Part shown: piece by piece, positions 1 through 64,000 of the stretch
How the letters are laid out: every line of letters begins with the position of its first letter
How positions within the stretch are numbered: the first letter of the stretch is position 1
Virus record (IMG/VR): IMGVR_UViG_3300043411_001314
Coordinates: 53,503 to 117,502 of that record
Strand: one strand, 5' to 3'
DNA from: a virus
Length of the DNA: 64,000 nucleotides
Notes under the pieces: model-generated
The model's database searches: none
The model's input: only the letters and a program-made list of their open reading frames with translations
What the model was told of the DNA's origin: nothing
Made by a program: the position numbers and the translations under genes

Positions 1-2
1 CG

Positions 3-365
3 GTGACGGTCGTCGGCCGTGGCACCATGGTCGACCAGATCGTGAACGAACTCCAAGACCTGAACGGGTTCACCCCCGCCAGCAACGAGGAGATCCTTCG
101 CACCGGCCGGCTCGGTGAGTACCGGGGCACCAACATCGTCCGCCTGAAGAACCACAAGGATGCCGACGGCAACTCCTTCTTCCCGGACAACGAGATGTTC
201 GTGCTCGGGGCCGACGCCTCGAAGACGGGCTTCTGGGGTGGCATGCACTCCGCCGAGTGGACCACCCCCGAGGGCTTCTACACCAACATCCTCGGCGTGC
301 GCACCTTCGGGTGTGCGGTCCACCACCCGGAGCGTGCTCGCCGGATCGTGGACACCTCGCTCTGA
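3..365 (+). CDS. major capsid protein, C-terminal part (5' end outside window)
   Basis: The reading frame is open from the first base of the window, so the GTG at 3 is not taken as a true start; this is the last ~120 residues of a longer protein. The stretch with LGEYRGTNIVRLKN, then FFPDNEMFVLGADASKTGFW and a final GCAVHHPERARRI resembles the C-terminal A-domain end of HK97-fold capsid proteins of actinophages, where a peptide/metadata-like loop is followed by a beta strand and a terminal helix. A strong terminator follows 24 bases after the stop, as expected for a very highly expressed shell protein. Family assignment rests on sequence resemblance and on position before connector and tail genes. 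Confidence 0.75.
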   Translation: MTVVGRGTMVDQIVNELQDLNGFTPASNEEILRTGRLGEYRGTNIVRLKNHKDADGNSFFPDNEMFVLGADASKTGFWGGMHSAEWTTPEGFYTNILGVRTFGCAVHHPERARRIVDTSL

Positions 366-388
366 TCCCTCCCGGTCACGAGTGATGC

Positions 389-417
389 AGAGGCCGGGCC
401 TTCGGGGCCCGGCCTCT
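389..417 (+). terminator. rho-independent terminator after the capsid gene
   Basis: Twelve-base-pair perfect stem AGAGGCCGGGCC / GGCCCGGCCTCT with a TTCGG loop. The following tract is short in T (TTCG), as is common in high-GC genomes. It would end or attenuate capsid transcription before the connector genes. Confidence 0.8.
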
Positions 418-500
418 TCGCGTTGCGAATGACTGGATCGGATGGGCCGATAACAGTTCGTAGACGCCGCGCCCCAGCGGCGTGATGGAAGGATGGAATC

Positions 501-1052
501 ATGACTGTGGAACTGGAAACCTGGGTGAACGAGACCCGAGCGACGTGGCTGGTCAATCGGCTGAACCCCGATGGCACCACCCGCCAGGAGATGGTGCGTG
601 GCAACGCCACGGTGATGCTCACCCCCCAGGAGCGTGAGCTCAACCAGTCGAACGCCAAGCCGGCGCTGGACCCGTTCCTGAACGGCACGTTCACCTGCCT
701 CGCCGGCGACTCGGCACCGGAGAGCTCCAACCGCCTCACCGACGACGACATCGAGGAGCTCCTCTCGGGACACTGGAAGCGTGCGGCCAAGCGCCTCGAG
801 GAGATCACCTCCGAGGCCGCCCTCACCCGTGTGCTCAACGTCGCCCTGGAGTCCGGCGCCGGCGCCAAGCGCATCGAGATGGTCCGCGACCGGATCCTGG
901 AGATCAACCCCCGACGGGTGTTCCCCACCCAGTCCCGCTCGATCTCGCCGCAGTCTGAGCTGCAGGGCGTGGCCAAGCCGACCGACCTGATCCCCGAGCC
1001 CCCGAAGACGAACTTCCAGGAGCTCGCCGGCAACCTGATGGCGAACCTGTGA
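501..1052 (+). CDS. unrecognised protein after the capsid gene (183 aa)
   Basis: Starts at ATG 501 with an upstream purine-rich GGAAGGA. The position directly after the capsid is where head-tail connector or capsid-accessory genes normally sit. No catalytic motif or membrane segment is visible; residues 78-135 look helical and charged, and the last 40 residues are proline-rich (IPEPPKTNFQELAG). Function not assigned; head completion or a head-decoration role is only inferred from position. Confidence 0.8.
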   Translation: MTVELETWVNETRATWLVNRLNPDGTTRQEMVRGNATVMLTPQERELNQSNAKPALDPFLNGTFTCLAGDSAPESSNRLTDDDIEELLSGHWKRAAKRLEEITSEAALTRVLNVALESGAGAKRIEMVRDRILEINPRRVFPTQSRSISPQSELQGVAKPTDLIPEPPKTNFQELAGNLMANL

Positions 1053-1085
1053 TGAGTGTCCCAGGGTTTGGAACGGAGATGTCCA

Positions 1086-1577
1086 GTGGAGATTGAGCTC
1101 CTCGTACCCAATCTGAAGAACTCCCTGAACGCCCCAGGCGAGGCGCTCTTCCAGGCGTCCGACAGTGAGTGGGTCGGGGCTCTGTCCAACGCGTTCTGGT
1201 GGGGCCGCATGAAGGGCTTCTTCACCGACTGGCGCACCGACACCGACGGCGAGAACATCGTCCCGGTGGTCGACGGCGGTGAAGAGATCCCGATGGAGCT
1301 CGCCCAGATCGTGGTGGCCATCGCCTCCCTCAACGCGCTCGAGGCCAAGCTCCTGTCCATGGAGACCAAGACCGTGGCCAAGGCCGGCCCCGTCGAGTAC
1401 GAGACCGGTCGGTCGGCCCAGGTGCTCACCGAGCTCCTCAAGCAGAAGCGCCGCGAGTTCGACGAGCTCAAGGCCGAGCTCGTCGGCTCCCGCTTCGCCA
1501 TCTACGGCGGCATCATCGACATGGTGCTGAGCCGTGAAGGTGCCTACATGTCCGGCTACGCCTCCTTCGTGAACTGA
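1086..1577 (+). CDS. head-tail connector region protein (163 aa)
   Basis: The start chosen is GTG 1086, which has GGAG at 1075-1078 with 7-base spacing; an in-frame GTG at 1056 lacks a comparable site and gives an unlikely N-terminus. The protein begins MEIELLVPNLKNSLNAPGEA and contains a central helical stretch (residues ~70-150). Its stop overlaps the next start by one base (TGATG). No family recognised with certainty; order in the operon suggests a connector or head-closure component. Confidence 0.75.
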   Translation: MEIELLVPNLKNSLNAPGEALFQASDSEWVGALSNAFWWGRMKGFFTDWRTDTDGENIVPVVDGGEEIPMELAQIVVAIASLNALEAKLLSMETKTVAKAGPVEYETGRSAQVLTELLKQKRREFDELKAELVGSRFAIYGGIIDMVLSREGAYMSGYASFVN

Positions 1578-2038
1578 TGGCCGGCGCCGACCCGAGGGGG
1601 TCCTTCAGCGGCGACGTGTTCAGGACGGCGATCCGTGCCGCCATGTCCATGGGGTCCCCGACGGTCGTCGAGGACCGAGCCACCTTCCACTTCGCCGACG
1701 GCCGCACCTTCACCGTCGCCGATGACGCCGGCGACCCCTACGACTGGACTCTGGCCCCGGACGGCGGCCTGGCCGCCCGCGCCTCAGTGCAGGTGCTGTG
1801 CGCCATCGACACCAAGTCGGCCGTAGGTGCTCGAGGTCAGCCCCGTACGCCGGTCGGCGAGTTCGACGAGGACACAGCCACCCTCTACCTGTTCGAGGAC
1901 GAGTGGGCCCTAGTCTCCGACTTCACGTCAGTGGACCTGGGCGGCTCGACCTACGTCCGCATCAAGCGGCTCATCCCGCTTGGGCTCTTCGATGTTCAGG
2001 TGGAGCAGGTGCACGTCCGGGCGGTGGACGAGTCGTGA
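1577..2038 (+). CDS. probable head closure / connector protein (153 aa)
   Basis: ATG overlaps the previous stop by one base, so translation is probably coupled. The sequence is beta-rich with no helical repeats (e.g. LYLFEDEWALVSDFTSVDLGG near residue 100). Small beta proteins of this size between capsid and tail genes usually act as head-closure (stopper) proteins, but no diagnostic motif is present, so the role is inferred from position. Confidence 0.75.
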   Translation: MAGADPRGSFSGDVFRTAIRAAMSMGSPTVVEDRATFHFADGRTFTVADDAGDPYDWTLAPDGGLAARASVQVLCAIDTKSAVGARGQPRTPVGEFDEDTATLYLFEDEWALVSDFTSVDLGGSTYVRIKRLIPLGLFDVQVEQVHVRAVDES

Positions 2039-2553
2039 GCACCTTCGAAGGTGGCCTCCTCGACCGGGTGGTGTTCGACTCGTTCGTGCACATGATCCGT
2101 GACTCCCTCAACCAGCTCGGCTGGTTCGACGTCGTGGACTCGGGGCGGACGCCCATCACCCTGATCACCACACCCGTGTCGCTCCATGACGAGATCCAGC
2201 CGAACACCATCGCCATCCAGTTCGAGGACCAGTTCGACGAGCCGGCCGAGATCGGCTCCAACCTGACGTTCGACAACACCATGGCCTGGGTGGAGATCTA
2301 CCCGGAGTCCATGGCCATCGGGCGCCACATCGCCGGCGACGTGCGGGACATCCTGCGAGGCAAGATGCCGTCGATCGACCGGACGGACCCGAGCTTCGAG
2401 GTCCTCGACTTCCCTAGCGGCGTCGATCCGCCGGCAGTGCTCTTCCTGGCCGACATCTCCAAGGTGGAGGTCCATCGCGACCGGGAGCCCACCACCACGG
2501 CAGGCCGGTTCTGGTTCGCTGTATCAGCGATTCTTGAGGAGGAGAGACCATGA
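2035..2553 (+). CDS. probable tail terminator / tail completion protein (172 aa)
   Basis: Starts at GTG 2035 in a GTGA overlap with the previous stop. The N-terminus (LLDRVVFDSFVHMIRDSLNQLGWFD) is an amphipathic helix followed by alternating beta strands, with an IYPESMAIGRHIAGDVRDIL helix in the middle. That helix-strand-helix-strand arrangement and length match tail-terminator proteins of siphoviruses. It is followed immediately by a small 85-residue gene. Confidence 0.7.
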   Translation: MSTFEGGLLDRVVFDSFVHMIRDSLNQLGWFDVVDSGRTPITLITTPVSLHDEIQPNTIAIQFEDQFDEPAEIGSNLTFDNTMAWVEIYPESMAIGRHIAGDVRDILRGKMPSIDRTDPSFEVLDFPSGVDPPAVLFLADISKVEVHRDREPTTTAGRFWFAVSAILEEERP

Positions 2554-2807
2554 CGGCGTTGGAGGATGTGACCGAGCTGGTTCGCCGACACCAGAAGCGG
2601 TGCGCCCGCACCATCCTGGAGGCCAAGGACGCCGGCGCCACCGACGACGTCCTGCGCAAGGTGGTGCTCGACGCCATCGGCGACTTCGCCGACCTCGTGG
2701 TGTCCGTGTTGCCATCAGTCACCCGCGAGGACATCATGCTGAACGGGTACGCACTGGAACTGCTCGAGCAGATCCACACCTCAGTGGGCGCGGCAGCGGA
2801 GTCCTGA
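2550..2807 (+). CDS. small helical protein in the connector operon (85 aa)
   Basis: ATGA overlap at both ends places it in one translation unit with its neighbours. The sequence is almost entirely helical (VTELVRRHQKRCARTILEAK; LRKVVLDAIGDFADLVVSVL). No family recognised. Confidence 0.75.
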   Translation: MTALEDVTELVRRHQKRCARTILEAKDAGATDDVLRKVVLDAIGDFADLVVSVLPSVTREDIMLNGYALELLEQIHTSVGAAAES

Positions 2808-3748
2808 TGGCGAAGAAGGTGGCCCTCTCCAAGGGTCAGTTTCACGATCTCGTCCCCTTCGCGTCCGCCGCCCTCAACGACATAGCGGTACAGGGGTCCG
2901 GGTTCGCCGGATCACTCATCGCCACAGCGGTAGCGGAGACGGTCGACCAGTCGACCAGGGCGGTGGCCAAGCAGCTGGCCGAGGTGGCTCGCGTCATCAG
3001 TGAGGGCCTGGAGCCGGAGGAGTTCCGTAAGGCCCACCAACGGATCGGCGAGGCCGCCCAGAGGTCCGTGGTCGCCTCCTACAACGCCTCGAGGAACGGC
3101 CAGACGCGAGGCGCTTCCGGCTACCGCTCCGATGAGCGCTACTCCGGTGGCAAGCTGCTCGGCGCCTTGAACAGCCCGGACTTCTTCCGCGCCACAGCGG
3201 CGGGCCTGGAGTTCATCAACGTCGGCATGCTCAACGACCAGGCCGCCCAGTGGGCGCGCCTCAACTTCGGCGCCCAGCCCCGGGGCCGCGGTTCACGACG
3301 TCAGTTCAGCGTGCAGGTCGGCCAGATGATCCTGGCGACCATCGGGTTCAACGAACCAGCGCGGCCCGGGTTCCTGCTGCCGAAGGGCTACTTCTGGAAG
3401 GACGGTCAGCCCGTCCGCCCAGGCCCCCCCACACCTGGGACGGAGTTCTACCTCGCCGGTACTGGTCCCCGGAAGGGGAAGGACCGGGTTCGGGGTGCCG
3501 CCGACGGCGAACGTGGCAGCTTCAACGCCATGGTCGGCCCGAAGCGTTCCCTCGGCATCGAGGCCCGGAACTTCCTGGATGCCGGCCTCTATACCATCGC
3601 TCATGAGATCGGCCCTGCCTACATCAAGATCGTCAACGACATGTACCGTCGCGGCGAGTCGACTGTTCGTCCGGCGCCCATCACCTTCAAGGTGCACACG
3701 AATGCGACGTTCCGACGTTCGTCGACTTCAGGCTTGAAGTGGGACTGA
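2807..3748 (+). CDS. head/tail-junction protein of unknown fold (313 aa)
   Basis: ATG 2807 overlaps the preceding stop (TGATG). Residues 1-100 are helical; residues ~165-215 contain GFLLPKGYFWKDGQPVRPGP, and the C-terminus is basic and Ser/Arg rich. It is the last gene before a promoter and a tRNA pair, so it ends the first late transcription unit. Could be a minor capsid or tail-completion protein; no confident assignment. Confidence 0.75.
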   Translation: MAKKVALSKGQFHDLVPFASAALNDIAVQGSGFAGSLIATAVAETVDQSTRAVAKQLAEVARVISEGLEPEEFRKAHQRIGEAAQRSVVASYNASRNGQTRGASGYRSDERYSGGKLLGALNSPDFFRATAAGLEFINVGMLNDQAAQWARLNFGAQPRGRGSRRQFSVQVGQMILATIGFNEPARPGFLLPKGYFWKDGQPVRPGPPTPGTEFYLAGTGPRKGKDRVRGAADGERGSFNAMVGPKRSLGIEARNFLDAGLYTIAHEIGPAYIKIVNDMYRRGESTVRPAPITFKVHTNATFRRSSTSGLKWD

Positions 3749-3751
3749 TCC

Positions 3752-3780
3752 TTGACTCACCACTGGGTGGTCTGTAGGAT
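3752..3780 (+). promoter_or_regulatory. sigma-70-type promoter for the tRNAs and major tail gene
   Basis: TTGACT at 3752-3757, exactly 17 bases of spacer, TAGGAT at 3775-3780. This is the best housekeeping-type promoter in the late arm. It lies just after the stop at 3748 and before tRNA-Pro, tRNA-Trp and the major tail protein, giving that gene its own transcription unit. Confidence 0.75.
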
Positions 3781-3868
3781 TTCAACCGTGCGCACCACCC
3801 TGCTCCCACCCGTCCCGCGATGGCGGGGCTGACGGCCTGATTGGTCGGTCACACCCCGCGCGAGTCTC

Positions 3869-3942
3869 CGGGGTGTGGTGTAGTGGTAGCACGGGTAGTT
3901 TGGGACTATCTGGTGGGGGTTCGATTCCCTCCACCCCGACCA
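3869..3942 (+). tRNA. tRNA-Pro (anticodon TGG)
   Basis: Seven-pair acceptor CGGGGTG / CACCCCG with C1-G72 as usual for tRNA-Pro, anticodon arm GGTAG-TTTGGGA-CTATC giving TGG, T-arm GGGGG-TTCGATT-CCCTC, discriminator A, and an encoded CCA. Reads CCA codons. Confidence 0.92.
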
Positions 3943-3961
3943 GCAGGCTTCATCCATTCCT

Positions 3962-4035
3962 ACGGGTGTAGCTCAGTGGTAGAGCAGCGGCTTCCAATCC
4001 CGCCGGCGAGGGTTCGACTCCTTCCACCCGTGCCA
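3962..4035 (+). tRNA. tRNA-Trp (anticodon CCA)
   Basis: Acceptor ACGGGTG / CACCCGT, D-arm GCTC-AGTGGTA-GAGC, anticodon loop TTCCAAT giving CCA, discriminator G and encoded CCA. One C-C mismatch sits at the base of the anticodon loop (31-39). Reading the loop one base earlier would give TCC (Gly) but breaks the anticodon stem. Confidence 0.85.
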
Positions 4036-4114
4036 CGCAGGCGCTGAATGAACCCCCCTCCAGGGGCCGATGAACGTTCGTAACCAAGTTCGTTCACCAA
4101 CCCTGGAGTGATCT

Positions 4115-5512
4115 GTGAGCGTCAAAGCAGGCAAGGTTCTTACTGTCGGCAACGGCTTCCTCGTGGATCGCCTCCAGTCGACCGGTGGGTCCGGCGTCAA
4201 CTTCCCCGAGGAGAGAATCCTCGAAACCGGCAACGAGCTGGCGGTCGACACCGTCTCGGACACCCCGCAGGTGTCGATCGAGCTCGAGTCGCTGGACACC
4301 ACGGTCGAGACCGAGGCGATCCTGATCAACGTCGACGAGACCACGCTGTCCGACGGCGACATCATCGACCTCCGTGACGCCAAGCCGCTGGACATCGTGT
4401 CCCCGGTGAAGGGCGCCGGTACGTCGAAGGACACCGTGGCCGGCGTGATCTGGGGTCAGTGCCAGCTGGAGTCCGCCACCTGGCGGTACGGTGTTCGCCA
4501 GAACGCCACCCAGTCGTTCTCGCTGACCTCCGACTCCCAGTACATCGGCGTCTACACGCCGTACCGTCAGGAGTGGGCTGCGGCCGGCACCGGCCCGTAC
4601 GCCTTCACCAACACCGCCATCAAGACGGTGGAGAAGGGCTCGGACCTGTACGCCCTGGCCGTGTGCATCCATGAGTCGGACGGCACCTACACCCCGCTGT
4701 TCCATGGTGCGGACTACACCAACACCAACGCCGGGTTCACCCTCGTCTCCGCTGCACCCGGTGGCTCGACCGTGACCGCCTGCTACTTCTCGGCGACGGA
4801 CACCACGTTCGCTCAGACCGTGCACCCGACCCCGTCGGTGAAGCCGGCGGCTGTGCGCGGCAAGGACATCGAGTTCTACCTCGGCGTTGGCCCGACCCGC
4901 GTCTTCACTGGGTCCACCACGAACGCTGACGCCACGCTGACGGCTGCTGGCGGTGCGTTCACCTCGGCTGACGTCGGGGCTCTCATCGAAGCGACTGGCG
5001 TCACCGCCGGCACCACCATCGCGTCGGTGACCAACTCGACCACCGTGGAGCTCTCAGCCAACGCCACCGCCACCGGCAGCGTCGATGTCACCCTTCGGCC
5101 ACCGCTGGTGTGGTGGAGAGGCGTCCAGTCGGTGGACGTCTCCTGGCGTGTCCAGATGGAGCGTGAAGAGGAGCTCGGCAACCCACACAACGTGGCGTCG
5201 GACTACGACGTGCCTGAGGTCGGTGGCTCGATCACCATGCGCCCGTCCACCATCGACTACCTGGTGGAGAAGGCAGCGCAGATCGCCGGCGTGCCCACCA
5301 CGCAGATCTCGAACCTCCTCCAGTCTGCGCTCCTCGAGCTGCAGATCCGGATCAACCACCCGTCGACGGGCTCTCGCCTGAAGACCTTCCGCTGCCGTGA
5401 CGCCCGTGTGCGTCCGCCGGCGTTCGGTGCCCGGGTGAACCAGAAGGTGGAGCCGCAGTTCCAGTGGACCTCGGCTTCCGGCGACCTGGAGATCATCAAG
5501 GGCGCCCCGTAA
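4115..5512 (+). CDS. major tail (tube) protein (465 aa)
   Basis: GTG start at 4115 with GGAG six bases upstream. Long beta-rich protein beginning MSVKAGKVLTVGNGFLVDRL; residues ~270-325 form an inserted Thr/Ala-rich domain (TTNADATLTAAGGAFTSADV, then GTTIASVTNSTTVEL) that reads like the repeated surface modules often inserted in siphovirus tube proteins. Position fits exactly: its own promoter upstream, a very strong hairpin downstream, then tail assembly chaperones and tape measure. Expected to form the hexameric rings of the tail tube. Confidence 0.85.
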   Translation: MSVKAGKVLTVGNGFLVDRLQSTGGSGVNFPEERILETGNELAVDTVSDTPQVSIELESLDTTVETEAILINVDETTLSDGDIIDLRDAKPLDIVSPVKGAGTSKDTVAGVIWGQCQLESATWRYGVRQNATQSFSLTSDSQYIGVYTPYRQEWAAAGTGPYAFTNTAIKTVEKGSDLYALAVCIHESDGTYTPLFHGADYTNTNAGFTLVSAAPGGSTVTACYFSATDTTFAQTVHPTPSVKPAAVRGKDIEFYLGVGPTRVFTGSTTNADATLTAAGGAFTSADVGALIEATGVTAGTTIASVTNSTTVELSANATATGSVDVTLRPPLVWWRGVQSVDVSWRVQMEREEELGNPHNVASDYDVPEVGGSITMRPSTIDYLVEKAAQIAGVPTTQISNLLQSALLELQIRINHPSTGSRLKTFRCRDARVRPPAFGARVNQKVEPQFQWTSASGDLEIIKGAP

Positions 5513-5518
5513 TCGAGG

Positions 5519-5559
5519 CGGGGGCGATGCCGTAGGCAGGGGACACGGCATCGCCCCCG
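5519..5559 (+). terminator. strong hairpin terminator after the major tail gene
   Basis: Fifteen-base-pair perfect stem (CGGGGGCGATGCCGT at 5519-5533 with its complement at 5545-5559) seven bases after the stop. No T tract follows, so it may act as partial terminator or mRNA stabiliser, separating high major-tail expression from the chaperones. Confidence 0.75.
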
Positions 5560-5605
5560 ACGGTGGCCAGCATTTCGAAGGAACAACGGAAGGACAAGGA
5601 TCAAC

Positions 5606-6469
5606 ATGCGCCTCAGCGACATGTACAAGACCAGTGAGGAAGTCACGTTCATGCAGGGGTCCGACGCCGAAGAGACGGTGGCGGTCGTCAAGCTGAACGA
5701 GCCGGAGCAGGCCACCTTGGCCCGCAAAGCCGGTGCCGCCCGAGCCCGGGCCATCGCCGAGCTCCGAGACCCGGAGTCGGATCTCTCACTGGAGCTTCGG
5801 ATGGTCCTCGTCGGCATGACCGAGGACGAGTTGATCTCCCAGATCATCGACGAGGATCTCGAGCAGAAGCTCCTGTCGGTCCACGAGGAGCTCGCCGCAT
5901 CGGATGAGTGGTCGACTGACGACTACCTCCACGGCCTCGAGGAGGCGTGGAACGGCTCGGCCGACGAGCCTGGCCTCAAGGTCACCGGCGCCGACACCGA
6001 AGAGGGCCAGCGGGTCCTCAACGAGTTGTCCCGCTTCCACACCAAGGTAGGGGAGCTCATCGCTGCTGAGCGGGCGGATCTCCGCGCTGGGTTCGAGGGG
6101 CTCGACATGGAGTTCCTCCTCGACAAGGCGTACGCAGCCTGCGTGAAGCGCAAGGCCGACCAGGTGTTCATGGACGAGTACGTCCGCCGGCGCACCTACA
6201 TGTCGACCCGTGTCGGATCCGCCCCCGAGGATCGCCGCAAGTACTACTTCGACTCGATCGAGGACTACGACGACTGCGATGAGCTGATGATCAAGCAGCG
6301 GTTGATGAAGGCGTACGCCGAGATGGCCGTGGAGGGTGTGGAGGGAAAAGAATCGCCGGGTCACCCCGGTTCCTCGCCCTCGTCCGAAGCTCCCGCCACG
6401 GAGCCGGTGTCGGCTCGCTCCGCCCGTCCGGCTGCGAAGCGTTCGAAGACGTCCCGAGCGAGTGGGTAA
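5606..6469 (+). CDS. tail assembly chaperone, G-type frame (287 aa)
   Basis: ATG 5606 with upstream AAGGA. Located between major tail and tape measure, the invariant place of the lambda G/GT-type chaperones that bind the tape measure during tail assembly. The protein is acidic and helical (EDELISQIIDEDLEQKLLSV). A heptamer G GGA AAA in the zero frame at 6343-6349 allows -1 slippage, after which the reading frame stays open to 6693; unshifted ribosomes continue through a Pro/Ser/Ala-rich tail to the stop at 6467-6469. Confidence 0.85.
   Translation: MRLSDMYKTSEEVTFMQGSDAEETVAVVKLNEPEQATLARKAGAARARAIAELRDPESDLSLELRMVLVGMTEDELISQIIDEDLEQKLLSVHEELAASDEWSTDDYLHGLEEAWNGSADEPGLKVTGADTEEGQRVLNELSRFHTKVGELIAAERADLRAGFEGLDMEFLLDKAYAACVKRKADQVFMDEYVRRRTYMSTRVGSAPEDRRKYYFDSIEDYDDCDELMIKQRLMKAYAEMAVEGVEGKESPGHPGSSPSSEAPATEPVSARSARPAAKRSKTSRASG
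6343..6349 (+). promoter_or_regulatory. programmed -1 ribosomal frameshift site GGGAAAA
   Basis: The heptamer is phased X XXY YYZ relative to codons GAG GGA AAA of the upstream chaperone. It is of the same type as the lambda G-T slip site. The -1 frame is open from here to 6693 with no stop, whereas the zero frame ends at 6469. Confidence 0.85.
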
Positions 6470-6693
6470 TGGCCGTCGCCCACGCTGACCACATCCTGGA
6501 GCTCCAGGCGAACCTCGACGGCAAAGAGATGCCGCCGGAGTGGATGTGGACTCTGCCGTGGGAGATGGAGCGCCACATGAAGAAGGTGGTTGCCGCCCGC
6601 AAGGAGAAGTACGGGAAGGACGACGACGACGAGGACATGGAGGGGGAAGGCTGGACCCGCAATGAGATGATCCCTGACGCGTGGCGCGACTGA
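6349..6693 (+). CDS. tail assembly chaperone, frameshifted T part (GT fusion)
   Basis: This reading frame has no need of its own start: it is entered by -1 slippage at 6343-6349, giving a fusion of about 362 residues (248 from the upstream gene plus 114). The added part has the acidic W-rich C-terminus expected of T proteins (PPEWMWTLPWEMERHMKKV). An internal ATG at 6469 could in principle give a free 74-residue form, but it lacks a clear ribosome-binding site. The tape measure starts 12 bases downstream. Confidence 0.8.
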   Translation, partial: RIAGSPRFLALVRSSRHGAGVGSLRPSGCEAFEDVPSEWVMAVAHADHILELQANLDGKEMPPEWMWTLPWEMERHMKKVVAARKEKYGKDDDDEDMEGEGWTRNEMIPDAWRD

Positions 6694-6705
6694 GAGGTGT
6701 GAGCA

Positions 6706-9700
6706 GTGGAGACTTACAAGCTGAACTTCAAGGTCGGGATCGACAAGACCGACGTCACCGCGTTCATCAGGGACATGAATCGTGCCGCCGCCGAGGCGTC
6801 ATCTTCCATCGCCAAGGCTGCTTCCGGCGCCCAGGCGAAGGTGGGCGCCGGAGCTCCTGGCGCTGTAGCCACCCGGGGTATTGCCGACATCGAAGGTCAG
6901 CTGCGCGGCAGGGTTGGCTTGGCCGAGCGGTCCGGCCTGTTCTCCACCGGCCAAATACGGGACCTTCAGGGTGCCGTCAACGAGATCGTCCGACTTGCCA
7001 GGTCGGGGGTCCGCAAGGACGTCACCGCCGCTGGGCGCAACCTCACGTCCGACCTCGGTGCGTCGGGCGGTAAGGCGTACCGGTCGCGTGTCGGCGGCGT
7101 CGAGCAGTCGGTCTACCGTCGCGCCGAGGCCGAGGCCCAGGCCGCCGAGGCCGCCACTCAGGCCGCCGCCGAAGAGGGGCGACTGAACGCTTGGCGTAAG
7201 AACGCCCGGGCCCGCCTTCAGGGGTCCATCTCCACCGAGAACGCCGCCCGCGCCGAGTCGGCCAAGGCCGCCGAGCTCGAGGCCGCTGCCCGACTGAAGG
7301 AGGCCAATGAGGCGGAGAAGCAGGCCGCAGCGGCCAAGGCCAGGGCTGACAAGGCCCGCCCCATCTACGGCCCCCCGAAGCCGCCGAAAAGCGGGGTCGC
7401 CCCAGGTGTCGCCGCGGCCGAACGGCAGGCCAAGGAGCTCGCCGCTGCCCAGGCCAAGCTCGACAGGGAGCAGGCCAGGGCCCAGGCCAAGGCCGCCGCC
7501 GCCGCCTCTGAGCCGGAAGATGCCGTCCTGAAGAGGTTTGGTCTCCTCCCAGAGGGGGGGCTGGACTATTACTCCAAGGTGATGGGTGGCCCTGGCCCTG
7601 GCCTTGGTTGGGCTCGCCTCAACGCCGGACCCACGTCGGCGCTCGATCGCTACCGCGACCTGAACACCGGCATCGGCCGTAACGAGTTCGCGAACAACAC
7701 CGTCCTCGATGGGGATGACAAGACCCTCGCCGAGATGTCGGCCGAGGCCCGCGCCAACCTGACCTCGCTTGAGCGGATGCGTCAGGCCACCGAGGAGCTG
7801 GCCAAGGCCGAGCAGTACCTGGCAGACCTCATGGGCCTGTCAAGCCGCGACATGTCCGGCAAGCTCCGCGCCGCCGCCGGGCCCGGTCGTCTGGCCGAAC
7901 TCCTGGAGCTCCGTGCGAAAAGGGAGGGGACCGCCGGGCTTCAAGACCTTGAGGGGTTTGAGGCCGCCGCCGACCAACGCCGGGCCAACGAGGTCAAGGA
8001 AGCCAAGAACAGGTACATCACCGACGACGACCTCGACGCCGCCGTCGGCGTGAAGGTGGAATCGGAGAGGCACACCAACGTCATCCGCGGCCGTGCCGCC
8101 GACGAGAAGCGCAGCAACCAGCGGCTGATCGAGGCCGACGCGGAACGAATCGTCGCGACCAACTTGGCATCCTCGGCTTCGAAGCGCATGGCTGCCGACA
8201 TGATGCGTGCGGCGGGGGTGGGACGCGAACGTGAGGCGACGCCGACGCAGCGTTTCCAGGCGTGGATCGCCAACCGCGGGGGCGGCGACAACCTGCCCCG
8301 CCCAGCCACCGACTTCATGCAGGGCAAGCAGCTGGCTGCTTCCCGCATCATGACCACCGCCTCCTTCGCCGCCTCTGGTGGCCTGCTGTACGGCGCCATG
8401 AGCCTCGGGTCCGACATCATGCGGGAGTCGACCGAGCTCCAGGTCGAGCTCGGGATCATCGAGTCCCAGATCAACTCCCTGGACGCCACCGCCAACAAGG
8501 TGTCGCTCGAGAAGCTCCGCGACGAGCTCCACAAGACGTCCGTGGCGTCGGGTGTGGAGATGAACGAGGTTGCCAACGTCACCCGCCAGCTCGCCGGGGC
8601 ATTCGCCGACCCGGAGACCGGGAACGCCAACTTCGCCCTCGCCCAGAAGGAGGCGGACGTCGCCCTGCGGTACTCGAAGATCTCTGGGATCCCCCAGCAG
8701 GAGATCACCGACTCCATGTCGGCCATCTCCCTGGCCTTCCGGGATGTCGACACCGACGTACCGCTTGGGTTCGAGCGGATTCTCGACACGGTCCTGGCGC
8801 TGGAGAACCGCTTCGGCGTTCTCAGCCCGGAGATCGTCAAGTTCACCGCCGATCTTGCCCCCCTCGGCAAGGAGCTCGGCTTCACCCAGGAGCAGCTGTC
8901 CGGCCTCGGCGCCGTCGCCCAGTCGCGGTCCGGGCGCTCCGGCACGGTGCTGTCCGAGCAGCTCGGCCGGATCCTGCCGTCCCTCCAGGACCAACAGAAG
9001 AAGCTGTATGAGCTGTTCAGCTTGAACGCAAACACCGAGGGTGCCGTTGGCGATCTGATGAAGGGGTTCTCGGAGGGTGACACCCCCGAGGTCCTGCGGA
9101 CCCTGGTGAAGAACTACGACAAGTTGACGAAGGAGCAGCAGAACGAGATGGCGTCTCTCGTCGGCTCCCGCCGCGAGGCCGCCACCTTCTACGCCCTGTT
9201 GGATTCGCCGAAGCTGACCGAGGATGTCCTCAACGGGGACTTCGTCGCCGGCGGTGAGTTCGAGAATCGCTGGGACAGCTACGAGCAGACCGTCACCCTG
9301 TCAACCCAGCGGATGCGTCGGGCGGTAGAGGAGTTCGGCCAGAAGCTGTTCGACGCTGGCATCGACGACCTGTTGATCAAGGGTGCTCAGTTCGGCACCG
9401 TCATAGCCGCCGCCCTGTCTGGCGCTGTCAGCTGGATGACCAAGCTGAACGACCTGATGGGTGGTCACCTGACCACGGTACTGCTCGCCGTGGGGGCGTG
9501 GAGAACCTTCGGGCCCTACGTCGCCAAGGCGGTGGCGGCGATGAAGGGATCAGCGGCCTTCGGCGGCCTCATGGGGCGGAGCGGAGCGGTTCCCGGGGCG
9601 GCCGGCCCCATGGTCGGAGCGGGGCCGTTCGGTGGCATGCTGTACGCCGCCCCCCCCGTCCAGGGCCCCCCCGCCCCGGGCACTCCTGGCGCCCCCCGCC

Positions 9701-12165
9701 AGCCCCTTCGTTCGAGAATCGGTGGCTCGGCCGTCCTGGGTCAACTGTCGACGGCCGTCGCCGGATATGCAGTCCTCGAGCTCGGCGCCGAGATCGACGA
9801 GGTCAAGAAGCAAATCGACGTCGCCCGGACGGATCTTCGGTCCAAGATCGCCGAGGCGCTTGACAGCGGGGTGACCGAGGAGGAGCTGCGCCGGCGCATC
9901 GACTCGGCACCCCAGTACGACTCCGGCCTCTTCACGGAGTGGAGCGGCATCTCGGGGATCAGCTCCGGGATCCCCCTGCCAAACGTCAAGAACATCATCG
10001 GCAAGATCTTCGGCGTGAACACGGACGCCAAGGCACCTGGACTCGAGGAGTTGGAGGGGGAGCTGACGGCTCGGGCGGCCGAGCGGCAGGTTGCGGAAGG
10101 CCAGGCCCTCATCGACGCATTCAATGAGGCATTCTCCAGTTCCGGAGAGAATGGCCTCATCGCTTCATGGGAAAACCTTGGGTTCAAGATTGACCGGGAT
10201 AAGGATCGGCTCCCCCCGGAAGTGAAAGCTGCCCTAGCTCTCCCGGGGATGGACAAGGTCGGCATCGACAGCGGTTTCTCAATGGACAACCTTGTCCAGC
10301 TGCTACTGCTCAGGCAGCAGAATCCGGACCAGAAGATCTACCAGCAGCTTCTGGACTTCATCATCAACCAGGCAAGCATGGACCCAGAGCTGTTGAAGTT
10401 GATCAACGCGGCGACGTCGGCGTTCGATGACAAGACGGCCAAGGACGCGGCCTCAGCTGAGCTCGAGACCGAGGTTAGCGAAGCTCGTACGGCGTTCGAA
10501 ACCGCCATGGGATCACTGGAGGCGGCGAACGAGGCCGGACGGGTGTCCGTGAAGCCACTGATGGACAGGATCGCTGAAGAGCGGGCGTTCTACGTGGAAA
10601 TGATCAACCGAGCCCGCGACGCCGGCAATGAGGATTTGGTCAAAGAGTACGAGCAGATGATCTACGAGCTCGACTCCAAGGCCACGGACATCTTCACCTC
10701 GGACACCGACACCGGGTCCGACATCCGCTCGCGCCTCCTCGAGCTCTCCGGCGTAGGAAACTCGGATCCGGGTGGTACGAGAGTCGAGCAAGCGCAAGGT
10801 GCCTATGACCGGATTGCTGAGGCCCAGGGGATCCTTGTTAGCGCCAAGGCCGAGAAGGCCATGGAGGTCCTGGAGGCCCAGCAGGAAGATCTTGACCAGC
10901 AGATCGCCGACGCCACCGACCCGGCGGAACGAGACCGACTCCTGGCTGAGAAGATTCAGGTGTCGGATGCGATGCGTACCGATCTGGTGAGGTCTCAGCT
11001 CCAGTCGGATCGGCCGGCAGAGATCCGCGACATGGTCGTGGACGCGCTCCAGATCAAGGTGGAGGAGGCGGAGGCTCTGATTGCCCAGGCCATCATCGCC
11101 ACCGACGAAATCAATGAGTCAATCCTGATGGCCGGCCTCGAAGCTCAGCGTCGTCAGCTCCAGGCGGCGATCAAGGCCCTGGGTCCTGCTGGGATCATGC
11201 CGTGGAACAAGAAGGGCAGCAAGCTGAGGGCCAGACTGGAGGAGGTGTTGGCGGCGATCGAGGCCCTCGGGGAGCTCGACAACCCCAACGTCATCAGCGA
11301 TCTCTCCGAACTCGGCGCCAAGGGTGGGGGTAAGAACGGCAAGGACACCGCGTCGGACGCCAACGCCAACGCCGAAGCCTACGGGGCCCTCCTGTCCGCT
11401 CAGCTGGCCCGGGATCCCGTGGCCCAGGCCCGTCAGAACCTGGCCAACGCCAACGCTGCCGTCGGCCGCGCCGACACCGAGGCCGCACGTCTCCAGGCCC
11501 TCGCCGGCCAGGTGTCGGCCCAGCACGCGCTCGAGGACGCGATGCAGGCCATGTGGGAGGCTCAGATCGACGTGGCCAACGCCATGTCCGAGTCGGTGGG
11601 TGATGTGGTGGCCGTGGCCAACCGCAACGCAGCAGTCGCCCAGGAGCGGCTGCGCATCGCCCAGTCGAACGGGACTGGCGGCGCCGAGATCTACGCGCTC
11701 CAGGCGGCGGCGATCCGGGCCCAGACGGAAGCGGTGGAGACGGCTCGCGGCGATCGCGTCGGGGACCTCGAGTACCTCTACGAGTTCGACAAGATCACCG
11801 CCGAGCAGTTCATCAAGTCGCTCCAGGCGGAGCTCCTCCTCATTCCCGAGGCCAACAAGAACGCCCGCCGGGAGATCGAGCGGCGGATCAAGGCTCTGCG
11901 CGACGAGATGTCGTCGAACATGAGCATGAACATCCCGTCGGAGATCACCCTGCCGACGCTGTACGAGGCGCGCCGGCTCAACTCGAACCGCGGTTCGGGT
12001 GGCCCGGCCTGGGGCACCTACAGCCAGCTGCAGTCGATCGACAACAGGATCGTCACGATCAACGTGTTCGAGTCCGGGGACACCCGCCGCACCACCAGGG
12101 CGGTGTCCGAGGCCATGGACGCCTCGCCGAGGTCCGGGTCGTTTGCTACAGGGGAGTGGGTCTGA
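6706..12165 (+). CDS. tape measure protein (1819 aa)
   Basis: GTG start at 6706. By far the longest gene in the window. Residues ~140-260 are an Ala/Glu/Lys coiled coil; residues ~545-780 match the TP901-type tape-measure core (SGGLLYGAMSLGSDIMREST, KTSVASGVEMNEVANVTRQL, SRSGRSGTVLSEQLGRILPS); hydrophobic segments near residues 900-950 could insert in the host membrane during DNA injection; a second coiled-coil-rich zone runs from ~1330 to 1720. At about 0.15 nm per residue the expected tail length is roughly 270 nm. Stop overlaps the next start. Confidence 0.92.
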   Translation: METYKLNFKVGIDKTDVTAFIRDMNRAAAEASSSIAKAASGAQAKVGAGAPGAVATRGIADIEGQLRGRVGLAERSGLFSTGQIRDLQGAVNEIVRLARSGVRKDVTAAGRNLTSDLGASGGKAYRSRVGGVEQSVYRRAEAEAQAAEAATQAAAEEGRLNAWRKNARARLQGSISTENAARAESAKAAELEAAARLKEANEAEKQAAAAKARADKARPIYGPPKPPKSGVAPGVAAAERQAKELAAAQAKLDREQARAQAKAAAAASEPEDAVLKRFGLLPEGGLDYYSKVMGGPGPGLGWARLNAGPTSALDRYRDLNTGIGRNEFANNTVLDGDDKTLAEMSAEARANLTSLERMRQATEELAKAEQYLADLMGLSSRDMSGKLRAAAGPGRLAELLELRAKREGTAGLQDLEGFEAAADQRRANEVKEAKNRYITDDDLDAAVGVKVESERHTNVIRGRAADEKRSNQRLIEADAERIVATNLASSASKRMAADMMRAAGVGREREATPTQRFQAWIANRGGGDNLPRPATDFMQGKQLAASRIMTTASFAASGGLLYGAMSLGSDIMRESTELQVELGIIESQINSLDATANKVSLEKLRDELHKTSVASGVEMNEVANVTRQLAGAFADPETGNANFALAQKEADVALRYSKISGIPQQEITDSMSAISLAFRDVDTDVPLGFERILDTVLALENRFGVLSPEIVKFTADLAPLGKELGFTQEQLSGLGAVAQSRSGRSGTVLSEQLGRILPSLQDQQKKLYELFSLNANTEGAVGDLMKGFSEGDTPEVLRTLVKNYDKLTKEQQNEMASLVGSRREAATFYALLDSPKLTEDVLNGDFVAGGEFENRWDSYEQTVTLSTQRMRRAVEEFGQKLFDAGIDDLLIKGAQFGTVIAAALSGAVSWMTKLNDLMGGHLTTVLLAVGAWRTFGPYVAKAVAAMKGSAAFGGLMGRSGAVPGAAGPMVGAGPFGGMLYAAPPVQGPPAPGTPGAPRQPLRSRIGGSAVLGQLSTAVAGYAVLELGAEIDEVKKQIDVARTDLRSKIAEALDSGVTEEELRRRIDSAPQYDSGLFTEWSGISGISSGIPLPNVKNIIGKIFGVNTDAKAPGLEELEGELTARAAERQVAEGQALIDAFNEAFSSSGENGLIASWENLGFKIDRDKDRLPPEVKAALALPGMDKVGIDSGFSMDNLVQLLLLRQQNPDQKIYQQLLDFIINQASMDPELLKLINAATSAFDDKTAKDAASAELETEVSEARTAFETAMGSLEAANEAGRVSVKPLMDRIAEERAFYVEMINRARDAGNEDLVKEYEQMIYELDSKATDIFTSDTDTGSDIRSRLLELSGVGNSDPGGTRVEQAQGAYDRIAEAQGILVSAKAEKAMEVLEAQQEDLDQQIADATDPAERDRLLAEKIQVSDAMRTDLVRSQLQSDRPAEIRDMVVDALQIKVEEAEALIAQAIIATDEINESILMAGLEAQRRQLQAAIKALGPAGIMPWNKKGSKLRARLEEVLAAIEALGELDNPNVISDLSELGAKGGGKNGKDTASDANANAEAYGALLSAQLARDPVAQARQNLANANAAVGRADTEAARLQALAGQVSAQHALEDAMQAMWEAQIDVANAMSESVGDVVAVANRNAAVAQERLRIAQSNGTGGAEIYALQAAAIRAQTEAVETARGDRVGDLEYLYEFDKITAEQFIKSLQAELLLIPEANKNARREIERRIKALRDEMSSNMSMNIPSEITLPTLYEARRLNSNRGSGGPAWGTYSQLQSIDNRIVTINVFESGDTRRTTRAVSEAMDASPRSGSFATGEWV

Positions 12166-12536
12166 TGGTTGTCAGGTGGACGTTCAGCGGGTCGTTCGGA
12201 TCGGGGCAGTTCCCGATCAACCCCAAGAGGGGCGCCCTCCCGCAGCGGGAGAAGAACGTCAACGTCTCGTCGCAGGCGACGTCGCCCTACGCGAACCCGA
12301 TCATCTTCGAGGGTCGTGAGAACCCGTCGATGTTCCCGTTCGAGGGCTCGATCATCAGCGAGTACCACTACAACTTCATGGTGGCCTGGTTCGAGTCCAC
12401 GCAGACCTGCTCGGTCACCGACGACCTCGGCAACTCGTTCGACCTGTACCTGACCAGCTTCAAACCGACGCGCAAGAACAGACACAACCACGACTGGGCC
12501 ATGGACTACACCGCCGAGGCGGTGATCGTCGGATGA
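12165..12536 (+). CDS. small tail protein after the tape measure (123 aa)
   Basis: ATG 12165 overlaps the tape-measure stop and has GGGGAG upstream. Beta-rich, basic C-terminus (FKPTRKNRHNHDWAMDYTAE). Position corresponds to a distal tail or baseplate hub component, but no motif confirms it. Overlaps the next start by 4 bp. Confidence 0.75.
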   Translation: MVVRWTFSGSFGSGQFPINPKRGALPQREKNVNVSSQATSPYANPIIFEGRENPSMFPFEGSIISEYHYNFMVAWFESTQTCSVTDDLGNSFDLYLTSFKPTRKNRHNHDWAMDYTAEAVIVG

Positions 12537-14044
12537 GGCGGTCAGGGGCACTCGAGTCGATCTGGGCGTCCGGTCTCTACCTTGGCGACAACCGGGCCAA
12601 CGCCTACGTCACCGTCAACCCGACCTGGCACCTCGAGGAGGACTCGTCGTCGTCCGCCGCCGTCTACGAGCCCGAGCGCATGCCCTTCCGCCGCTGGGCC
12701 GACACGGGGGGGGACATCGAGGTCCCTCGCTCGGTGCTGAAGTCCATCCAGATCAACCGGTCCATCACTGAGGACTGCGCGCAGCTGACCCTCGTCATCA
12801 AGAACGCTGCCCCCGGCGGCGGGCCCAACATCGACCAGCAGGGCTACTTCGCGCTACGCCAGGTGGTGGCCGACTCCAGCTGGGGAAAGGCGCCCACTAG
12901 CTGGGGCGCGCTCGCCTACCCCGGCACGTCAGCCTCCTACGGCTACCTCGCCCCGGGCAGCCTCATCAAGACCTACGAGGGGTACGGCGGTTACAACCTG
13001 TCGCGCCCGGCGGCTCTCGGTGCCGGCAACGTGGTGCCGACGGGCGTGTGGATCGTCGACGACACCAACCTCACCGCCAACGGCGACATCTCAGTGATCG
13101 CCCGCGACCTCGCCGCCCTGCTGGTCGATCAGACCCTGTACCCGCCCTTCATGCCCGACGACTGCTACCCGCTGCAGTTCTACAGCGCATCCTGGAACGA
13201 GGACATCAACGGCGACCCTGACGGGTTCGTGCCGACGGAGACGAACTACGAAGACCTGATCAACATCCCCGAGCTCATTGCCCTTTGGGCGGGGTTCCAC
13301 GCCCCCGATGGCTCGGGCGTTCTCGGGCACGTCGAGCAGACCGGCATCGACATGCCGGCACCCTTCAAGGCCGACTTCTTCGACAAGAAGCAGCCGATCG
13401 ACGTGATCAAGGAGATCCTCAAGATCGTTGGGTACCGCGCCTGGGTCGACCAGGAGGGCGGCCTGCGGATGACGTCGCAGAACATCTGGCAGGCCGGCAA
13501 CCGCCTCTACGGCGGTGGCGAGACCGGGGCGTGTTTCACCATCCATGAGCGCCAGATGCTCACCGCGTTCACCTCGTCGTGGACCCGACGGGCCGACCGG
13601 TCGCGGGTGATCGTATCGCAAGGCAACCCGGCCATCGAGGACGGCGTGAAGCACGCCACCTGGGACTCGACGCAGGACGCTCGGAAGAACCAGCTGCGCG
13701 GCGCGAACTACCCGGCGTTCTGGCAGTTGGACAAAGACATCCCCAAGGAGGACATGACGATCCTCGCCGAGCTCACCGCCATGCGCATGTGGTTCGCCCG
13801 GCATGGTGGCCAGATCACGGCATGGGCCAACCCGCTGATCGACCCGGACGACCAGGTGAAGGTGGTCGAGGCCACTACCTGGGACACGTTCCTACACCGC
13901 GTACAGTCGATGTCGACCACCAACGACATCGAGACCGGCAAGTACGAGATGACCCTCACCACGAACTGGATGGGCCCCGACAACTCCGGCTGGTACATCG
14001 AGATCAACGAGGATGGGCACGTGATCTACAACGGGGGCACGTGA
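12533..14044 (+). CDS. minor tail / baseplate hub protein (503 aa)
   Basis: ATGA overlap with the preceding gene. Contains a segment typical of actinophage minor tail proteins: VLKSIQINRSITEDCAQLTL (residues ~65-85), VIARDLAALLVDQ (~190), an IDVIKEILKIVGYRAWVDQEG segment near 290, and a C-terminal VQSMSTTNDIETGKYEMTLT. The architecture resembles siphovirus tail-hub proteins (gp44/Mu gpD-like). No catalytic motif seen. Confidence 0.75.
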   Translation: MRRSGALESIWASGLYLGDNRANAYVTVNPTWHLEEDSSSSAAVYEPERMPFRRWADTGGDIEVPRSVLKSIQINRSITEDCAQLTLVIKNAAPGGGPNIDQQGYFALRQVVADSSWGKAPTSWGALAYPGTSASYGYLAPGSLIKTYEGYGGYNLSRPAALGAGNVVPTGVWIVDDTNLTANGDISVIARDLAALLVDQTLYPPFMPDDCYPLQFYSASWNEDINGDPDGFVPTETNYEDLINIPELIALWAGFHAPDGSGVLGHVEQTGIDMPAPFKADFFDKKQPIDVIKEILKIVGYRAWVDQEGGLRMTSQNIWQAGNRLYGGGETGACFTIHERQMLTAFTSSWTRRADRSRVIVSQGNPAIEDGVKHATWDSTQDARKNQLRGANYPAFWQLDKDIPKEDMTILAELTAMRMWFARHGGQITAWANPLIDPDDQVKVVEATTWDTFLHRVQSMSTTNDIETGKYEMTLTTNWMGPDNSGWYIEINEDGHVIYNGGT

Positions 14045-14553
14045 TGGGCGTAACCCAAGGTGACCTCGCCGCCGTCCAAGGCCGGGTGCTGTCCTACCAA
14101 GGGCAGCGTGAGTTCAGGTCGTCCCAGCAGGGGGCGATGCGCTGGGCCCAGTTCCGACTCCACGCCGTTGGGTACAGCGACGCCGAGTACGGGCCGTGGG
14201 ATGTCGTGGCTCCCGCCGAGGCCGTTCGGGAGTGCAGGTTCCCGATTGCGTTCGCCGAGGAGCCAATGATGGACGTGATGATCGCACTCGCCGATGGCGA
14301 GACGTGGTCCGGCTCCTATCCAGCCATCACCGCATGCGCTGTCGCCTGGCGACGAGTGAAGGAGAAGCAGATCTTCATCGGGGCGAACGTCGCCCTCTCG
14401 GCGAAGGGCATCGACACCGGGCAGAAGACCGTGGTCACGATCTCGTTCTACGGGCCGGCCTTCACCACGCCCATGAACACCACCCCGGAGATCGAGTTCT
14501 CGACGTCTGGACCGACGTGGGACATGGCCGAGTGGCTGGTGCCGCCGCCATGA
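14044..14553 (+). CDS. minor tail protein, first of a tandem paralogous pair (169 aa)
   Basis: ATG 14044 lies inside the GTGATG junction with the preceding stop. Shares its beginning (LAAVQGRVLSYQGQREFRSS) and end (FSTSGPTWDMAEWLV) with the next gene, as well as a central CAVAWRRVKEKQIFIGANVA. Predicted beta-rich with one conserved basic strand. Tail-tip location implies a structural role; the exact function is unknown. Confidence 0.75.
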   Translation: MGVTQGDLAAVQGRVLSYQGQREFRSSQQGAMRWAQFRLHAVGYSDAEYGPWDVVAPAEAVRECRFPIAFAEEPMMDVMIALADGETWSGSYPAITACAVAWRRVKEKQIFIGANVALSAKGIDTGQKTVVTISFYGPAFTTPMNTTPEIEFSTSGPTWDMAEWLVPPP

Positions 14554-15089
14554 CGGTGATGGCATCTGACGATCTGTCTGCGGTCCAGGGGCGGCTCCTC
14601 GGCTGGCAGGGCGCGCGTGAAACTCGGACCGCCTCTCAAGGTGGTGAACGGTGGGAGGTGTTCTCGGTTCCCCTCACCGGCGCCTCCCTTCCCGGCGGAC
14701 CCACTCCAGTTCTGGCGGCAGTCCTGCGAGCCGAGGTCGACTGTTCGTTCGCCTATGCGTTCCACGATGAGCCCTTCCTGAAGACCAGCCTCTCCCTCAT
14801 GGATGCTGAAGAGTGGGGGATCATCGAAGCACCCACATGCATGTACGCGACGGCCTGCGTGATCAACTGGCGCCGGGTGAAGGAGCAGCAGTTGATCATC
14901 GGGGCGAAGGTCGCTCTCGGCGTCTACGATTACCCCATTCGCGACACCGATATGGGTATGGAGATGATGGTCAGGTTCGCCTTCCATGGCCCTGCCATCG
15001 CTACCCCACTGACGTCTGAAGCTCAGTACGAGAACTCAACAAGTGGTCCCACCTGGGACATGGCCGACTGGCTCGTGGTCGAGCCGTAG
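14550..15089 (+). CDS. minor tail protein, second of a tandem paralogous pair (179 aa)
   Basis: ATGA overlap with its paralogue. Conserved anchors: LSAVQGRLLGWQGARETRTA at the N-terminus, CVINWRRVKEQQLIIGAKVA in the middle and NSTSGPTWDMADWLV at the C-terminus. The middle third between the anchors has diverged strongly. The pair probably arose by gene duplication and may form a heteromeric ring in the tail tip. Confidence 0.75.
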   Translation: MTVMASDDLSAVQGRLLGWQGARETRTASQGGERWEVFSVPLTGASLPGGPTPVLAAVLRAEVDCSFAYAFHDEPFLKTSLSLMDAEEWGIIEAPTCMYATACVINWRRVKEQQLIIGAKVALGVYDYPIRDTDMGMEMMVRFAFHGPAIATPLTSEAQYENSTSGPTWDMADWLVVEP

Positions 15090-15106
15090 AAGGAAGACGA
15101 AGGAAC

Positions 15107-16396
15107 ATGGCATCCACCACCCCGCTCGGGTTGACCGTCCTCGCCCATGGCGAGAACACCTCAGCCAACGGCCACGCGTTCACATCGAAGGATCCGCTCC
15201 TGGTTGACCGCCTCCTCCGCCAGCTGATGGATCACCGCCACACTGGCGGGACCCCGGCGGCTGAGGTCGCCCCGGACCCGCCGGACCTACTCGAGCTCGC
15301 CACCGAGGGATCCCTCCTACCCGGAACGACCTACTACTACCGGATCGCTGAGATGCGGGGTGGCCTCATCCCCTTCGAGTCGCCGGCTTCAGCCAGTGTG
15401 TGGGTCACCACCTCAGCCGGGTTGACTGCCCCCGAGATCACTACCGCCGACCTCACCGTGGTCACCACGGGGGGCGCCCTCGCTCCCGGGTTCTACCAGT
15501 ACGCCGCGACGGTGTACGACACCTTCTACACCTACGACACGAACTGCCCTTCTCCGGTGAGCGTGATGCTCAGCCCCGGCGATGGCGACGCCCAGCAGGT
15601 GGAGATCGACCTCCCCCTCCTCCCGTCCGGCGCCGACGGTTGGAACATCTACCGTCGCGCTCCGAATGGCCTGAACTTCCACTTGATCGACACGCTGGTT
15701 GGTGATCCTGTCGGCCCGTTCGTCGATGACGGGTCCCTGGTGGAGGGCTCGAGGACCCTTCCCACGCGGAACCTCTCGGCGTGGAAGCGCACGGTTTCCG
15801 TCACCCGCCCCGTCGCCGTCACCGGGGACTGGGTCGTGTACCGCTCGAGGGATGACGCAGACTGGAACGGGACGCTCATCGCCACAGTCGACTCCGCCAC
15901 CGACTCGATCGACGACACGGGCCTGCCTGCCGACTTCCTGGCTCCACATGAGTCGTTCTCGCCCTACTGGCAACCGCAGCGCGTGCGCGGTGATGAGGTC
16001 GTGGAGACGGCGCAGGTCGTCCAGTTCTCCGATCCCGGCACGGCGGCCACGGGCCCCATGACCGGCGAGTGGGTGTGCCCGTACACCGAAGCCCGGATGG
16101 TCAGCCTGACCGCCTCGCTGGCCGCCGGCACCTCCCCGGTAACCCAGGATCTGATCTTCGACGTGGAGAAGTGGGACGGGGTCTCCGCATGGGACGTCCT
16201 GTTCGCCGCCTCCATCGACGCTGCCGTCGACACCGAGACATCCGTGGTCTCCCCCGTCGAGGCCCTGGTGGCCGGCGACCGGCTGCGCGTCAACGTCACC
16301 CAGGTCGGCGACGGTACCGATCAGGACCTGACCGTGCAGTTCCACCTGTGGGCCCACCCGGGGTGGACGGCTGTGACCTGGGACGAGCCTGCCTGA
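15107..16396 (+). CDS. minor tail / fibre-like protein with beta-sandwich repeats (429 aa)
   Basis: ATG 15107 after GGAAGACGAAGGA. Residues 1-50 form a leader (SKDPLLVDRLLRQLMDHRHTG) seen in tail-fibre attachment regions; residues ~65-250 contain two repeats of an LPGTTYYYRIAEMRGG / LAPGFYQYAATVYDTFYTYD type that look like fibronectin-III-like modules; the C-terminal third is beta-rich. Expected role is host contact or scaffold for the glycine-rich tip encoded next. Confidence 0.75.
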   Translation: MASTTPLGLTVLAHGENTSANGHAFTSKDPLLVDRLLRQLMDHRHTGGTPAAEVAPDPPDLLELATEGSLLPGTTYYYRIAEMRGGLIPFESPASASVWVTTSAGLTAPEITTADLTVVTTGGALAPGFYQYAATVYDTFYTYDTNCPSPVSVMLSPGDGDAQQVEIDLPLLPSGADGWNIYRRAPNGLNFHLIDTLVGDPVGPFVDDGSLVEGSRTLPTRNLSAWKRTVSVTRPVAVTGDWVVYRSRDDADWNGTLIATVDSATDSIDDTGLPADFLAPHESFSPYWQPQRVRGDEVVETAQVVQFSDPGTAATGPMTGEWVCPYTEARMVSLTASLAAGTSPVTQDLIFDVEKWDGVSAWDVLFAASIDAAVDTETSVVSPVEALVAGDRLRVNVTQVGDGTDQDLTVQFHLWAHPGWTAVTWDEPA

Positions 16397-17328
16397 TGAA
16401 GGTCCCAGAGAAGGACTGGGGATACTCCTTCAACCACCCCAAGCTCGTCCACCGCCACACCAACAAGTTCAGGGCGACCCCCCTCCCCGGGCAGCTTGAC
16501 TCGATTCCCACAGAGGGCGGCTGGCATGAGGAGTGGTTCTGGACGAACCCGGGTGAAGCGTTCGAGTATGAGTGGGTGGTCCCGGCCACCGTGGAATGGG
16601 TCTATGTGTTCGGCGCTGGCGGCGGATCCAACGACACACAATCGGTGGCCGGTGCAACGTTCGGGATGTTTGTGAAGCCTGTTACCCCCGGGTCGACTAT
16701 ATCTGTCGTCGTCGGATGCTCTGGCAACCTCGACGATGCCGGTCTACCCGACGGCGGCCCCCCTGGTTTCGGTGGGGATGCGCTCGCCTACGGGGGAGGG
16801 GGTTCGACGACTATGTCGGATGGTGGTGGAATCCTCTATGTGGCGCCTGGCGCTGGAGGTAACACCATCATCCCTGGTGGTGGCGGCTCCGTCAACTTGT
16901 CTTGGACCTGGTGGGATCCATCGCCTTTGTCATGGATTGGGTCCTCAATGGTGAACCCGAACCCGATAACCCCTTCCGTCCCGATCGAACAAACTTTGGA
17001 TTCCTACTCGAACGGTGCCCCCGGTTCGGGGGCGGTCGGCGGTGCCGGCGCCGACTGGGTTCTCAGCGGGGACGGCAACCACCTCGCCGGCGGCGGCGGA
17101 GGGGGAGGGTACGGCGGCGGCCCTGGCGGCCCAGTCTACAAGGGCCGACAGGGAGGCTTGTACTGGCATTATGCCAACGGCGGTCGGGCCGGCCGCCCCC
17201 ACGTGGGTGGCGACGCCACATATGCGGGCGCCCCATTCACTGAACTGGTCAACGGGACCCCCCTATACTTGCCGTACACGTCCTACAACGCTGGGTGCGG
17301 GTACCTTTACCTTCGATGGCTTGAGTGA
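16396..17328 (+). CDS. glycine-rich tail-tip / receptor-binding candidate (310 aa)
   Basis: ATG overlaps the previous stop (TGATG). Residues 1-70 are ordinary; residues ~75-270 are very rich in glycine with runs such as AGGGGGGGYGGGPGG and SGNLDDAGLPDGGPPGFGG. Such spaced glycine tracts resemble the polyglycine-helix sandwiches of T-even-type adhesins and other phage tip proteins. The C-terminus ends in an aromatic strand (GCGYLYLRWLE). Likely a variable adhesin; specificity cannot be deduced. Confidence 0.75.
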   Translation: MKVPEKDWGYSFNHPKLVHRHTNKFRATPLPGQLDSIPTEGGWHEEWFWTNPGEAFEYEWVVPATVEWVYVFGAGGGSNDTQSVAGATFGMFVKPVTPGSTISVVVGCSGNLDDAGLPDGGPPGFGGDALAYGGGGSTTMSDGGGILYVAPGAGGNTIIPGGGGSVNLSWTWWDPSPLSWIGSSMVNPNPITPSVPIEQTLDSYSNGAPGSGAVGGAGADWVLSGDGNHLAGGGGGGGYGGGPGGPVYKGRQGGLYWHYANGGRAGRPHVGGDATYAGAPFTELVNGTPLYLPYTSYNAGCGYLYLRWLE

Positions 17329-17338
17329 GGAACGTCTG

Positions 17339-17836
17339 ATGGCCAATGATCCCGAAGCCGAGTTCCGCGAGTCCATGTACGGCCACGCCACGAACACGCC
17401 GACAGCAATCCACGAGTCCACCACCAAGTGGCTGGACACCGTGCACGCAGGTGGCATCGGCTTTCAGGCCCGGCCCCAGCAGCCCGTCGGCGTGGTGGAC
17501 CTGGAGCATCGAGCCAAGGATCTGGCCGCCGAGTTTGGCATCCCCACCCCGGGCCTCTCCGGCGTCCGGTGGGCGCGCCTACCGCGATCCTGGGGCCGGT
17601 GCGAAGAGGACAACACCATCCTGATCGCCGACCACGCCGCCAAGGTCCCGGCATGGGTGCTCGACTCGGTCATCATCCACGAGCTCGCCCACCTGTCCCA
17701 CCGCGACCACGGCCCCGAGTTCGAGGCCATCACCGCCCTGTACCCCTACACCGATCAAGCCCATGGCTACATCCTCTCCGTCCAGGACAGGGAGTGGTCG
17801 ATCAAGCGCCCGCCCAAAGGACCCCGCCATGTATGA
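17339..17836 (+). CDS. zinc metallopeptidase-like protein with HELAH motif (165 aa)
   Basis: Residues 111-128 read VIIHELAHLSHRDHGPEF: H114-E115-x-x-H118 is a gluzincin zinc site and H124 before GPEF is the likely third ligand, the spacing of YgjP/DUF45-type (SprT/WLM-like) minimal proteases. The N-terminal half has no signal peptide, so it acts inside the cell or as a virion-associated protein. Located between tail-tip genes and the lysin cluster; could process tail proteins or a host target. ATG 17339; overlaps the next gene by 8 bp. Confidence 0.75.
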   Translation: MANDPEAEFRESMYGHATNTPTAIHESTTKWLDTVHAGGIGFQARPQQPVGVVDLEHRAKDLAAEFGIPTPGLSGVRWARLPRSWGRCEEDNTILIADHAAKVPAWVLDSVIIHELAHLSHRDHGPEFEAITALYPYTDQAHGYILSVQDREWSIKRPPKGPRHV

Positions 17837-18101
17837 CCCCATGATCAGCCTCCCCTACCACGTCGACGGCGTGCAGTTCGACGCGAACATGACCGGCATC
17901 ACCGTCCAGTACTCCATCCCCGAGGAGGTGTCGTCGAAGGGGTCCGAGTACCGCCAACGCAGCATCCCCCTGGGCGTGTCCGAGGAGATCGACCAGATCG
18001 TGGCCGACATGATGGACTCGCTCTGCCAGGTGCTCGACCTCCACACCGTCGTGCTCCGTGCGCCGGCGGACCGGGTGGCGTCTCGGCCGTTCACCAAGTG
18101 A
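17829..18101 (+). CDS. unrecognised small protein (90 aa)
   Basis: ATG 17829 lies within the last codons of the metallopeptidase gene. Mixed strand and helix, with a helix EEIDQIVADMMDSLCQVLDL in the middle. Nothing identifies the family. Two bases separate it from the ParB-like gene, so it belongs to the same operon. Confidence 0.7.
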   Translation: MYDPMISLPYHVDGVQFDANMTGITVQYSIPEEVSSKGSEYRQRSIPLGVSEEIDQIVADMMDSLCQVLDLHTVVLRAPADRVASRPFTK

Positions 18102-18102
18102 G

Positions 18103-18585
18103 GTGTCCGCGGTCTGGGTGATACTGCTCAGCTTGTGGATCCTGGTGGCCCTGGCCGCCGCCGCCTTCGTCCTCGCCAGACGAGCTCGAGTGTTCAGCTC
18201 TATGCCGCGGACCGGGGACGTCACCTCAGACCGAGACCCCTTCACCCAGGGCCCCTGGGCCGGGACTGAGGGGGCCGTGCTGGTGGACCGGCGCATCCTT
18301 GTCGCCGTGGCCGAGCCCGAGGAGCTCCGCCTGGCCACCTCACACCGGGACCGGGTCAGACTGCTCGAGCGGCAGATCAAGGCCGAGGGCCTCCGGGTCC
18401 CGGTGCGCATCAACCTCGACCAGCGCGGCCAGCTGTGCGTAGCTGATGGGCACCACCGGCTGGCCGTGGCCACCCGCATGGGGGCCGAGCGGGTCCCGGT
18501 GGTTCTCGTTGGCGTGGAGCAGATCCGGGGGTGGTCCAGGCCCGCCGCCTCCTTCTTCATCAGCGCCCTTGTCACCTGTTCGTAA
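18103..18585 (+). CDS. membrane-anchored ParB/sulfiredoxin-like protein (160 aa)
   Basis: GTG 18103 starts one base after the previous stop. Residues ~2-23 (VWVILLSLWILVALAAAAFV) form one transmembrane helix followed by basic RRARV, so the rest is probably cytoplasmic. Residues ~65-145 show a ParB-like nuclease-fold pattern, with VADGHHRLAVATRMGAERVP as the hallmark box (the GxHR equivalent is GHHR). ParB-fold proteins bind or cut DNA and hydrolyse CTP; membrane anchoring is unusual. Could exclude superinfecting DNA or act in lysis timing; function not known. Confidence 0.7.
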   Translation: MSAVWVILLSLWILVALAAAAFVLARRARVFSSMPRTGDVTSDRDPFTQGPWAGTEGAVLVDRRILVAVAEPEELRLATSHRDRVRLLERQIKAEGLRVPVRINLDQRGQLCVADGHHRLAVATRMGAERVPVVLVGVEQIRGWSRPAASFFISALVTCS

Positions 18586-18598
18586 TCTTTGATACGAT
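18569..18598 (+). promoter_or_regulatory. promoter for a leaderless lysin transcript
   Basis: TTGTCA at 18569-18574, 18-base spacer, TACGAT at 18593-18598. The lysin ATG at 18605 begins 7 bases after the -10 box, where transcription should start, and no Shine-Dalgarno sequence precedes it. It overlaps the end of the ParB-like gene. Confidence 0.65.
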
Positions 18599-18604
18599 GT
18601 TCCG

Positions 18605-19135
18605 ATGAGAAAACTCATCATTGCATCCATCCTTCTACTCTCCGTCGTGGCCTGTCAGCCGGCGCCGGCGCTAGGAGCGCAGTACCACCACTGGTCTGAG
18701 ACACCAGCGGAAGTCAGGGCCGAACACGAGCCCGAAGTGATCCAAGCCTGGATCGACACCTACTGGGCCAACGAGTGGGTGCGTATCTACTGGGAGCGCA
18801 TCGCCGCCTTCGCCGCCGCCTACGAGCACGCCCAGCGGGTGGCTGCCGAACAGGCCGCCTACCCGTCCGGCCAGTGTGGTGGCGACCTGCCCCCGTGCTG
18901 GGTGATGCGCAAGGAGTCCAAGGGGGACATCCGGATCTGGAACGGTGGCTGTTACAACGGTCCGTGTGGTGGGCGCTCCTCGACTGCGTCCGGTAAGTGG
19001 CAGTTCATCCGGCGCACCTGGGCCGGCTTCGGCGGGTACGCCAATGCGGCCGACGCCCCCGAGCGCGTGCAGGACGACAAGGCTCGTCAGGTCTGGGCCG
19101 GCGGCGGTGGCTGTTCCCACTGGAGCGCCTGCTGA
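18605..19135 (+). CDS. secreted Rpf-like muralytic lipoprotein, candidate lysin (176 aa)
   Basis: N-terminal MRKL then a hydrophobic core and SVVAC lipobox give a lipoprotein signal with Cys17 as the modified residue. Residues ~98-176 follow the resuscitation-promoting-factor fold, a lysozyme/lytic-transglycosylase domain: VMRKESKGDIRIWN carries the catalytic Glu (E104), then ASGKWQFIRRTW and a C-terminal GGGCSHWSAC with paired cysteines as in Rpf. It should cleave peptidoglycan outside the membrane. Residues 30-85 are a helical spacer. Being Sec-exported it needs no holin. Start supported by the leaderless promoter. Confidence 0.8.
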   Translation: MRKLIIASILLLSVVACQPAPALGAQYHHWSETPAEVRAEHEPEVIQAWIDTYWANEWVRIYWERIAAFAAAYEHAQRVAAEQAAYPSGQCGGDLPPCWVMRKESKGDIRIWNGGCYNGPCGGRSSTASGKWQFIRRTWAGFGGYANAADAPERVQDDKARQVWAGGGGCSHWSAC

Positions 19136-19371
19136 TGCCGACTATCGACGACGTCTTCCCGCCCGAGCAGTGCTCGCCAGAGCCCGAACGGGCAGCCGAC
19201 CCTGAGGTCCTCGGCACCCGCCTGGCGATGGAGCGGGCAATCCACCTCTGCCCCCTCGGGGACGACTCGAAGACCCGCTGCTGCGGCGTCCTGATGTTCG
19301 AGCTGCCGCTCGACGACCGCATCACCATGGACCCCCACCGGGTCCGGTGCATGGTAAGGTCGTTCCCGTGA
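19135..19371 (+). CDS. small cysteine-containing protein, last late gene (78 aa)
   Basis: ATG overlaps the lysin stop by one base. Contains CPLGDDSKTRCCGVLMFE, so four cysteines in the middle could bind a metal. Its stop lies in the leader of the tRNA-Ser pair. No family recognised. Confidence 0.65.
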   Translation: MPTIDDVFPPEQCSPEPERAADPEVLGTRLAMERAIHLCPLGDDSKTRCCGVLMFELPLDDRITMDPHRVRCMVRSFP

Positions 19372-19435
19372 CCACCACCCTGCTCCGATCTTCATCGAGT
19401 AGCAGCTAGCACCGCGGACCATTCCGCGGTGCCTT
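19366..19435 (+). promoter_or_regulatory. structured leader of the tRNA-Ser pair
   Basis: Begins with CCGTG-x2-CACCACCCTGCTCC (19366-19386), a motif also found at 3786-3806 ahead of the other plus-strand tRNAs. Then a nested hairpin CTGCT...AGCAG around CGAT-CTTC-ATCG, then a 9-bp hairpin GCACCGCGG / CCGCGGTGC at 19409-19432. The 14 bases 19416-19429 are also complementary to the D-arm of tRNA-Ser (19444-19457). Confidence 0.5.
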
Positions 19436-19518
19436 GGAGGGTGCCGCGGAATGGTCCGCAACCGGTCTCGAAAACCGGGGTGGTCGAAAGGCCAGGGGTT
19501 CGATCCCTCCACCTTCCG
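19436..19518 (+). tRNA. tRNA-Ser (anticodon CGA)
   Basis: Class II tRNA: acceptor GGAGGGT / ACCTTCC, anticodon arm CCGGT-CTCGAAA-ACCGG giving CGA, long variable arm TGGTC-GAAA-GGCCA, T-loop TTCGATC with one A-C mismatch in the T-stem, discriminator G followed by CC (no encoded A). The D-arm GCGG-AATGGT-CCGC is compact and lacks the usual T8. Confidence 0.8.
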
Positions 19519-19522
19519 CCCT

Positions 19523-19611
19523 GGAGCGTTGACCGAGTAGGTAAGGTGCCGGGTTGCTAACCCGAGGTCAGCCGTCAGGCTGGGCAGGTTCGAACCCTGC
19601 ACGCTCCGCCA
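19523..19611 (+). tRNA. tRNA-Ser (anticodon GCT)
   Basis: Class II tRNA: acceptor GGAGCGT / ACGCTCC, anticodon loop TTGCTAA giving GCT, long variable arm, T-arm GCAGG-TTCGAAC-CCTGC, discriminator G, encoded CCA. Reads AGC/AGT serine codons. Only four bases separate it from the previous tRNA. Confidence 0.9.
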
Positions 19612-19786
19612 TACAGAACGAGCAGTTCCCGGCGAAGATGTCGTTGCTTCCCACGTACTGGCCGTGGACGCAGTAGTTCCTGGAGTGCAGCGGATCCCGC
19701 TCGTCCATGAGCTTCTTCCACTGCCGGCCGACGGTCTCGCTCGGGCCTCGGGCGGGCCCTGTCATGACCCTGCCTCTCGCCGCCAT
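19568..19786 (-). CDS. possible small Cys/His protein at the strand switch (72 aa)
   Basis: The upstream two thirds contain CVHGQYVGSNDIFAGNCSFC, a plausible zinc-binding pattern, and the start lies 11 bases after the neighbouring minus-strand stop. However, the last ~15 codons run through the antisense strand of tRNA-Ser(GCT), which produces the artefactual ending AERAGFEPAQPDG. Either a real gene that ends inside the tRNA or chance. Confidence 0.35.
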   Translation of the reverse strand: MAARGRVMTGPARGPSETVGRQWKKLMDERDPLHSRNYCVHGQYVGSNDIFAGNCSFCMAERAGFEPAQPDG

Positions 19787-19796
19787 TCGCGCCAGC

Positions 19797-20336
19797 TCAT
19801 GGGTCTACCTGTCCGGTGTTGGCCACGAGGTCTTCGAGGCTGGGGTGGTGGGAGTACCAGTCGTCGGGTGAGTCCTCGCGGGCGTTGAGGCGGATCTCCA
19901 TCCACCCGAAGGCGAGGTGGAGGATGTCGGTCTCATCGGTCGGGTCGAGGGTGATCTCGGACTCGATCTGAAGCTCCTCGGCTAGCTCGGCCAGCCAGGC
20001 TGCCTCCCGGGAGTCCGGACATTCCGGGTCAGGGGCCCAGGCCCGGAGTGTCACTCTGACACGGTGGCGGTGGGCGGCCAGCACGAGGCGGGTCAGGTTC
20101 GCCGAGTCGTAGGTGCTCAGCTCGGAGCGGCACAAGAAGGCGAGCCCGGTCGGGGTGACCCATGGACGGGTGCCGGCATCGTGCAGGTTGTAGATCCGTG
20201 TCATGTCCCACATCGCCTGGGCGCAGCGCTGCTGGGGCTCGGAGAGCTCGAGGTTCAGCCGGCGGGCGAGCCAGTCGGCCCCGGGGTAGGTCGTGGTCGC
20301 GGTCATGGGGAACCATGCATCCTCAGGGGTGGCCAT
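19797..20336 (-). CDS. unrecognised protein at the end of the RNA-repair block (179 aa)
   Basis: ATG 20336 overlaps the stop of the polynucleotide kinase gene (ATGA), so the two are translated together. Residues 30-60 (LSEPQQRCAQAMWDMTRIYN) are helical, followed by VTPTGLAFLCRSEL and an acidic second half. No recognised domain. Being coupled to kinase-phosphatase and RNA ligase, it may be an accessory of RNA repair; that is only context. Confidence 0.75.
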   Translation of the reverse strand: MATPEDAWFPMTATTTYPGADWLARRLNLELSEPQQRCAQAMWDMTRIYNLHDAGTRPWVTPTGLAFLCRSELSTYDSANLTRLVLAAHRHRVRVTLRAWAPDPECPDSREAAWLAELAEELQIESEITLDPTDETDILHLAFGWMEIRLNAREDSPDDWYSHHPSLEDLVANTGQVDP

Positions 20337-21328
20337 CAGAAGTCCCCTTCCGCTACCTGCCAGCAGGGCAGGCCGAGTAGGCGCCACATGCGCACCACGC
20401 TGTTGCGGTCGTCGAACACGGCGGTCACGTGGAAGTGCGGCCGGATCCGCTCGGTGTAGATCTCGAGTTTGACCACCGAGTCCGGGCGCTGGTCGTCGCC
20501 GGCCCGCATCATCAGCTTGGCCCCCAGGAGCCGCTCCTCCTGGTCCCGGGTGAGGAGGCCGTCTTCCCGGGCCTTGGTCGTGGACTTCACGAACCAGTCG
20601 ACCGTCTGGCTCTCGTGCTTGTCGCTCCGACCGGAGCAGAGGATGACGTGCGGCTGGCCGGCCGCGGCTCGGGCCACCTGGACGTTGAACTTGTCCGTGT
20701 GGCAGTTGGCGGCGTCGTAGGGGTTGCGGCCCTGGTGGATGGCCAGGGTGCCGTCGAGGTCGACCAGGCAGGTCTCGGGGAGGGTCTCGTCCTGCCACAC
20801 CTGCAGCTTGGGCTTCGCCGGAGCGTCGGAGAGCAGGAGCTCGCAGGCTTCACGGGGGCTCAGCGTCTGCCAGCGGCGGAATCTCCCCCGGTTCTCAGCG
20901 GCCTCCTGGTAGATACGCCCGACGACATCGGGCCCGACGCTCTTGGGCCGGACCTTGTCTCGGTACAGGCAGTCCTGTAGGGGTACGTCGGTGAAGTCCA
21001 CGATGGCCACGTCCGCTTCGACGGCGATCATCCGTGAGATCCTCGCCGGCGTGGAGGGGTTGGCGTGCGTGTTGTGCACGATGACGTCACGGCCACGCGC
21101 CACGGCCTCGTACACGACCTGGTCGTGGACGCGCTTCACCAGCGTCTCGTCGATCTTGCCCATGCCGTCGACGAACGCCCTGCCGCGGTCGACCATCGAG
21201 CGGAGGTCGTCGAGCGACACCAGCTTCACCCGGCCGGCCGGCAGACCATCAGCGACTCCCTTGGCCCACGTCGACTTCCCGGACCCCGGCGCACCGCGGG
21301 TGAACAACACCACTGGGCGCCGACTCAT
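20336..21328 (-). CDS. polynucleotide 5'-kinase / 3'-phosphatase (330 aa)
   Basis: T4 Pnkp-like bifunctional enzyme. Residues 12-20 are a P-loop (GAPGSGKST) of the kinase domain, followed by a SLDDLRSMV segment where the catalytic aspartate of Pnkp kinases lies. Residues ~187-195 are LVDLDGTLA, the DxDGT signature of the HAD phosphatase domain (D190, D192), with a downstream LCSGRSD and a C-terminal DDRNSVVRMWRLLGLPCWQV end typical of T4 Pnkp. It removes 3'-phosphates or 2',3'-cyclic phosphates and phosphorylates 5'-OH ends, preparing broken RNA for the ligase encoded two genes upstream in the operon. Overlaps both neighbours by 4 bp. Confidence 0.92.
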   Translation of the reverse strand: MSRRPVVLFTRGAPGSGKSTWAKGVADGLPAGRVKLVSLDDLRSMVDRGRAFVDGMGKIDETLVKRVHDQVVYEAVARGRDVIVHNTHANPSTPARISRMIAVEADVAIVDFTDVPLQDCLYRDKVRPKSVGPDVVGRIYQEAAENRGRFRRWQTLSPREACELLLSDAPAKPKLQVWQDETLPETCLVDLDGTLAIHQGRNPYDAANCHTDKFNVQVARAAAGQPHVILCSGRSDKHESQTVDWFVKSTTKAREDGLLTRDQEERLLGAKLMMRAGDDQRPDSVVKLEIYTERIRPHFHVTAVFDDRNSVVRMWRLLGLPCWQVAEGDF

Positions 21329-21792
21329 GACATCCCCATGTGCCGCGCCTGGAGGCTGCCAGAGTAGGCGGACCGATAGAGGGAGGCCAGGAACATCAGC
21401 ATGTCCCCGAAGGCCATGCCCTCCTCGACCGCCTCGTCGACGATGTCTAGGGCGGCGTCGATGTTGCCACCGGACAGCAACGTCAGGAGTCGGAGAACCC
21501 GCGCTTCGGCTGCCCGGGTGTGGTCGTCGAGCTCGATGATCTGCCCAGTGGTGGGGTGCTGGACCATCATGCCCTCCACCTCGATGGCTCCCCCTTCCGG
21601 GGAGCCGAGGGCGATCCGGATGTGGGGGAGGAGCAGCCGGGCCAGGGTGTCGATGGCGGCGATGCCGGTGATCACGTTCCCCAGGTTGGAGGCGGCTGCC
21701 ACGACTTCGTGCTCGTGGGGGCTGTCCTTGATGGTGGTGACGAGGGTGTGGACGGCCTTCATGTCCGGTTCGGGTTGGTCAGGGGGCATCAT
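21325..21792 (-). CDS. unrecognised helical protein between kinase and RNA ligase (155 aa)
   Basis: Two adjacent ATGs; 21792 is chosen because GGAG lies 6 bases upstream and it overlaps the ligase stop. Residues ~15-60 and ~90-150 are helical (AAIDTLARLLLPHIRIALGS; LLTLLSGGNIDAALDIVDEA). No nuclease or nucleotide-binding motif. Sandwiched between the two RNA-end enzymes with 4-bp overlaps on both sides, so it is a candidate partner of the repair system. Confidence 0.75.
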   Translation of the reverse strand: MMPPDQPEPDMKAVHTLVTTIKDSPHEHEVVAAASNLGNVITGIAAIDTLARLLLPHIRIALGSPEGGAIEVEGMMVQHPTTGQIIELDDHTRAAEARVLRLLTLLSGGNIDAALDIVDEAVEEGMAFGDMLMFLASLYRSAYSGSLQARHMGMS

Positions 21793-22925
21793 CAGGATCT
21801 CCAGTGAAAGGAAAGCTCGAGCTCGGGCCGGGCGGCTGCCCAGCATGCGGCTTTGAACTTGGTGGTGTTGCCGTCGAGCAACATGAACAGGAACGGTCGG
21901 TGCGGGCTGGCGGTTGCCAGCATGGCGAACTGCTTGCGCATGGCGCTGTCGTCTCGGATCTCGGGCGCTGGGGCGCCCATCTCCTGGAGGATGGCCCGGT
22001 ACGCCTTGAAGGCGCCACGCATCACCTCCCACTTCTTGTTGCGGATGGAACGGATCTGGTCGTTCAGCCAGCGCCGGAACTCGTCGGGGACCGTGTCGTA
22101 GAGCCGGTCCATGCCGGTGTCGGTCCGCAGGTAGTCCCAGACGGTCCGACTGGTGCAGCCGGTGAGGAGGGCGTAGAGGCGGACGTACTCGGCTTCCTTG
22201 GCTTTGGCCCGGGTCACGCCGTCGGCGGACACCAGCACGTACCCCTCGCTGTTCGGCCGTGACGGCAGGGACGGAAGGTCATGCGGTCCACCGAGGATGC
22301 CGAGCACCTCGACGCGGGCCCACGGCCACCAGTCGAACACCGGGTCGTGAGGGGAGGTGAAGTTCCCGGTGGCGATCTCGATCGCACCGAGCAGCCGGAG
22401 CTCGGCCAGCCGGCCGTAGTCCACCACGATCCGGTTCTCCGGGTAGATGATCTCGGCCAGGATGGTGTGCTCGGCCGGGTCGAGGTCGAACGGGAGCTGG
22501 TCACACAGTGGAACCCGCTCACTGAAGAGGTCGTTGGCGAACGCAGCCTGCTTGCCGGCGAAGGATCCCTTCGTGGCCCACCGGAAGCTCCCCTCAGCGT
22601 CGAGGTGGCCGACCCCAAGCGTTCCATCGGCTTTGTCGTAGGCGGTGACAGGTGGGGCCAGGTCGATCGGCCCGGCCGGCCCGTCGTCACCGTGCTCGCC
22701 CAGGTTGAAGAACTTGGGGAAGGGGCGAGCCACCACGGTCCCGTCGTCGGCCAGGATCAGCCCGCGACAGGTCCGCGTCACGTCGTCCCAGGCCCGGGTG
22801 AACTGGACCCGCTGGGTGTAGCAGTAGATGCTGAGCGGCTGCGTCGGGTGACGTTGGGCCCGGACCAGGCCCTGTTCGATGTGGCGCTCCAGCAGCTTGG
22901 GGTTGAAGAGCTCGTCGACCTTCAC
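21792..22925 (-). CDS. T4 Rnl1-like RNA ligase (377 aa)
   Basis: Nucleotidyltransferase motif I is YDKADG (K98 is the adenylated lysine), preceded by RGLILADDG (R54) as in Rnl1; motif III/IIIa region AEIIYPENRIVVDYG; motif IV EGYVLVSADG; motif V RAKAKEAEYVRLY with the paired lysines. The C-terminal ~120 residues form a helical domain, as in T4 Rnl1, which contacts tRNA. Joins 5'-phosphate and 3'-OH RNA ends with ATP. Length (377) is close to T4 Rnl1 (374). Confidence 0.92.
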   Translation of the reverse strand: MKVDELFNPKLLERHIEQGLVRAQRHPTQPLSIYCYTQRVQFTRAWDDVTRTCRGLILADDGTVVARPFPKFFNLGEHGDDGPAGPIDLAPPVTAYDKADGTLGVGHLDAEGSFRWATKGSFAGKQAAFANDLFSERVPLCDQLPFDLDPAEHTILAEIIYPENRIVVDYGRLAELRLLGAIEIATGNFTSPHDPVFDWWPWARVEVLGILGGPHDLPSLPSRPNSEGYVLVSADGVTRAKAKEAEYVRLYALLTGCTSRTVWDYLRTDTGMDRLYDTVPDEFRRWLNDQIRSIRNKKWEVMRGAFKAYRAILQEMGAPAPEIRDDSAMRKQFAMLATASPHRPFLFMLLDGNTTKFKAACWAAARPELELSFHWRS

Positions 22926-22947
22926 ACTTCCACCATCTTCGCTTCGG

Positions 22948-23085
22948 TCACTTCTTCGCCTTGCCCTTCTTCTTGGGCTCGACGGCCCGTGGGTGTGCTT
23001 TGTGGAACTCGTCGGCCAGCGTCACGAGATGATCGGCCATCGGTAGGTCGCACCCGGCTTGCGGGCACTTCCACTCCTCCTTCAT
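22948..23085 (-). CDS. tiny lysine-tailed Cys protein (45 aa)
   Basis: ATG 23083-23085 overlaps the stop of the HTH gene upstream (ATGA). The protein begins MKEEWKCPQAGCDLPMADHL with a CxxxxC pair and an LADEFHKAH helix (a His-x4-His-like C2H2 zinc-finger pattern C-x4-C-x7-H ... H), and ends in a lysine-rich tail (EPKKKGKAKK). Probably nucleic-acid binding. Confidence 0.6.
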   Translation of the reverse strand: MKEEWKCPQAGCDLPMADHLVTLADEFHKAHPRAVEPKKKGKAKK

Positions 23086-23339
23086 GCGGTCCTCGCGAAC
23101 GGTGGCGGCCGGCGCCGGCGTGGTGGCTCGGCCAGGTTCTCCACGACGGCTGTTCTGGTGGCCGGGGTGAAGGTCCGCTGCTCGAGGTACTCCTTGATCC
23201 CGTCCTCGGGGATGAGGATCCTGGTGGACACTCGGTGGGCTTGGAGCTCGCCGGTGCGGATCAGCTTGTCGATCGTCCTGATGTGGACGTTCAGCAGGGA
23301 AGCGGCCTCACGTCGGCTCAGCATGGGGCTGATGGTCAT
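23082..23339 (-). CDS. MerR/excisionase-type helix-turn-helix protein (85 aa)
   Basis: Residues ~5-55: MLSRREAASLLNVHIRTIDKLIRTGELQAHRVSTRILIPE, the classical winged HTH of excisionase/DNA-binding domain family (HTH_17), with the wing RVSTRILIP. Start at ATG 23339, which lies 7 bases after the -10 box of an upstream promoter (leaderless). Could be an excisionase or a regulator of the downstream RNA-repair genes. C-terminal tail is Pro/Arg rich. Confidence 0.8.
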   Translation of the reverse strand: MTISPMLSRREAASLLNVHIRTIDKLIRTGELQAHRVSTRILIPEDGIKEYLEQRTFTPATRTAVVENLAEPPRRRRPPPFARTA

Positions 23340-23345
23340 CCTGCA

Positions 23346-23375
23346 ACCATACCGATCGCATATCAGCGGAGTCAA
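23346..23375 (-). promoter_or_regulatory. internal promoter for the HTH gene and RNA-repair genes
   Basis: On the minus strand: TTGACT (23375-23370), 18-base spacer, TATGGT (23351-23346). The HTH start codon at 23339 is at the expected transcription start. The -35 box overlaps the TGA of the RlaP gene. It lets HTH, RNA ligase, kinase and partners be transcribed apart from the upstream operon. Confidence 0.65.
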
Positions 23376-24592
23376 TACCCTGAGCGTCGCCTGCCTAGGC
23401 GGTGATCGACCAAGATCTGGTGAATGAGGTCGATGTTGGGCGTCGCCGGCAGCACCGACTCGACGGCGTTGAAGCGAGCAAAGGCGTCCTCGGCCTCCGT
23501 CACCATGGCCTCCAGCGGGAGCTCCCCGAACTCGAACAGTTCCTCACGGTTCGGGACCATCACTCGCAGCTCGCCCGTCTCCAGGAGGTGGGCTCCCTGC
23601 TGCAGTAGCCGGAGCATGTGGCGGGCGTGCTTGGCCGTCCGCTTCCTGGTGTCGGCGCTGAAGGATCCGTCACCGCGGTTCTTCAGCCGATTGAACTGCG
23701 CCATGGCGTAGCCGCCGAAGGTCGCTCGGCATCGGTCCGAGAGGAAGGCGTCGAGGTTCGCTCGCAGGTCGTCGGCCAGGGGAGATGAGACCTCCGGGTC
23801 GATGGCCAGCACCTCGAGAACCGTCGGGTTGGCGGCAAGCGCCAGGCTCACGAACTTGCCCACCTCGTGCAAGGTGATGTCTGGGTCGGTGCGCGTCCAG
23901 GAGTCCTTCGGGCGCTTGTCGTTCACGCCGACCAAGAGGTGCGCCGGCGCCTCGAAGAACCCTCGGTAGTCGGTGTCGCTGTCCGGCGTGTCGAGCCCGT
24001 AAGCCTTCGAGCCGGCCACCACGACGAGCCCGACATCCATGCCCTCAGGCGGCGACCAGGGGAGGGGCCATGTCCGCACCGTCCGCACCCGTGGTCGCCC
24101 AGGCCGCCCCCCGAGGCCAGCGGCGAATGCCTCCCCGCACTCGCGGTAGTACTGCTCGATGTCGGTGGGTCGATAGCGCCGTCGGATGGCAGCGAGCGGT
24201 AGGGGCGGCGGGAAGCATGGCCTGAGCGCGTGCTGTCGGACCCGCTCTCTGGTGATGCCGAGGACCTTGGAGATCTGCCGAAGAGTCACCCCGGGGAGCG
24301 GCGGCGGGGGAGGCTGGCGCCTACTCGGCTGGGGCTGATGCCACCGCCAGGTCTTCTGTGCCTTCACCTCACCAGGTTTCAACCAGTACCGCCCGCGGTA
24401 CCCGTCCGCTTGGGCATCTTGGGTGACGTTGATGTTGCCGCCACGTGCTCGGTTCCACGAATCCTGCAGCTCCCTCTGGTCGAACATCGCCGACTCGATC
24501 AGGAACCGCATTGTCCGCTGCCTCTGTTGCGTCGCGGCCCGTTGCTCCGGGGACCACCGCGAGATGCGCTCGGGTACTCCGACCTGACTCAA
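23372..24592 (-). CDS. RlaP-type nucleotidyltransferase fused to an N-terminal HTH (406 aa)
   Basis: TTG start at 24592 backed by AGGAGG eight bases upstream. C-terminal ~220 residues are a DNA-polymerase-beta-fold nucleotidyltransferase of the RNA-repair (RlaP, YcgL-like) family: VVVAGSKAYGLDTPDSDTDY carries the GS box (194-195) and the metal-binding D206-x-D208, followed by RGFFEAP, DITLHEVGKFVSLALAANP and a C-terminal helical part. Residues ~101-125 (VTLRQISKVLGITRERVRQH) are a sigma-region-4/HTH-like helix pair; residues 1-90 are basic. The fusion is unusual. The family is reported near RNA ligases and end-healing enzymes, as here. Confidence 0.8.
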   Translation of the reverse strand: MSQVGVPERISRWSPEQRAATQQRQRTMRFLIESAMFDQRELQDSWNRARGGNINVTQDAQADGYRGRYWLKPGEVKAQKTWRWHQPQPSRRQPPPPPLPGVTLRQISKVLGITRERVRQHALRPCFPPPLPLAAIRRRYRPTDIEQYYRECGEAFAAGLGGRPGRPRVRTVRTWPLPWSPPEGMDVGLVVVAGSKAYGLDTPDSDTDYRGFFEAPAHLLVGVNDKRPKDSWTRTDPDITLHEVGKFVSLALAANPTVLEVLAIDPEVSSPLADDLRANLDAFLSDRCRATFGGYAMAQFNRLKNRGDGSFSADTRKRTAKHARHMLRLLQQGAHLLETGELRVMVPNREELFEFGELPLEAMVTEAEDAFARFNAVESVLPATPNIDLIHQILVDHRLGRRRSGY

Positions 24593-24611
24593 GACGTGAC
24601 CTCCTGCGGGC

Positions 24612-25025
24612 TCACTTCTTCTTCGCCTTGCCCTTCTTGGTCGCCTTGCGCCGGGCCCGGTCCTTGGCCTTGCGGGCCGCGGCCGGCGTCTTGGTGGCCC
24701 CGGGTGGATGCTTCTCCCACCGGCCGGCCGGGGGAGCCCAGGTGGGGGTGAGTATCTCCAGGAAGAAGAACAACGAGTCGCCGAGCCCGTCGAGTCCGTC
24801 GAGTCCGTCGAGCTCGTCGAACACGTCGTGCATGGCGTCGTTGCCGAACTCGTCCTCGAGCGCTTCGCACGCCGCGTCGTACTCGAACTCAGACAGGTGT
24901 TCCAGGGCGGCGGTGACCGCCCCGCACAGGTCGGTCCGGTGGGCGAACTCGACGATCCGCCTCCCGATGACCTCCCGGCAGGTGTCGTCGTCGAGGTCGT
25001 CCAGGCCGTCCCGCAGGGCGATCAT
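24612..25025 (-). CDS. acidic protein with basic lysine-rich tail (137 aa)
   Basis: ATG 25025 overlaps the SPFH stop (ATGA). The N-terminal 75 residues are acidic and helical, with a short tandem repeat ELDGLDGLDGL coded by a 9-base repeat; the last 30 residues are Ala/Lys/Arg (ARRKATKKGKAKKK). The charge split suggests a nucleic-acid mimic joined to a nucleic-acid-binding tail. No family recognised. Confidence 0.7.
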   Translation of the reverse strand: MIALRDGLDDLDDDTCREVIGRRIVEFAHRTDLCGAVTAALEHLSEFEYDAACEALEDEFGNDAMHDVFDELDGLDGLDGLGDSLFFFLEILTPTWAPPAGRWEKHPPGATKTPAAARKAKDRARRKATKKGKAKKK

Positions 25026-25462
25026 TCGGTCACCGCTCGGCCGGCCTCGAGGATCGGCAGCCCAGCCTCGGTCGGCACGTAGATGATCTGGCCGTTGCCG
25101 CCGGCGAGGGCGTCGATGTAGAGGTACCGCAGGTACTCCTCGGTGAGCGTCGAAGCGATGATGTCCTGCGACTCAGCCAGGCCCCGGGCCCGGATCACCT
25201 CGGCGTCGGCCTTGGCCTGGGCCTGGGTGACCTGGGAGCGGGCCGCGTACTCGGCGGCCTCGGACTTGGCCTTCTGCTCGGCGATGACCGCCTGCTTCTC
25301 CGTGTTCGCCCGGTAGAGGTTCAGTCGTGGGCTGATGATGCCCCATGCCGCGCTGATCAGGAAGATGCCGACGACGAACCCGCCGGTCACCTTGCAGCCG
25401 AACACCACCCACTGCCGGGCCTCGGCGTTCTGCGCGGCCTTCTGCTCTTCGTAGCTTGCCAT
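25022..25462 (-). CDS. mini SPFH/prohibitin-like membrane protein (146 aa)
   Basis: One transmembrane helix at residues ~24-42 (VTGGFVVGIFLISAAWGI), then an Ala/Glu coiled coil (EQKAKSEAAEYAARSQVTQA) and a C-terminus that matches the end of prohibitin/HflC proteins: GLAESQDIIASTLTEEYLRY, then IDALAGGNGQIIYVPTEAG. The globular SPFH head itself is missing between helix and coil, so this is a truncated version. Host relatives form membrane rings that control FtsH protease. Possible roles are dominant interference with host SPFH rings or membrane defence. Confidence 0.7.
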   Translation of the reverse strand: MASYEEQKAAQNAEARQWVVFGCKVTGGFVVGIFLISAAWGIISPRLNLYRANTEKQAVIAEQKAKSEAAEYAARSQVTQAQAKADAEVIRARGLAESQDIIASTLTEEYLRYLYIDALAGGNGQIIYVPTEAGLPILEAGRAVTE

Positions 25463-25502
25463 GACTTGCTCCTTCTTGTTGTTGTCCGCGCTGGTGCGCG
25501 AG

Positions 25503-25575
25503 CGCCTTGGGCTGGGTTCGAACCAGCGACCGACCGTTTAGAAGACGGGTGCTCTATCCACTGAGCTACCAAGGC
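25503..25575 (-). tRNA. tRNA-Arg (anticodon TCT)
   Basis: Minus strand: acceptor GCCTTGG / CCAAGGC, D-arm GCTC-AGTGGATA-GAGC, anticodon loop CTTCTAA giving TCT, T-arm GCTGG-TTCGAAC-CCAGC, discriminator G. CCA not encoded. Reads AGA, a rare codon in high-GC actinobacteria. Confidence 0.9.
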
Positions 25576-25580
25576 TGAGG

Positions 25581-25653
25581 ATCCCGGGGACCGGATCGAA
25601 CGGTCAACCGCTGCATCCAAAGTGCAGTGTTCTGCCAGTTGAACTACCCGGGA
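25581..25653 (-). tRNA. tRNA-Gln (anticodon TTG)
   Basis: Minus strand: acceptor TCCCGGG / CCCGGGA with U1-A72, anticodon arm CTGCA-CTTTGGA-TGCAG giving TTG, T-arm GACCG-TTCGATC-CGGTC. Discriminator T is unusual for Gln. CCA not encoded. Five bases from tRNA-Arg. Reads CAA. Confidence 0.87.
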
Positions 25654-25657
25654 AGGG

Positions 25658-25726
25658 TGGGGGTGGGCGGGCCAGTCCCAGTCCAGCGCGAGATCAACAT
25701 CGCGCGTGACTGGGCGCCCACCCCCA
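25658..25726 (-). terminator. long composite hairpin between an operon gene and the tRNA pair
   Basis: Outer stem of 12 bp (TGGGGGTGGGCG 25658-25669 with CGCCCACCCCCA 25715-25726) and an inner stem combining CCAGTC/GACTGG and GCGCGA/TCGCGC. It starts four bases after the stop of the 25730 gene and ends five bases before the tRNA. Likely terminator or tRNA-processing signal; there is no T tract. Confidence 0.6.
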
Positions 25727-25729
25727 GAC

Positions 25730-26035
25730 CTAGAGCGAGGTCAAGCTGGAGAGTTGTCGATCGAGCTCGTTGGCGGTCATCGACGAAACGTCGAGAGTGA
25801 CCGCCCCGGTCCTGCTCATGTGGTGCCAGGCAACCGTGAGGAGGGAGCCGGTCAGGTAGGCGACGTGGCGTCGGCCGTACCGACGTCCGCGCCGCCACAC
25901 CTGCGGCTGCACCTGCTTGAAGGAGTGCCGTGCGAGCACCGACTCGAGGGTCACGGCCTCCAGAGGAAAGCCCCCAAGGAGGGGCCCATCGCCACGTTCC
26001 GACGGGGTCGGCAGGGGTGGCGATGTATCGGTCAC
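25730..26035 (-). CDS. small basic protein paired with the XRE regulator (101 aa)
   Basis: GTG 26035 in a GTGA overlap with the XRE stop. Residues 1-25 are proline-rich and disordered; residues 30-75 hold basic strands (VWRRGRRYGRRHVAYLTGSL). No known family. Two-gene unit of XRE regulator plus small coupled protein is reminiscent of antitoxin-toxin pairs, but no toxin motif is visible. Confidence 0.65.
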   Translation of the reverse strand: MTDTSPPLPTPSERGDGPLLGGFPLEAVTLESVLARHSFKQVQPQVWRRGRRYGRRHVAYLTGSLLTVAWHHMSRTGAVTLDVSSMTANELDRQLSSLTSL

Positions 26036-26268
26036 TGTGCCGTTTCGGCGTCGACCGCGGCGAGGAGCGCCGTGGGGTCGATGCCGAGGACCTTGGCGAC
26101 CGGGATCACCTGATGGATGCGCAGCCGCTGCTTGCCCGACTCCCACATGGAGACGGTCGACTGCTTCACGCTCACCTTGTCGGCGAGCTCGGTCTGGGTC
26201 AGGCCGGCGTCGATGCGAGCCGATCTGATCACGGAGCCTAGGACGGGGGCAACAACGGTGGCGCTCAT
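26032..26268 (-). CDS. XRE/Cro-type transcriptional regulator (78 aa)
   Basis: Residues ~12-65 form a complete five-helix Cro/C1-type HTH: IRSARIDAGLTQTELADKVS, VKQSTVSMWESGKQRL, IPVAKVLGIDPTALLAAVD. Start at ATG 26268 is supported by a promoter whose -10 box ends 9 bases upstream; the longer reading frame extends into the promoter. A palindromic site overlaps the -35 box, so autorepression is probable. Could be the lysogeny repressor or an early-gene regulator. Confidence 0.85.
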   Translation of the reverse strand: MSATVVAPVLGSVIRSARIDAGLTQTELADKVSVKQSTVSMWESGKQRLRIHQVIPVAKVLGIDPTALLAAVDAETAQ

Positions 26269-26276
26269 TGACCCCG

Positions 26277-26312
26277 ATGATACTTGATGCGTTCGCCTGA
26301 TACAAGCATCAG
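26277..26312 (-). promoter_or_regulatory. promoter and operator of the XRE gene
   Basis: Minus strand: TTGTAT (26305-26300), 17-base spacer, TATCAT (26282-26277). The imperfect 16-bp palindrome CTGATAC-AA-GCATCAG (26297-26312) covers the -35 box and a related half-site GATAC-TT-GATGC (26279-26290) covers the -10 box. This arrangement fits autoregulation by the XRE protein. Confidence 0.6.
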
Positions 26313-26327
26313 ACATACATCTTCCTC

Positions 26328-26876
26328 CTATCGACCGCTGGGGCCGAGAGCTCGAAGCTGAATCTCGGATACCAGGGCCAGCGCTGCAGGGCACTGATCG
26401 TAGAGGTAGCCCTCTGCCCGGGCCCGGGCCGACAAACCGTCGGCTTCGAACAGCGCGAGCTCCTCAGTCAGGATCCGCCCGATCGCCTTGACGTAGTTGT
26501 CGGCGAACCACAGGGACGATATGGCCGCCGTCCGCTCGGCGTCGGCGTCGCTCCGGTCGACCTCCTGTTCCGACTTGGAGCGCCTGAACCGGGTCCGGTT
26601 GTCAGGCTGGAAGGGCATGGTGAGGGTCGCCTCGGCGATGATCTTCGGGCAGAAGCGGACGATCACGTCGCCGGCGTGGGCCCCGTCACGCGGGGCGATC
26701 GGAGAGGTCCACCCGTACCGCTTGTCCGGCTCAGGGATGTCCGCCGTCTGCCAGTTCGTCGGGTGGAACGGCAGCCAGTTGATCCCCCTCTCCGGCCTGA
26801 GCCCTGACAGGTACTCGTAGACCCACTTGGCCCGCTTTCGCACGTCCTCTGGTGTGATCGACGGATGAGCCGCCAT
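26328..26876 (-). CDS. unrecognised protein (182 aa)
   Basis: ATGA overlap with the preceding gene. Residues 5-25 helical (TPEDVRKRAKWVYEYLSGLR), a central PIAPRDGAHAGDVIVRFCPK, and a long C-terminal helical region. No motif identifying function. Ends 16 bases before the XRE promoter. Confidence 0.75.
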   Translation of the reverse strand: MAAHPSITPEDVRKRAKWVYEYLSGLRPERGINWLPFHPTNWQTADIPEPDKRYGWTSPIAPRDGAHAGDVIVRFCPKIIAEATLTMPFQPDNRTRFRRSKSEQEVDRSDADAERTAAISSLWFADNYVKAIGRILTEELALFEADGLSARARAEGYLYDQCPAALALVSEIQLRALGPSGR

Positions 26877-27220
26877 CAGAAGGTGCGCACCCAGATCCGC
26901 CCGACCAGGTCACACCAGTCGTAGAACTCGTCCCAGACGGCGTCGAACTCGTCCGTCGCTTCGGTGAGATCCCCCTCAGCCTCGACCGACAAGGCGTCAA
27001 GCTGGAAGAGGATGTCCTCGAGGTCGGGGTCGTGCTCGTCGAACCACGCGGCCTTCCTGATGCGGTCGGTGATCACCCCAGCCTTCGCCCATACCTCAGT
27101 GCTGTCGTCGTGGAAGACGTCGGACACGTCGAGTTTGCCGGCCCACGTCGGCAGCCCAGCTGCTCGTCGTTCCCCCGCTCGTGCGTGGGCGGCGATCTTC
27201 GATTCGATGGATCGTCCCAT
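26876..27220 (-). CDS. acidic protein coupled to the DNA ligase (114 aa)
   Basis: Overlaps both neighbours by 4 or 1 bases. After a basic N-terminus (SIESKIAAHARAGERRA) it becomes strongly acidic and helical, with a C-terminal DEFYDWCDLVGRIWVRTF. Unknown family. The tight coupling to the ligase gene is the only clue to its job. Confidence 0.7.
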   Translation of the reverse strand: MGRSIESKIAAHARAGERRAAGLPTWAGKLDVSDVFHDDSTEVWAKAGVITDRIRKAAWFDEHDPDLEDILFQLDALSVEAEGDLTEATDEFDAVWDEFYDWCDLVGRIWVRTF

Positions 27221-28044
27221 CAGTCAGTCCACCCTTCTGCCCAGGTGAGGGCGAGCGTCTTGTTGGTGCGGCACGCATCGAGCTGGTCGATGGTGCACTC
27301 GTCGGGTCGCTTGTCGGTGCGGATCTTCTTGACCACGGGCTGGTACAGCCGGTTGTCGTCGGTGGCGTAGAGGCACTGGACCTCGATCACGTCGCCGGGT
27401 TGGGCGATGGGCCCATCACCGACGGTGCGGCCGACCTCGAACTCGGTCAGCGACGGACCGTCGAACACGCCGACGATCATGTTCTGCTTCTCGACACCGA
27501 GCGAGATCACCACGCAGTCCACGGTGTGTTGGCGCTTCAGCTTGACCCAGTCTCGGGATCGCTTGCCCTCCTGGTACAGGGAGTCGCGACGCTTGGCCAC
27601 GATCCCTTCACCACCGAGTCGACGAACCCGCTCAGCCATGGCCAGCTTGTCGTCGGTGGTGCCGGCGGCGGCCACCAGGAGGATGTTGGGGCGGAGCTCG
27701 GGCGACCAGCGGTCGAACAGGCCGTCCAGGAACTTGCGTCGGTGGTCGTAGTCCATCTCGGGCAGGTCGGCGATCTGGATGATGTCGAACACCACCAGCG
27801 TCTCGCCGATCAGCTCGCCGTCGATGGTACAGGCCATGAGGCAGCAGGACAGCTGCTCGAGCACGGGCTTGGGGAGGTACGTCGGGTTGCCGTCTCGGCC
27901 GTAGGGCTTGATGGTGGGTGGGTCGCCGGCGGCGATGTCGATGATGACACGCCGGCCATCCATCTTCAGCTCGGTGACCCAGTTGTCGTCGTTGAACACG
28001 TCGGTTCGTGGTGTTGCCGGTGTGGCAAGCATCGGGGTAGTCAA
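27220..28044 (-). CDS. ATP-dependent DNA ligase, compact form (274 aa)
   Basis: Motif I is ELKMDGRRVI (K27 adenylation site), motif III IDGELI, motif IIIa VVFDIIQI, motif IV EGIVAKRRD, motif V WVKLKR, then an OB-fold of about 95 residues ending near motif VI-like RTDKRP. There are only ~25 residues before motif I, so no N-terminal DNA-binding domain: a minimal ligase similar in scale to LigC/LigD ligase modules. With the Ku gene at 38.8 kb it could seal double-strand breaks. Overlaps the upstream gene by 4 bp. Confidence 0.88.
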   Translation of the reverse strand: MTTPMLATPATPRTDVFNDDNWVTELKMDGRRVIIDIAAGDPPTIKPYGRDGNPTYLPKPVLEQLSCCLMACTIDGELIGETLVVFDIIQIADLPEMDYDHRRKFLDGLFDRWSPELRPNILLVAAAGTTDDKLAMAERVRRLGGEGIVAKRRDSLYQEGKRSRDWVKLKRQHTVDCVVISLGVEKQNMIVGVFDGPSLTEFEVGRTVGDGPIAQPGDVIEVQCLYATDDNRLYQPVVKKIRTDKRPDECTIDQLDACRTNKTLALTWAEGWTD

Positions 28045-28373
28045 GGGATCCTCCTTGGGGTCACTTGTGGATCATCCATGGGGCTCGTCACGTCATCCCA
28101 CAGCATCATCGCCAGCTCGGCCACCGCTTCGGAATCATCGTCGGAGTGGACGTGCTTCTTGCACCACTCGAACGCGTCGGGGCCCCCTTGTGGCACGAAG
28201 TCGACGGTGACACCCCGGGCCTCGGCCGCGGCAGTCAGCCGGGCCTCCCATTTGGCGACGATCGCCCACTTGGTGGTGTCGTCGTCGATCTCGCAGGCAT
28301 CCATCCACTCGGGGTCTTGCACCTCGTGTAGGTCGAATGCGACGTCGATGGTTGTGGTGTCCAGGTGGTTCAT
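28041..28373 (-). CDS. acidic unrecognised protein upstream of the ligase (110 aa)
   Basis: Overlaps the ligase start by 4 bp. About a quarter of residues are Asp or Glu (EIDDDTTKWAIVAKWEARLT; HSDDDSEAVAELAMMLWDDV). No domain recognised. Confidence 0.7.
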   Translation of the reverse strand: MNHLDTTTIDVAFDLHEVQDPEWMDACEIDDDTTKWAIVAKWEARLTAAAEARGVTVDFVPQGGPDAFEWCKKHVHSDDDSEAVAELAMMLWDDVTSPMDDPQVTPRRIP

Positions 28374-28879
28374 CAGAACTGCCGAGGATCGAGTGGTTCG
28401 CCGGCCAGGAAGGTGAGCGCCGAGTAGCCCTCGATCGCTTCACCCTCCGGGTCATCAGGCAGAGCCACCACGCTGATGTTGCGGTACCAGCCGTCGCAGT
28501 CGTCGAAGGCGACGTGGACGTCGTCGTTGATGCCCTCCATCAGCGAGCGCAGCACGCCCACCGTGAGGATGGGTCGGCCGTACTTGTCGTGGACCGCGAC
28601 CTCGTTGAGGTCCGGGTTGACGGCCCGGCTGGCTGTCTTCAGGGGGGAGGGTGCGGGGTTCATGGTTTCTCCTCGTTCCGGCTCCGGTTCGAAGTGGGGG
28701 TTGACTTTCAGGAAGTGGGGGTTGGGTTCGCCGTTCCACAGCGGCCGCCCGTCAGACTCGGGGCACCGTGGGTTTTGTTGCGACCCGGGGCACACCACCC
28801 GACAGGGCCGTGGGTAGTCGTGGGTGGGGATCAGCCCTGTCGTCGGCGTGAGCCATCCGCAATGCGGGCACATGTTCAT
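28373..28879 (-). CDS. protein with N-terminal CPHCGW zinc ribbon half (168 aa)
   Basis: Starts MNMCPHCGWLTP, with a second pair CRVVCPGSQQNPRC at residues 27-40, which could complete a zinc knuckle. The C-terminal half (GRPILTVGVLRSLMEGINDD, DDCDGWYRNISVV) resembles small regulatory domains common in actinophages. Not identified further. An internal start near codon 73 is possible because the middle is low in structure. Confidence 0.65.
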   Translation of the reverse strand: MNMCPHCGWLTPTTGLIPTHDYPRPCRVVCPGSQQNPRCPESDGRPLWNGEPNPHFLKVNPHFEPEPERGETMNPAPSPLKTASRAVNPDLNEVAVHDKYGRPILTVGVLRSLMEGINDDVHVAFDDCDGWYRNISVVALPDDPEGEAIEGYSALTFLAGEPLDPRQF

Positions 28880-29322
28880 CAGCTGAACTCTCTTGCAGTG
28901 AACGAGAATCCTTCGTCGGGGTCAGCCCAGGTGCACCCACGCGCCGGGCCACTGGAAACGTCATCCCGGTACCTGTTGTCGGATCGTCGCAGCATCCATT
29001 CGTGCATTCGCTCGACGCCCATCTCCCGGTCCTTGACGGCCTGGGCTTCGACGGCAGCGATGAAGTCCTCGACCTCCATCCACTTGCCGTACTCGTCGAC
29101 GACGGCGTGCCCCTCGGGCTGGGCCCGGAGATGTCTCTTCCACTCAGCCCACGAGGACGGGAAGACGGACCACCCAACGTGGCGCCAGGTGTTGCCATCG
29201 CGGACCGTGAGGGCCTTGGACGGGGCATGGAAGGACCGCAGCGACTTGCAGATGTGATCCCCCTGGTCGTAGCGGTTGCAGCAGTCGCACTGATTCGAAC
29301 CCATGTAGTAGTTGGTTCCCAT
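28879..29322 (-). CDS. conserved phage protein beginning MGTNYYM with Cys cluster (147 aa)
   Basis: The opening MGTNYYMGSNQCDCCNRYDQ then HICKSLRSFH is the recurrent beginning of a small phage protein family (MGTNYY... C..C ... HIGKS), thought to bind metal. The rest includes W-rich segments and a helix DFIAAVEAQAVKDREMGVER. The biochemical role of the family is unknown. Confidence 0.7.
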   Translation of the reverse strand: MGTNYYMGSNQCDCCNRYDQGDHICKSLRSFHAPSKALTVRDGNTWRHVGWSVFPSSWAEWKRHLRAQPEGHAVVDEYGKWMEVEDFIAAVEAQAVKDREMGVERMHEWMLRRSDNRYRDDVSSGPARGCTWADPDEGFSFTAREFS

Positions 29323-29540
29323 CAGGCCCCCCGGTGGATGGCCACGAGGCCGAGGATCGAGTTGGCGAAACTCTCCAGGGAGTCGGTGGAGAGCGTCACG
29401 ATGCTGGTGATGCCGCGATCGGTGATGTAGACCTCCCAGTCCTCCTCGTCGGCGAGGGGACCGTTGACCACGATGGCGTCGGTTGGGACGATCTCGCAGT
29501 GCCTCACGAGGAGGGCGTTGCGTTCGGTCGGCTTAGGCAT
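29322..29540 (-). CDS. unrecognised small protein (72 aa)
   Basis: ATGA-type overlap with the next gene. Contains a beta-hairpin-like WEVYITDRGITSIVTLSTDS and a final helix. No function can be given. Confidence 0.65.
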   Translation of the reverse strand: MPKPTERNALLVRHCEIVPTDAIVVNGPLADEEDWEVYITDRGITSIVTLSTDSLESFANSILGLVAIHRGA

Positions 29541-29553
29541 TATGCCTCCTTGG

Positions 29554-30702
29554 TTATGCGGCGTGTCCGGCTACCCGGTTGCGCCCTTCCGGTGTGATCT
29601 GTCGACCCGTGCCGGTGAGGGCGATGAGCCGTCGTTCAACGAGCAGTCGTTCCGTCACCCGCACCTGGGCCGGAGCCATGTCGAGGATGGTGGCCAGTGC
29701 CTCCTTGCCGGCGGTGCCGCCCCGCTGAGAGGCGAGCAGGTCGAGGTAGCGGATGTGGTCGTCGGTGAGCCCGTCGGGCTGGATGTGACACAGTGACAGC
29801 ACCGCGGCACCGGTCACCTCTTCGCCGGCGTAGGCCAGGTCCCGGGCGGCCATCACGAGGGCCCGGGCTTGTCGGGGCACACCGGCGGATGCCTCAGCCA
29901 GGGTGACGGTGAGTTCGGCGGTCACATCCCCTTCCCGAAGGTCGGCCCGCTCGGCCATACCCCGGACGATCTGCACCATCTCGTGGCGGGTATAGGGCTG
30001 CCAGGCGGGTTTGCATTCGAACCTGGACAGCAACGGTCCGGTCAGTGCCGCCGGTTCGGTCGTGGCGGCGATGACAGTCAGGTTGGGGAAGTCGAGGGTC
30101 CAACGCCCCTGCAGCACGTGGGGCGGCTCGGTGAGGGACATCAGGTCGTGTTGGGCCCGCTTCGTGAAGAGGTGGACCTCGTCAAAAAAGACGACCCCCT
30201 CCCGGGCCATCCAAAGCTCGTCGATGAGGTCGTTCGTGTTGGCCGGCGGCTTCGTGAAGGTCACCAGCGGGCGGTCGAGCTCCTGGGCCACCAGGTTGGC
30301 CAGCGTCGTCTTGCCGGTACCGCCGGGCCCAACCAGGAGCACCGGGGGGACCGGGGCCCCGCGCTTGGCGGCGGAGATCGTGCGCACCCGGAGCTCCCGG
30401 AGAGCCGCCTGCTGCCCGATGAACCCGTCCCAGGTGAGGGAAGCGAGCCCGTGGGGGGTGGATGTGGCGGTGGGGGCCGGCCGGCTGTAGCGGTATGGCT
30501 CGGGGTCGGGGCCAGCCAACTCGTCGTGCCGGGCCATCATCTCTTCGGCGAGCTCGAAGGCCCCGCTCTTCAGCGCCCAAGTGATGAGCATGCTGTCCAT
30601 CGGGTCACCAGTGATGCGCTCGAGCTCAGTGAGGCGCACGTATGGGGTGTCTACCACGTAGTTGGTAGGTGTGTAGGGCGCTGGGGGGGCGTGATTGTTC
30701 AT
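29554..30702 (-). CDS. RuvB-like AAA+ ATPase with winged-helix tail (382 aa)
   Basis: Start at ATG 30702 with GGAAAG six bases upstream; the longer frame would begin at a TTG inside the neighbouring island. Residues 1-85 are an extra N-terminal region. P-loop GPGGTGKTT (125-133), Walker B VFFDEVH, sensor 1 VIAATTEPAAL, then LLSRFECK as in RuvB/clamp loaders. The C-terminal ~70 residues (DDHIRYLDLLASQRGGTAGK ... RLIALTGTGRQITPEGR) are the RuvB-type winged helix. A RuvA or RuvC gene is not seen. May drive branch migration, or act as a DNA-loading ATPase with the sliding clamp. Confidence 0.82.
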   Translation of the reverse strand: MNNHAPPAPYTPTNYVVDTPYVRLTELERITGDPMDSMLITWALKSGAFELAEEMMARHDELAGPDPEPYRYSRPAPTATSTPHGLASLTWDGFIGQQAALRELRVRTISAAKRGAPVPPVLLVGPGGTGKTTLANLVAQELDRPLVTFTKPPANTNDLIDELWMAREGVVFFDEVHLFTKRAQHDLMSLTEPPHVLQGRWTLDFPNLTVIAATTEPAALTGPLLSRFECKPAWQPYTRHEMVQIVRGMAERADLREGDVTAELTVTLAEASAGVPRQARALVMAARDLAYAGEEVTGAAVLSLCHIQPDGLTDDHIRYLDLLASQRGGTAGKEALATILDMAPAQVRVTERLLVERRLIALTGTGRQITPEGRNRVAGHAA

Positions 30703-30750
30703 GGGCCGCTTTCCGGTATCTAGCAAGTTCAAGTCGTTACTGCGGTCCGC

Positions 30751-31119
30751 ATGGCCGCCAGCATGCGCGGCCTAGCCCGGCCTGCGGACAGATCGGACCA
30801 GAGGCGGGCCCCGATCGGCGAGCCCCGCCTCGTGTTCGGCACGGCGCTCCCCGGCGACAAGGCCGGTGCGGTCGACGTGGTGACCGCGGCGCTCGACGCC
30901 GGCGCCATCTCGACGCTCACGGCGGTGCAACTGCTGATCGCGGCGGGGTTCCCGATCGTGGACGCCGCCGAGGAGGTGGCCCGGATCCGCTCGGAGCAGA
31001 CGGCGAAGGCCCGGGAGTTGGCCGACGCCACCGGGAGCGAAGCGCTCGCCGCCCAGTGGTTGGGGGTGGATCTGCCCGAGGTGGCCGCCACGCCGCCGAC
31101 CATCAACCTGGCGCCGTAG
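30751..31119 (+). pseudogene. portal-like C-terminal fragment on a plus-strand island
   Basis: Open from a stop at 30721. The part AISTLTAVQLLIAAGFPIVD followed by AAEEVARIRSEQ is typical of the last helices of actinophage portal proteins, which usually come after ~400 residues that are absent here. It lies in the wrong strand orientation for this region and begins directly next to the RuvB-like start. Either a transferred fragment or an assembly join. Confidence 0.5.
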
Positions 31120-31197
31120 TCGCCGATTGCATCCCCGGGCGGGCGCCAGTCGTCGGGTACGGTCGGGGCATGGGAACACCCCGAAGGGAGGCCCGCC

Positions 31198-31503
31198 GTG
31201 GCCGTCCGCGTGCACATCAGCCCCGACGACATCCAGCGCATGTGGCGCACAGACCCCGACAAGGCGCGGGCGATGCGTGAGTGGATCGACGCCGCCGGGT
31301 GGGACGCCACCACCGTGCGGTCGTTGACGATCAGCCCCAACGGCGTCCTCGTTGAGCACATCTGCACGACGTGCGAGCACGCCAACGGCCAGCGCCACGG
31401 CGACCCCGAGCGCCCGAACATGGTGCACACCTACAAGGTGGTGCGCCAGGCGCCCCCCACGCCGCCGCCGTGGCTGCCTGACGCTGTGCTCACCCCGGCA
31501 TGA
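31198..31503 (+). CDS. short intact gene on the plus-strand island (101 aa)
   Basis: Begins MAVRVHISPDDIQRMWRTDP (GTG 31198, GGGAGG upstream). Contains CTTCEHANGQRHGD, a possible metal site, and a proline-rich C-terminus. Overlaps the following broken gene by 4 bp, so the island keeps the operon style of a left arm. Not recognised. Confidence 0.55.
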   Translation: MAVRVHISPDDIQRMWRTDPDKARAMREWIDAAGWDATTVRSLTISPNGVLVEHICTTCEHANGQRHGDPERPNMVHTYKVVRQAPPTPPPWLPDAVLTPA

Positions 31504-31760
31504 ACCCGGGCGCCGTGATCGTCGGCGTCGGCCGCTCCGGCACCGGCTACATAGCCGCAAGTACGACGCGATCGGCGTCGGCTGGGGCCTGGGGGCGGGC
31601 CTGCGGCGCACGTTCCCCGACGTCGACTTCGTGCCCGTGGTGGTGTCCGAGGCCGCACCGGGCGAGGACTCGGCGCGGTTCGCGAACCTGCGGTCGTGGA
31701 TCTGGTGGAAGGTCGGCCGCGAGCTCTCACAGGACCGGGCGTGGAACCTGGCCGGGCCCC
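31500..31760 (+). pseudogene. broken sulfotransferase-like gene
   Basis: Starts MNPGAVIVGVGRSGTGYIA, the PAPS-binding GRSGTGY box of sulfotransferases. It then loses its frame; downstream, another frame reads KYDAIGVGWGLGAGLRRTFP ... LRSWIWWKVGRELSQDRAWN. At least one deletion or frameshift separates the two halves, and the gene stops at the right edge of the island. An intact enzyme would need ~200 residues. Confidence 0.55.
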
Positions 31761-31813
31761 CTCGGCCTCGGCGATTGGTTGGTGTCGACCAGGACGTAGC
31801 GGGTGATCTGCAT
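31727..31813 (-). pseudogene. minus-strand gene truncated by the island (28 codons left)
   Basis: ATG 31813 has GGAG with good spacing and lies 7 bases after the stop of the winged-helix gene, so it was a regular operon member. The protein reads MQITRYVLVDTNQSPRPRG and then enters island sequence. Its remainder is missing. Confidence 0.5.
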
Positions 31814-31820
31814 GGTTCTC

Positions 31821-32066
31821 CTAACTGACCGGGAGATCGAGAGCCTCGACCCCGGCCTGGGTGATGGTGTACCTGTACTCAAGTCGTTGCCGGTCCCAGG
31901 CCGGCTCAAGGAGCCGGAGCTTGGCGAGGCGCTTGGCCACCCACCTGGACACCGATGGCGGCGATGCCAAGGTGACGTCACCGCCGTAGACCCCGACCCT
32001 GCCGACGTCTTCAGCGGCGACCAGGAGCACGGCCCGTTGGTAGGGGGTGAGGTGGGTCAGACCCAT
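31821..32066 (-). CDS. winged-helix DNA-binding protein (81 aa)
   Basis: Residues 1-75 follow a MarR/PadR-like winged helix: LTPYQRAVLLVAAEDVGRVG, recognition helix SPPSVSRWVAKRLAKLRLL, wing RLEYRYTITQAGVEAL. ATG 32066 with GGAGGG upstream; overlaps the VWA gene by 10 bp. Probably a regulator; no ligand domain. Confidence 0.75.
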   Translation of the reverse strand: MGLTHLTPYQRAVLLVAAEDVGRVGVYGGDVTLASPPSVSRWVAKRLAKLRLLEPAWDRQRLEYRYTITQAGVEALDLPVS

Positions 32067-33553
32067 ACCCCCTCCTTCTGCTTCATCACTTCGCCGAACA
32101 CGTCCTTCACGTCGGATCCGTCGGTGAGCTTGGACACGTCGGTCACGCTGTCGCACACCGAGGCAAGCGCCGGGGTGACGCCGTAGCCGATCGAGATGCC
32201 CCAGCACCGGAACCCGAGCCGCTGGCGGGCCTCAGCCCATGATGCGGCGAACTCGGAGGAGACCGGGGCGTCGCCGTCGGTGACGAACACGATGTCCCCA
32301 GTTGTCCGGCCGGTGGCCGCATGCTCTTCCTCCAGGGACTGCAGGCCAGTGGCGAGCGGCCCCTCGAACCAGGTGCCGCCATGGAAGACGAACTCGGCGA
32401 ACTCCAGCCGCTCCAACACCGTCGGCTCCGGGCCGAAGTCGAACACCCGCTCCTCACCCTTGGAGCCGAAGATGATGGCGGTGAAGCCCCGGTTTTGTCG
32501 GACCGCGACGTCGAGGAGCACCAGGCCGACGGCCCGGGCCCAGATCTCGGGATCCCCCATCATCGAGCCTGAGGAGTCTTCGATGTGGATGATCCGCCCC
32601 TTGGCCTCTCGGGCCCGGGACTGCATCTCGAAGGTGAGAAGCTGCTTGCGGGACCAGCGATCCAGGAAGTCGCCCTCGAGTTCAGGCACGGTGAGCGACA
32701 GCAGTTCGCTGCCGGTGAGGCGGTTGAGGTCGTCGGACAGGGTGATGTCGGCGATCTCGTCGGGCCCGTTGTCCCACCGGTTGGACTGGGCGGCCCACAT
32801 CTCGGAGCGGAGCCGGCCGAACATCTCGGTGATCTTCTTCATCCGGTCGGTGGACAGTCGCTGAGCCAGGGCGAGTCGCTCGCCGGCGGACATGCGAGAT
32901 GCCTCACCGGGCTCCAGACCCCACGCTGCAGCTGCAGCGGCAAGCTCCTCGATTTCGTCGGCGGCCTGGCCGGCGGCGGCTCGGGCAGCCTTGGCGATGG
33001 TGGGGCCGACCCGATCCAGTTCGTCGTCGGCGTTGCGGGCCGATCGCTGTGCCTCGGAGCGAAGATCCCGGAGCCCGGGCCGCTGATCCACGGCACCCTG
33101 GTCGGCGGGGTCGACGCCGGCCGCGGCGCAGGCGTCGGCGTACTCCTGAGCCTTCTCCTCGGCCTCGTCCTGCTTCTTCTGGGCCTCGGCGGATCGCTCC
33201 AGGATCTCCTTGAGGTGGTCGGCGATCTTGGTCACGGCGAGGCCGGCCAGGAACTGGTCGCCCACGGTGTACTGGCGGACGTCGGCCCAGGGTTGGGTGT
33301 CCATCAGCTCGCCCATGACCCTCCGGTTGACCCGGAACGGACGGTCGACGTCCTCGGCCTCGAGCACCTTCGGCGCCGCCTTGTGGAGCGATGTGAAGGT
33401 GTCGGACAGCAGGCGCCCCGCCGTCCACGACAGTTCCTTCAGGGACTCTTCGAGGTCGGGGATCTTGGACACGTCGGTCCGGGCCTTGTCGTAGTCCTGG
33501 ACGTCCCAGCGGTCTCGGACCACCACATGCTTCGACTGTTCGATGTCGTCCAT
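32057..33553 (-). CDS. VWA-domain protein, ViaA-like partner of MoxR (498 aa)
   Basis: ATG 33553 with GGAGG four bases upstream; an in-frame TTG at 33583 is less likely. Residues ~115-250 are long helices/coiled coil; residues ~318-495 are a von Willebrand A domain with a perfect MIDAS: D326-S-S328-G-S330, a GGTW loop (T for motif 2) and VTDGDAP (motif 3 Asp). This order, helical N-terminus plus C-terminal VWA, is that of ViaA/CoxE-type proteins that work with MoxR AAA+ ATPases; such an ATPase is encoded at 37.5-38.7 kb in the same operon. Predicted cytoplasmic. Confidence 0.85.
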   Translation of the reverse strand: MDDIEQSKHVVVRDRWDVQDYDKARTDVSKIPDLEESLKELSWTAGRLLSDTFTSLHKAAPKVLEAEDVDRPFRVNRRVMGELMDTQPWADVRQYTVGDQFLAGLAVTKIADHLKEILERSAEAQKKQDEAEEKAQEYADACAAAGVDPADQGAVDQRPGLRDLRSEAQRSARNADDELDRVGPTIAKAARAAAGQAADEIEELAAAAAAWGLEPGEASRMSAGERLALAQRLSTDRMKKITEMFGRLRSEMWAAQSNRWDNGPDEIADITLSDDLNRLTGSELLSLTVPELEGDFLDRWSRKQLLTFEMQSRAREAKGRIIHIEDSSGSMMGDPEIWARAVGLVLLDVAVRQNRGFTAIIFGSKGEERVFDFGPEPTVLERLEFAEFVFHGGTWFEGPLATGLQSLEEEHAATGRTTGDIVFVTDGDAPVSSEFAASWAEARQRLGFRCWGISIGYGVTPALASVCDSVTDVSKLTDGSDVKDVFGEVMKQKEGVWV

Positions 33554-33586
33554 CAAGCCTCCATTCCGTAGTAGTATCGCCAAACC

Positions 33587-33757
33587 TTATGAGGCAACGC
33601 AAGCCTCCATGGCGCCGGCGGCGAGGTTGCGGATGTCGAGGAGCATGTCCACGTGCTCGTTGATGTCGACCAGGCTGCGGCCCGGGGGGATGGCGGCAAG
33701 GTGGACGTCCACCCGGTCCACCACGGCCAGGCAGGTCGTGCAGTCGTCATCAGGCAT
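33587..33757 (-). CDS. small protein between VWA and GP88 genes (56 aa)
   Basis: ATG 33757 with AAGGAG seven bases upstream; overlaps the GP88 stop by 8 bp. Starts MPDDDCTTCLAVVDRVDVHL with a CxxC pair and ends in a helix. Unknown. Confidence 0.6.
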   Translation of the reverse strand: MPDDDCTTCLAVVDRVDVHLAAIPPGRSLVDINEHVDMLLDIRNLAAGAMEACVAS

Positions 33758-34646
33758 GGATGAGCTCCTTGGAATGTTGCGTCTGGGTGATACCAACCAA
33801 GTCCTCGGTCGGTTCGAAGAAGTCGAACGGGCGGACGAAGCCGCCGCGCTTGAGGGACTGGGCCCGGCCTTTCGGGTAGAGATGGACGATGACCCCCTCA
33901 CCGTCGTTGGGTCGGTTGTCGTCGAGGTCGCCGTCGACCACGGGATAGCCCTGCCAGGTCGTGGCGCACTCACCCTTGCGGCCGCCCTCGGAGCGGTCAG
34001 CGACCACAGCCACGTTGCGCCCCAGGTCGAGCCGGTCCGAGATGGCGACCGCTGTCGTGCGATGGGTGGCCGAGTAGGTGAGATGGTAGTTGGCCGGCAG
34101 GTCGAGCCGCCCCCAGTCCTTGGTGTAGTCGTAGACCTGGACGCCGGGGAACTCCTCGAACAGCCAGGGTAGTCCCTTCTCCCAGGGGATGTCGGAGAAG
34201 GTGTTCATCCGCACGGCGACAGGCCGGTCGTGGGCGATGCCGTAGCGCACGGCGTTGCGGAACTCGTTGCGAAGCAGGGCGGCGAACACCTCGGCGTACT
34301 CGGCGAGCAGCTTGGTGCGCACGACCCGGCCCAGGGTGACGCCGGGGTAGGCGCCCTTGCCGTTCTTGGCCACGCAGACCTTGATGCACTCCTTGGTGGC
34401 GTAGGTGCAGGCGTTCATCACGCCGCTGGTCCGATGCTGGGCGAGCGACAGCGTGTAGGTGATCGGTTCGTTCTTGGCCACCTTGGAGTTGTTCTCCTTG
34501 GCCATGAGGTTCGGCGTGGTGGGCGCGAACCCCTCTCGCTCCCGCAGGGCGGCCCAGGTCTCACGGGCGGCGTTCACGGGCGGCAGATCTTCGGGGTCCA
34601 GCCTCGAAAGGCGGGATACCACAGCGCTGGTCGTCAGCATGCTCAT
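33750..34646 (-). CDS. GP88-family protein with cysteine cluster (298 aa)
   Basis: Resembles the mycobacteriophage Gene-88 protein family: residues ~60-105 YTLSLAQHRTSGVMNACTYA, then KECIKVCVAKNGKGAYPG with three spaced cysteines, next GRVVRTKLLAEYAEVFAALL; later VRMNTFSDIPWEKG and a TYSATHRT segment. The cysteine triad suggests an iron-sulfur or metal centre; a biochemical activity is not established. RBS AAAGGG is well placed. Confidence 0.75.
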   Translation of the reverse strand: MSMLTTSAVVSRLSRLDPEDLPPVNAARETWAALREREGFAPTTPNLMAKENNSKVAKNEPITYTLSLAQHRTSGVMNACTYATKECIKVCVAKNGKGAYPGVTLGRVVRTKLLAEYAEVFAALLRNEFRNAVRYGIAHDRPVAVRMNTFSDIPWEKGLPWLFEEFPGVQVYDYTKDWGRLDLPANYHLTYSATHRTTAVAISDRLDLGRNVAVVADRSEGGRKGECATTWQGYPVVDGDLDDNRPNDGEGVIVHLYPKGRAQSLKRGGFVRPFDFFEPTEDLVGITQTQHSKELIHA

Positions 34647-34723
34647 CCCTTTCTTGGTGCGTGCGCGACACCGCCCGCCCCGGGTGAGGGCGGGCGGTGT
34701 CGAGGTGGTCGTTTGATCGGTGG

Positions 34724-35164
34724 CTAGTAGTCATCCACCCCGTGCATGCCCCCAGTCTCCGACTTCCAATCCTCAGGCACGAGGCGCTCTTGGGTGGTCC
34801 GGGCGACCGCCTGTCGCGCCATCTCCTGGCGCACCCACTCCCGTCGGGCGTCGAACACCACCCGCCGGGCGTCGTTGCCGCGTCCCGACCAGGTGTCGTC
34901 CGGGCCCGAGGCGAGCAGGGCGTTGAGGGTCCCATCACCCACCACTCGCCGGGCCACGTCAGGCTCGAGCCCGGACTCCGTTGCCACGGCGACGGATGCC
35001 TCGATGGCCAGCACCGCCTCGGCGGCGAGTACTCCGTGCGTGGCGTCGGTTAGCTTGTGGGCCTCCCGGCCGGCGACGATGGCCCCCAGCGCCGCCCATG
35101 CGTCCTGCTTCGCCCGTGCTGCCGAGTCGTGGTAGGCGCTGTTGTTCACGGGGAGCCTGCTCAC
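34724..35164 (-). CDS. helical unrecognised protein (146 aa)
   Basis: GTG 35164 in a GTGA overlap with the upstream stop and GGAAGG seven bases before it; a second GTG at 35149 is also possible. Alanine-rich helices (AARAKQDAWAALGAIVAGRE; VLAAEAVLAIEASVAVATES) and an Arg-rich C-terminal helix ending GVDDY. No domain recognised. Confidence 0.7.
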   Translation of the reverse strand: MSRLPVNNSAYHDSAARAKQDAWAALGAIVAGREAHKLTDATHGVLAAEAVLAIEASVAVATESGLEPDVARRVVGDGTLNALLASGPDDTWSGRGNDARRVVFDARREWVRQEMARQAVARTTQERLVPEDWKSETGGMHGVDDY

Positions 35165-35466
35165 TTCGCGACCTTCCGGCCGTTCCGGACCTTGGTGGTC
35201 TTGGGGCCGGTGATCTTGAGGTAGAGCGCCTTGTCGTCGGTGCGGGTGGCCATGTTGTACTCCGGGAGGTAGGACCGCCGGAGGGTTGTGGCCAACGAGT
35301 CGTTCTGCGTCTTCCGGCCAGCGTTCGGCACGATCACCCACTCGTCGGGGCCGGCGTTGCGGATGGCCTCGGCCAACTGGAGCCACTTCGTGGGCCCTCC
35401 AGTGCGGCCTCGGTGCCGCGTCTCCGGCGGGGTGGTGGTGGTCTTGTAGGTGATGGTCTTGCTCAT
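35161..35466 (-). CDS. small basic protein (101 aa)
   Basis: ATG 35466 (GGAG seven bases upstream) preferred to GTG 35472. N-terminus TYKTTTTPPETRHRGRTGGP is disordered and basic; the middle has WVIVPNAGRKTQNDSLATTL. Arg/Lys-rich C-terminus. Likely nucleic-acid binding, unproven. ATGA overlap with the preceding gene. Confidence 0.7.
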   Translation of the reverse strand: MSKTITYKTTTTPPETRHRGRTGGPTKWLQLAEAIRNAGPDEWVIVPNAGRKTQNDSLATTLRRSYLPEYNMATRTDDKALYLKITGPKTTKVRNGRKVAK

Positions 35467-35777
35467 GTCCACTCTCCTTCACGGATGTGCTTGGTGATTG
35501 CTTCGAACTCGGGGGGGTTGTGGGCCGCGACGTACCGCAGGGCCCGCAGGTGGGTTTCGGATCCGGCGTAGGCACGCCTCACGACATGCAGCCAGACGTC
35601 GGTGTCGTCGTCCCAGTAGTGGACCTCGTCCACCTTCTGGATCTGCCAAGGCCCGTTCTCAGAGCCGGCCGAGTCGAACACGTTCCAGTGTTCTGACTCG
35701 GCGATGTCGGAGTCGACCAGCCGCCAGGCGGCGAACTCGGGGGTGGGCTCGGTCCCCCACACCAGCTCGCTCACCAT
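35463..35777 (-). CDS. acidic W-rich protein (104 aa)
   Basis: ATG 35777 overlaps the upstream stop. Contains VDEVHYWDDDTDVWLHVVRR and a C-terminal AHNPPEFEAITKHIREGEW. No family known. Confidence 0.65.
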   Translation of the reverse strand: MVSELVWGTEPTPEFAAWRLVDSDIAESEHWNVFDSAGSENGPWQIQKVDEVHYWDDDTDVWLHVVRRAYAGSETHLRALRYVAAHNPPEFEAITKHIREGEWT

Positions 35778-35956
35778 GGCCCGGCCGACAGTCGCTGGAC
35801 GAGCTCGCAGTAGGAGTCGATGCGATCGAGGGCCTCCACCCGCTCCGCCCTGGACACGTCGTCGTTGACCTGCACGAGGGCGGCGTGATCTCGGTAGGCG
35901 CAAGCGTCGGTGAACATCTGGTCGAGGACCTTGCGGTCCAGCACTGAGAGGATCAT
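35771..35956 (-). CDS. small helical protein (61 aa)
   Basis: MILSVLDRKVLDQMFTDACA then a helix RAERVEALDRIDSYCELVQR. Overlaps neighbours by 4-7 bp. Unknown. Confidence 0.6.
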   Translation of the reverse strand: MILSVLDRKVLDQMFTDACAYRDHAALVQVNDDVSRAERVEALDRIDSYCELVQRLSAGPW

Positions 35957-36192
35957 GGGGGTCCTTCCTGGTAGTGGAGGTCCGTGGGTTCGTCGGAGCG
36001 GGCGTGCTCGGCGGCGAAGTGGGTGGAGTCGATGCCGTGGAGGTTGAGTAGTTCGACAACGGCGTCCGCCTCCTGGCAGGTAAAGCGGCCGGCCTCACAT
36101 GCCAGGGCGTCGGTGATCTCGGCGAGCAGGTGGCGGGTCGCGACCACCGTGGCATGCCACACGGCGCCGGCGACCTCGTCGCACACCCTCAC
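35953..36192 (-). CDS. small protein (79 aa)
   Basis: GTG 36192 in a GTGA overlap with the upstream stop and GAGGGG upstream. Helical VWHATVVATRHLLAEITDAL and a later QEADAVVELLNLHGID. Unknown function. Confidence 0.6.
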   Translation of the reverse strand: MRVCDEVAGAVWHATVVATRHLLAEITDALACEAGRFTCQEADAVVELLNLHGIDSTHFAAEHARSDEPTDLHYQEGPP

Positions 36193-37142
36193 GCCGACCC
36201 CTCGGTACGCATCTTGAGCAGGCACGCCTGCACCTGCTGATCCAGGACGCTGAGCCGGTCGCCGGCGCCGGAGAGCTCCTCGCCGAGCAGGTCCTTGTAG
36301 GACGAGAGCCGGTCCCGGATCTGCTTGGACTGGGTGACGATGCGAGCCAGCTTCGACTCGGACACCGCCTCACCAGCCTTCAACATGGCGGCCAGGTCCT
36401 TCATCATCTCGTCGGCGGCCCGGGTCGATGCCGAGGACACGCCCTCGGACACCATCTGCACCTGGTCAGGGGTGTCGACCAAGGGCAGGGTGTGGAGCGA
36501 CACCTGCTCGAGGACCGAAGCGAACGCCGATGCCTTGTGCAGGGCGTCGTCGTTGGTGCGGGGCATGAAGTAGACGCCGCCGGTGGGGCGGACCAGCACG
36601 CCGTGGTTCTCCTCCAGGGCCCGCTTCAGCACGGTGCGCAGCGACTCGGAGCCGTGCATCCCGACAGCGATCCAGTGGGAGAACTTGCGCTGCATCTCGG
36701 CCACGGCGTCATCGGCCGGCGTGTCCGCCCAGGTGAGGCGGGTGGTGACGAACCGCTTCTCCTTGCGCCGGTACTCGAGGTCGAACACCTCGGCGTAGTC
36801 GAGGCGAGCGTCGTTCTCGTCGACGGTCTCGACCACCACCCGGCGCAGGATCCGCTCCTTGTCGGAGGCGACGTCACGGACCATGATCTTGGCCACAGTC
36901 CCGTCAGGCTGAGGGATGTTGGCCTCACCAGCCTTGGTGACCCGCCGGAAGATGTCGGTGTCGCCGGGCCGGCGGGGCGTGAACTCGGCCAGGCCGGCAG
37001 CGTCGAGCTCGTTCTTGATGGTGTCGTGGGGTACGGGGACGTCCCGCACCGAGTACCAGGCGATGCGCCCCAGGAAGGGGGTGTCGGCGTGGTCGGTGTT
37101 GTAGTCGTCGATGATCGACGTGTCGATGGTTGCAGCAGTCAT
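36189..37142 (-). CDS. MoxR/VWA-associated protein (317 aa)
   Basis: N-terminal half is beta-rich (RIAWYSVRDVPVPHDTIKNE; FRRVTKAGEANIPQPDGTVA), middle MHGSESLRTVLKRALEENHG, VLVRPTGGVYFMPR, C-terminal third a long helical bundle (LAAMLKAGEAVSESKLARIV). It lies between MoxR and VWA genes, and proteins of this length and plan recur with them in actinophages, so it may be a substrate adaptor. No enzyme motif. Confidence 0.7.
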   Translation of the reverse strand: MTAATIDTSIIDDYNTDHADTPFLGRIAWYSVRDVPVPHDTIKNELDAAGLAEFTPRRPGDTDIFRRVTKAGEANIPQPDGTVAKIMVRDVASDKERILRRVVVETVDENDARLDYAEVFDLEYRRKEKRFVTTRLTWADTPADDAVAEMQRKFSHWIAVGMHGSESLRTVLKRALEENHGVLVRPTGGVYFMPRTNDDALHKASAFASVLEQVSLHTLPLVDTPDQVQMVSEGVSSASTRAADEMMKDLAAMLKAGEAVSESKLARIVTQSKQIRDRLSSYKDLLGEELSGAGDRLSVLDQQVQACLLKMRTEGSA

Positions 37143-37318
37143 GGGGTGACCTTTCCTTCGAGTTCAGTGATGGTGTTCTCGAGTTCGACGATGGTCTTCA
37201 GGAGAGCGTCGATGTGCTCCTCGCGATGGAACACGCGCTGCTCGGAGTCTCGGAGTCGAGCTTCGACCCGGGTGAGGTCGTTCATCAGGGTGTCGATGTG
37301 GTCTCGCAGCAGCCACAC
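37139..37318 (-). CDS. small coiled-coil protein (59 aa)
   Basis: GTG 37318 is the only reasonable start in this frame. Almost the whole chain is one heptad coil (LRDHIDTLMNDLTRVEARLR; IDALLKTIVELENTITELEG). Overlaps the 317-residue gene start by 4 bp. Between it and the next gene upstream a 24-codon frame from ATG 37359 is also open. Confidence 0.55.
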   Translation of the reverse strand: MWLLRDHIDTLMNDLTRVEARLRDSEQRVFHREEHIDALLKTIVELENTITELEGKVTP

Positions 37319-37358
37319 CTCACTGGATACCCGGTCGGATGGTCCATCTTCGTGGTCA

Positions 37359-37538
37359 TCAGTCCTCCTTGCCGGTGTAGTAGCGGGGTTCCTGAGCCTC
37401 GTCGTAGATCGCCTGCAGGTCGTAGCTGGCGGTGACGAGGTCCTGCAGCATCTTCGGGTCATCGACCAGATGTCTGGCCACGGACTGAAGATCGGCGATC
37501 ACGTCCTGGATTCGTTGGATGATCTCGTCGGTGTCCAT
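37359..37538 (-). CDS. small acidic helical protein (59 aa)
   Basis: ATG 37538 overlaps the MoxR stop (ATGA); stop TGA 37361-37359. Sequence MDTDEIIQRIQDVIADLQSV, then a helix LVTASYDLQAIYDEAQ. Good codon bias for its length. Unknown. Confidence 0.6.
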   Translation of the reverse strand: MDTDEIIQRIQDVIADLQSVARHLVDDPKMLQDLVTASYDLQAIYDEAQEPRYYTGKED

Positions 37539-38731
37539 CAGAGCTTCCCACTCCTTGCGAGATCGACGAGCGACGCGGGCCGGGGCAGCCCGTACGCCTC
37601 TCGCTGTACCTGGTCGTTCAGTTCGTCGATGCGCCGGAGGGTGTCCTCGACGGCACGCAGGTCCCGACCCGAGGCCCGCTTCTCCAAGTCGACGGCGCTG
37701 AGGGCCGCCTTCTTGAGCTTGCCCATGATGGCCACGGCCATCTGGTTGCGCTTCGGGTCAGCGTCGTCGAGAGCCAGGGCATCGGTCAGGTCGGTGAGCA
37801 GGCCGGCGGTGGCGTCGGCGAGCTCGTTTGCTTCCTTGCGGAGCGGGGCGCACGCCTCGTACACGATCCCGTTGACAGTGGACCGCTCCTCAGGGTTGTG
37901 CCACAGCATGTGGACCATGAAGTCCAGGTGACCCACCTCGACCTTGTCGTCGCCGGCGAGGAAGGCAGCGGCCTGGGCGATCCGCAGGGTCTTGACGAGC
38001 CGTCGTTCCGACACGTTGATCCCAGCCCGGGTGACACCGGTGACGATCCCGACGATCGCCTCCTCGGCGGCCGGGGTGATCGGGATGTCCCGCACCACGG
38101 CCTGCGCAGCCTTCACGTCGGCCCAGTCCAGGACCGGGGTGATGTTCGCCGGCGGCTTGGGGAGCCGCAGGAGCCGCAGCCGATCGGCCGGGTCGGTGAT
38201 CGGGGAGACCACCATCCGCAACTCGATGCGGTCGTAGATGGCCTCGAGCTCGGAGTGATCCTGCTGGGGGAGCTCGTTGGATGCGAGGATCGCCGTGCAG
38301 AGCGGGATCTTCTTGGTGAGGCCGTCGTCGGTGAAGGTCCGCTCGTTCGTCGCCTCCAGCAAGGCGTTGAGCAGCGACGATGTGCCTTTCCAAGCCTCGT
38401 CGAAGAAGGCGAAGTCAGCGTCCTGCAGGTACCGCCCCGAGACGGCCCGGATCCGCTGGTCGTTCTTCAGGCCGGCCAGCGACCAGGGCCCGAAGATGAG
38501 GGTGTCGTCGGCGAACTTGGTGAACAGTGCCCGGAACTGCTTGCTCCCGCCGATGAGGGCGTGGGCCAGGTTGGCCAGCATCGACTTGCCCGTACCGGGC
38601 TGGCCGAGCAGGAAGATGTGGGACTCCGACAGGAGCGCCAGGAACAGGGCGTCGATCTCGTCGTCGCGGTTGATGATGTACTTGTTGAGCTCCGTGCGCA
38701 GCGGCACGAAGATGGACGCGTCAACGGACAC
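37538..38731 (-). CDS. MoxR/RavA-like AAA+ ATPase (397 aa)
   Basis: GTG 38731 with GGAGGA upstream. Residues 43-50 GQPGTGKS (Walker A), 107-112 FAFFDE (Walker B), sensor 1 ILASNELPQ, arginine-finger region YDRIELRMVV and a C-terminal lid (VTRAGINVSERRLVKTLRIA). This is the RavA branch of MoxR ATPases. The C-terminal ~110 residues are a helical extension. Together with the VWA protein (32057-33553) it should form an ATP-driven chaperone for metal-centre insertion or complex remodelling. Confidence 0.88.
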   Translation of the reverse strand: MSVDASIFVPLRTELNKYIINRDDEIDALFLALLSESHIFLLGQPGTGKSMLANLAHALIGGSKQFRALFTKFADDTLIFGPWSLAGLKNDQRIRAVSGRYLQDADFAFFDEAWKGTSSLLNALLEATNERTFTDDGLTKKIPLCTAILASNELPQQDHSELEAIYDRIELRMVVSPITDPADRLRLLRLPKPPANITPVLDWADVKAAQAVVRDIPITPAAEEAIVGIVTGVTRAGINVSERRLVKTLRIAQAAAFLAGDDKVEVGHLDFMVHMLWHNPEERSTVNGIVYEACAPLRKEANELADATAGLLTDLTDALALDDADPKRNQMAVAIMGKLKKAALSAVDLEKRASGRDLRAVEDTLRRIDELNDQVQREAYGLPRPASLVDLARSGKL

Positions 38732-38796
38732 GGTTCCTCCAGTTGGGTTGGGGCAGGGCGCAGCGCCCGGTGGTCACCCACCGGGCGCTGCAGGTC

Positions 38797-39630
38797 TCAG
38801 GCAGCCGTGGCGGCCAGGGCCCTGTCGAGCAGGGCGTCGAGGTCGAGGCCGGCGCTGGCAGTAGCAGCGGGGGCGTCGGCCGGGGCGTCACCGGTGGCTT
38901 CGGCGGCCACCTGGTCGATGGCGGCAGCCACGTCGAACGACAGCACCCCGGGATCCCAGTCCTCGAGGTGGCCATCCACGAACTGCGCCAGCTTGCCGAC
39001 GGTGGACTCGGCCACGTCGACCTCGATGACGTCACGATCAGCCAGGTCGTCGGGGTGGGCAAGCTCCTCCAGCACGAGCTGGCCGCCCCACACGCCGAGC
39101 CGGTACAGGCTGGGCGTGCCACGCAGTAGCAGCCGGCCCATCAGGACGACGTCGTTGCGCTTCGAGATGAGCTCACGCCAGACGGCGTACATCTCGACGT
39201 CGCGATCGGACACCTTCGAGCGGGTCTTGGAGGGGCGGAGGCGGTACGTCTTACCGGACGGCAGGACCTCGTTGTCCACCTGGTCGGCGGGGTACACGCT
39301 CAGTTCGAGCCGGCCCGTCTCCTTGCCGCCGGCCTTGGCGGTGGCGACCTTCTCGGCGTCGACCTTCACCAGCGTGCCGTCGGGCATCTCGCGGGCCCGG
39401 GCCACGTCGGCCGGCAGGTACGGGCCGTGCTTCTCGTCGTCGGGGCAGATGTAGCGCTGCTCCACCCGGACCGGGGTGGCGTGATCCTCGGGGCACACCA
39501 TGCGGGTGGCCGAGTCCTCGACCTTCTTGGGGCGACCTGTGGGCACCAGGTCGAACTTCATCTCGATGATGCCGATCGAAATCGACACCCCGGAGCCACC
39601 GGACCGTTGGGCTGTTGGTTCGTAACGCAT
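38797..39630 (-). CDS. Ku-family DNA end-binding protein (277 aa)
   Basis: Bacterial/phage Ku features: VPTGRPKKVEDSATRMVCPE near the start, VRVEQRYICPDDEKHG, TGRLELSVYPADQVDNEVLP, a KTYRLRPSKTRSKVSD strand, then VWRELISKRNDVVLMGRLLL followed by RGTPSLYRLGVWGGQLVLEE, the bridge region conserved in Ku. Length fits the bacterial Ku homodimer (~270-300). Binds double-strand DNA ends and recruits a ligase. The C-terminal 40 residues are Ala/Asp-rich. Own RBS AAGGAG. Mycobacteriophages Omega and Corndog carry comparable Ku genes. Confidence 0.82.
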   Translation of the reverse strand: MRYEPTAQRSGGSGVSISIGIIEMKFDLVPTGRPKKVEDSATRMVCPEDHATPVRVEQRYICPDDEKHGPYLPADVARAREMPDGTLVKVDAEKVATAKAGGKETGRLELSVYPADQVDNEVLPSGKTYRLRPSKTRSKVSDRDVEMYAVWRELISKRNDVVLMGRLLLRGTPSLYRLGVWGGQLVLEELAHPDDLADRDVIEVDVAESTVGKLAQFVDGHLEDWDPGVLSFDVAAAIDQVAAEATGDAPADAPAATASAGLDLDALLDRALAATAA

Positions 39631-39645
39631 GCTTTCTCCTTGGGG

Positions 39646-39921
39646 TCAGGAGTCCTGGTCGAACTCGATCCATGGAAGCGGGATCCTCGTGTAGACGGCT
39701 CCGATGACCAGCCGCTGCTGGTTCTCGTCGATCAGGTACTTGATGGTGAACGAGTCGACGTTGAGCGGTTCCAGGGCGTGGGAGCCCAGGTATTCAGCGA
39801 CGGACTGGAACAACACCGCTTCGGGTCGCTCGAACCCATCACACGGCACAGTGAACTCGATCATCGTCGGTCGATCCGAGATGATGGACACCATCACCTC
39901 GGGGTTGCTGAGATCAAACAT
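39646..39921 (-). CDS. unrecognised beta-rich protein (91 aa)
   Basis: Two candidate starts, ATG 39930 and ATG 39921; 39921 has GAGG nearer the usual distance. Contains MIEFTVPCDGFERPEAVLFQ and LVIGAVYTRIPLPWIEFD. Overlaps the upstream gene. Unknown. Confidence 0.65.
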   Translation of the reverse strand: MFDLSNPEVMVSIISDRPTMIEFTVPCDGFERPEAVLFQSVAEYLGSHALEPLNVDSFTIKYLIDENQQRLVIGAVYTRIPLPWIEFDQDS

Positions 39922-40189
39922 GATCCTCATCTTCCTGCGGCCAGCGGACCCAGAGCCCGTGGACGCCCTTGATTGTGCGGTTCTCGATATCGACGTTGCT
40001 GTCGGCGTACGCCTTTCGGGTGGAGTCGGCGGCGTACTTGGCTGCTCCGGAGCTCTTGTAGGAGAACACCAGACACCAGCTACCCGAGTGGCCCCGGGCT
40101 TCTTCGATGTTGCCCAGGACTGCTTCCGCCTCCTCCGTCTTCTTGCCCCACTTCGGTGGGAGTGTTTCACGCACTTCAAGGATGGCCAT
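39914..40189 (-). CDS. unrecognised small protein (91 aa)
   Basis: MAILEVRETLPPKWGKKTEE with AAAGGA upstream; a W-containing strand SGSWCLVFSYKSSGAAKYAA. No recognised domain. Located between the clamp and Ku genes. Confidence 0.7.
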   Translation of the reverse strand: MAILEVRETLPPKWGKKTEEAEAVLGNIEEARGHSGSWCLVFSYKSSGAAKYAADSTRKAYADSNVDIENRTIKGVHGLWVRWPQEDEDHV

Positions 40190-40234
40190 GAAGTTTCCTT
40201 TCGTTCGTCGAGGACTGGGACCGTAGCACGGGAG

Positions 40235-41443
40235 TCACGCCGTCCGCACGGGCATCAGGAGCCGGCGGGACCGTTCCTGGTTGGCACCCTCGGTGCAGCC
40301 CAGGTGACGGTCGCTGACCACCGGCCTCAAGGCGTCGATGCCGTCGATGGCGACGATGCCGTTCGGGTCGGGGAGCGCCCCGTCGAGGACGTCCAGCAGG
40401 AAGTCGGGGTTGAACCCGATGACCACGCTGTCGTCGCGGAACTTCACACCGGGCAGCGGCACCCTCCCGCTGAGGCCGTTGATCCCGCCTCGGAGCTCGA
40501 CGGTCTTGTCGTCGAGCTCGCACACCACCACCGGGGTGTTCGCCTCGAGCCCGCCGGCCAGGGCCTTGACGCCGGCGACGAACGCATCACGAGGGCCCTC
40601 CAACCGCCACCGCATGTCCTCGGCGGGGGGCATCAGCTTCTCGAAGTTGGGGAACTCACCTTCGACGAGCCGGCAAGTCACATCCCAGCGGCCGTCGCTG
40701 GCGTCGGTCCACCGGAAGGAGCAGTGGTTGTCGCTCCGGTCGACCCACACCGACGGGGTCTTGCCGGCCAGCTTCACCATCACGGTGATGCCACCCACCG
40801 GCACCAGCATCCCGTCCTCGTCGGCGACCGGGCTGGTGAGCACGTTCTCGACGAGGTGGTACGAGTCGGTGGCCACCAGGCTGGTTCCCTTGAACAGGAC
40901 ACAGTTCAGGATGGGCCGGGCCGTGTCCGCCGAAGCGAACTTGGCCGTGTCGCAGAGCACGTCGACCGAGAGCGAGCCCTGGCCGGCGATCGGGGAGACG
41001 GGCAGGGCCGGGTACTCCTCGGCGGGGTGACGGTGGATCGGGATGGATGCCAGCCCGACGGTGACGGTGACGGCGTCCTCGTTCCACGACGTTTTGCCGC
41101 CGAGCTCGAAGGTGACCGGCCCGAACTTGGCTCCCCGCACCTGCTTCAGCGCGTCGGCGAGAGGCTTGCGGGCGATCACCACCGGGCCGGTTAGGTCGAG
41201 GAGGTCGGGGTCCGCCGCAGGCACCTCGACCCGGACCGTGGTCTCGAGGTCGGTGATGGTGAACAGCACCCGGCCCGGGTCGTCGGCGGGCTCGACCTTG
41301 ATCGAGTTAAGCACCGGCATGTAGGTGTTCCGGCTCAGCTTCGTGGTGGACGACAGCAGCTTCTTCAGCCAGGGCCCGTCCACGGCGAAGGTCTCACCGG
41401 TCCGGGGGTCGACGTCCGTGGGGTTGTCTTCGACGATGGTCAT
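40235..41443 (-). CDS. dnaN: DNA polymerase III beta-subunit-like sliding clamp (402 aa)
   Basis: Three-domain clamp: domain I PWLKKLLSSTTKLSRNTYMP and FTITDLETTVRVEVPA; domain II PILNCVLFKGTSLVATDSYH (the conserved ATDxHR-like turn); domain III VIGFNPDFLLDVLDGALPDP and the canonical C-terminus LLMPVRTA. Residues ~340-370 are shorter than in host clamps. A phage-encoded processivity ring that would load phage or host polymerase, ligase and other clamp binders. RBS GGAGGA. Confidence 0.88.
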   Translation of the reverse strand: MTIVEDNPTDVDPRTGETFAVDGPWLKKLLSSTTKLSRNTYMPVLNSIKVEPADDPGRVLFTITDLETTVRVEVPAADPDLLDLTGPVVIARKPLADALKQVRGAKFGPVTFELGGKTSWNEDAVTVTVGLASIPIHRHPAEEYPALPVSPIAGQGSLSVDVLCDTAKFASADTARPILNCVLFKGTSLVATDSYHLVENVLTSPVADEDGMLVPVGGITVMVKLAGKTPSVWVDRSDNHCSFRWTDASDGRWDVTCRLVEGEFPNFEKLMPPAEDMRWRLEGPRDAFVAGVKALAGGLEANTPVVVCELDDKTVELRGGINGLSGRVPLPGVKFRDDSVVIGFNPDFLLDVLDGALPDPNGIVAIDGIDALRPVVSDRHLGCTEGANQERSRRLLMPVRTA

Positions 41444-41452
41444 GTGTTCCTC

Positions 41453-41941
41453 CTAGATGTCCCCGCCCATTTGGGCGTAGTGCTCGGTTGCTTCGTTGAT
41501 GTTCATCAGTCGGGCGAAGCCCGGGTTCCTCAACCGCCGGCCGTCGAAGAAGTCCCAGTGGGCTACCTCGTAGAACGGCGGCTCGTCCATCAGCCGCATG
41601 ATGAGGTACTCGTCGCGGGCAGTGTCGTCGCAGTACACGCAGGAGGCGATGACGATGCCATCGTCCAGCGTCGCCCCCGGCCGGGTGAGCCTGCGGACCT
41701 CAGCCCACTCCTGTCGGTCAGCCAGGGCGGTCAGGCGCCCACTCTCGTAGGCGAAGCTGCGAGCTTGGGCCCGGAGCAGCTCCTTGGGCGCGGGCCCACT
41801 GCTGAGGCTGTCAGCGATCACTCGAGCGTTGTCGATGCAGTCCGTCAGCTCCTGATCGAAGTTGGACTGGTCTGCGTTGCAGGCGGCGTGTACGTCCTTG
41901 ATCGCCTTGGCCATCACGTCGGCGGGTGTGCTGTATCCCAT
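41453..41941 (-). CDS. unrecognised protein after the clamp (162 aa)
   Basis: ATG 41941 (AGGAA nearby) preferred to an upstream ATG. Begins MGYSTPADVMAKAIKDVHAA; a CVYCDDTARDEYLIMRLMDE segment has a CxxC. The C-terminus is beta-rich. Unknown. Confidence 0.65.
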   Translation of the reverse strand: MGYSTPADVMAKAIKDVHAACNADQSNFDQELTDCIDNARVIADSLSSGPAPKELLRAQARSFAYESGRLTALADRQEWAEVRRLTRPGATLDDGIVIASCVYCDDTARDEYLIMRLMDEPPFYEVAHWDFFDGRRLRNPGFARLMNINEATEHYAQMGGDI

Positions 41942-41978
41942 TGTCCCGTTCCTTTCATTGGTCATGGGTGGTCTTCGA

Positions 41979-42155
41979 TCACGTCGGGTACCCGACCCAC
42001 TCGATGAGCATCGCTGCGAACTCCATGAAGTCGTTGGGGTTCCCCCACTGTGTGCCGAAGGAGGGATCCTCGTAGGAGTTCTCGATGATGAACTCCGACA
42101 TGAGCTTGATCGCCGCCTCGGGGTCCATCCGAACGTCACCCTCACCCACGGACAT
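41979..42155 (-). CDS. small acidic protein (58 aa)
   Basis: ATG 42155 overlaps the stop of the membrane protein gene (ATGA), stop TGA at 41979-41981. Sequence MSVGEGDVRMDPEAAIKLMS ... MEFAAMLIEWVGYPT. Unknown. Confidence 0.6.
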   Translation of the reverse strand: MSVGEGDVRMDPEAAIKLMSEFIIENSYEDPSFGTQWGNPNDFMEFAAMLIEWVGYPT

Positions 42156-42775
42156 CACACGCCCCCCACGGCCAGGAGGGCATCGGTGGCCAGGTTGATC
42201 TGCTCGGTGCCGTCCATCAGGTACTCGGCGGCGGTGTTGATCAGGTCAGCATCCATCATGGCCGTCCCGTCGATACAGAAGGCCGCGCCGGTGCTGTACA
42301 GGCGCAGCGCTTCCTGCCAGTGACCGTTGACGGTGTCCTCGGGGATGGGGGGCAGGGCCTTGGCCTCGTCGATCACGTTCCGGAAGTCTCGGCACGCCTC
42401 ACCCAGCAGCGTGGGTGACCCGATGCCGGCGGCAGTGGACACGTCCTCCATGCCACTGATGAGCTGATCGAAGATGACGCCGTTCTCGGCATGCCACACG
42501 CCGAGCTGGTCGGACGTGGACAGGGTGGTCGTGGTTCGCTCGGTGGTGGGTGGTGTCGTCGTCGAGGTGACGGCGACGGCTTCGGTGGTCGAGGTGACCG
42601 GGGCGGCGGCGCGGATGCTGGCCTCGTCACCGTCGTCACCGAGGGCGCCGGCGACGAAGACCACGATGACCACGGCGGCGACGACCCAGGGCCAGCGGCG
42701 CTTCTTCTTCTGGGCGAAGGATGCCGGCGGGGGCAGGAAGCCTGGCGGGAGGGGCGGGGGTGGGAAGTTGCTCAT
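42155..42775 (-). CDS. single-pass membrane protein with Thr-rich stalk (206 aa)
   Basis: Residues 1-25 proline-rich then KKKRR; transmembrane helix WPWVVAAVVIVVFVAGALG (residues ~28-46); an extracytoplasmic Thr-rich linker (TSTTTPPTTERTTTTLSTSD) and a C-terminal helical domain with two cysteines. Positive-inside charge predicts the C-terminal domain outside the membrane. Shape is that of actinobacterial secreted stalk proteins; may be a superinfection or membrane-decoration factor. Confidence 0.75.
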   Translation of the reverse strand: MSNFPPPPLPPGFLPPPASFAQKKKRRWPWVVAAVVIVVFVAGALGDDGDEASIRAAAPVTSTTEAVAVTSTTTPPTTERTTTTLSTSDQLGVWHAENGVIFDQLISGMEDVSTAAGIGSPTLLGEACRDFRNVIDEAKALPPIPEDTVNGHWQEALRLYSTGAAFCIDGTAMMDADLINTAAEYLMDGTEQINLATDALLAVGGV

Positions 42776-43164
42776 GGGTTGGTCCTCTCGGGGTTGATGT
42801 TTCCGTCAGTGATGTACAGATCCCTCACGTACTCGACGTGGGCGGTGTAGTCGTAGCGGTCGTCGTCGTCGCGATCCCAGCGGACCCAGACGAACCCGAA
42901 CGCAGGGGGGGTCGTTCCGTACGGCGTCGGGATCACGGTCCCGTAACGGCGCTCCCCGGCGGGGCCAGGACTCGTCCCGACTCGGGCGCCGATGACCGGC
43001 ACTCGAAGGGACCGGGGGGTGCGCATCTTACGATCGACGGCCGAGCGGAACGCCGCCGCCAGGTCAGGCCAGAGTTGCTCTTCGCGGGCCTCGAACCATG
43101 ACGTGACGACCTCGTCGATCCATCGCCTGTCTTGCGCCTTGTCTTCGGGGGTGAAGTTTTCCAT
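42772..43164 (-). CDS. unrecognised protein (130 aa)
   Basis: ATG 43164 with AAAGGAA. Helical N-terminus with RRWIDEVVTSWFEAREEQLW, then a basic-to-acidic beta C-terminus (FVWVRWDRDDDDRYDYTAHV). First gene after a hairpin terminator, so it may begin a new transcription unit. Confidence 0.7.
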   Translation of the reverse strand: MENFTPEDKAQDRRWIDEVVTSWFEAREEQLWPDLAAAFRSAVDRKMRTPRSLRVPVIGARVGTSPGPAGERRYGTVIPTPYGTTPPAFGFVWVRWDRDDDDRYDYTAHVEYVRDLYITDGNINPERTNP

Positions 43165-43295
43165 GTGTTCCTTTCGGGACGCGTTCGTTCGTGACGGGAG
43201 GGTTTGGGGGCGGGGTCCTTGGGCAATACCATCATCGCCTTTGACGCTCCGTGGAGCGCAGGCACCCCTTCACCGGCAAAGGAGGAAACCGGCTA

Positions 43296-43319
43296 GCCCC
43301 CAGACTTGGGCCTGGGGGC
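43296..43319 (-). terminator. hairpin terminator in the minus-strand operon
   Basis: GCCCCCAG / CTGGGGGC, 8 bp, loop of 8, beginning 5 bases after the stop of the 43325 gene. The 160-base gap 43165-43324 is otherwise without genes and contains a second small hairpin CGCTCC-AC-GGAGCG; a promoter for the next unit may lie here but no clear -35/-10 pair is seen. Confidence 0.6.
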
Positions 43320-43324
43320 CAGGC

Positions 43325-43717
43325 TTAGGTGTGCTCGACCACCACGGTCGGGTCGAGGTGGCCGATGTACCACTCGCTGCCGTCCTCGGCGATCACCCAG
43401 GTCGAGTTCTTCGCCACATGCTTGACCTCGGTGACCAGGAAGGAGATGCGGCCCTGCTGGTCGGGGGTGTCGATCTCGACGCGGCTGCCGCGGCGGATGC
43501 CATGAGGGTTGTCGTGGTCGACGAGCCAGGACTCATACGCCCCTTCGAGGGCGGCCTCGAGGTCGACGGGGCTTCCGCCGTGCCAGGTGGGCCGGTCCTC
43601 CCTCTGGTACCAGTCGCCCTCGAAGTACTCGTAGTCGGAGTCGGCCGCCCACTCCTCGATCGTCTCGTAGCCCTCGCTGAGCATCCAGTCGAGCGCCGTC
43701 ATCTCGTTGATGGTCAT
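43325..43717 (-). CDS. acidic protein with KOW/SH3-like C-terminus (130 aa)
   Basis: ATG 43717 overlaps the upstream stop. N-terminal TALDWMLSEGYETIEEWAAD is acidic; C-terminal RRGSRVEIDTPDQQGRISFL then HVAKNSTWVIAEDGSEWYIG has the strand pattern of small SH3-like barrels. Unknown role. Confidence 0.65.
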   Translation of the reverse strand: MTINEMTALDWMLSEGYETIEEWAADSDYEYFEGDWYQREDRPTWHGGSPVDLEAALEGAYESWLVDHDNPHGIRRGSRVEIDTPDQQGRISFLVTEVKHVAKNSTWVIAEDGSEWYIGHLDPTVVVEHT

Positions 43718-44355
43718 GGTGTGTGTACCCCTTCTTCGCCGTTGTTGTTGTCGCAGCAGGCGTCGCCGCCAGTGTCGCCGATCCAGGCACCGTTCCGTTT
43801 GATGATCCGAGTCAAACACCGGGCGCATTTGCGCTGGTCGCCGCCCCGCCACCGGCCATAGAACAGGTCTTCGTCGACGAGAGCCAGCAGATCCGTCGGG
43901 GACAGCACGTCGAAGCCGAGGTAGGAGATGTCGAAGCTGTCGGCCAGAGCGTAGACCCGGAAGCCAACAGGGAGTCCCTCGACCCCAGCGATCATATAGA
44001 TGGAGTCGATGGGAAGGCGGGGCCCAGCATGGGCGGTCTCTTTGCCGCCGTAGCCGAGTGTGGCTTTGCCTGCATCCAGAAAGGTCGAGGGCCAACCGTC
44101 TTCGATCTCGTTGGCTACCTCCCAAGTCACCAACCGGGCCGGGATCCCGGTCATGCGGGTGAACTCTTTCTCGATGCGTTCCCAGCGTGTCTCGCCGCTT
44201 GTGCGGCGGATGAAGATGTTGCGGAACCGCGGACCGTTGCGTTGGGCCGGCAGGAGAGCCTGATCCTGGTCGTTGTCGGGAAGATCCCCGAAGAACCAGG
44301 ATTCCAGCCGCTCGTTCATGGCGGCCGCTTGGATGTGGGCTACTGCTAGATCCAT
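43714..44355 (-). CDS. unrecognised protein with C-terminal zinc-knuckle (213 aa)
   Basis: Residues 1-150 mixed; the end contains RKCARCLTRIIKRNGAWIGD then GGDACCDNNN, four cysteines that could bind zinc. An IPIDSIYMIAGVEG-type segment is hydrophobic but too short for a membrane helix. Overlaps both neighbours. Confidence 0.65.
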   Translation of the reverse strand: MDLAVAHIQAAAMNERLESWFFGDLPDNDQDQALLPAQRNGPRFRNIFIRRTSGETRWERIEKEFTRMTGIPARLVTWEVANEIEDGWPSTFLDAGKATLGYGGKETAHAGPRLPIDSIYMIAGVEGLPVGFRVYALADSFDISYLGFDVLSPTDLLALVDEDLFYGRWRGGDQRKCARCLTRIIKRNGAWIGDTGGDACCDNNNGEEGVHTP

Positions 44356-44783
44356 AGCTCGCCGTCCTCCTCGTCGTCCTCATCCTCGTCGTCACCGGCG
44401 CCGGTCTCGATGATGGTCGGGCCCAGGTGGACGTCGCCGGTCTCGGTGTCGTGCCAGCACTCAGCCGGCTCCTGCAGGTCGATGAGCATGAGGTCGAGGC
44501 GCTCGCCCTCCACCAGGCCCACCGGGACGAGGCCGAGCAGGCCAGCGTCGACCGGGTACTTGTTGCCGAGTTGATCGGTGTACACGCCGTCGCCGTGGGC
44601 CGTAGCCACGCCGACCACCTGGTAGCCGTTGACTGTGCCGGCCAGGACGTGCTCTCGGGCGTCGTTGGTGTAGTCGGATGCTCCCAACCACTCCATCCAG
44701 AGATCCCGGGGGACCGCGTAGCACGGGTCCCCGATGTAGTACCGCCCGGCCGGGACGGTCACTCGCTTCACCACGTCACCCAT
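44346..44783 (-). CDS. conserved phage protein with GDPCY motif (145 aa)
   Basis: GRYYIGDPCYAVPRDLWMEW near residue 13 is a box that recurs in short proteins of phages and bacteria (YIGDPCYVIP-type). Ends in a 20-residue acidic tail rich in Asp/Glu. Function unknown. Confidence 0.7.
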   Translation of the reverse strand: MGDVVKRVTVPAGRYYIGDPCYAVPRDLWMEWLGASDYTNDAREHVLAGTVNGYQVVGVATAHGDGVYTDQLGNKYPVDAGLLGLVPVGLVEGERLDLMLIDLQEPAECWHDTETGDVHLGPTIIETGAGDDEDEDDEEDGELWI

Positions 44784-45282
44784 TGGATGCCTCCTGTTGT
44801 TCGGCCCGAAGTCGGGCGGACAGTTCGTTGATTGTGTCGCCCCACGGGATGCCGAGCAGGTAGTGGATGCGCCGCTCGAGTTCGACCTTGGACAGCTTGA
44901 TGAAGTTCAGGACCTCGTCACGGCTGTACACGGCGTTGCCGTTGTCGTCGCAGGACTGGCGCCAGAGGCCGAGGTTGGGGTGGTACTTCATCGCCTCGCC
45001 AAGCCACTCGTACCCGCCACCCTCGTAGCCATAGAACACGGCGTGGGGAGCCAAGTCGACCAACGGGACCAGGTACTCACCGACGAAGCCGCAGCTGACC
45101 TGGTCGTCGCCGTACTGGGCGTCGGGCCCGACCTGCAACACCTTGTGGGGATCGGCGTCGCAGGCACCGAGCCAGGCCAGGCCAGTGTCCTCGATCACGG
45201 CGAGGATGGCCGCGGCCTCCTCGGGGTACTTCTCGGTGTCCAGTTGCACCACGGTGAACTGGCCCCACGTTCGATCACCCAT
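44776..45282 (-). CDS. unrecognised protein (168 aa)
   Basis: ATG 45282 overlaps the upstream stop. Begins MGDRTWGQFTVVQLDTEKYP; includes AVFYGYEGGGYEWLGEAMKY and a C-terminal helix ELERRIHYLLGIPWGDTINE. Unknown. Confidence 0.7.
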   Translation of the reverse strand: MGDRTWGQFTVVQLDTEKYPEEAAAILAVIEDTGLAWLGACDADPHKVLQVGPDAQYGDDQVSCGFVGEYLVPLVDLAPHAVFYGYEGGGYEWLGEAMKYHPNLGLWRQSCDDNGNAVYSRDEVLNFIKLSKVELERRIHYLLGIPWGDTINELSARLRAEQQEASNG

Positions 45283-45541
45283 TGTCTTCCTCCTTGGTCG
45301 GGCCGCTGACGAGCTCCCGAGCATCAGAGATGAGGCTGTGGAGCATGTCGTAGGCGTCGTCGTTCTCCATCTCCCATTCCTCGCCATCCTTGCGGCACGC
45401 GGCGACCTCGCGGGCGAAGGCTCGCAGCGGATCGGGGACATAGCGTTCGAGGACCTCACGGATCTCAGCGGCCATCTTGGAGTGGTCGAGGCCCTCGACG
45501 AGGAACATCCCTTCGATCTGTTCGATTGGGGTGGCGATCAT
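45275..45541 (-). CDS. small acidic protein (88 aa)
   Basis: MIATPIEQIEGMFLVEGLDH then helices IREVLERYVPDPLRAFAREV. Ends in EEDNG. Overlaps neighbours by 4 and 8 bp. Unknown. Confidence 0.65.
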   Translation of the reverse strand: MIATPIEQIEGMFLVEGLDHSKMAAEIREVLERYVPDPLRAFAREVAACRKDGEEWEMENDDAYDMLHSLISDARELVSGPTKEEDNG

Positions 45542-45999
45542 GCGTCCCCCTCGACCCGCTGCTGCATGGCGGCGTGGGCGTCGGCGGCCCAGCGACCCGT
45601 GTTGATGTACTCGGTGGCGTGGCCCTTGGCGATCACCATCCCCCCACCTCCGAAGGCGTCGATCCGAGGCTTCGAGCAGGTGTTCGCCCACTCGAACGAC
45701 ACCACGTCGGGGGAGCCGGGCTGTTCGAGCAGCCACCGGACGGCGGCCTCAGCAGCGTCGGGGCTCGTCTCGCCGGCGTCGTCGGTGATCCACACCTCGG
45801 AGCCATGCTCCTCGATCGTCACCCCGTAAGGCATGTAGTCCTCAGTGAACACGGCGTTGCCGTCGTTCTCGTTGGCGTCTTCGATGATTTCGTTGAGTTC
45901 GTCGACGATGCGCCGAACATGGCCCTCGTCCTGGGCTTCGGTGTTCCCGTCCACGCAGAACGGGACCAGGAAGGAGAAGTGGGTGTAGTAGTCAGCCAT
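45538..45999 (-). CDS. unrecognised acidic protein (153 aa)
   Basis: ATG 45999 with GGAGG six bases upstream chosen over ATG 46020. MADYYTHFSFLVPFCVDGNT, acidic helix RRIVDELNEIIEDANENDGN, Gly run DAFGGGGMV. Proteins beginning with similar ADYYT/S-F-x-VP blocks recur in phages, with unknown role. Confidence 0.65.
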   Translation of the reverse strand: MADYYTHFSFLVPFCVDGNTEAQDEGHVRRIVDELNEIIEDANENDGNAVFTEDYMPYGVTIEEHGSEVWITDDAGETSPDAAEAAVRWLLEQPGSPDVVSFEWANTCSKPRIDAFGGGGMVIAKGHATEYINTGRWAADAHAAMQQRVEGDA

Positions 46000-46225
46000 C
46001 GGTGGCCTCCTCAGGTTCATGGCTGCACGGGCAGCCGCAGATGTCGGGGTCTTCGGACTCGCATTCGCCGTACTCGATGAACCCGCAGTCCGCCCGACAG
46101 AAAGGCATCGTCAGGTGGGTGAAGGTGCGGGGATCGGCGCCGGCCAGGATCTCGATGAGGGCGTGTCGGAGCGCCCCGATCTTGTCCTCGGCGTACTGCA
46201 GATCGTCGACGGTGTCGCAGCTCAT
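45992..46225 (-). CDS. small Cys-rich protein (77 aa)
   Basis: C-terminal half MPFCRADCGFIEYGECESED then ICGCPCSHEPEE holds seven cysteines and a histidine, a likely zinc cluster. ATGA overlap with the preceding gene. Confidence 0.65.
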   Translation of the reverse strand: MSCDTVDDLQYAEDKIGALRHALIEILAGADPRTFTHLTMPFCRADCGFIEYGECESEDPDICGCPCSHEPEEATDG

Positions 46226-46560
46226 CGGAGGCCCCGCAGCCAGTCCACCACAGCGTCGGTAAGGGCTTCTCGCCAGATCGGCCGGGACCCGGTGTCGAGG
46301 GGGGAGGGCATCGGGCCGTGCTCGATGATGTGAGCGACGTACGCCTCGCGGACCACGGTCTCCACGCCGAACGGCGCCATCCCGTAGCCGAGGATGTCGC
46401 ACGTCACGGCGCACGCCGACCGGAACGCCGCGTCGTTGACGCCCCGCCGGACGTCCTTGCCGAACTTCTCGTCGATGCAGGTGAGGTAGAGCGTCCAGAG
46501 CCGGATGGCAAGCCGTCGCTCGGTCGCTTCGTTGTAGTCGATGGGGGTGAATGGGGTCAT
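46222..46560 (-). CDS. unrecognised protein (112 aa)
   Basis: MTPFTPIDYNEATERRLAIR, then a helical core with CIDEKFGKDVRRGVNDAAFR. Both ends overlap neighbours. Unknown. Confidence 0.65.
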   Translation of the reverse strand: MTPFTPIDYNEATERRLAIRLWTLYLTCIDEKFGKDVRRGVNDAAFRSACAVTCDILGYGMAPFGVETVVREAYVAHIIEHGPMPSPLDTGSRPIWREALTDAVVDWLRGLR

Positions 46561-46892
46561 GGGACCTCCGTGGGTTCCTGCGGGATGGTGATGAGCTCGG
46601 GCATGGCGTGGCATGGGCAGTCGCGGTCGCAGCCGCCGCCCATCTCGAAGCGGTCCGGGTACAGCTCGCCGCCGGCCTTGAGGGTGCCAGATGGCACGAA
46701 GATGCAGCCGCAGGTTTCGCAGCCGTAGAGGTGAGCAGGCTCGGACCACGCCGACAGCCGTTCACCGACGAGCCGGTCGGCGTAGGTGAGAAACGGGTCA
46801 TCGTAGTTGATGGGGATCATGGGGGCCTCGTTCCAGTGGGCGATCTCGTCGAAGACGGTGAGGATGGGGCGCATGCCCCGGCGGGGGATCAC
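46557..46892 (-). CDS. Cys-rich protein (111 aa)
   Basis: Start uncertain: GTG 46892 gives the usual GTGA coupling, ATG 46874 is next, and ATG 46820 has the best ribosome-binding site (GAGG). LYGCETCGCIFVPSGTLKAG and GGGCDRDCPCHAMPEL give six cysteines plus His, probably zinc. Unknown. Confidence 0.6.
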   Translation of the reverse strand: MIPRRGMRPILTVFDEIAHWNEAPMIPINYDDPFLTYADRLVGERLSAWSEPAHLYGCETCGCIFVPSGTLKAGGELYPDRFEMGGGCDRDCPCHAMPELITIPQEPTEVP

Positions 46893-47395
46893 CAGTGGGC
46901 ATCGACGACAGCGACCCAGTCGCAGCCGCCGAGCAGCTGGTAGGCGTGACTCACCTCGACGTCCCGGAACAGGACACCACCGCACACCACGGTGATCTGG
47001 TCCCAGTTGGGAAGCCGGCCCGGCAGGTCGGCCACCCGAAGGATGTCGTCGGGGTGCGGCGCCCACCTGGTGGGCCAGACCTGCATCCGCCCCGTGCCGT
47101 TGCAGCCGTTGCAGCCGTTGCAGCCGTCGAACCACGCCTGGCCGAACTGCTCGAGCCCGCCCGGGCGGACGCCCGTGCCCGAGCAGAGGTTGCAGGTGTC
47201 GAAGTGCTCGGGGTCTGTCTCTCGGTCGTAGCCGGGGGACAGCAGCCCCTTCCATCGACCGCCGAGCTTCCACCAGTCGAACTCACCGTTGCCGCAGTGC
47301 TCGCACATGGTGAGGGGCTTCATGGCGTCGTTGAGCAGGTCGATCAGGGCGTCGTCGTCATCGTTGGTCAGGCCAACGAGTAGGAGTTGATGCAT
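46889..47395 (-). CDS. DnaJ-type zinc-finger protein (168 aa)
   Basis: CEHCGNG (residue ~31), CNLCSGTG (~68) and GCNGCNGCNGTG (~91) are CxxCxG repeats of the DnaJ/Hsp40 zinc-finger type. The third is built from a 9-base tandem repeat. No J-domain is present, so it may act as a stand-alone unfolded-protein or nucleic-acid binder. Starts at ATG 47395, two bases after the previous stop. Confidence 0.7.
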   Translation of the reverse strand: MHQLLLVGLTNDDDDALIDLLNDAMKPLTMCEHCGNGEFDWWKLGGRWKGLLSPGYDRETDPEHFDTCNLCSGTGVRPGGLEQFGQAWFDGCNGCNGCNGTGRMQVWPTRWAPHPDDILRVADLPGRLPNWDQITVVCGGVLFRDVEVSHAYQLLGGCDWVAVVDAHW

Positions 47396-47397
47396 GG

Positions 47398-47685
47398 TCA
47401 GTTCGCGCTTTCGATGTTGGCGATCTCGCGATCGGCGGTTTGGCAGTCGAGGATCTCGTCGTGGATGTGCTGGACGGTGATCGTCGCGTCAAGCGATGCA
47501 CCCAGCGCGCCCAGGACCACGTCGTCCAACTCCTCGCTGGCGAGGTAGACGTCGGCGTCGGTGCCTTCGCATGCCAGGACCGTCATCTGGTTGGCCAGGA
47601 TGCGATGCCCGACCTCGTCGTCGACCTCGAACGTCCAGGTCTCGCGGATGATGGCGGGAACCGTCGTCTCGATGAGCAGCCTCAT
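47398..47685 (-). CDS. unrecognised protein (95 aa)
   Basis: ATG 47685 (AAGGAG upstream). MRLLIETTVPAIIRETWTFE then an alternating beta/alpha pattern ending DREIANIESAN. First gene downstream of tRNA-Thr. Unknown. Confidence 0.65.
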   Translation of the reverse strand: MRLLIETTVPAIIRETWTFEVDDEVGHRILANQMTVLACEGTDADVYLASEELDDVVLGALGASLDATITVQHIHDEILDCQTADREIANIESAN

Positions 47686-47714
47686 GTTGTCTCCTTGGGT
47701 TCGGTGGTGGTCGG

Positions 47715-47789
47715 AGCCGCCGGTGGGATTCGAACCCACGACCAGCCGCTTACAAGGCGGCTGCTCTGGCCGGACTGAGCTACGGCGGC
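47715..47789 (-). tRNA. tRNA-Thr (anticodon TGT)
   Basis: Minus strand: acceptor GCCGCCG / CGGCGGC, D-arm, anticodon arm GCCGC-CTTGTAA-GCGGC giving TGT, T-arm GTGGG-TTCGAAT-CCCAC, discriminator T. CCA not encoded. Reads ACA. Confidence 0.92.
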
Positions 47790-47825
47790 ATGACCCTCGA
47801 CCCGGAGGCCGAGGGGAGGGGGATA

Positions 47826-48323
47826 CTAGGCGGGCTCTCGCCCGGTAGTTCCCTCCGGGTCGTTGACGGTCGCGTCGGTGAACACCGTGGCCGATGCTCG
47901 ATCGACCCAGCCGTCATCGTTCGACCAGTAGAGGGTTTCTTCTTCGCACTCCATGAGGATGACGAACGGAGGCATCCCCTCGTTGATCGCGTAGAGGACC
48001 CCCAGGCTGCCCCACGGCAGGGGCTCGCCGTCGTTGTCCGCCGCTCGCTGGACATCGGCGAGGTACCTGATGGCCGGAGGCGTCAGCGGCCAGCCGTAGA
48101 CGTCGGCGGCCTCAATGGCCCCCATCGTGCACCCGGAGTCCGGCACCTCCCAGCCGTCCTCTCGGTCCGCCAACTCCCCTACGAGGCAGTGCAGGTCGGG
48201 CCACTCCTGGTCGGTGTAGAGGCACCCCTCCGTTTCTTCGTCGACGGGGTTCACCGACGTCGGCTTCTCGGCGACGATCGCCAGCAGCTTCGGCCTCAGG
48301 TCTTTGACGGTCAGCAGTTCCAC
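47826..48323 (-). CDS. unrecognised protein (165 aa)
   Basis: GTG 48323 with GGAGG four bases upstream. MELLTVKDLRPKLLAIVAEK start, then acidic CLYTDQEWPDLHCLVGELAD and an FVILMECEEETLYWSNDDGW strand. Unknown. Confidence 0.65.
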   Translation of the reverse strand: MELLTVKDLRPKLLAIVAEKPTSVNPVDEETEGCLYTDQEWPDLHCLVGELADREDGWEVPDSGCTMGAIEAADVYGWPLTPPAIRYLADVQRAADNDGEPLPWGSLGVLYAINEGMPPFVILMECEEETLYWSNDDGWVDRASATVFTDATVNDPEGTTGREPA

Positions 48324-48345
48324 AACGCCTCCGTTTCCGTCCGGC

Positions 48346-48531
48346 TCACTCACCGAACATCGGGTACAGGCTGCGAGGGGATGGGTGCTCCCACCCAAAC
48401 CCGCAGCCCTGGGGATCCGAGCAGCGACCGTTCCCGGTCGAGCTTCCACACTTCGGGCAAACCCCCGGGGTGGGGGCACAGTCAGGCGAGCAGCCCTCCT
48501 TGCCACAGTCGATGCAGTGGGTGTCCATCAT
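48346..48531 (-). CDS. zinc-ribbon microprotein (61 aa)
   Basis: ATGA overlap with the upstream gene. Eight cysteines: MMDTHCIDCGKEGCSPDC, then CPKCGSS, CSDPQGCGFGW. Two probable zinc knuckles. Unknown role. Confidence 0.65.
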   Translation of the reverse strand: MMDTHCIDCGKEGCSPDCAPTPGVCPKCGSSTGNGRCSDPQGCGFGWEHPSPRSLYPMFGE

Positions 48532-49304
48532 CACCACCGGCTCGTCCGGGTCACCGTTCCGTCGTCGTTGTCCTCGTAGGTGCCCTCGTTGCTGGCGACC
48601 ATCGCCTCTCGCACCGCCAGCGAGATGTCGGTGAAGTTCTCGCCGCCCACGGGCACGATGTGGGGCAGGATGCCGATGCGATCGCCGGCCCAACGTCCGG
48701 CGAACAGGTCACCAAGCGGGCCTCGGGCGTCGCCGCCACCTCGCCCGTTCGAGCAGGACAACAGCACCGCCAGGGCGGTCATCACCCCGCCGCCGTAGTC
48801 GGCGATGAACGAGTCCCACCGGGGATCGTCACCGAAGGTGCCTGGCGACAACGCCTCCTTCTTGTCGAGGTTGGCGATGAAGGCTTCCACGCCGGACGGC
48901 TCGCGGGGTGGGTCGGGTAGTGGGGCGGGGCGGTAGGCGCCGCTGGGCAGCGAGGCCCAGAACCCCTCCTTCACCATCAGGCCGCCGACCTCCTCACTGA
49001 TGTCGTCGGGGTACTCCGACGGGGAGAGGGGGTAGTCGTCCGGGTACTCGAGGGCGTCCGCCTTGCTGGCGTAGAGCCGGTCGACGTTGGGGATGCTGCG
49101 CACGTCGTCGGGCTCGGCGTAGTCACCGACGATGACGATGCGCTTGCCGGCCCAGCGTCCCTCACCCACCAACAGCAGGCCGAGCGCCGCCATCGTGCCG
49201 CTCCCCGAGCAGCCGAACTCCATGAGCTTCAGCCCGTCGCCGAACCAGTGGGGGTTGATCTGCTCCATCGTGTCGACGCAGACGGGCATGTGGTACTGAC
49301 CCAT
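48531..49304 (-). CDS. protein with internal duplication (257 aa)
   Basis: MGQYHMPVCVDTMEQINPHW start recurs in actinophages. The same block occurs twice: TMAALGLLLV...GRWAGKRIVIVGDYAEPDDV (about residues 37-66) and VMTALAVLLS...GRWAGDRIGILPH (about 174-216), so it likely has two copies of one domain. No catalytic motif is obvious. Confidence 0.7.
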   Translation of the reverse strand: MGQYHMPVCVDTMEQINPHWFGDGLKLMEFGCSGSGTMAALGLLLVGEGRWAGKRIVIVGDYAEPDDVRSIPNVDRLYASKADALEYPDDYPLSPSEYPDDISEEVGGLMVKEGFWASLPSGAYRPAPLPDPPREPSGVEAFIANLDKKEALSPGTFGDDPRWDSFIADYGGGVMTALAVLLSCSNGRGGGDARGPLGDLFAGRWAGDRIGILPHIVPVGGENFTDISLAVREAMVASNEGTYEDNDDGTVTRTSRW

Positions 49305-49322
49305 GATGGGCCCTCCTTGTGG

Positions 49323-49490
49323 TTAGTGGGGGCGGCGGTGCTCGTCCTCGCCGATGCGAGGATCGAGCTCAGCCATTGCTTCGTAGTAGTCATCGAGGGA
49401 TTGCTCGTCGGGGTCGAGGCCGTTGTCCTCACACCAGGACTCGAAGGCGTCGCCCAGGGCGTAGGCCGGATCTTCGTCCAGGCGTCCCAT
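49323..49490 (-). CDS. small acidic protein (55 aa)
   Basis: ATG 49490 overlaps the upstream stop. MGRLDEDPAYALGDAFESWC then DPDEQSLDDYYEAMAELDPR. Strongly acidic; unknown. Confidence 0.6.
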   Translation of the reverse strand: MGRLDEDPAYALGDAFESWCEDNGLDPDEQSLDDYYEAMAELDPRIGEDEHRRPH

Positions 49491-49954
49491 CAGTTGTTCT
49501 CCGCCATCAGCCACACGAACTTGATGAGAACGATTCCCACCGAGATCGAGAAGGACAGGAGCAGGATCGTCCAGGCGGCGAGCAGCACGTTCCAGAAGTC
49601 CGCCTTGCGTGGCCAGGGCTCGGCCAGGATCCCAGCCTCGTCGAGGTCGGTGAGAGCATCGAGCGCCTCGGATGGCGAGTCGCCCCACGACGTACCGCCG
49701 GTGATCAGGATGGTGCGGCCGGCGACTTCGATGACGACGGCGTCCCGGGCGCCGACCTCGAAGATGAACTCGATGCGGTCGCGAAGGTGGATGCGCCAGG
49801 CGTCCAGCACCTCATCCGGGGCGCCCTCCTCGTCGAACCAGTCGGCCGGTTCGGTGACGGCGTCGATGCGCCGGTTCAGTTCGGCCCGTGCCCGGTCGGG
49901 GTCGTCCCACAGGTCGGTGACGTCCAGGTGGGCCAGGATCAGATCAGCTCCCAT
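49490..49954 (-). CDS. C-terminally membrane-anchored protein (154 aa)
   Basis: Residues 1-120 are cytoplasmic (RARAELNRRIDAVTEPADWF; GRTILITGGTSWGD); residues ~126-150 are a transmembrane helix (VLLAAWTILLLSFSISVGIV). Tail-anchored topology. Unknown role. Confidence 0.7.
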   Translation of the reverse strand: MGADLILAHLDVTDLWDDPDRARAELNRRIDAVTEPADWFDEEGAPDEVLDAWRIHLRDRIEFIFEVGARDAVVIEVAGRTILITGGTSWGDSPSEALDALTDLDEAGILAEPWPRKADFWNVLLAAWTILLLSFSISVGIVLIKFVWLMAENN

Positions 49955-50274
49955 GTGTTCCCCTCCTTGGGTGCGGCGATAGTGAAGTCGGCGTTGTGCT
50001 TCGTCCGGAAGGACTTGATCGGGGTGAGCGCCTTCTTGTAGTCGGCGAGGTCGATGTCGACGGGCCGGAACCGGTCGACGCTGGTGATCAGGGCCATGAG
50101 CTTCTTCGCGGCCAGGGCGGGCTTGCGCCAGTAGGGCCAGCCGTCGCTGTTGGCGTTCGTCCAGCGGACCAGCTCGTCCATGGTGGTCGCTGCGGCGGCG
50201 AGGACGGGGAACTCGGCGGCCAGGGGGACCCACCGGCGGAAGGCTGTCTCGATCTCGTACTCGTTCATCCACAT
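49939..50274 (-). CDS. unrecognised protein (111 aa)
   Basis: ATG 50274 (a second ATG at 50268). WMNEYEIETAFRRWVPLAAE, helical; RWTNANSDGWPYWRKPALAA basic W-rich centre. Unknown. Confidence 0.65.
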   Translation of the reverse strand: MWMNEYEIETAFRRWVPLAAEFPVLAAAATTMDELVRWTNANSDGWPYWRKPALAAKKLMALITSVDRFRPVDIDLADYKKALTPIKSFRTKHNADFTIAAPKEGNTWELI

Positions 50275-50276
50275 GG

Positions 50277-51005
50277 TCAGGCCCCCAACGCTCGGGCGCC
50301 GCCACTGACACCGCGCTGGCCGATCGAGGCCCGCTCGGCGGCCTCCCGGCCGGCGCTGTGCCCCGCCCCCGAACTCGCCGTGGTCCGGCGGTTCGTGGTG
50401 CGGGGGTACAACTCCCGGAGGTGTCGGTCGACGGCGTCCTTCTTCGACGCCAGGACGATGGACACCCCGCCGTCGCCAGCCTCGGCCTCCTCGATCACCG
50501 AAGCCCGGGCATCCTGCAGCCGCACCCGGATCTTGCCGGAGAACCCCAGCAGGAAGGCGTGGCGGAACCGTCGCGGCTTCTCCCAGTAGGGGACCACCGC
50601 CCGGGCCATCGCCGTCGCTGCCTGGATGGACAGCGACCCGAACAGGGTGTTGACGGCGGCGATGTCCTCGGCGTACCCGATGAGCGAGATCTGGATCTTG
50701 CCACCGGCCGAGCCGACTCGGACACACTGGACGTCGTTGACCAGGGCGATGGAGGCCAGCAGCGTCACCTTCGCCGAAGCGTAGGGGGCGTGGACCACCA
50801 CCAGTTCACTCGTCGGTACGCCTCGATCGGCGTGGTTGGTGCCGAGCATCGCCAGGTCGATGGCGTGGCGGGTCATCAGTTCCTGCGCCTTCGCCATGAA
50901 GGCTTCGGCCTCGTCGGGGAACTCGGTGGACTCGGCCTTGGCGATCAACGCCTGGACCTTCGAGACCCAGGTCTCGGTGTTGTTGTCGGTGATGGTCACG
51001 GTCAC
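50277..51005 (-). CDS. DUF2786-family protein (242 aa)
   Basis: GTG 51005 in a GTGA overlap. Residues ~15-50 KVQALIAKAESTEFPDEAEA then FMAKAQELMTRHAID are the DUF2786 signature; the following ~130 residues (YASAKVTLLASIALVNDVQC ... LGFSGKIRVRLQDARASVIE) form its usual C-terminal partner domain. The family is frequent on phages and conjugative elements and is suspected of nucleic-acid binding. Basic C-terminus. Confidence 0.8.
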   Translation of the reverse strand: MTVTITDNNTETWVSKVQALIAKAESTEFPDEAEAFMAKAQELMTRHAIDLAMLGTNHADRGVPTSELVVVHAPYASAKVTLLASIALVNDVQCVRVGSAGGKIQISLIGYAEDIAAVNTLFGSLSIQAATAMARAVVPYWEKPRRFRHAFLLGFSGKIRVRLQDARASVIEEAEAGDGGVSIVLASKKDAVDRHLRELYPRTTNRRTTASSGAGHSAGREAAERASIGQRGVSGGARALGA

Positions 51006-51166
51006 TTCCCTTCACGATGCCGGACGAACCGGGCATCGACTAGCTGCTCCCTGTATGCCTTCTCGGTCCAGCCACACGAGCACACGATCACATGCTCGGT
51101 GCCGACCGTGTTTTTGCCGTCGGTGAAGCCGTACTTCTTGTACCGCCTGGCGATCTGGTGGGCCAT
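51002..51166 (-). CDS. small basic Cys protein (54 aa)
   Basis: ATG 51166 to TGA 51002-51004, sharing GTGA with the DUF2786 start. MAHQIARRYKKYGFTDGKNT ... VIVCSCGWTEKAYREQ; CSCGW pair. Unknown. Confidence 0.6.
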   Translation of the reverse strand: MAHQIARRYKKYGFTDGKNTVGTEHVIVCSCGWTEKAYREQLVDARFVRHREGK

Positions 51167-51382
51167 CTAGGCCGCCGAAGCCGCGTCGGCCACCTTGACC
51201 CTCGCGTTGGCGACGGCCAGGCTGAGGGCGGCCACGAACTGCTCGGGCTGGATGCCATCCGACAGGAAGAACGTGACAGGTCCGACGTCGATGGCGCCGA
51301 AGTTGGAGAAGAAGCTGCAGTCGATCTCGATCGAGTCGAGATCGCCGTGCAGGTGGACGCTGGTCTTGGTGTTGGCGGTCAT
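51167..51382 (-). CDS. small beta-rich protein (71 aa)
   Basis: ATG 51382 overlaps the upstream stop. MTANTKTSVHLHGDLDSIEI, FFSNFGAIDVGPVTFFLSDG and a helix FVAALSLAVANARVKVADAA. Unknown. Confidence 0.65.
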   Translation of the reverse strand: MTANTKTSVHLHGDLDSIEIDCSFFSNFGAIDVGPVTFFLSDGIQPEQFVAALSLAVANARVKVADAASAA

Positions 51383-51666
51383 GCTGCATCCTCCGGGGTT
51401 GCGTTGGCAGGAAGGTCGTCGCGCCACACGGTGATGGCGCAGAAGCGGGTCACGAACTCGTGGATGGTCTCGTACTCGGTGGGCCGGGCCCCGGTGGGCT
51501 CGATCCCGGTGAGCTCGTGCCACGGATGGTCGTCCTCGCCGGGGAAGTTCCAGTCGCCGTCGCTGGCGAGGTGCTCCCAGCCCAGCTGGACGGGGATGAA
51601 GTGCTCACAGCTCCCCTTGCCGAGCCGCTGCGGGTCGCGGGTCGGTGTGGAACGGGAGGACGGCAC
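51379..51666 (-). CDS. unrecognised protein, start uncertain (up to 95 aa)
   Basis: Only GTG 51666 is a usable in-frame start, giving a 62-base overlap with the upstream gene. The central part HFIPVQLGWEHLASDGDWNF then DDHPWHELTGIEPT is W/H-rich and well coded. Unknown. Confidence 0.5.
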   Translation of the reverse strand: MPSSRSTPTRDPQRLGKGSCEHFIPVQLGWEHLASDGDWNFPGEDDHPWHELTGIEPTGARPTEYETIHEFVTRFCAITVWRDDLPANATPEDAA

Positions 51667-51916
51667 CGGTGTCGAGGTCGACGAGCTCGACGAGGTACCA
51701 GCCGCCGTCGGGGACGGGGGCCTGCACGGCGCTGTGGACGCTGGGCCACAGCTCGGCCCACCGGTCGACCGCCGGCCCGTCCGGGTCGTTGTCGTGGCGG
51801 CGTTCGATCGACATGATCCGGGCGTCGGGTTCGTCGCCGAGGTCGAGGTCGCCGCCGCAGAGTCCGTCGAGGTCCCAGCGCCACAGGGTAGCGTCGAGGA
51901 TCTGTTGGCGGTTCAC
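51605..51916 (-). CDS. unrecognised protein (103 aa)
   Basis: GTG 51916 in a GTGA overlap with the upstream stop. MNRQQILDATLWRWDLDGLC, then GGWYLVELVDLDTGAVLPFH. Unknown. Confidence 0.6.
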   Translation of the reverse strand: MNRQQILDATLWRWDLDGLCGGDLDLGDEPDARIMSIERRHDNDPDGPAVDRWAELWPSVHSAVQAPVPDGGWYLVELVDLDTGAVLPFHTDPRPAAARQGEL

Positions 51917-52272
51917 GGCTTGGCCCGGGTGATGACCGGCCACCACAGGTCGAAGGTGCGGGCCGCGGTGGCCCCGTCCTGCCAGTTCTGGTGGTCGCCG
52001 TCCCACCACTGGTCGTCTGCGGTGACGTCGGCGGCGAGCTTCATGGTGGCGCCGGCGGTGAGCACGGCCCGGGTGGAGTCGAGTTCGCCGCGGTCGACGG
52101 TGCCTTCCTGGTACCCGTCCAAGTACGAGTCCACGTCGACGTTGCGGTAGCCGTCGAGGTGGGCGATGATCGCGTCCCGCTCGGCGGCGGTGATCTCTCC
52201 GGGGAACACCCGACGATCATGCAGCTTGTAGTTCGATGCATCTCGGTACATGTAGTCGATGGCGGTGTTCAT
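51913..52272 (-). CDS. unrecognised protein (119 aa)
   Basis: ATG 52272. MNTAIDYMYRDASNYKLHDR begins a block common in actinophages; DYMYRDASNYK and FPGEITAAERDAIIAHLDG. C-terminal W-rich NWQDGATAARTFDLWWPV. Unknown. Confidence 0.65.
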   Translation of the reverse strand: MNTAIDYMYRDASNYKLHDRRVFPGEITAAERDAIIAHLDGYRNVDVDSYLDGYQEGTVDRGELDSTRAVLTAGATMKLAADVTADDQWWDGDHQNWQDGATAARTFDLWWPVITRAKP

Positions 52273-52463
52273 GCCGGCTCCACACTCAGGTCGGTGACGG
52301 TGAGGACGACCGCCCCCTCGAACTCGGAGGCCACCAGCCCGGCGTACTCCGGGTCCCGGTAGCAGTAGCACCCACTGAACGGGTTGTCGTCGGTCAACGG
52401 CTCAGCGAGCCCCCACCGTCCGACGTAGCCGTTCGGGGTGCGGATGACGTAGTGCTCTCTCAT
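52269..52463 (-). CDS. small protein (64 aa)
   Basis: MREHYVIRTPNGYVGRWGLA, two close cysteines in SGCYCYRDPEYAG. Both ends overlap neighbours by 4 bp. Unknown. Confidence 0.65.
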   Translation of the reverse strand: MREHYVIRTPNGYVGRWGLAEPLTDDNPFSGCYCYRDPEYAGLVASEFEGAVVLTVTDLSVEPA

Positions 52464-52822
52464 GATTCCTCCAACAGGTAGGCGGTGATGTAGAAGTAGC
52501 CGGCCGATGACTGCGCCGACCCGACGACACGGATCTTGTCGTCGGCGTAGAGCTGGTACTCGCTGTCGCTGCGGGTGTCGACGTCGTAGCCCTGCAGGGC
52601 GGCGCTCAGCACACGCTGCAGGTTGAGGGGCGGGAAGTAGTCGTTCAGCCAGGCCAGCAAGTAGCCCCGATCCGAGTTACGGCCGATGCAGTCGGTGCGA
52701 TCCCAGGGGATGTCGACATGCCCGTCCTGGGTGACGATGGCTCGCGCCCCCCATGCGGCGGGCACCTCGGCCGGGACGGTGCCGTGGCGGTACCCGTACT
52801 CCAGTTCCTCGATGGGTGTCAT
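52460..52822 (-). CDS. unrecognised protein (120 aa)
   Basis: MTPIEELEYGYRHGTVPAEV; C-terminal aromatic SAGYFYITAYLLEES. Unknown. Confidence 0.65.
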   Translation of the reverse strand: MTPIEELEYGYRHGTVPAEVPAAWGARAIVTQDGHVDIPWDRTDCIGRNSDRGYLLAWLNDYFPPLNLQRVLSAALQGYDVDTRSDSEYQLYADDKIRVVGSAQSSAGYFYITAYLLEES

Positions 52823-53124
52823 GGTTCCTCCGGTTGGTTCGTGGCATCCGGCACGAGGCCGGTGCCCTTACAGGTCTGGCATGGCACGAAGTCCCAGTTG
52901 GACCCGTAGACGTGGCCCGGCATCCGCCCGCCGAACTGGTTGTGGCACTCGGGGCATTCCGTGCCGGGCTCCACCACCCCAGCGAAGATCCACCACTTGT
53001 CGTCGTCCGGGGAGTGCAGGACCACGCCGTCCGGCATGTGGCGATCCCGGTAGCTCTCGGCGTCATCGCGGTACTCGAAGCCGTCGGCTGCGAAGCCCGT
53101 CTGCCACCACCCGCCCTTCTTCAT
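52819..53124 (-). CDS. zinc-finger protein with CQTCKGTG (101 aa)
   Basis: CPECHNQFGG (~residue 57) and VPCQTCKGTGLVP (~80) give a CxxC...CxxCxGxG pair like one DnaJ finger. Starts MKKGGWWQTGFAADGFEYRD. Unknown. Confidence 0.65.
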   Translation of the reverse strand: MKKGGWWQTGFAADGFEYRDDAESYRDRHMPDGVVLHSPDDDKWWIFAGVVEPGTECPECHNQFGGRMPGHVYGSNWDFVPCQTCKGTGLVPDATNQPEEP

Positions 53125-53366
53125 GGCTCCACCCCCAGGATGACGAAGGCGTTGTACCCCGCAGCCCGAGCCGTCCGGTACGGCCCGTCGACCCGACCGC
53201 CCGAGAGGTCCCAGATCGGGGCATCGGTAGTTATGCCCCCGTAGAGGCGGGTCCCGCGGTAGGCCAGGTCCCGTTCGATCAGGTCGGCCGGCACCTTGAT
53301 GACCTCAACGGAGCCGTCGCCGTACAGGAACTGGACTCGTGCGCTCACCTTGTTGGTCACAGGCAT
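53121..53366 (-). CDS. unrecognised protein (81 aa)
   Basis: MPVTNKVSARVQFLYGDGSV and a C-terminal GYNAFVILGVEP; beta-rich. Overlaps the lipoprotein gene by 10 bp. Unknown. Confidence 0.65.
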   Translation of the reverse strand: MPVTNKVSARVQFLYGDGSVEVIKVPADLIERDLAYRGTRLYGGITTDAPIWDLSGGRVDGPYRTARAAGYNAFVILGVEP

Positions 53367-53608
53367 CTGATGTCCTCGTCCTCCTCGGCGGAGACCCCGA
53401 CGTAGTGGACGGTCCCGGTCCCGGGGTTGTGCCAGAACCAGTACCCGCCCCGTTGGGAGCCGGTGTAGTCGAGCGTCCCGAACGGGAAGATGTCGTCGAG
53501 ATCCTCGTTGCGGATCACGTCACACTCGATCGGTGCCCAGAAGCCCGGGGCGGGCCGGCACCCGGCCAGGGTGACCAGCGTGCAGATCAGTAGTAGGGCT
53601 CGCTTCAT
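53357..53608 (-). CDS. small phage lipoprotein (83 aa)
   Basis: ATG 53608 with GGAGGA upstream. MKRALLLICTLVTLAGCRPA is a lipoprotein signal with LAGC lipobox (Cys17). The mature ~65 residues are aromatic and acidic (GYWFWHNPGTGTVHYVGVSA). Surface lipoproteins of this size in actinophages often act in superinfection exclusion; here that is inference. Coupled to a 26-residue membrane peptide upstream. Confidence 0.75.
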   Translation of the reverse strand: MKRALLLICTLVTLAGCRPAPGFWAPIECDVIRNEDLDDIFPFGTLDYTGSQRGGYWFWHNPGTGTVHYVGVSAEEDEDIRCL

Positions 53609-53685
53609 GCTTCCTCCGTCAGTCCGGCATGGATGATCCAGCCCAGGGTGAAGCACACCCCGAGCAGCAGCGCCAGCCAGGTCAT
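53605..53685 (-). CDS. 26-residue membrane microprotein
   Basis: ATG 53685 overlaps the upstream stop and its TGA overlaps the lipoprotein ATG (both ATGA). MTWLALLLGVCFTLGWIIHA is one hydrophobic helix, then GLTEEA. Its perfect fit between two coupled genes argues for a real gene. Could assist lipoprotein export or lodge with it in the membrane. Confidence 0.6.
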   Translation of the reverse strand: MTWLALLLGVCFTLGWIIHAGLTEEA

Positions 53686-54020
53686 GACTTCACCAGCCGT
53701 TCCATCAGATCCGCCAGCTCCCCCTCGGGGGCCTCGTCGGTCTCGCGCTCGGTGCCGTCATCGAAGTGGAACTGGGTCGTCCACTTCGTGCCGTCGTAGG
53801 CCACCAGGATGTCCGCCCGCTGGGGGACCTCGTCGATGGTGACCGTCGCACTGGAGATCACCACCACCTCGTCAGGGCGGTAGTCGGCGATCTCGCTGGT
53901 AGCGATCGCCGCTTCGAGGGTGGCGTAGGGATCGCCCTCAGCGACCGCCCAGATGTCCTCGTCCTCGCCGGCGCACCGGAAGGCGACGAGTGCGAATGCC
54001 TCACTGTTGTCGTTGCTCAT
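53682..54020 (-). CDS. acidic protein (112 aa)
   Basis: MSNDNSEAFALVAFRCAGED, central YRPDEVVVISSATVTIDEVP and DEAPEGELADLMERLVKS end. Strongly acidic, a possible DNA-mimic. Unknown. Confidence 0.65.
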   Translation of the reverse strand: MSNDNSEAFALVAFRCAGEDEDIWAVAEGDPYATLEAAIATSEIADYRPDEVVVISSATVTIDEVPQRADILVAYDGTKWTTQFHFDDGTERETDEAPEGELADLMERLVKS

Positions 54021-54057
54021 GTCATGGGTGTCCTCTCGTCGATGTAGTTGTCTGCAC

Positions 54058-54372
54058 TCAACGGTTCCACTCCCTGGTGAGTTGGGTGTTGCGCCGGCGG
54101 CAGCGCCGGGCCTCGGCCTCGAGGCGGTACGCTTCCTCCCTGAGCTCGGCGGCGTTCTCCTCTAGGGTCGTCGCCGAGGCAAGCGCCCCCTCGGCGAACC
54201 GGCGAGCCTGCTCGACCGACTCGGGGATGGTCCACCCGTCCGGGTCGACCCGATAGGTCTCCCCGTTGGGTCGCACGACGGTCGTGATGCCGTCGCTGTC
54301 GGTGGTCTCCGTCATGCGAGTCCCAGCACGGACCTTCTTGGACATGGCGATCGGATCGGCGTCCCAGGTCAT
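54058..54372 (-). CDS. helical protein (104 aa)
   Basis: MTWDADPIAMSKKVRAGTRM, then VRPNGETYRVDPDGWTIPES and a charged coiled coil AAELREEAYRLEAEARRCRR. Unknown. Confidence 0.65.
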   Translation of the reverse strand: MTWDADPIAMSKKVRAGTRMTETTDSDGITTVVRPNGETYRVDPDGWTIPESVEQARRFAEGALASATTLEENAAELREEAYRLEAEARRCRRRNTQLTREWNR

Positions 54373-54662
54373 GCGAGCGCCTCCTCGAGCTCGTCAAGCG
54401 AGTGGACGCAGCAGTCCCGGGGGTCGATCCGCCCGTCGATGCGGGGCCACACGACCCCGAACAGACGATGGTCGAGGAACATCCCCGTGGTGACCTCGAC
54501 GATGTCTCCATCACTGGTGAACACGAACCCGAGCAACTCGGGGGTCATGGGGTTGTCGCCTTCGGGGCGATGGGGCATGCGTTCGGAGAGCCGGCCAGCG
54601 AAGCGAGCCCGGAACTCGGGCTCGATCACCCGCCAGTCGGTGGGATGCAGGGTGTCGTTCAC
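54369..54662 (-). CDS. unrecognised protein (97 aa)
   Basis: MNDTLHPTDWRVIEPEFRAR, then FVFTSDGDIVEVTTGMFLDH and an acidic C-terminal helix. ATGA overlaps on both sides. Unknown. Confidence 0.65.
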   Translation of the reverse strand: MNDTLHPTDWRVIEPEFRARFAGRLSERMPHRPEGDNPMTPELLGFVFTSDGDIVEVTTGMFLDHRLFGVVWPRIDGRIDPRDCCVHSLDELEEALA

Positions 54663-55090
54663 TTGTTCACGATCCTTCCGTGCTTCTCGATCTGGTCGAT
54701 CAGGGCCTCAACCTGGGTGGGGGTCAGCCAGCCGTGGACATCGCCGATCTCTCCACCCGGTTCCTCCCAGTAGGCCAGTTCCCATAGGCCCTTCGACCCG
54801 CCGTAGCTGTAGGGGTGGCAGATCACCGACACCGTGATGTCCGGCCGGGTTGACGACCCGGACAGCTTGTAGCGCCGGGCGTCACCCCCGAACACAGGCT
54901 TGTTGCTGTCGGGGATGCGCCAGAACCCGTCGGTCAGTGGTGGTGTCGCCATCAGGTCACCTTTCTCGCCGTTGCCGGCGCTGTTGGACGATGCTTGCAA
55001 GGCCCGGCGGGCCGCTGCCAGGCCACGCCGGCCCGCCTCCTGGAAGAACTCGGGGATGGGCTCGGTGACCTTCACTTCGGTGACGTTCAC
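54659..55090 (-). CDS. unrecognised protein (143 aa)
   Basis: GTG 55090 in a GTGA overlap with the phosphoesterase stop; an internal ATG 54952 would give 97 residues. Residues 1-45 helical (FFQEAGRRGLAAARRALQAS), remaining part beta with ELAYWEEPGGEIGDVHGWLT. Unknown. Confidence 0.6.
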   Translation of the reverse strand: MNVTEVKVTEPIPEFFQEAGRRGLAAARRALQASSNSAGNGEKGDLMATPPLTDGFWRIPDSNKPVFGGDARRYKLSGSSTRPDITVSVICHPYSYGGSKGLWELAYWEEPGGEIGDVHGWLTPTQVEALIDQIEKHGRIVNK

Positions 55091-55629
55091 TCGGTCTGAC
55101 CGTGGTGATCCACGGCGTCGTAGGTACGGCAGGACATGATCTCGACGATCTCGTCCAGGTGGAAGGGGCGGAACTCGGGGTTGCAGTCGATGCCGACGTC
55201 CATCCGAGTGGTGATGGATGGGGCCAGGAACCCATGAGAGTGGCCGTGCAGCATCCACACTCCGTGATGGGCCCCGTTCCAGGTCAGGAGCGGGTAGTGG
55301 CAGAGCACCGCCTTGTTGGGCTTGGCCTTCCAGGTGTGGAGCTCACCAACCGACGTCCACGGCAGCCGCTTGGTGGCGTTGTTGTCGTGGTTCCCGACGA
55401 TCAGGTGCTTGCGGCCATGCAGGCGATGGAAGGTGCGGGCCTTGTCCTCGGGAGTCTCGAAGGAGAAGTCACCGAGCAGCCACACCTCGTCGCCCCGGCC
55501 CACCGTCGCGTTCCACCGCTCGATGATCGCCTCGGCCATCGCCTCGACGTCATCGCCGGGCCGGCTCGGATGGTGGCGCAGGATGTTGGCGTGACCGAAG
55601 TGCAGGTCAGCCGTGAAGAAGGTCTCCAC
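55087..55629 (-). CDS. calcineurin-like metallophosphoesterase (180 aa)
   Basis: Full motif set: TADLHFGHANI (D8-x-H10), GDEVWLLGDFSF, IVGNHDNN, LCHYPLLTW and LHGHSHG. This is the compact class of phage/bacterial metallophosphatases that need two metal ions. GTG 55629 is the selected start. Substrate may be a cyclic nucleotide, a nucleotide or a phosphoprotein; degradation of a signalling nucleotide is an attractive but untested idea. Confidence 0.88.
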   Translation of the reverse strand: METFFTADLHFGHANILRHHPSRPGDDVEAMAEAIIERWNATVGRGDEVWLLGDFSFETPEDKARTFHRLHGRKHLIVGNHDNNATKRLPWTSVGELHTWKAKPNKAVLCHYPLLTWNGAHHGVWMLHGHSHGFLAPSITTRMDVGIDCNPEFRPFHLDEIVEIMSCRTYDAVDHHGQTE

Positions 55630-55630
55630 G

Positions 55631-56119
55631 TCAGTCGTCCACCACGTTGACCCACTGGGACTCGGGGTCGTCGGCGTCCCCTTCGGCGTCCCACCAGCTC
55701 CCGGCGGCGGTGAAGACCCGCCACCCGCCATCGCCGAGCATGACCCGAGTGATGGGGCCCGCCGTCCGGGCCAACGCCCCGGGCCTCACCAGCACCTTGC
55801 CCCGGGCCTCGGTCGGGTGGCACCGGCGTGATGCCGGCGTCTGCAGCGCCGTCCGTACCGCTTCGGCGATGAACCGGAAGATGTCACCCGAGTCCTGGTA
55901 GTACTCGCCAGCCCTGCCTCGGTACCTGCAGAAGCAGTCGGCTTCGTGGCTCGGGAAGCCGGTCACACCTGAGCGGGCGATCACCGACTTCAGGATGCAG
56001 AGCATGTCGATCAGATCCTGCGGGTTCTCAGGTCTCCACGTCGACACCATCGCCGCCTGGAGCGCGCCGGCGTCGGAGTCCCGGAGTTCCCGGGTGCCCC
56101 TTTCCCATGCTGTGGTCAT
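55631..56119 (-). CDS. unrecognised protein (162 aa)
   Basis: MTTAWERGTRELRDSDAGAL; CFCRYRGRAGEYYQDSGDIF; C-terminal W-rich GGWRVFTAAGSWWDAEGDAD. Unknown. Confidence 0.65.
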   Translation of the reverse strand: MTTAWERGTRELRDSDAGALQAAMVSTWRPENPQDLIDMLCILKSVIARSGVTGFPSHEADCFCRYRGRAGEYYQDSGDIFRFIAEAVRTALQTPASRRCHPTEARGKVLVRPGALARTAGPITRVMLGDGGWRVFTAAGSWWDAEGDADDPESQWVNVVDD

Positions 56120-56635
56120 TCAGCTCTCCTTCTCGACGCCGATGAGCTGTGCCGCCAGGTTGGTGACCTCGGCGACGACGTAGGGCAGGTCCCGGTAGGT
56201 CCCGTACCCAGTGAAGCTGTCGAACCCGTAGCCGGGCATCATGTCGCCGGAGTGACCGCAGTCGAACCCGAACCACCAGACCGGGCGGCCGTCGTCAGCC
56301 AGGTGGCAGATGGAGTCCTCGCGGTCGCCGTCCTCGTCGCACCCGGCGGCGAAGGTGATGCCACCGTGGACGTCCAGGCGGTGGTCGGGGCTGTGGTCAC
56401 ACCAGGTCTCGGCGCACTGGATGTGCCTGGTGCAGTCGGAGTAGCCCTTGCCGTGCCACGGATGCCCCTCGGGGACGCCGACGTAGCCGCAGAGCGCCCC
56501 ACCGCCACCTCGGCGGATCATGGCGTCCAGGCCGGTGGCCTCGTCGACCCACACGGCCTTGTCGGGCTCGGCATCCCAGGGCCCGGCCGGCCAGCCGGTA
56601 CGGTCCACGGTGCGGTACTCCTCAGTGAAGTTCAC
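56120..56635 (-). CDS. Cys/His-rich protein (171 aa)
   Basis: GTG 56635 in a GTGA overlap. GALCGYVGVPEGHPWHGKGY, CTRHIQCAETWCDHSPDHRL, ITFAAGC and WWFGFDCGHSGDMMPGYGF form a block seen in many actinophages, with five to six cysteines. Metal binding is likely; role unknown. Confidence 0.7.
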   Translation of the reverse strand: MNFTEEYRTVDRTGWPAGPWDAEPDKAVWVDEATGLDAMIRRGGGGALCGYVGVPEGHPWHGKGYSDCTRHIQCAETWCDHSPDHRLDVHGGITFAAGCDEDGDREDSICHLADDGRPVWWFGFDCGHSGDMMPGYGFDSFTGYGTYRDLPYVVAEVTNLAAQLIGVEKES

Positions 56636-56910
56636 AGCCACTCCTTCGGGGTGGGGCGGGCCACGATGACCAGCGCCGATGGTGCTTCCGCCAGGTTCGC
56701 CCACTTGTCGCTCGCCGGCAGGAACTTCTCGGCCGGGGCCCAAGGCCCGTAGCGGGGCGTCACCGAGTTGGAGCCACCGTCACCGAGCCAGATGTCCCAG
56801 TGCTCACCCTGCATGGACCGTTCGTACAGGAACCCGACGGTGACGAGCACCGCGTCCTTCGCCGGGAGGGACCGGCGGGTCTGATGGGGTGCGATCAGGG
56901 TCGTCATCAT
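56632..56910 (-). CDS. unrecognised protein (92 aa)
   Basis: MMTTLIAPHQTRRSLPAKDA, HWDIWLGDGGSNSVTPRYGP. Unknown; 4-bp overlaps on both sides. Confidence 0.65.
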   Translation of the reverse strand: MMTTLIAPHQTRRSLPAKDAVLVTVGFLYERSMQGEHWDIWLGDGGSNSVTPRYGPWAPAEKFLPASDKWANLAEAPSALVIVARPTPKEWL

Positions 56911-57242
56911 GCCCGGGCCGCCTTCTCGGTCTCACGGATGAACGTGACGTCCACCGTGGGATCGACGTGGAGCTCCCGGTCGATGGGGGTGTGGAACCCG
57001 GCCCGCTCGAGCTTGATGGCCCGCCGGCCGGCCTCGGCGTGGGCGTCGTACCCGTTCGGGTCCCGGTTGGCGGCCTTCTCGTGGGTGTAGCGCAGCGACA
57101 CCTGGGTGATGTAGCTGACCTCGTTGCCCTCGTCGTCGAACAGACCGGGCTTGTGGATGGTGACCTCGTAGATGCGGACGATCTCGGTGCGAGTCTCGTC
57201 GAGGTTGAGCGGACGCTCGTTGAGTAGGACGGATGCGGACAT
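56907..57242 (-). CDS. unrecognised protein (111 aa)
   Basis: MSASVLLNERPLNLDETRTE, strands EIVRIYEVTIHKPGLFDD and a basic helix. RBS GGAACC. A 46-base gap precedes the next gene. Unknown. Confidence 0.65.
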   Translation of the reverse strand: MSASVLLNERPLNLDETRTEIVRIYEVTIHKPGLFDDEGNEVSYITQVSLRYTHEKAANRDPNGYDAHAEAGRRAIKLERAGFHTPIDRELHVDPTVDVTFIRETEKAARA

Positions 57243-57288
57243 GATTGGTTCCTCTTTCGTTGGGATGGGGATGGATTGGCGGGTTAGA

Positions 57289-57564
57289 TCATGACGGAAC
57301 CGGCCCGTCGTAGGGGAGACCGGCGAGCACTCGACGGGCCTCCCGGCGGTACGCCTTGCGGGCGTCGGTCAGGTTGTCGAACGTCTGCCAGGACTCACGG
57401 ATGTAGCCGAACCGGGTGCCGGACGTGTGGTGCCGGCGAACATGCCAGCATCCTTCGAGCCAGAGCCGGACGCCCTCGACGGGGCCATCGGTCTCCTCGA
57501 TGTAGCCGCAGGCGAAGCCGTAGACCGTGACGGTGCCCGATGGGTTGGTGATGGCGGTGTTCAT
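57289..57564 (-). CDS. unrecognised protein (91 aa)
   Basis: MNTAITNPSGTVTVYGFACG, W-rich beta block and C-terminal basic helix RKAYRREARRVLAG. ATGA overlap with the next gene. Unknown. Confidence 0.65.
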   Translation of the reverse strand: MNTAITNPSGTVTVYGFACGYIEETDGPVEGVRLWLEGCWHVRRHHTSGTRFGYIRESWQTFDNLTDARKAYRREARRVLAGLPYDGPVPS

Positions 57565-58268
57565 GCGAGCCTCCCGGCGTGCAGGTACTGGTCGTGCATG
57601 AGCGGGGCGAACTCGGAGAGGTCGAGCAGCTCACAGATGAAGTCCAGGTCGTCGGCGATGTCGCAGACGGGGCCCGACCAGTCGATGGCCCGCCAGGTGC
57701 GGGTCACGTCGTCGATGAACTCCTGCTCGATGCCAGCCTTGCGGGCGATGTCGACGGCCCGCTCGTAGGTCAGGGCGGGGCACACCCCGAGCCGGCGAGC
57801 CTGCTCGGGATCGAGCTCGAGCTCGTCGGCGATCTCCTCGTTGACGGTCCGTCGCTCGCTCCGCGCCTGGTCGAGCATGGCGGCGATCCTCTCGGCCTCG
57901 ATGGCGGCCCAGTGGATGCGGGCCAGGTAGTTGTCGTCGTCGAGCCCGTCGCACCGCTCGGCGATCCAGTCACGCTCTCGCACCGCGTCGCTGAGGGAGC
58001 CGTTGCCGATCTCGTCGAACCATGCCTCGAAGGTCTCGTCGGCGGAGATGGCGTCGATCGCCACCAGCTTGTCCCACTTCTCCCAGTACCGCCGGGCCAG
58101 CCGATCCACCCGTGCGATGGCTTCTCGCAGGGTCATGTCGGGCCCGCCGTCCTCGCACGCTCCACACATGAAGTCGTAGCCGCAGCCGCCGACGTACCGC
58201 CCGTGCTTGCAGTGGTCGGCGGCTCCGTTGGCGTGGTAGGTGCCGTCGATGTTGGTGACGATGGTCAT
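57561..58268 (-). CDS. unrecognised protein with N-terminal Cys cluster (235 aa)
   Basis: N-terminus HCKHGRYVGGCGYDFMCGAC is a C-x2-H/C-type zinc motif; the rest is acidic and helical (RVDRLARRYWEKWDKLVAID; IADELELDPEQARRLGVCPA). The upstream non-coding 25 bases with the Shine-Dalgarno site recur at 59139-59163. Confidence 0.7.
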   Translation of the reverse strand: MTIVTNIDGTYHANGAADHCKHGRYVGGCGYDFMCGACEDGGPDMTLREAIARVDRLARRYWEKWDKLVAIDAISADETFEAWFDEIGNGSLSDAVRERDWIAERCDGLDDDNYLARIHWAAIEAERIAAMLDQARSERRTVNEEIADELELDPEQARRLGVCPALTYERAVDIARKAGIEQEFIDDVTRTWRAIDWSGPVCDIADDLDFICELLDLSEFAPLMHDQYLHAGRLA

Positions 58269-58287
58269 GTCGGTGCCTCCTCAGGCG
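58263..58287 (-). repeat. 25-base start-region cassette (copy 1)
   Basis: Identical over 25 bases to 59139-59163: it spans the ATG and GAGGAGG Shine-Dalgarno of the 57561-58268 gene. A third, shorter copy (14 identical bases) lies at 60509-60522. On the minus strand the core GCCTGAGGAGGC can fold on itself around the Shine-Dalgarno. Confidence 0.7.
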
Positions 58288-58496
58288 TTGGTGGGGATGG
58301 GGGCGTCCATGCCATCCGGCAGGATCGAGTTGGGGGTGGCGGCCGGGTGGATGTGGCCGCCGGTGATGTTGTGACGGGGGCAGACGTCGTAGCGTCCCAT
58401 GAAGCCGGCCCGTGAGTACTCGGCGTTCTCCATGCATGGCGTGTAGTCGCCGTTCAGCATCGAACAGCGGGGATGAGCGGTCTCTGGCGTGGTCAA
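58281..58496 (-). CDS. small Cys protein with TTG start (71 aa)
   Basis: TTG 58496 in a TTGA overlap with the stop of the membrane microprotein, GAGGAA upstream. MTTPETAHPRCSMLNGDYTP, then YDVCPRHNITGGHIHPAATP. Three Cys and four His. Unknown. Confidence 0.55.
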   Translation of the reverse strand: MTTPETAHPRCSMLNGDYTPCMENAEYSRAGFMGRYDVCPRHNITGGHIHPAATPNSILPDGMDAPIPTNA

Positions 58497-58597
58497 CGGT
58501 TCCTCTCCTTCCCGATCCCGAGGATCAGATAGGCGATGGACATGGACAGCAGGATGATGGCGGGAGCGGCGTCCCACCCGGTGACGATGGCGTACAT
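58493..58597 (-). CDS. 34-residue membrane microprotein
   Basis: ATG 58597 to TGA 58493-58495. MYAIVTGWDAAPAIILLSMS then IAYLILGIGKERNR: one transmembrane helix with a positively charged end. Coupled by TTGA to the following gene. Unknown. Confidence 0.55.
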   Translation of the reverse strand: MYAIVTGWDAAPAIILLSMSIAYLILGIGKERNR

Positions 58598-58600
58598 GGG

Positions 58601-58867
58601 TTATCCCTCCCCGCAGATCATGGCGATGGCCCCGTCAGCGGTCTCGTCGGTGTCCCCGACGCAGACCCAACGGTTCGGGTCGTTGACGGCCGTGTCCGGG
58701 TTGAGCTTGGTGATGTAGTTGCCGAACGTGTTGTCGAACACGGACAACCCGAGCGTGGCGTGCCCTTGCGGGAGCGCCAGGTGGACGTGGATGCCTCGCA
58801 GGTCACCCCAGCCGGAGTCGTCGTCGATCGGCTCGATCCAGGTGCCGAAGTGGTCAGCCCAGCTCAT
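58601..58867 (-). CDS. unrecognised protein (88 aa)
   Basis: MSWADHFGTWIEPIDDDSGW; IHVHLALPQGHATLGLSVFD; ends with TAA, rare here. One of several small acidic proteins in this stretch. Unknown. Confidence 0.65.
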   Translation of the reverse strand: MSWADHFGTWIEPIDDDSGWGDLRGIHVHLALPQGHATLGLSVFDNTFGNYITKLNPDTAVNDPNRWVCVGDTDETADGAIAMICGEG

Positions 58868-58868
58868 G

Positions 58869-59144
58869 TCAGCGACCCCCCGCCCGGACCCAGCCGGTCT
58901 CGGTCTCGACCCACTCGTCTCGGTACTCGTAGGCGTCCCAGTCGCCGAGCATCACGAGGAACGATGCCAGGTCGGTGATGTCACCCATCTCGACGTCGGC
59001 CCGCTCCTCGCACAGGACCCGGATGGCCCCGATGCTGGTGGGCAGGTACTTCTCGATGGTGCGCTGCAACACGTAGCCGCTGCAGCGGTACACCCCGTGG
59101 CCGGGGATGTTGGCGGAGATGATGGTCTCGGTGGGGTTGGTCAT
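58869..59144 (-). CDS. unrecognised protein (91 aa)
   Basis: MTNPTETIISANIPGHGVYR; helical LQRTIEKYLPTSIGAIRVLC; acidic end. Its start region is copy 2 of the 25-base cassette. Unknown. Confidence 0.65.
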   Translation of the reverse strand: MTNPTETIISANIPGHGVYRCSGYVLQRTIEKYLPTSIGAIRVLCEERADVEMGDITDLASFLVMLGDWDAYEYRDEWVETETGWVRAGGR

Positions 59145-59163
59145 GTCGGTGCCTCCTCAGGCG
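59139..59163 (-). repeat. 25-base start-region cassette (copy 2)
   Basis: Exact copy of 58263-58287, again over ATG and Shine-Dalgarno. It has been carried along with gene duplication or recombination between small genes. Confidence 0.7.
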
Positions 59164-59363
59164 GTGATGGTGATGGTCCTCAGGTGGGCCTCGATGGCCT
59201 CCCAGTGGCGGACCATGGAGCGGGCGGTGTCCTCGTCCCCTCCCGGTTCGTCCATCGCCCGTTCCCATGACGATTGGATGGCGATGGCAGCCTCGATGGC
59301 GGCTGCGACGGACCCCTCGGTCAAGGCGAGCCGCATGGCTTCTTCAGAGATGCTCTTGGGCAT
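59157..59363 (-). CDS. small helical protein (68 aa)
   Basis: ATG 59363 with GGAGGG upstream. MPKSISEEAMRLALTEGSVA and an alanine-rich helix AAIEAAIAIQSSWERAMDEP. Unknown. Confidence 0.65.
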   Translation of the reverse strand: MPKSISEEAMRLALTEGSVAAAIEAAIAIQSSWERAMDEPGGDEDTARSMVRHWEAIEAHLRTITITA

Positions 59364-59406
59364 GACGTGCCCTCCTTCCGGGCGTTGGGTGATGCGGTTG
59401 ATGCGG

Positions 59407-59428
59407 GCCCCACCACTGAGGGTGGGGC
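59407..59428 (-). terminator. hairpin between small early genes
   Basis: GCCCCACC-ACTGAG-GGTGGGGC, 8-bp perfect stem in the 128-base gap between two minus-strand genes. Probable attenuator or terminator; no T run follows. Confidence 0.5.
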
Positions 59429-59491
59429 GATGGGGACCCGCAGACGGGAACCGAAGGCTGCTCACTCACCTCGGCCCCGTGTTGATGGAAG

Positions 59492-59728
59492 CTAGAGCCG
59501 AAGCTCCTCCTCCTCGATCTCTCCGATGAGCTCACTAACGATGGCGGTGAGCAGCCCTCCAGGTCTGGCCGCGAGGCTGCTCACCTTGGCGAGGTGAGCA
59601 GCACCGCAGGATCCCCTGGTGCACTCGATCATCACCTTCCCGAACTCAGCTTCCTCGATGGTCAGCAGTACCCCGAAGGCTGTTGCCTCCGCACGGGCCT
59701 GCTCGATCTGTACCTGGGGCACGAACAT
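59492..59728 (-). CDS. small helical protein (78 aa)
   Basis: ATG 59728 with GGAGGGG. MFVPQVQIEQARAEATAFGV, IECTRGSCGAAHLAKVSSLA and a C-terminal acidic helix. First gene after the tRNA-like element. Unknown. Confidence 0.65.
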   Translation of the reverse strand: MFVPQVQIEQARAEATAFGVLLTIEEAEFGKVMIECTRGSCGAAHLAKVSSLAARPGGLLTAIVSELIGEIEEEELRL

Positions 59729-59751
59729 GGCCCCTCCTTTCGATGTGATAG

Positions 59752-59822
59752 TGGTCCTGGAGAGAATCGAACTCCCACTGAGCGGTTGCCCGCTCGCCCC
59801 CACCGACTGGGGATTCAGGACC
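59752..59822 (-). ncRNA. tRNA-like element without a normal anticodon
   Basis: On the minus strand a perfect acceptor GGTCCTG / CAGGACC, a D-like arm CCCC-AGTCGGT-GGGG and a perfect T-arm GGGAG-TTCGATT-CTCTC. The middle arm, GAGCG-GGCAAC-CGCTC, has a 6-base loop with no T33. So it folds like a tRNA but cannot decode. A decayed tRNA or a tRNA mimic. Confidence 0.45.
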
Positions 59823-59831
59823 CAGTTCCCA

Positions 59832-60116
59832 TTAGGCGACGACTGCCGCCGATGGGAAGGCTTGTAGGACGAGGGCGATGATCTCCGCCACATCCTCGTC
59901 CGTCGCGTCGTCGTAGGTGGTGACGCTCGTGATGCCGTTGCAGCACGAGTAGTACCACTCGATGCGGTGGACGAGGACGTCGATGCGGTACGCACCGTTG
60001 CAGACCTCGCACGGGCAGGGCAACGATTCGAGGGCGGCGTCGAAGGCGTCGTCCTCCCAGTCGATGCCGGTGAACTTGACCTCTCGGGTCGGTTCGTCGT
60101 CGTCGATGTCTGTCAT
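59832..60116 (-). CDS. acidic Cys protein (94 aa)
   Basis: MTDIDDDEPTREVKFTGIDW; CPCEVCNGAYRIDVLVHRIE then YYSCCNG: five to six cysteines in two clusters. Ends in TAA next to the tRNA-like element. Unknown. Confidence 0.65.
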   Translation of the reverse strand: MTDIDDDEPTREVKFTGIDWEDDAFDAALESLPCPCEVCNGAYRIDVLVHRIEWYYSCCNGITSVTTYDDATDEDVAEIIALVLQAFPSAAVVA

Positions 60117-60120
60117 GGGC

Positions 60121-60366
60121 TTACCTGTCTTTCTTCATGGTGCCGATGAGCCAGCACCGGAACCGTTCGGCACGCTTCCGGTCAGGGTCGAGATCCTGGG
60201 CTGCGGTCATCAGAACGATGGCCTGCTCACGGAGATCCTCCGCCAGTGAACGATCTCGCTGGCGCTTGGTGCCCCAGTACTCCTTGGTGATGGTGACGTC
60301 GAAGGTGGCGACGCTCCGGGGATAGGTGAACCCGAAGGCGTCCTCGTCCTCCCACTCCTGCCTCAC
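60121..60366 (-). CDS. basic helical protein (81 aa)
   Basis: GTG 60366 in a GTGA overlap. RQEWEDEDAFGFTYPRSVAT, then a basic helix KRQRDRSLAEDLREQAIVLM and FRCWLIGTMKKDR. Unknown. Confidence 0.6.
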   Translation of the reverse strand: MRQEWEDEDAFGFTYPRSVATFDVTITKEYWGTKRQRDRSLAEDLREQAIVLMTAAQDLDPDRKRAERFRCWLIGTMKKDR

Positions 60367-60503
60367 TTGCCCCACCCCGACTCCACTCGCCGGGTCTGGT
60401 TCATCCGGTCCCGGTAGTTCCAGTCGATGGCGATGCCGTGGATCGGCATGGCCGCCGTCCGGGGATGCTTGGGCTTCATCTGCTCTCGCAGCCATTCATA
60501 CAT
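60363..60503 (-). CDS. small basic protein (46 aa)
   Basis: ATG 60503 to TGA 60363-60365; GAGGAGG upstream lies in the third copy of the cassette. MYEWLREQMKPKHPRTAAMP ... WNYRDRMNQTRRVESGWGK. Unknown. Confidence 0.6.
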   Translation of the reverse strand: MYEWLREQMKPKHPRTAAMPIHGIAIDWNYRDRMNQTRRVESGWGK

Positions 60504-60515
60504 GGCGATGCCTCC

Positions 60516-60782
60516 TCAGGCGATGTTGCGGATGGTGAGACCGTTCGGCCGGCTCATGGCGGCCTTCGCCCGGTGCCGCGCCTTGTAGGGCTGCGATGCC
60601 ACGAACGATGCGATGCCGGCCAGCCAGCCCAGCTCGGGCGGTGTCACCGGATCGCGGTAGACGATGGGGAGGCTGTAGACGTCAGCCTCCCAGTCCAGGT
60701 AGTCAAGCTCGCTGTCCTCCAGCGATACGCCGATGGTGTCGGCGATGCTCACAGCACGCCGCAGTTCCTCGATGGTGTCCAT
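60516..60782 (-). CDS. unrecognised protein (88 aa)
   Basis: ATG 60782 after AAGGAGG. MDTIEELRRAVSIADTIGVS acidic N-terminus, basic end (ARHRAKAAMSRPNG). First gene downstream of the TATCGTT repeats, so its promoter region probably includes them. Unknown. Confidence 0.65.
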   Translation of the reverse strand: MDTIEELRRAVSIADTIGVSLEDSELDYLDWEADVYSLPIVYRDPVTPPELGWLAGIASFVASQPYKARHRAKAAMSRPNGLTIRNIA

Positions 60783-60843
60783 CGTGGCCTCCTTTGGGTG
60801 ATGGGATCATTCCCCGGCCGGAGCCGGAGAAAGGTCACATCCG

Positions 60844-61115
60844 CCAAACGATACGAGCCTTCACCAAACGATATGAGCCGACACGTTCGGCGGTCCGCCC
60901 TGCTGACCAGGTGAACGGGGTGCGATGGGTCACCTTGCGCCACCTGAAGTGGCATGAACGATACGAGCCACGGTCACTCCGCACCCGGCCATCCCGGATA
61001 TGAGGGGATGGGCGTGATGCCTGTTGTGGTAACCGTGTTGGCCCGCTCGAAAGCTAGGGGTGATACCGCAAGAACCGAGTCCGGCCAAACGATAGGACGG
61101 ACCGCCAAACGATAT
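60844..61115 (-). repeat. five TATCGTT(TGG) direct repeats in a 399-base gene-free region
   Basis: All on the minus strand. Complete TATCGTTTGG copies read downward from 60853, 60873, 61094 and 61114; a shortened TATCGTT lies near 60962. Copies in each pair are exactly 20 bp apart (two helical turns). The first pair and the short copy also share an outer GGCTCRTATCGTT. No gene is seen between 60783 and 61181. Candidate operator or iteron array. Confidence 0.6.
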
Positions 61116-61181
61116 GTCGTTGTGGTCCCAACCGCCCTGGGGCACCCCCAACCTTACGGATGGGGATAACCCGACGAGCTA

Positions 61182-61589
61182 CTACAGGTCGTTCTTGCTG
61201 AGGATGCGGGGGCCGGAGGACGACGCACCACGGATGCAGCCGTCGATGTTGTACGTCGACGGCCCCATCTCGGTGAACCGCACCTGCAGGACCTTCTCGC
61301 CGTAGCCGTCGATGGTGACCTTGCCGGAGCCGCGGACTCGCCGCTGCCCCTTCTCCGTCACGTCCAGCTTCAGCGGGATGGTGACCCCACCGACCGAGAC
61401 GGCCTTCGGGAGCTCCGAGATGACCTCGGAGCTCACGTTCACGCCGTACTTGTTGTAGTACCGCGTGCCGTCGGCCTTCCGGTTGGTGATGCCCCAGTAG
61501 GTGTTGCCGTTGCGAGCCGTCAGCTGACGGAGCGGAAGGACGTCACCCGTGTTGGTCGTCACCTCGATGACCTCGGTGTTGTTGCTCAT
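61182..61589 (-). CDS. unrecognised protein (135 aa)
   Basis: MSNNTEVIEVTTNTGDVLPL, TYWGITNRKADGTRYYNKYG and a strand-rich middle (LKLDVTEKGQRRVRGSGKVT). RBS GGAG. It is the promoter-proximal gene of the leftward operon, so it is likely expressed early. Possibly a nucleic-acid-binding beta protein; not proven. Confidence 0.7.
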   Translation of the reverse strand: MSNNTEVIEVTTNTGDVLPLRQLTARNGNTYWGITNRKADGTRYYNKYGVNVSSEVISELPKAVSVGGVTIPLKLDVTEKGQRRVRGSGKVTIDGYGEKVLQVRFTEMGPSTYNIDGCIRGASSSGPRILSKNDL

Positions 61590-61693
61590 TGGACTGCTCC
61601 TTTTGGCACCTCCAGGGGCCCTGTATTGGGCCTGGTGGCTGGTGATGCCCCAGAGCGGTCGGGACCGTTCGTGAAGTCCGGGTGGCTTGCCAT
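61586..61693 (-). CDS. possible leader peptide gene (35 codons)
   Basis: ATG 61693 preceded by GGAG at a distance of 8; its TGA overlaps the ATG of the 61182-61589 gene (ATGA). MASHPDFTNGPDRSGASPAT ... VPKGAVQ is Pro/Gly rich. Coupling supports it, composition does not. Confidence 0.35.
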   Translation of the reverse strand: MASHPDFTNGPDRSGASPATRPNTGPLEVPKGAVQ

Positions 61694-61736
61694 CTGACCG
61701 ACTCCGCCCCTTCCAAGCCCGGGTAGGTTCTCTTCC

Positions 61737-62232
61737 CTAAGCGAGGGGGTGCGTGAGCCAAGGGGTCGGCAAGCGGCCCTTTCTCCACTCCTGGTACTTC
61801 ACACTTCCCGTCTCCTCCCGATGTCTCCAAGGTTTCCCGATGCCAGGGGTGGCAGCTGAAGGTAAGGACCCTTCGTCAACTTGCCCCGTAGGGCGCGTAA
61901 ACACACTGCCCCTGACGCCTCGACCCATTCCGAGCCGGGTTGGTAGGTAGTTTCGTACCAGGTCGATTGCTCGGCCCCAGGTAGCTTCCGGGTTAGCTCT
62001 CAAGCAATCTTTCGGATCGGCGTAGTGTCCTCGCCGTCCTCAAACCCTGCGATGATCGAGACCTCAGGTATGGCACACCTGTTCTCCTCGAGGTGCCCGG
62101 TGTCCGTTGCCGGAGATGGGTTGACCTCAAAGCGGGTGGATCTCGCTTCGCACGACCGGGCTTGTCTCTGCCTCGGTGTAAAGGGGATTCGCCCTTGCCT
62201 GGCACGGACCCAGGTTTAGGGCTAGCTGGTCT
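61737..62232 (-). pseudogene. weakly coding, frame-broken region
   Basis: About 500 bases with lower GC than the surroundings and no start-to-stop gene. On the minus strand protein-like text appears successively in different frames: ARANPLYTEAETSPVVRSEI (to 62127), FEVNPSPATDTGHLEENRCA then IPEVSIIAGFEDGEDTTPIR (to 62000), and NPEATWGRAIDLVRNYLPTR (to 61737). This could be a decayed gene with two frameshifts or an untranslated control region. Confidence 0.3.
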
Positions 62233-62422
62233 CTTGCTACCGCTCGACGTCGAGCGTCGAACGGACCAGCACGGCACCGGCACCACTCGACGTCGAGCGT
62301 CGAGCGGCTGGCACCGGCACCGGAGCCGCCGGAGCGGCACCGGCACCAGCACCAGCCAGCAACCACACAATCCGGCAAGCGAGCGACCGGCTCGACCGTG
62401 CCGTAACAATCGGGACCCGATC

Positions 62423-62490
62423 CACCATGAAACACCATGAAAGTTTGTGAGTTTCGTAATGGTTTCGTAACGTAAACGTGAGGTTTCGTC
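62423..62490 (+). repeat. AT-richer direct repeats before the right-end gene
   Basis: CACCATGAAA twice in tandem (62423-62442), then GTTTCGTAA at 62451-62459 and 62462-62470 (11 bp apart) and GTTTCGTC at 62483. This is the most AT-rich spot of the right end and lies 60-130 bases upstream of the plus-strand gene. A TAGAGT box follows at about 62503, a possible -10. Could be operator, iteron or origin. Confidence 0.5.
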
Positions 62491-62549
62491 ACAGTTCGCG
62501 GACTAGAGTGGCGCTTGCAAGTCACCCACCAGCCAGGAAGGCACCAGCC

Positions 62550-63932
62550 ATGACAACCACCAGCACCAGGACCACCAGCAAGCGAGGCTCCGGCAAGGCT
62601 CGACCGGAGCGGCTCCGGCTCGACGTCGAGCCGGTGCCGGAGCACTGGCCAGCCGCCAGCAAGTCGAGCACCCTCGGGGAGCACGTCGCTTGGGTGCCGA
62701 GCACTGGCCAGCGCTGGCACGGCACCGACTCGACGACCCCGGACGGCGCGGCCATCGTCGGGTGTCACTTGCCGTGGCCACTGGACATGACGGGGAGCAA
62801 GCGAGTCTCGACGGCACTGGCTCGGAAGTTCGTCGGTGTCCTCTCGACGGACGTCCGACCGGAGCGACTGGAACAACTCGGCACACTGGCTCAATGGCAG
62901 CTTGCCGGAATCGGTGCCGTCACCGTGATCCGAGCACGTCGAGCCGGAGCGAGCGACCAGGACATCGCGCTTGCCGTGGCGAAGGCATGGCCAGAGGTGG
63001 CGCGAGCGCTCACCACGGCGCGCCAGCGCTCGGATGCTCGGAAGAACACAACGGCACGCGGCGAGCGCGGTCGAGCGGCTCGCGCCGTCGTGACGGCGAC
63101 CGCTTGCCGGTGCCGTCCCGACTCGGACGGCACCGTCCGGCGGCACCGTTGCATCCTGGCCATGCTCCGGCGCCCACTGGCCAGCACGTCGACCGCTCGA
63201 CGCTCGACCGCTCCGGTCGCCATCGTGCCGGTCGAGCACCGGAGCCAGTGGCAAGCGCTCCGGCTCGACGTCGAGCGGCTCCGGCTCGACGTCGAGTCGG
63301 CACGGTCGAGCGTCGAGCGCTGGCACGGTCGAGCCGGAGCGGCTCGCTCGCTGCTGGTCGACGTCGAGCACCAGGACTCGACCGCTCCGGCTGGCACGGT
63401 CGAGCACGTCGAGCGGCTCCGGCTCGACGTCGAGCGGCTCCGGCTCGACGTGCTCGCGACGGACCAGGACGTCGAGCGGCTCCGGCAAGCGGTCGAGTCG
63501 AGCGAGCCGGTCGAGCGCTCGACGTCGACGCTCCGGCTCGACTCGCTCGACTCGCTCGACTCGCTCGACGTCGAGCGTCGAGCGGTCGACGTCGAGCGGC
63601 TCCGGCTCGACGGCATCCGGCTCCGCTACCGGAGCAAGCGGCTCGGCAAGCTTGCCGACTCGCTCGACGTCGAGCGGCTCCGGCTCGCTGGCACGGTCGA
63701 GCCGGAGCGGCTGGCTCCGGTCGACGTCGAGCACCAGGACGTCGAGCGGCTCCGGCTCGACGTGCTGGCCAGTGAGCGAGCCGAGCGGCTGGCTCGGCTC
63801 CGGCTCGGCTCGCTGGCCGGTCGCTCCGGTGCTCGACGTCGAGCGCTCGACGCTCGACGTCGAGCGCTCCGGCTCGACGTGCTGGCCAGCGGCTCCGGCA
63901 CCGGCTCGACCGTGCTCGACTCGCTCGACTGA
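62550..63932 (+). CDS. right-end protein with LRLDVER repeats (460 aa)
   Basis: ATG 62550 with GGAAGG eight bases upstream. Residues 1-30 are Thr/Ser/Arg-rich; residues ~90-180 look like a normal helical domain (STALARKFVGVLSTDVRPER; GASDQDIALAVAKAWPEVAR, an HTH-like helix pair). From ~residue 225 to the end the chain is mostly heptad-like LRLDVER / LDVEHQD units, which would form a charged coiled coil. Because CTCGACGTCGAG is its own reverse complement, the minus strand is open too, with PEPLDVE repeats; the plus frame is preferred for its ribosome-binding site, normal central domain and matching terminator. Confidence 0.65.
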   Translation: MTTTSTRTTSKRGSGKARPERLRLDVEPVPEHWPAASKSSTLGEHVAWVPSTGQRWHGTDSTTPDGAAIVGCHLPWPLDMTGSKRVSTALARKFVGVLSTDVRPERLEQLGTLAQWQLAGIGAVTVIRARRAGASDQDIALAVAKAWPEVARALTTARQRSDARKNTTARGERGRAARAVVTATACRCRPDSDGTVRRHRCILAMLRRPLASTSTARRSTAPVAIVPVEHRSQWQALRLDVERLRLDVESARSSVERWHGRAGAARSLLVDVEHQDSTAPAGTVEHVERLRLDVERLRLDVLATDQDVERLRQAVESSEPVERSTSTLRLDSLDSLDSLDVERRAVDVERLRLDGIRLRYRSKRLGKLADSLDVERLRLAGTVEPERLAPVDVEHQDVERLRLDVLASERAERLARLRLGSLAGRSGARRRALDARRRALRLDVLASGSGTGSTVLDSLD

Positions 63933-63956
63933 CTCGACTCGACGTCGAGCCGGAGC

Positions 63957-63987
63957 GGCCCCCGGGGGTTTCCCCCGGGGGCCTTTT
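63957..63987 (+). terminator. strong rho-independent terminator
   Basis: Twelve-bp perfect stem GGCCCCCGGGGG / CCCCCGGGGGCC, loop TTT, followed by TTTT. Ends the right-end gene's transcription 25 bases after its stop. Confidence 0.9.
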
Positions 63988-64000
63988 CCGGTCTAGTTTG

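What the first reader, a model, noticed from the sequence alone, without database searches (positions are those of the whole stretch)
62243..63949. 1.7 kb of word-restricted DNA with eleven CTCGACGTCGAG palindromes
Coding and non-coding DNA here is assembled from a handful of short words. Eleven exact copies of one 12-bp palindrome and three near copies are visible, and two of them lie outside the gene, so the bias acts on DNA rather than on protein. AA, TT and TA steps nearly vanish. The encoded LRLDVER heptads may be a by-product. Possible meanings: an array of binding sites for a dimeric DNA-binding protein (centromere- or packaging-like), a hot spot for a DNA-modifying enzyme that recognises TCGA, or runaway duplication of a small motif.
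Basis: partly seen in the sequence, partly recalled or inferred. Interest (0 to 1): 0.8.

Follow-up and report, generated by a model that had tools for sequence, protein, structure and literature searches.

The report
Phage gene built from repeated words
At the end of an uncultured phage genome, one gene and the non-coding DNA beside it are written with a very small set of 7-letter DNA words, most likely because short segments were copied locally again and again while the gene's reading frame was kept; nothing found here points to a special protein-binding array, and the sequence alone does not say what the gene does.

Summary
Observation confirmed: all 11 exact CTCGACGTCGAG copies of the window lie in 62243-63949 (11 of 12 in the 117.5-kb phage record), and the DNA is word-restricted beyond what protein and codon usage explain. 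The unit is not the palindrome but 7-mers (GCTCGAC, GCTCCGG, CGGCACC, CGGCAAG, CTGGCCA) in both orientations. The words fill a 180-bp non-coding flank, are absent from the promoter gap, and fill a 460-codon orphan gene with a real frame (35 of 36 direct repeats of 18 nt or more are in frame). A TCGA-enzyme hot spot is disfavoured (63 of 69 TCGA are CTCGAC/GTCGAG; CTCGAG absent against 14 expected). A dimer-site array has little support (22 of 63 half-sites in the palindrome, irregular spacing, spacers made of the same words). Best reading: cryptically simple DNA made by local segment duplication filtered for reading frame; hairpin-mediated copying possible, not needed. Comparable word DNA occurs in three other IMG/VR records, two of them collinear relatives with non-alignable word DNA at the same end, so this kind of DNA recurs. 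No homologue and no isolate with it was found. Function unknown; new variant of a known kind.

The parts
62240..62420 (.). 5' non-coding word-restricted flank with two palindromes and a 43-bp tandem duplication
   Evidence: 63% of its 7-mers belong to the vocabulary of the last 700 bp (control mean 6%, max 16%); tandem repeat 62239-62323
62420..62545 (+). promoter/leader gap free of the words, with three GTTTCGT repeats (62451, 62462, 62483) and a Shine-Dalgarno-like AGGAAGG
   Evidence: 1.7% vocabulary overlap; repeats; SD context. No sigma-70 consensus hit; promoter role inferred
62550..63932 (+). orphan gene, 460 aa, Arg/Leu/Asp/Val/Glu-rich C-terminal part with LRLDVER-like repeats
   Evidence: positional GC like other phage genes; 35 of 36 direct repeats >=18 nt in frame; no Pfam, PHROGs, phage, plasmid or IMG/VR homologue
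62550..63149 (+). N-terminal part of the gene: not heptad-like but still word-restricted
   Evidence: 323 distinct 6-mers vs 416 in synonymous shuffles, z -9.9; 38% vocabulary overlap
63250..63932 (+). most word-restricted part; strongly self-complementary
   Evidence: 63250-63950 RNA fold -490.9 vs -396.4 +/- 4.3 kcal/mol in 20 shuffles
63933..63955 (.). 3' non-coding words with the last palindrome (63938-63949)
63959..63991 (+). terminator-like hairpins just before the record ends
   Evidence: sequence; terminator-like match 63975-63991, number found not above chance

Best explanation
A cryptically simple DNA island at the end of a large tailed-phage record from a probable actinobacterial host. 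It carries an orphan protein gene whose coding sequence and flanks have been rebuilt by repeated local copying of short segments of about 8-36 bp. Shown: vocabulary restriction beyond protein and codon usage, extension into a non-coding flank but not into the promoter gap, excess of direct segment copies, and near-complete preservation of reading frame among longer copies. Inferred: the copying is by replication slippage or short unequal recombination, perhaps aided by hairpins of the palindromic core (template switching), and selection mainly filters for an open, tolerable protein. The protein's activity is unknown.
For: Word restriction and controls. Codon-identical copies: all 6 LDVE, 11 DVE, 11 LRL and 18 VE use the same codons. 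Direct 20-mer pairs 150 vs 16 (order 5) and 49 (order 6), matched only by an order-7 model (137), so the copied unit exceeds 7 bp. Direct repeats >=18 nt: 35 of 36 in frame, while non-coding word DNA of G001 gives 3, 10 and 7 across the three phases. TCGA context fixed to one word, as expected if one ancestral word spread. Strong self-complementarity, which favours hairpin-associated template switching of the kind described in PMC8794818 and PMC7202029 (abstracts only).
Against: Slippage alone does not readily explain why the N-terminal 600 bp, which has no heptads, uses the same words (z -9.9), nor why other phages share words with it. Inverted 20-mer pairs (23) only modestly exceed the Markov expectation (9-15 without strand symmetry, 19-45 with it at orders 5-6), so inverted copying is not required. 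No close relative is available to show copy-number change.
Confidence: 0.55

Rival explanations
1. A functional array of orientation-independent 7-bp sites (GCTCGAC half-sites, 12-bp palindrome as dimer site) for a phage or host DNA-binding protein, doubling as coding sequence.
For: 54 GCTCGAC/GTCGAGC copies with nearly equal orientation (25/29); copies outside the gene; three other records with clustered CGTGCTCGACGT, confined to 2.2 kb of 48.8 kb in G001 and 270 bp of 45 kb in G002; G001 and G002 are collinear relatives (35-62% protein identity in the best matches) that share words (33% of 7-mers vs 2.4% control after masking the search word) but not alignable order.
Against: Spacers are as restricted as the sites; irregular spacing with no common helical phase; only 22 of 63 half-sites in palindromes; several unrelated words are also strongly repeated; words shared by our island and G001 beyond CTCGAC are few (11.4% vs 4.8%, control max 8.1%).
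Confidence: 0.17
2. Selection for nucleic-acid structure: the transcript or a single DNA strand folds into long hairpins that protect mRNA or serve packaging or replication.
For: Fold z -21.8 for 701 nt; 200-nt windows z -3.9 to -6.8 at 63.2-64.0 kb, controls near 0; G001 non-coding word DNA z -5 to -10.
Against: G003 word DNA is mostly not folded beyond chance and its CGTGCTCGACGT copies are all in one orientation; palindromic words give folding as a by-product.
Confidence: 0.1
3. Protein-level selection for a repetitive helical protein plus extreme codon bias; the DNA words are a by-product.
For: Frame conservation of repeats; helices predicted at 231-446 at low confidence.
Against: Synonymous shuffles with the gene's own codon usage do not reproduce the restriction; the non-coding flank shares the words; hydrophobic 3.5-residue periodicity is weak; AF2 mean pLDDT only 48.6.
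Confidence: 0.1
4. Assembly artefact.
For: The island lies at the contig end; the G001 and G002 islands also lie at contig ends.
Against: Longest exact direct repeat 36 bp; intact reading frame over 461 codons.
Confidence: 0.04

Closest known systems
Cryptically simple DNA (Tautz, Trick and Dover 1986, as cited in PMC1634856)
   Same: Biased DNA made of short motifs that are scrambled rather than in one tandem array
   Different: Very strong, in both strand orientations, in a phage, covering a gene and its flank while sparing the promoter gap
Coding minisatellites / repeat-containing phage proteins (from memory)
   Same: In-frame 21-nt units, short tandem arrays
   Different: Most of the island is not tandem; the N-terminal part and non-coding DNA share the words
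Highly iterated palindromes such as cyanobacterial HIP1 (from memory)
   Same: Short GC-rich palindrome far above chance
   Different: Local (11 of 12 copies in 1.7 kb) instead of genome-wide
ParB/parS or operator arrays (from memory)
   Same: Multiple palindromic copies near one gene
   Different: No constant site with free spacers, no regular spacing

Membership tests
Cryptically simple DNA | Short motifs over-represented in scrambled, mostly non-tandem arrangement | tested here: met
Cryptically simple DNA | Generated by slippage-like turnover; length/order variation between close relatives | tested here: inconclusive
   Segment-copy excess; no close relative found; G001/G002 relatives have non-alignable word DNA
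Tandem repeat / minisatellite | Head-to-tail array over the feature | tested here: not met
   TRF finds only short local arrays of 2-3.8 copies
Binding-site array (parS/operator type) | Constant site separated by unconstrained spacers | tested here: not met
   only 189 distinct canonical 7-mers in the last 700 bp; spacers share the vocabulary
Binding-site array (parS/operator type) | Specific binding by a protein | not testable with these tools
   needs an experiment
TCGA-directed modification hot spot | TCGA enriched independent of its flanks | tested here: not met
   CTCGAG 0 vs 14.4 expected, GTCGAC 5 vs 19.8
HIP1-like genome-wide palindrome | Dispersed over the genome | tested here: not met
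Coiled-coil heptad protein | 3.5-residue hydrophobic periodicity | tested here: inconclusive
   weak power at 3.5; helices at low confidence

The most novel reading that the evidence does not exclude
A recurring, undescribed class of 'vocabulary DNA' in actinobacterial phages: islands, often at record ends, in which a shared small set of orientation-independent words (CGTGCTCGACG, CCAGCACG, CCGGAGC) is maintained while their order turns over, because a phage or host protein or a dedicated copying process acts on the words.
Probability: 0.15. Interest if true: 0.75.

Novelty: new variant of a known kind. Interest (0 to 1): 0.45.

Why it matters
It is an unusually clear case in which DNA-level copying, not codon choice, sets the sequence of a gene while the reading frame is kept, so it could show how new repetitive proteins arise in phages. 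If the shared vocabulary in other actinophages proves to be selected, it would point to an unknown DNA-recognising factor.

Tried and rejected
Homologues of the protein: Pfam, PHROGs, phages, plasmids and IMG/VR and G001-G003: none. DNA similarity of the island to phages and plasmids: none; for the G001 word DNA only three short weak matches, none of them a word island. Neighbour protein 61182-61589: no phage match. Terminase relatives in IMG/VR: none. GC-rich protein repeats (for example L264, L267) rejected as ordinary tandem coding repeats. Rfam: only tRNAs. Literature searches found no description of such phage DNA. A coiled-coil reading of LRLDVER was tested and not established.

Full report
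Setting. The window is bases 53503-117502 of a 117,502-base IMG/VR virus record; the finding lies at its right end. The record encodes a terminase large subunit with an intein-like insert (37.7% identity to Caudovirales GX15bay over 58% of the protein), a DnaB helicase and a DNA methylase, a GP88-family protein, tRNAs and, by eye, a WhiB-like protein near its left end. A tailed phage of an actinobacterium is likely, but the host is not proven.

Observation. The count, position and rarity of CTCGACGTCGAG are confirmed, with three rather than two copies outside the gene. The restriction is strongest at 63.2-63.95 kb and weaker but clear in the N-terminal coding part.

DNA or protein? Two controls say DNA. 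Keeping the protein and its codon usage but reshuffling synonymous codons restores diversity (375 observed, 570 after shuffling; distinct canonical 6-mers); the N-terminal 600 bp alone gives z -9.9, the next 600 bp -13.8, other genes -3.4 to +1.9. And 181 bp of upstream non-coding DNA share 63% of their 7-mers with the gene's end, while the 126-bp promoter gap between them shares 1.7%.

But the gene is real. Direct repeats of 18 nt or more are in frame in 35 of 36 cases; in the non-coding word DNA of record G001 the phases are mixed (3, 10, 7). The repeats are not independent, so no probability is attached. Positional GC agrees with coding in that frame. The protein has no detectable relative. 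A single-sequence AlphaFold model is of low confidence (mean pLDDT 48.6) with helices at 231-446, and the hydrophobic 3.5 periodicity is weak, so a coiled coil is not established.

The unit. The palindrome is two copies of the non-palindromic word CTCGAC head to head. There are 63 half-sites, 22 of them in the 11 palindromes; 54 extend to GCTCGAC. Other words are also characteristic (GCTCCGG/CCGGAGC, CGGCACC, CGGCAAG, CTGGCCA). TCGA is almost always in the CTCGAC context and CTCGAG is missing, as expected if one ancestral word spread by copying, and not if an enzyme recognised TCGA.

Copying. Markov models of order 5 and 6 trained on the region give 16 and 49 direct 20-mer pairs against 150 observed; order 7 gives 137. 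So the copied units are longer than about 7 bases. Inverted 20-mer pairs (23) are only slightly above the expectation of the one-strand models (9-15), so inverted copying is possible, not needed. The region is extremely self-complementary, which would favour template switching; this step is inferred.

Recurrence. Searches with word-cluster patterns found L131 (G001, 48.8 kb), L273 (G002, 45.1 kb) and L189 (G003, 25.6 kb). In G001 all 38 copies of CGTGCTCGACGT lie in the first 2.23 kb, in G002 all 6 in the first 270 bp. G001 and G002 are collinear, 35-62% identical in their best-matching proteins, yet blastn aligns nothing between L131 and the G002 stretches. These records were found through the word itself, so sharing was retested with the word and 3 flanking bases masked: G001 and G002 still share 33% of 7-mers (control 2.4%, max 7.4%); our island and G001 share 11.4% (control 4.8%, max 8.1%), which is modest. 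G003 word DNA is mostly not folded beyond chance and is one-sided, so hairpins are not the common factor.

Verdict. A cryptically simple, frame-filtered gene island; mechanism inferred; function unknown; recurrence in other phages is the part that deserves follow-up.

Noticed in passing
60847-61114: Five AACGATA direct repeats (within CCAAACGATAYGAGCC-like units), found nowhere else in the window: iteron- or operator-like array about 1.1 kb upstream of the island.
   Followed up: partly
61590-62240: About 650 bp without a convincing ORF, normal complexity, no Rfam match; function unknown.
   Followed up: partly
1-62000: ATCGAT (0 vs 22 expected) and AGGCCT (0 vs 22) are absent from the rest of the window, suggesting restriction-site avoidance.
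   Followed up: no
L003:2366-5341 (record 22366-25341, minus): Terminase large subunit with an intein-like insert.
   Followed up: partly
L002:15640-15860: A different low-complexity tract in the same phage: tandem array of 12- to 18-nt GGCCGCACCCC-type units.
   Followed up: no
L131:1440-2400: Non-coding word DNA in record G001 with fold z down to -10; relative G002 shares a GTGCCGATAAT...CATTATCGGCAC-like palindrome beside its word DNA.
   Followed up: partly
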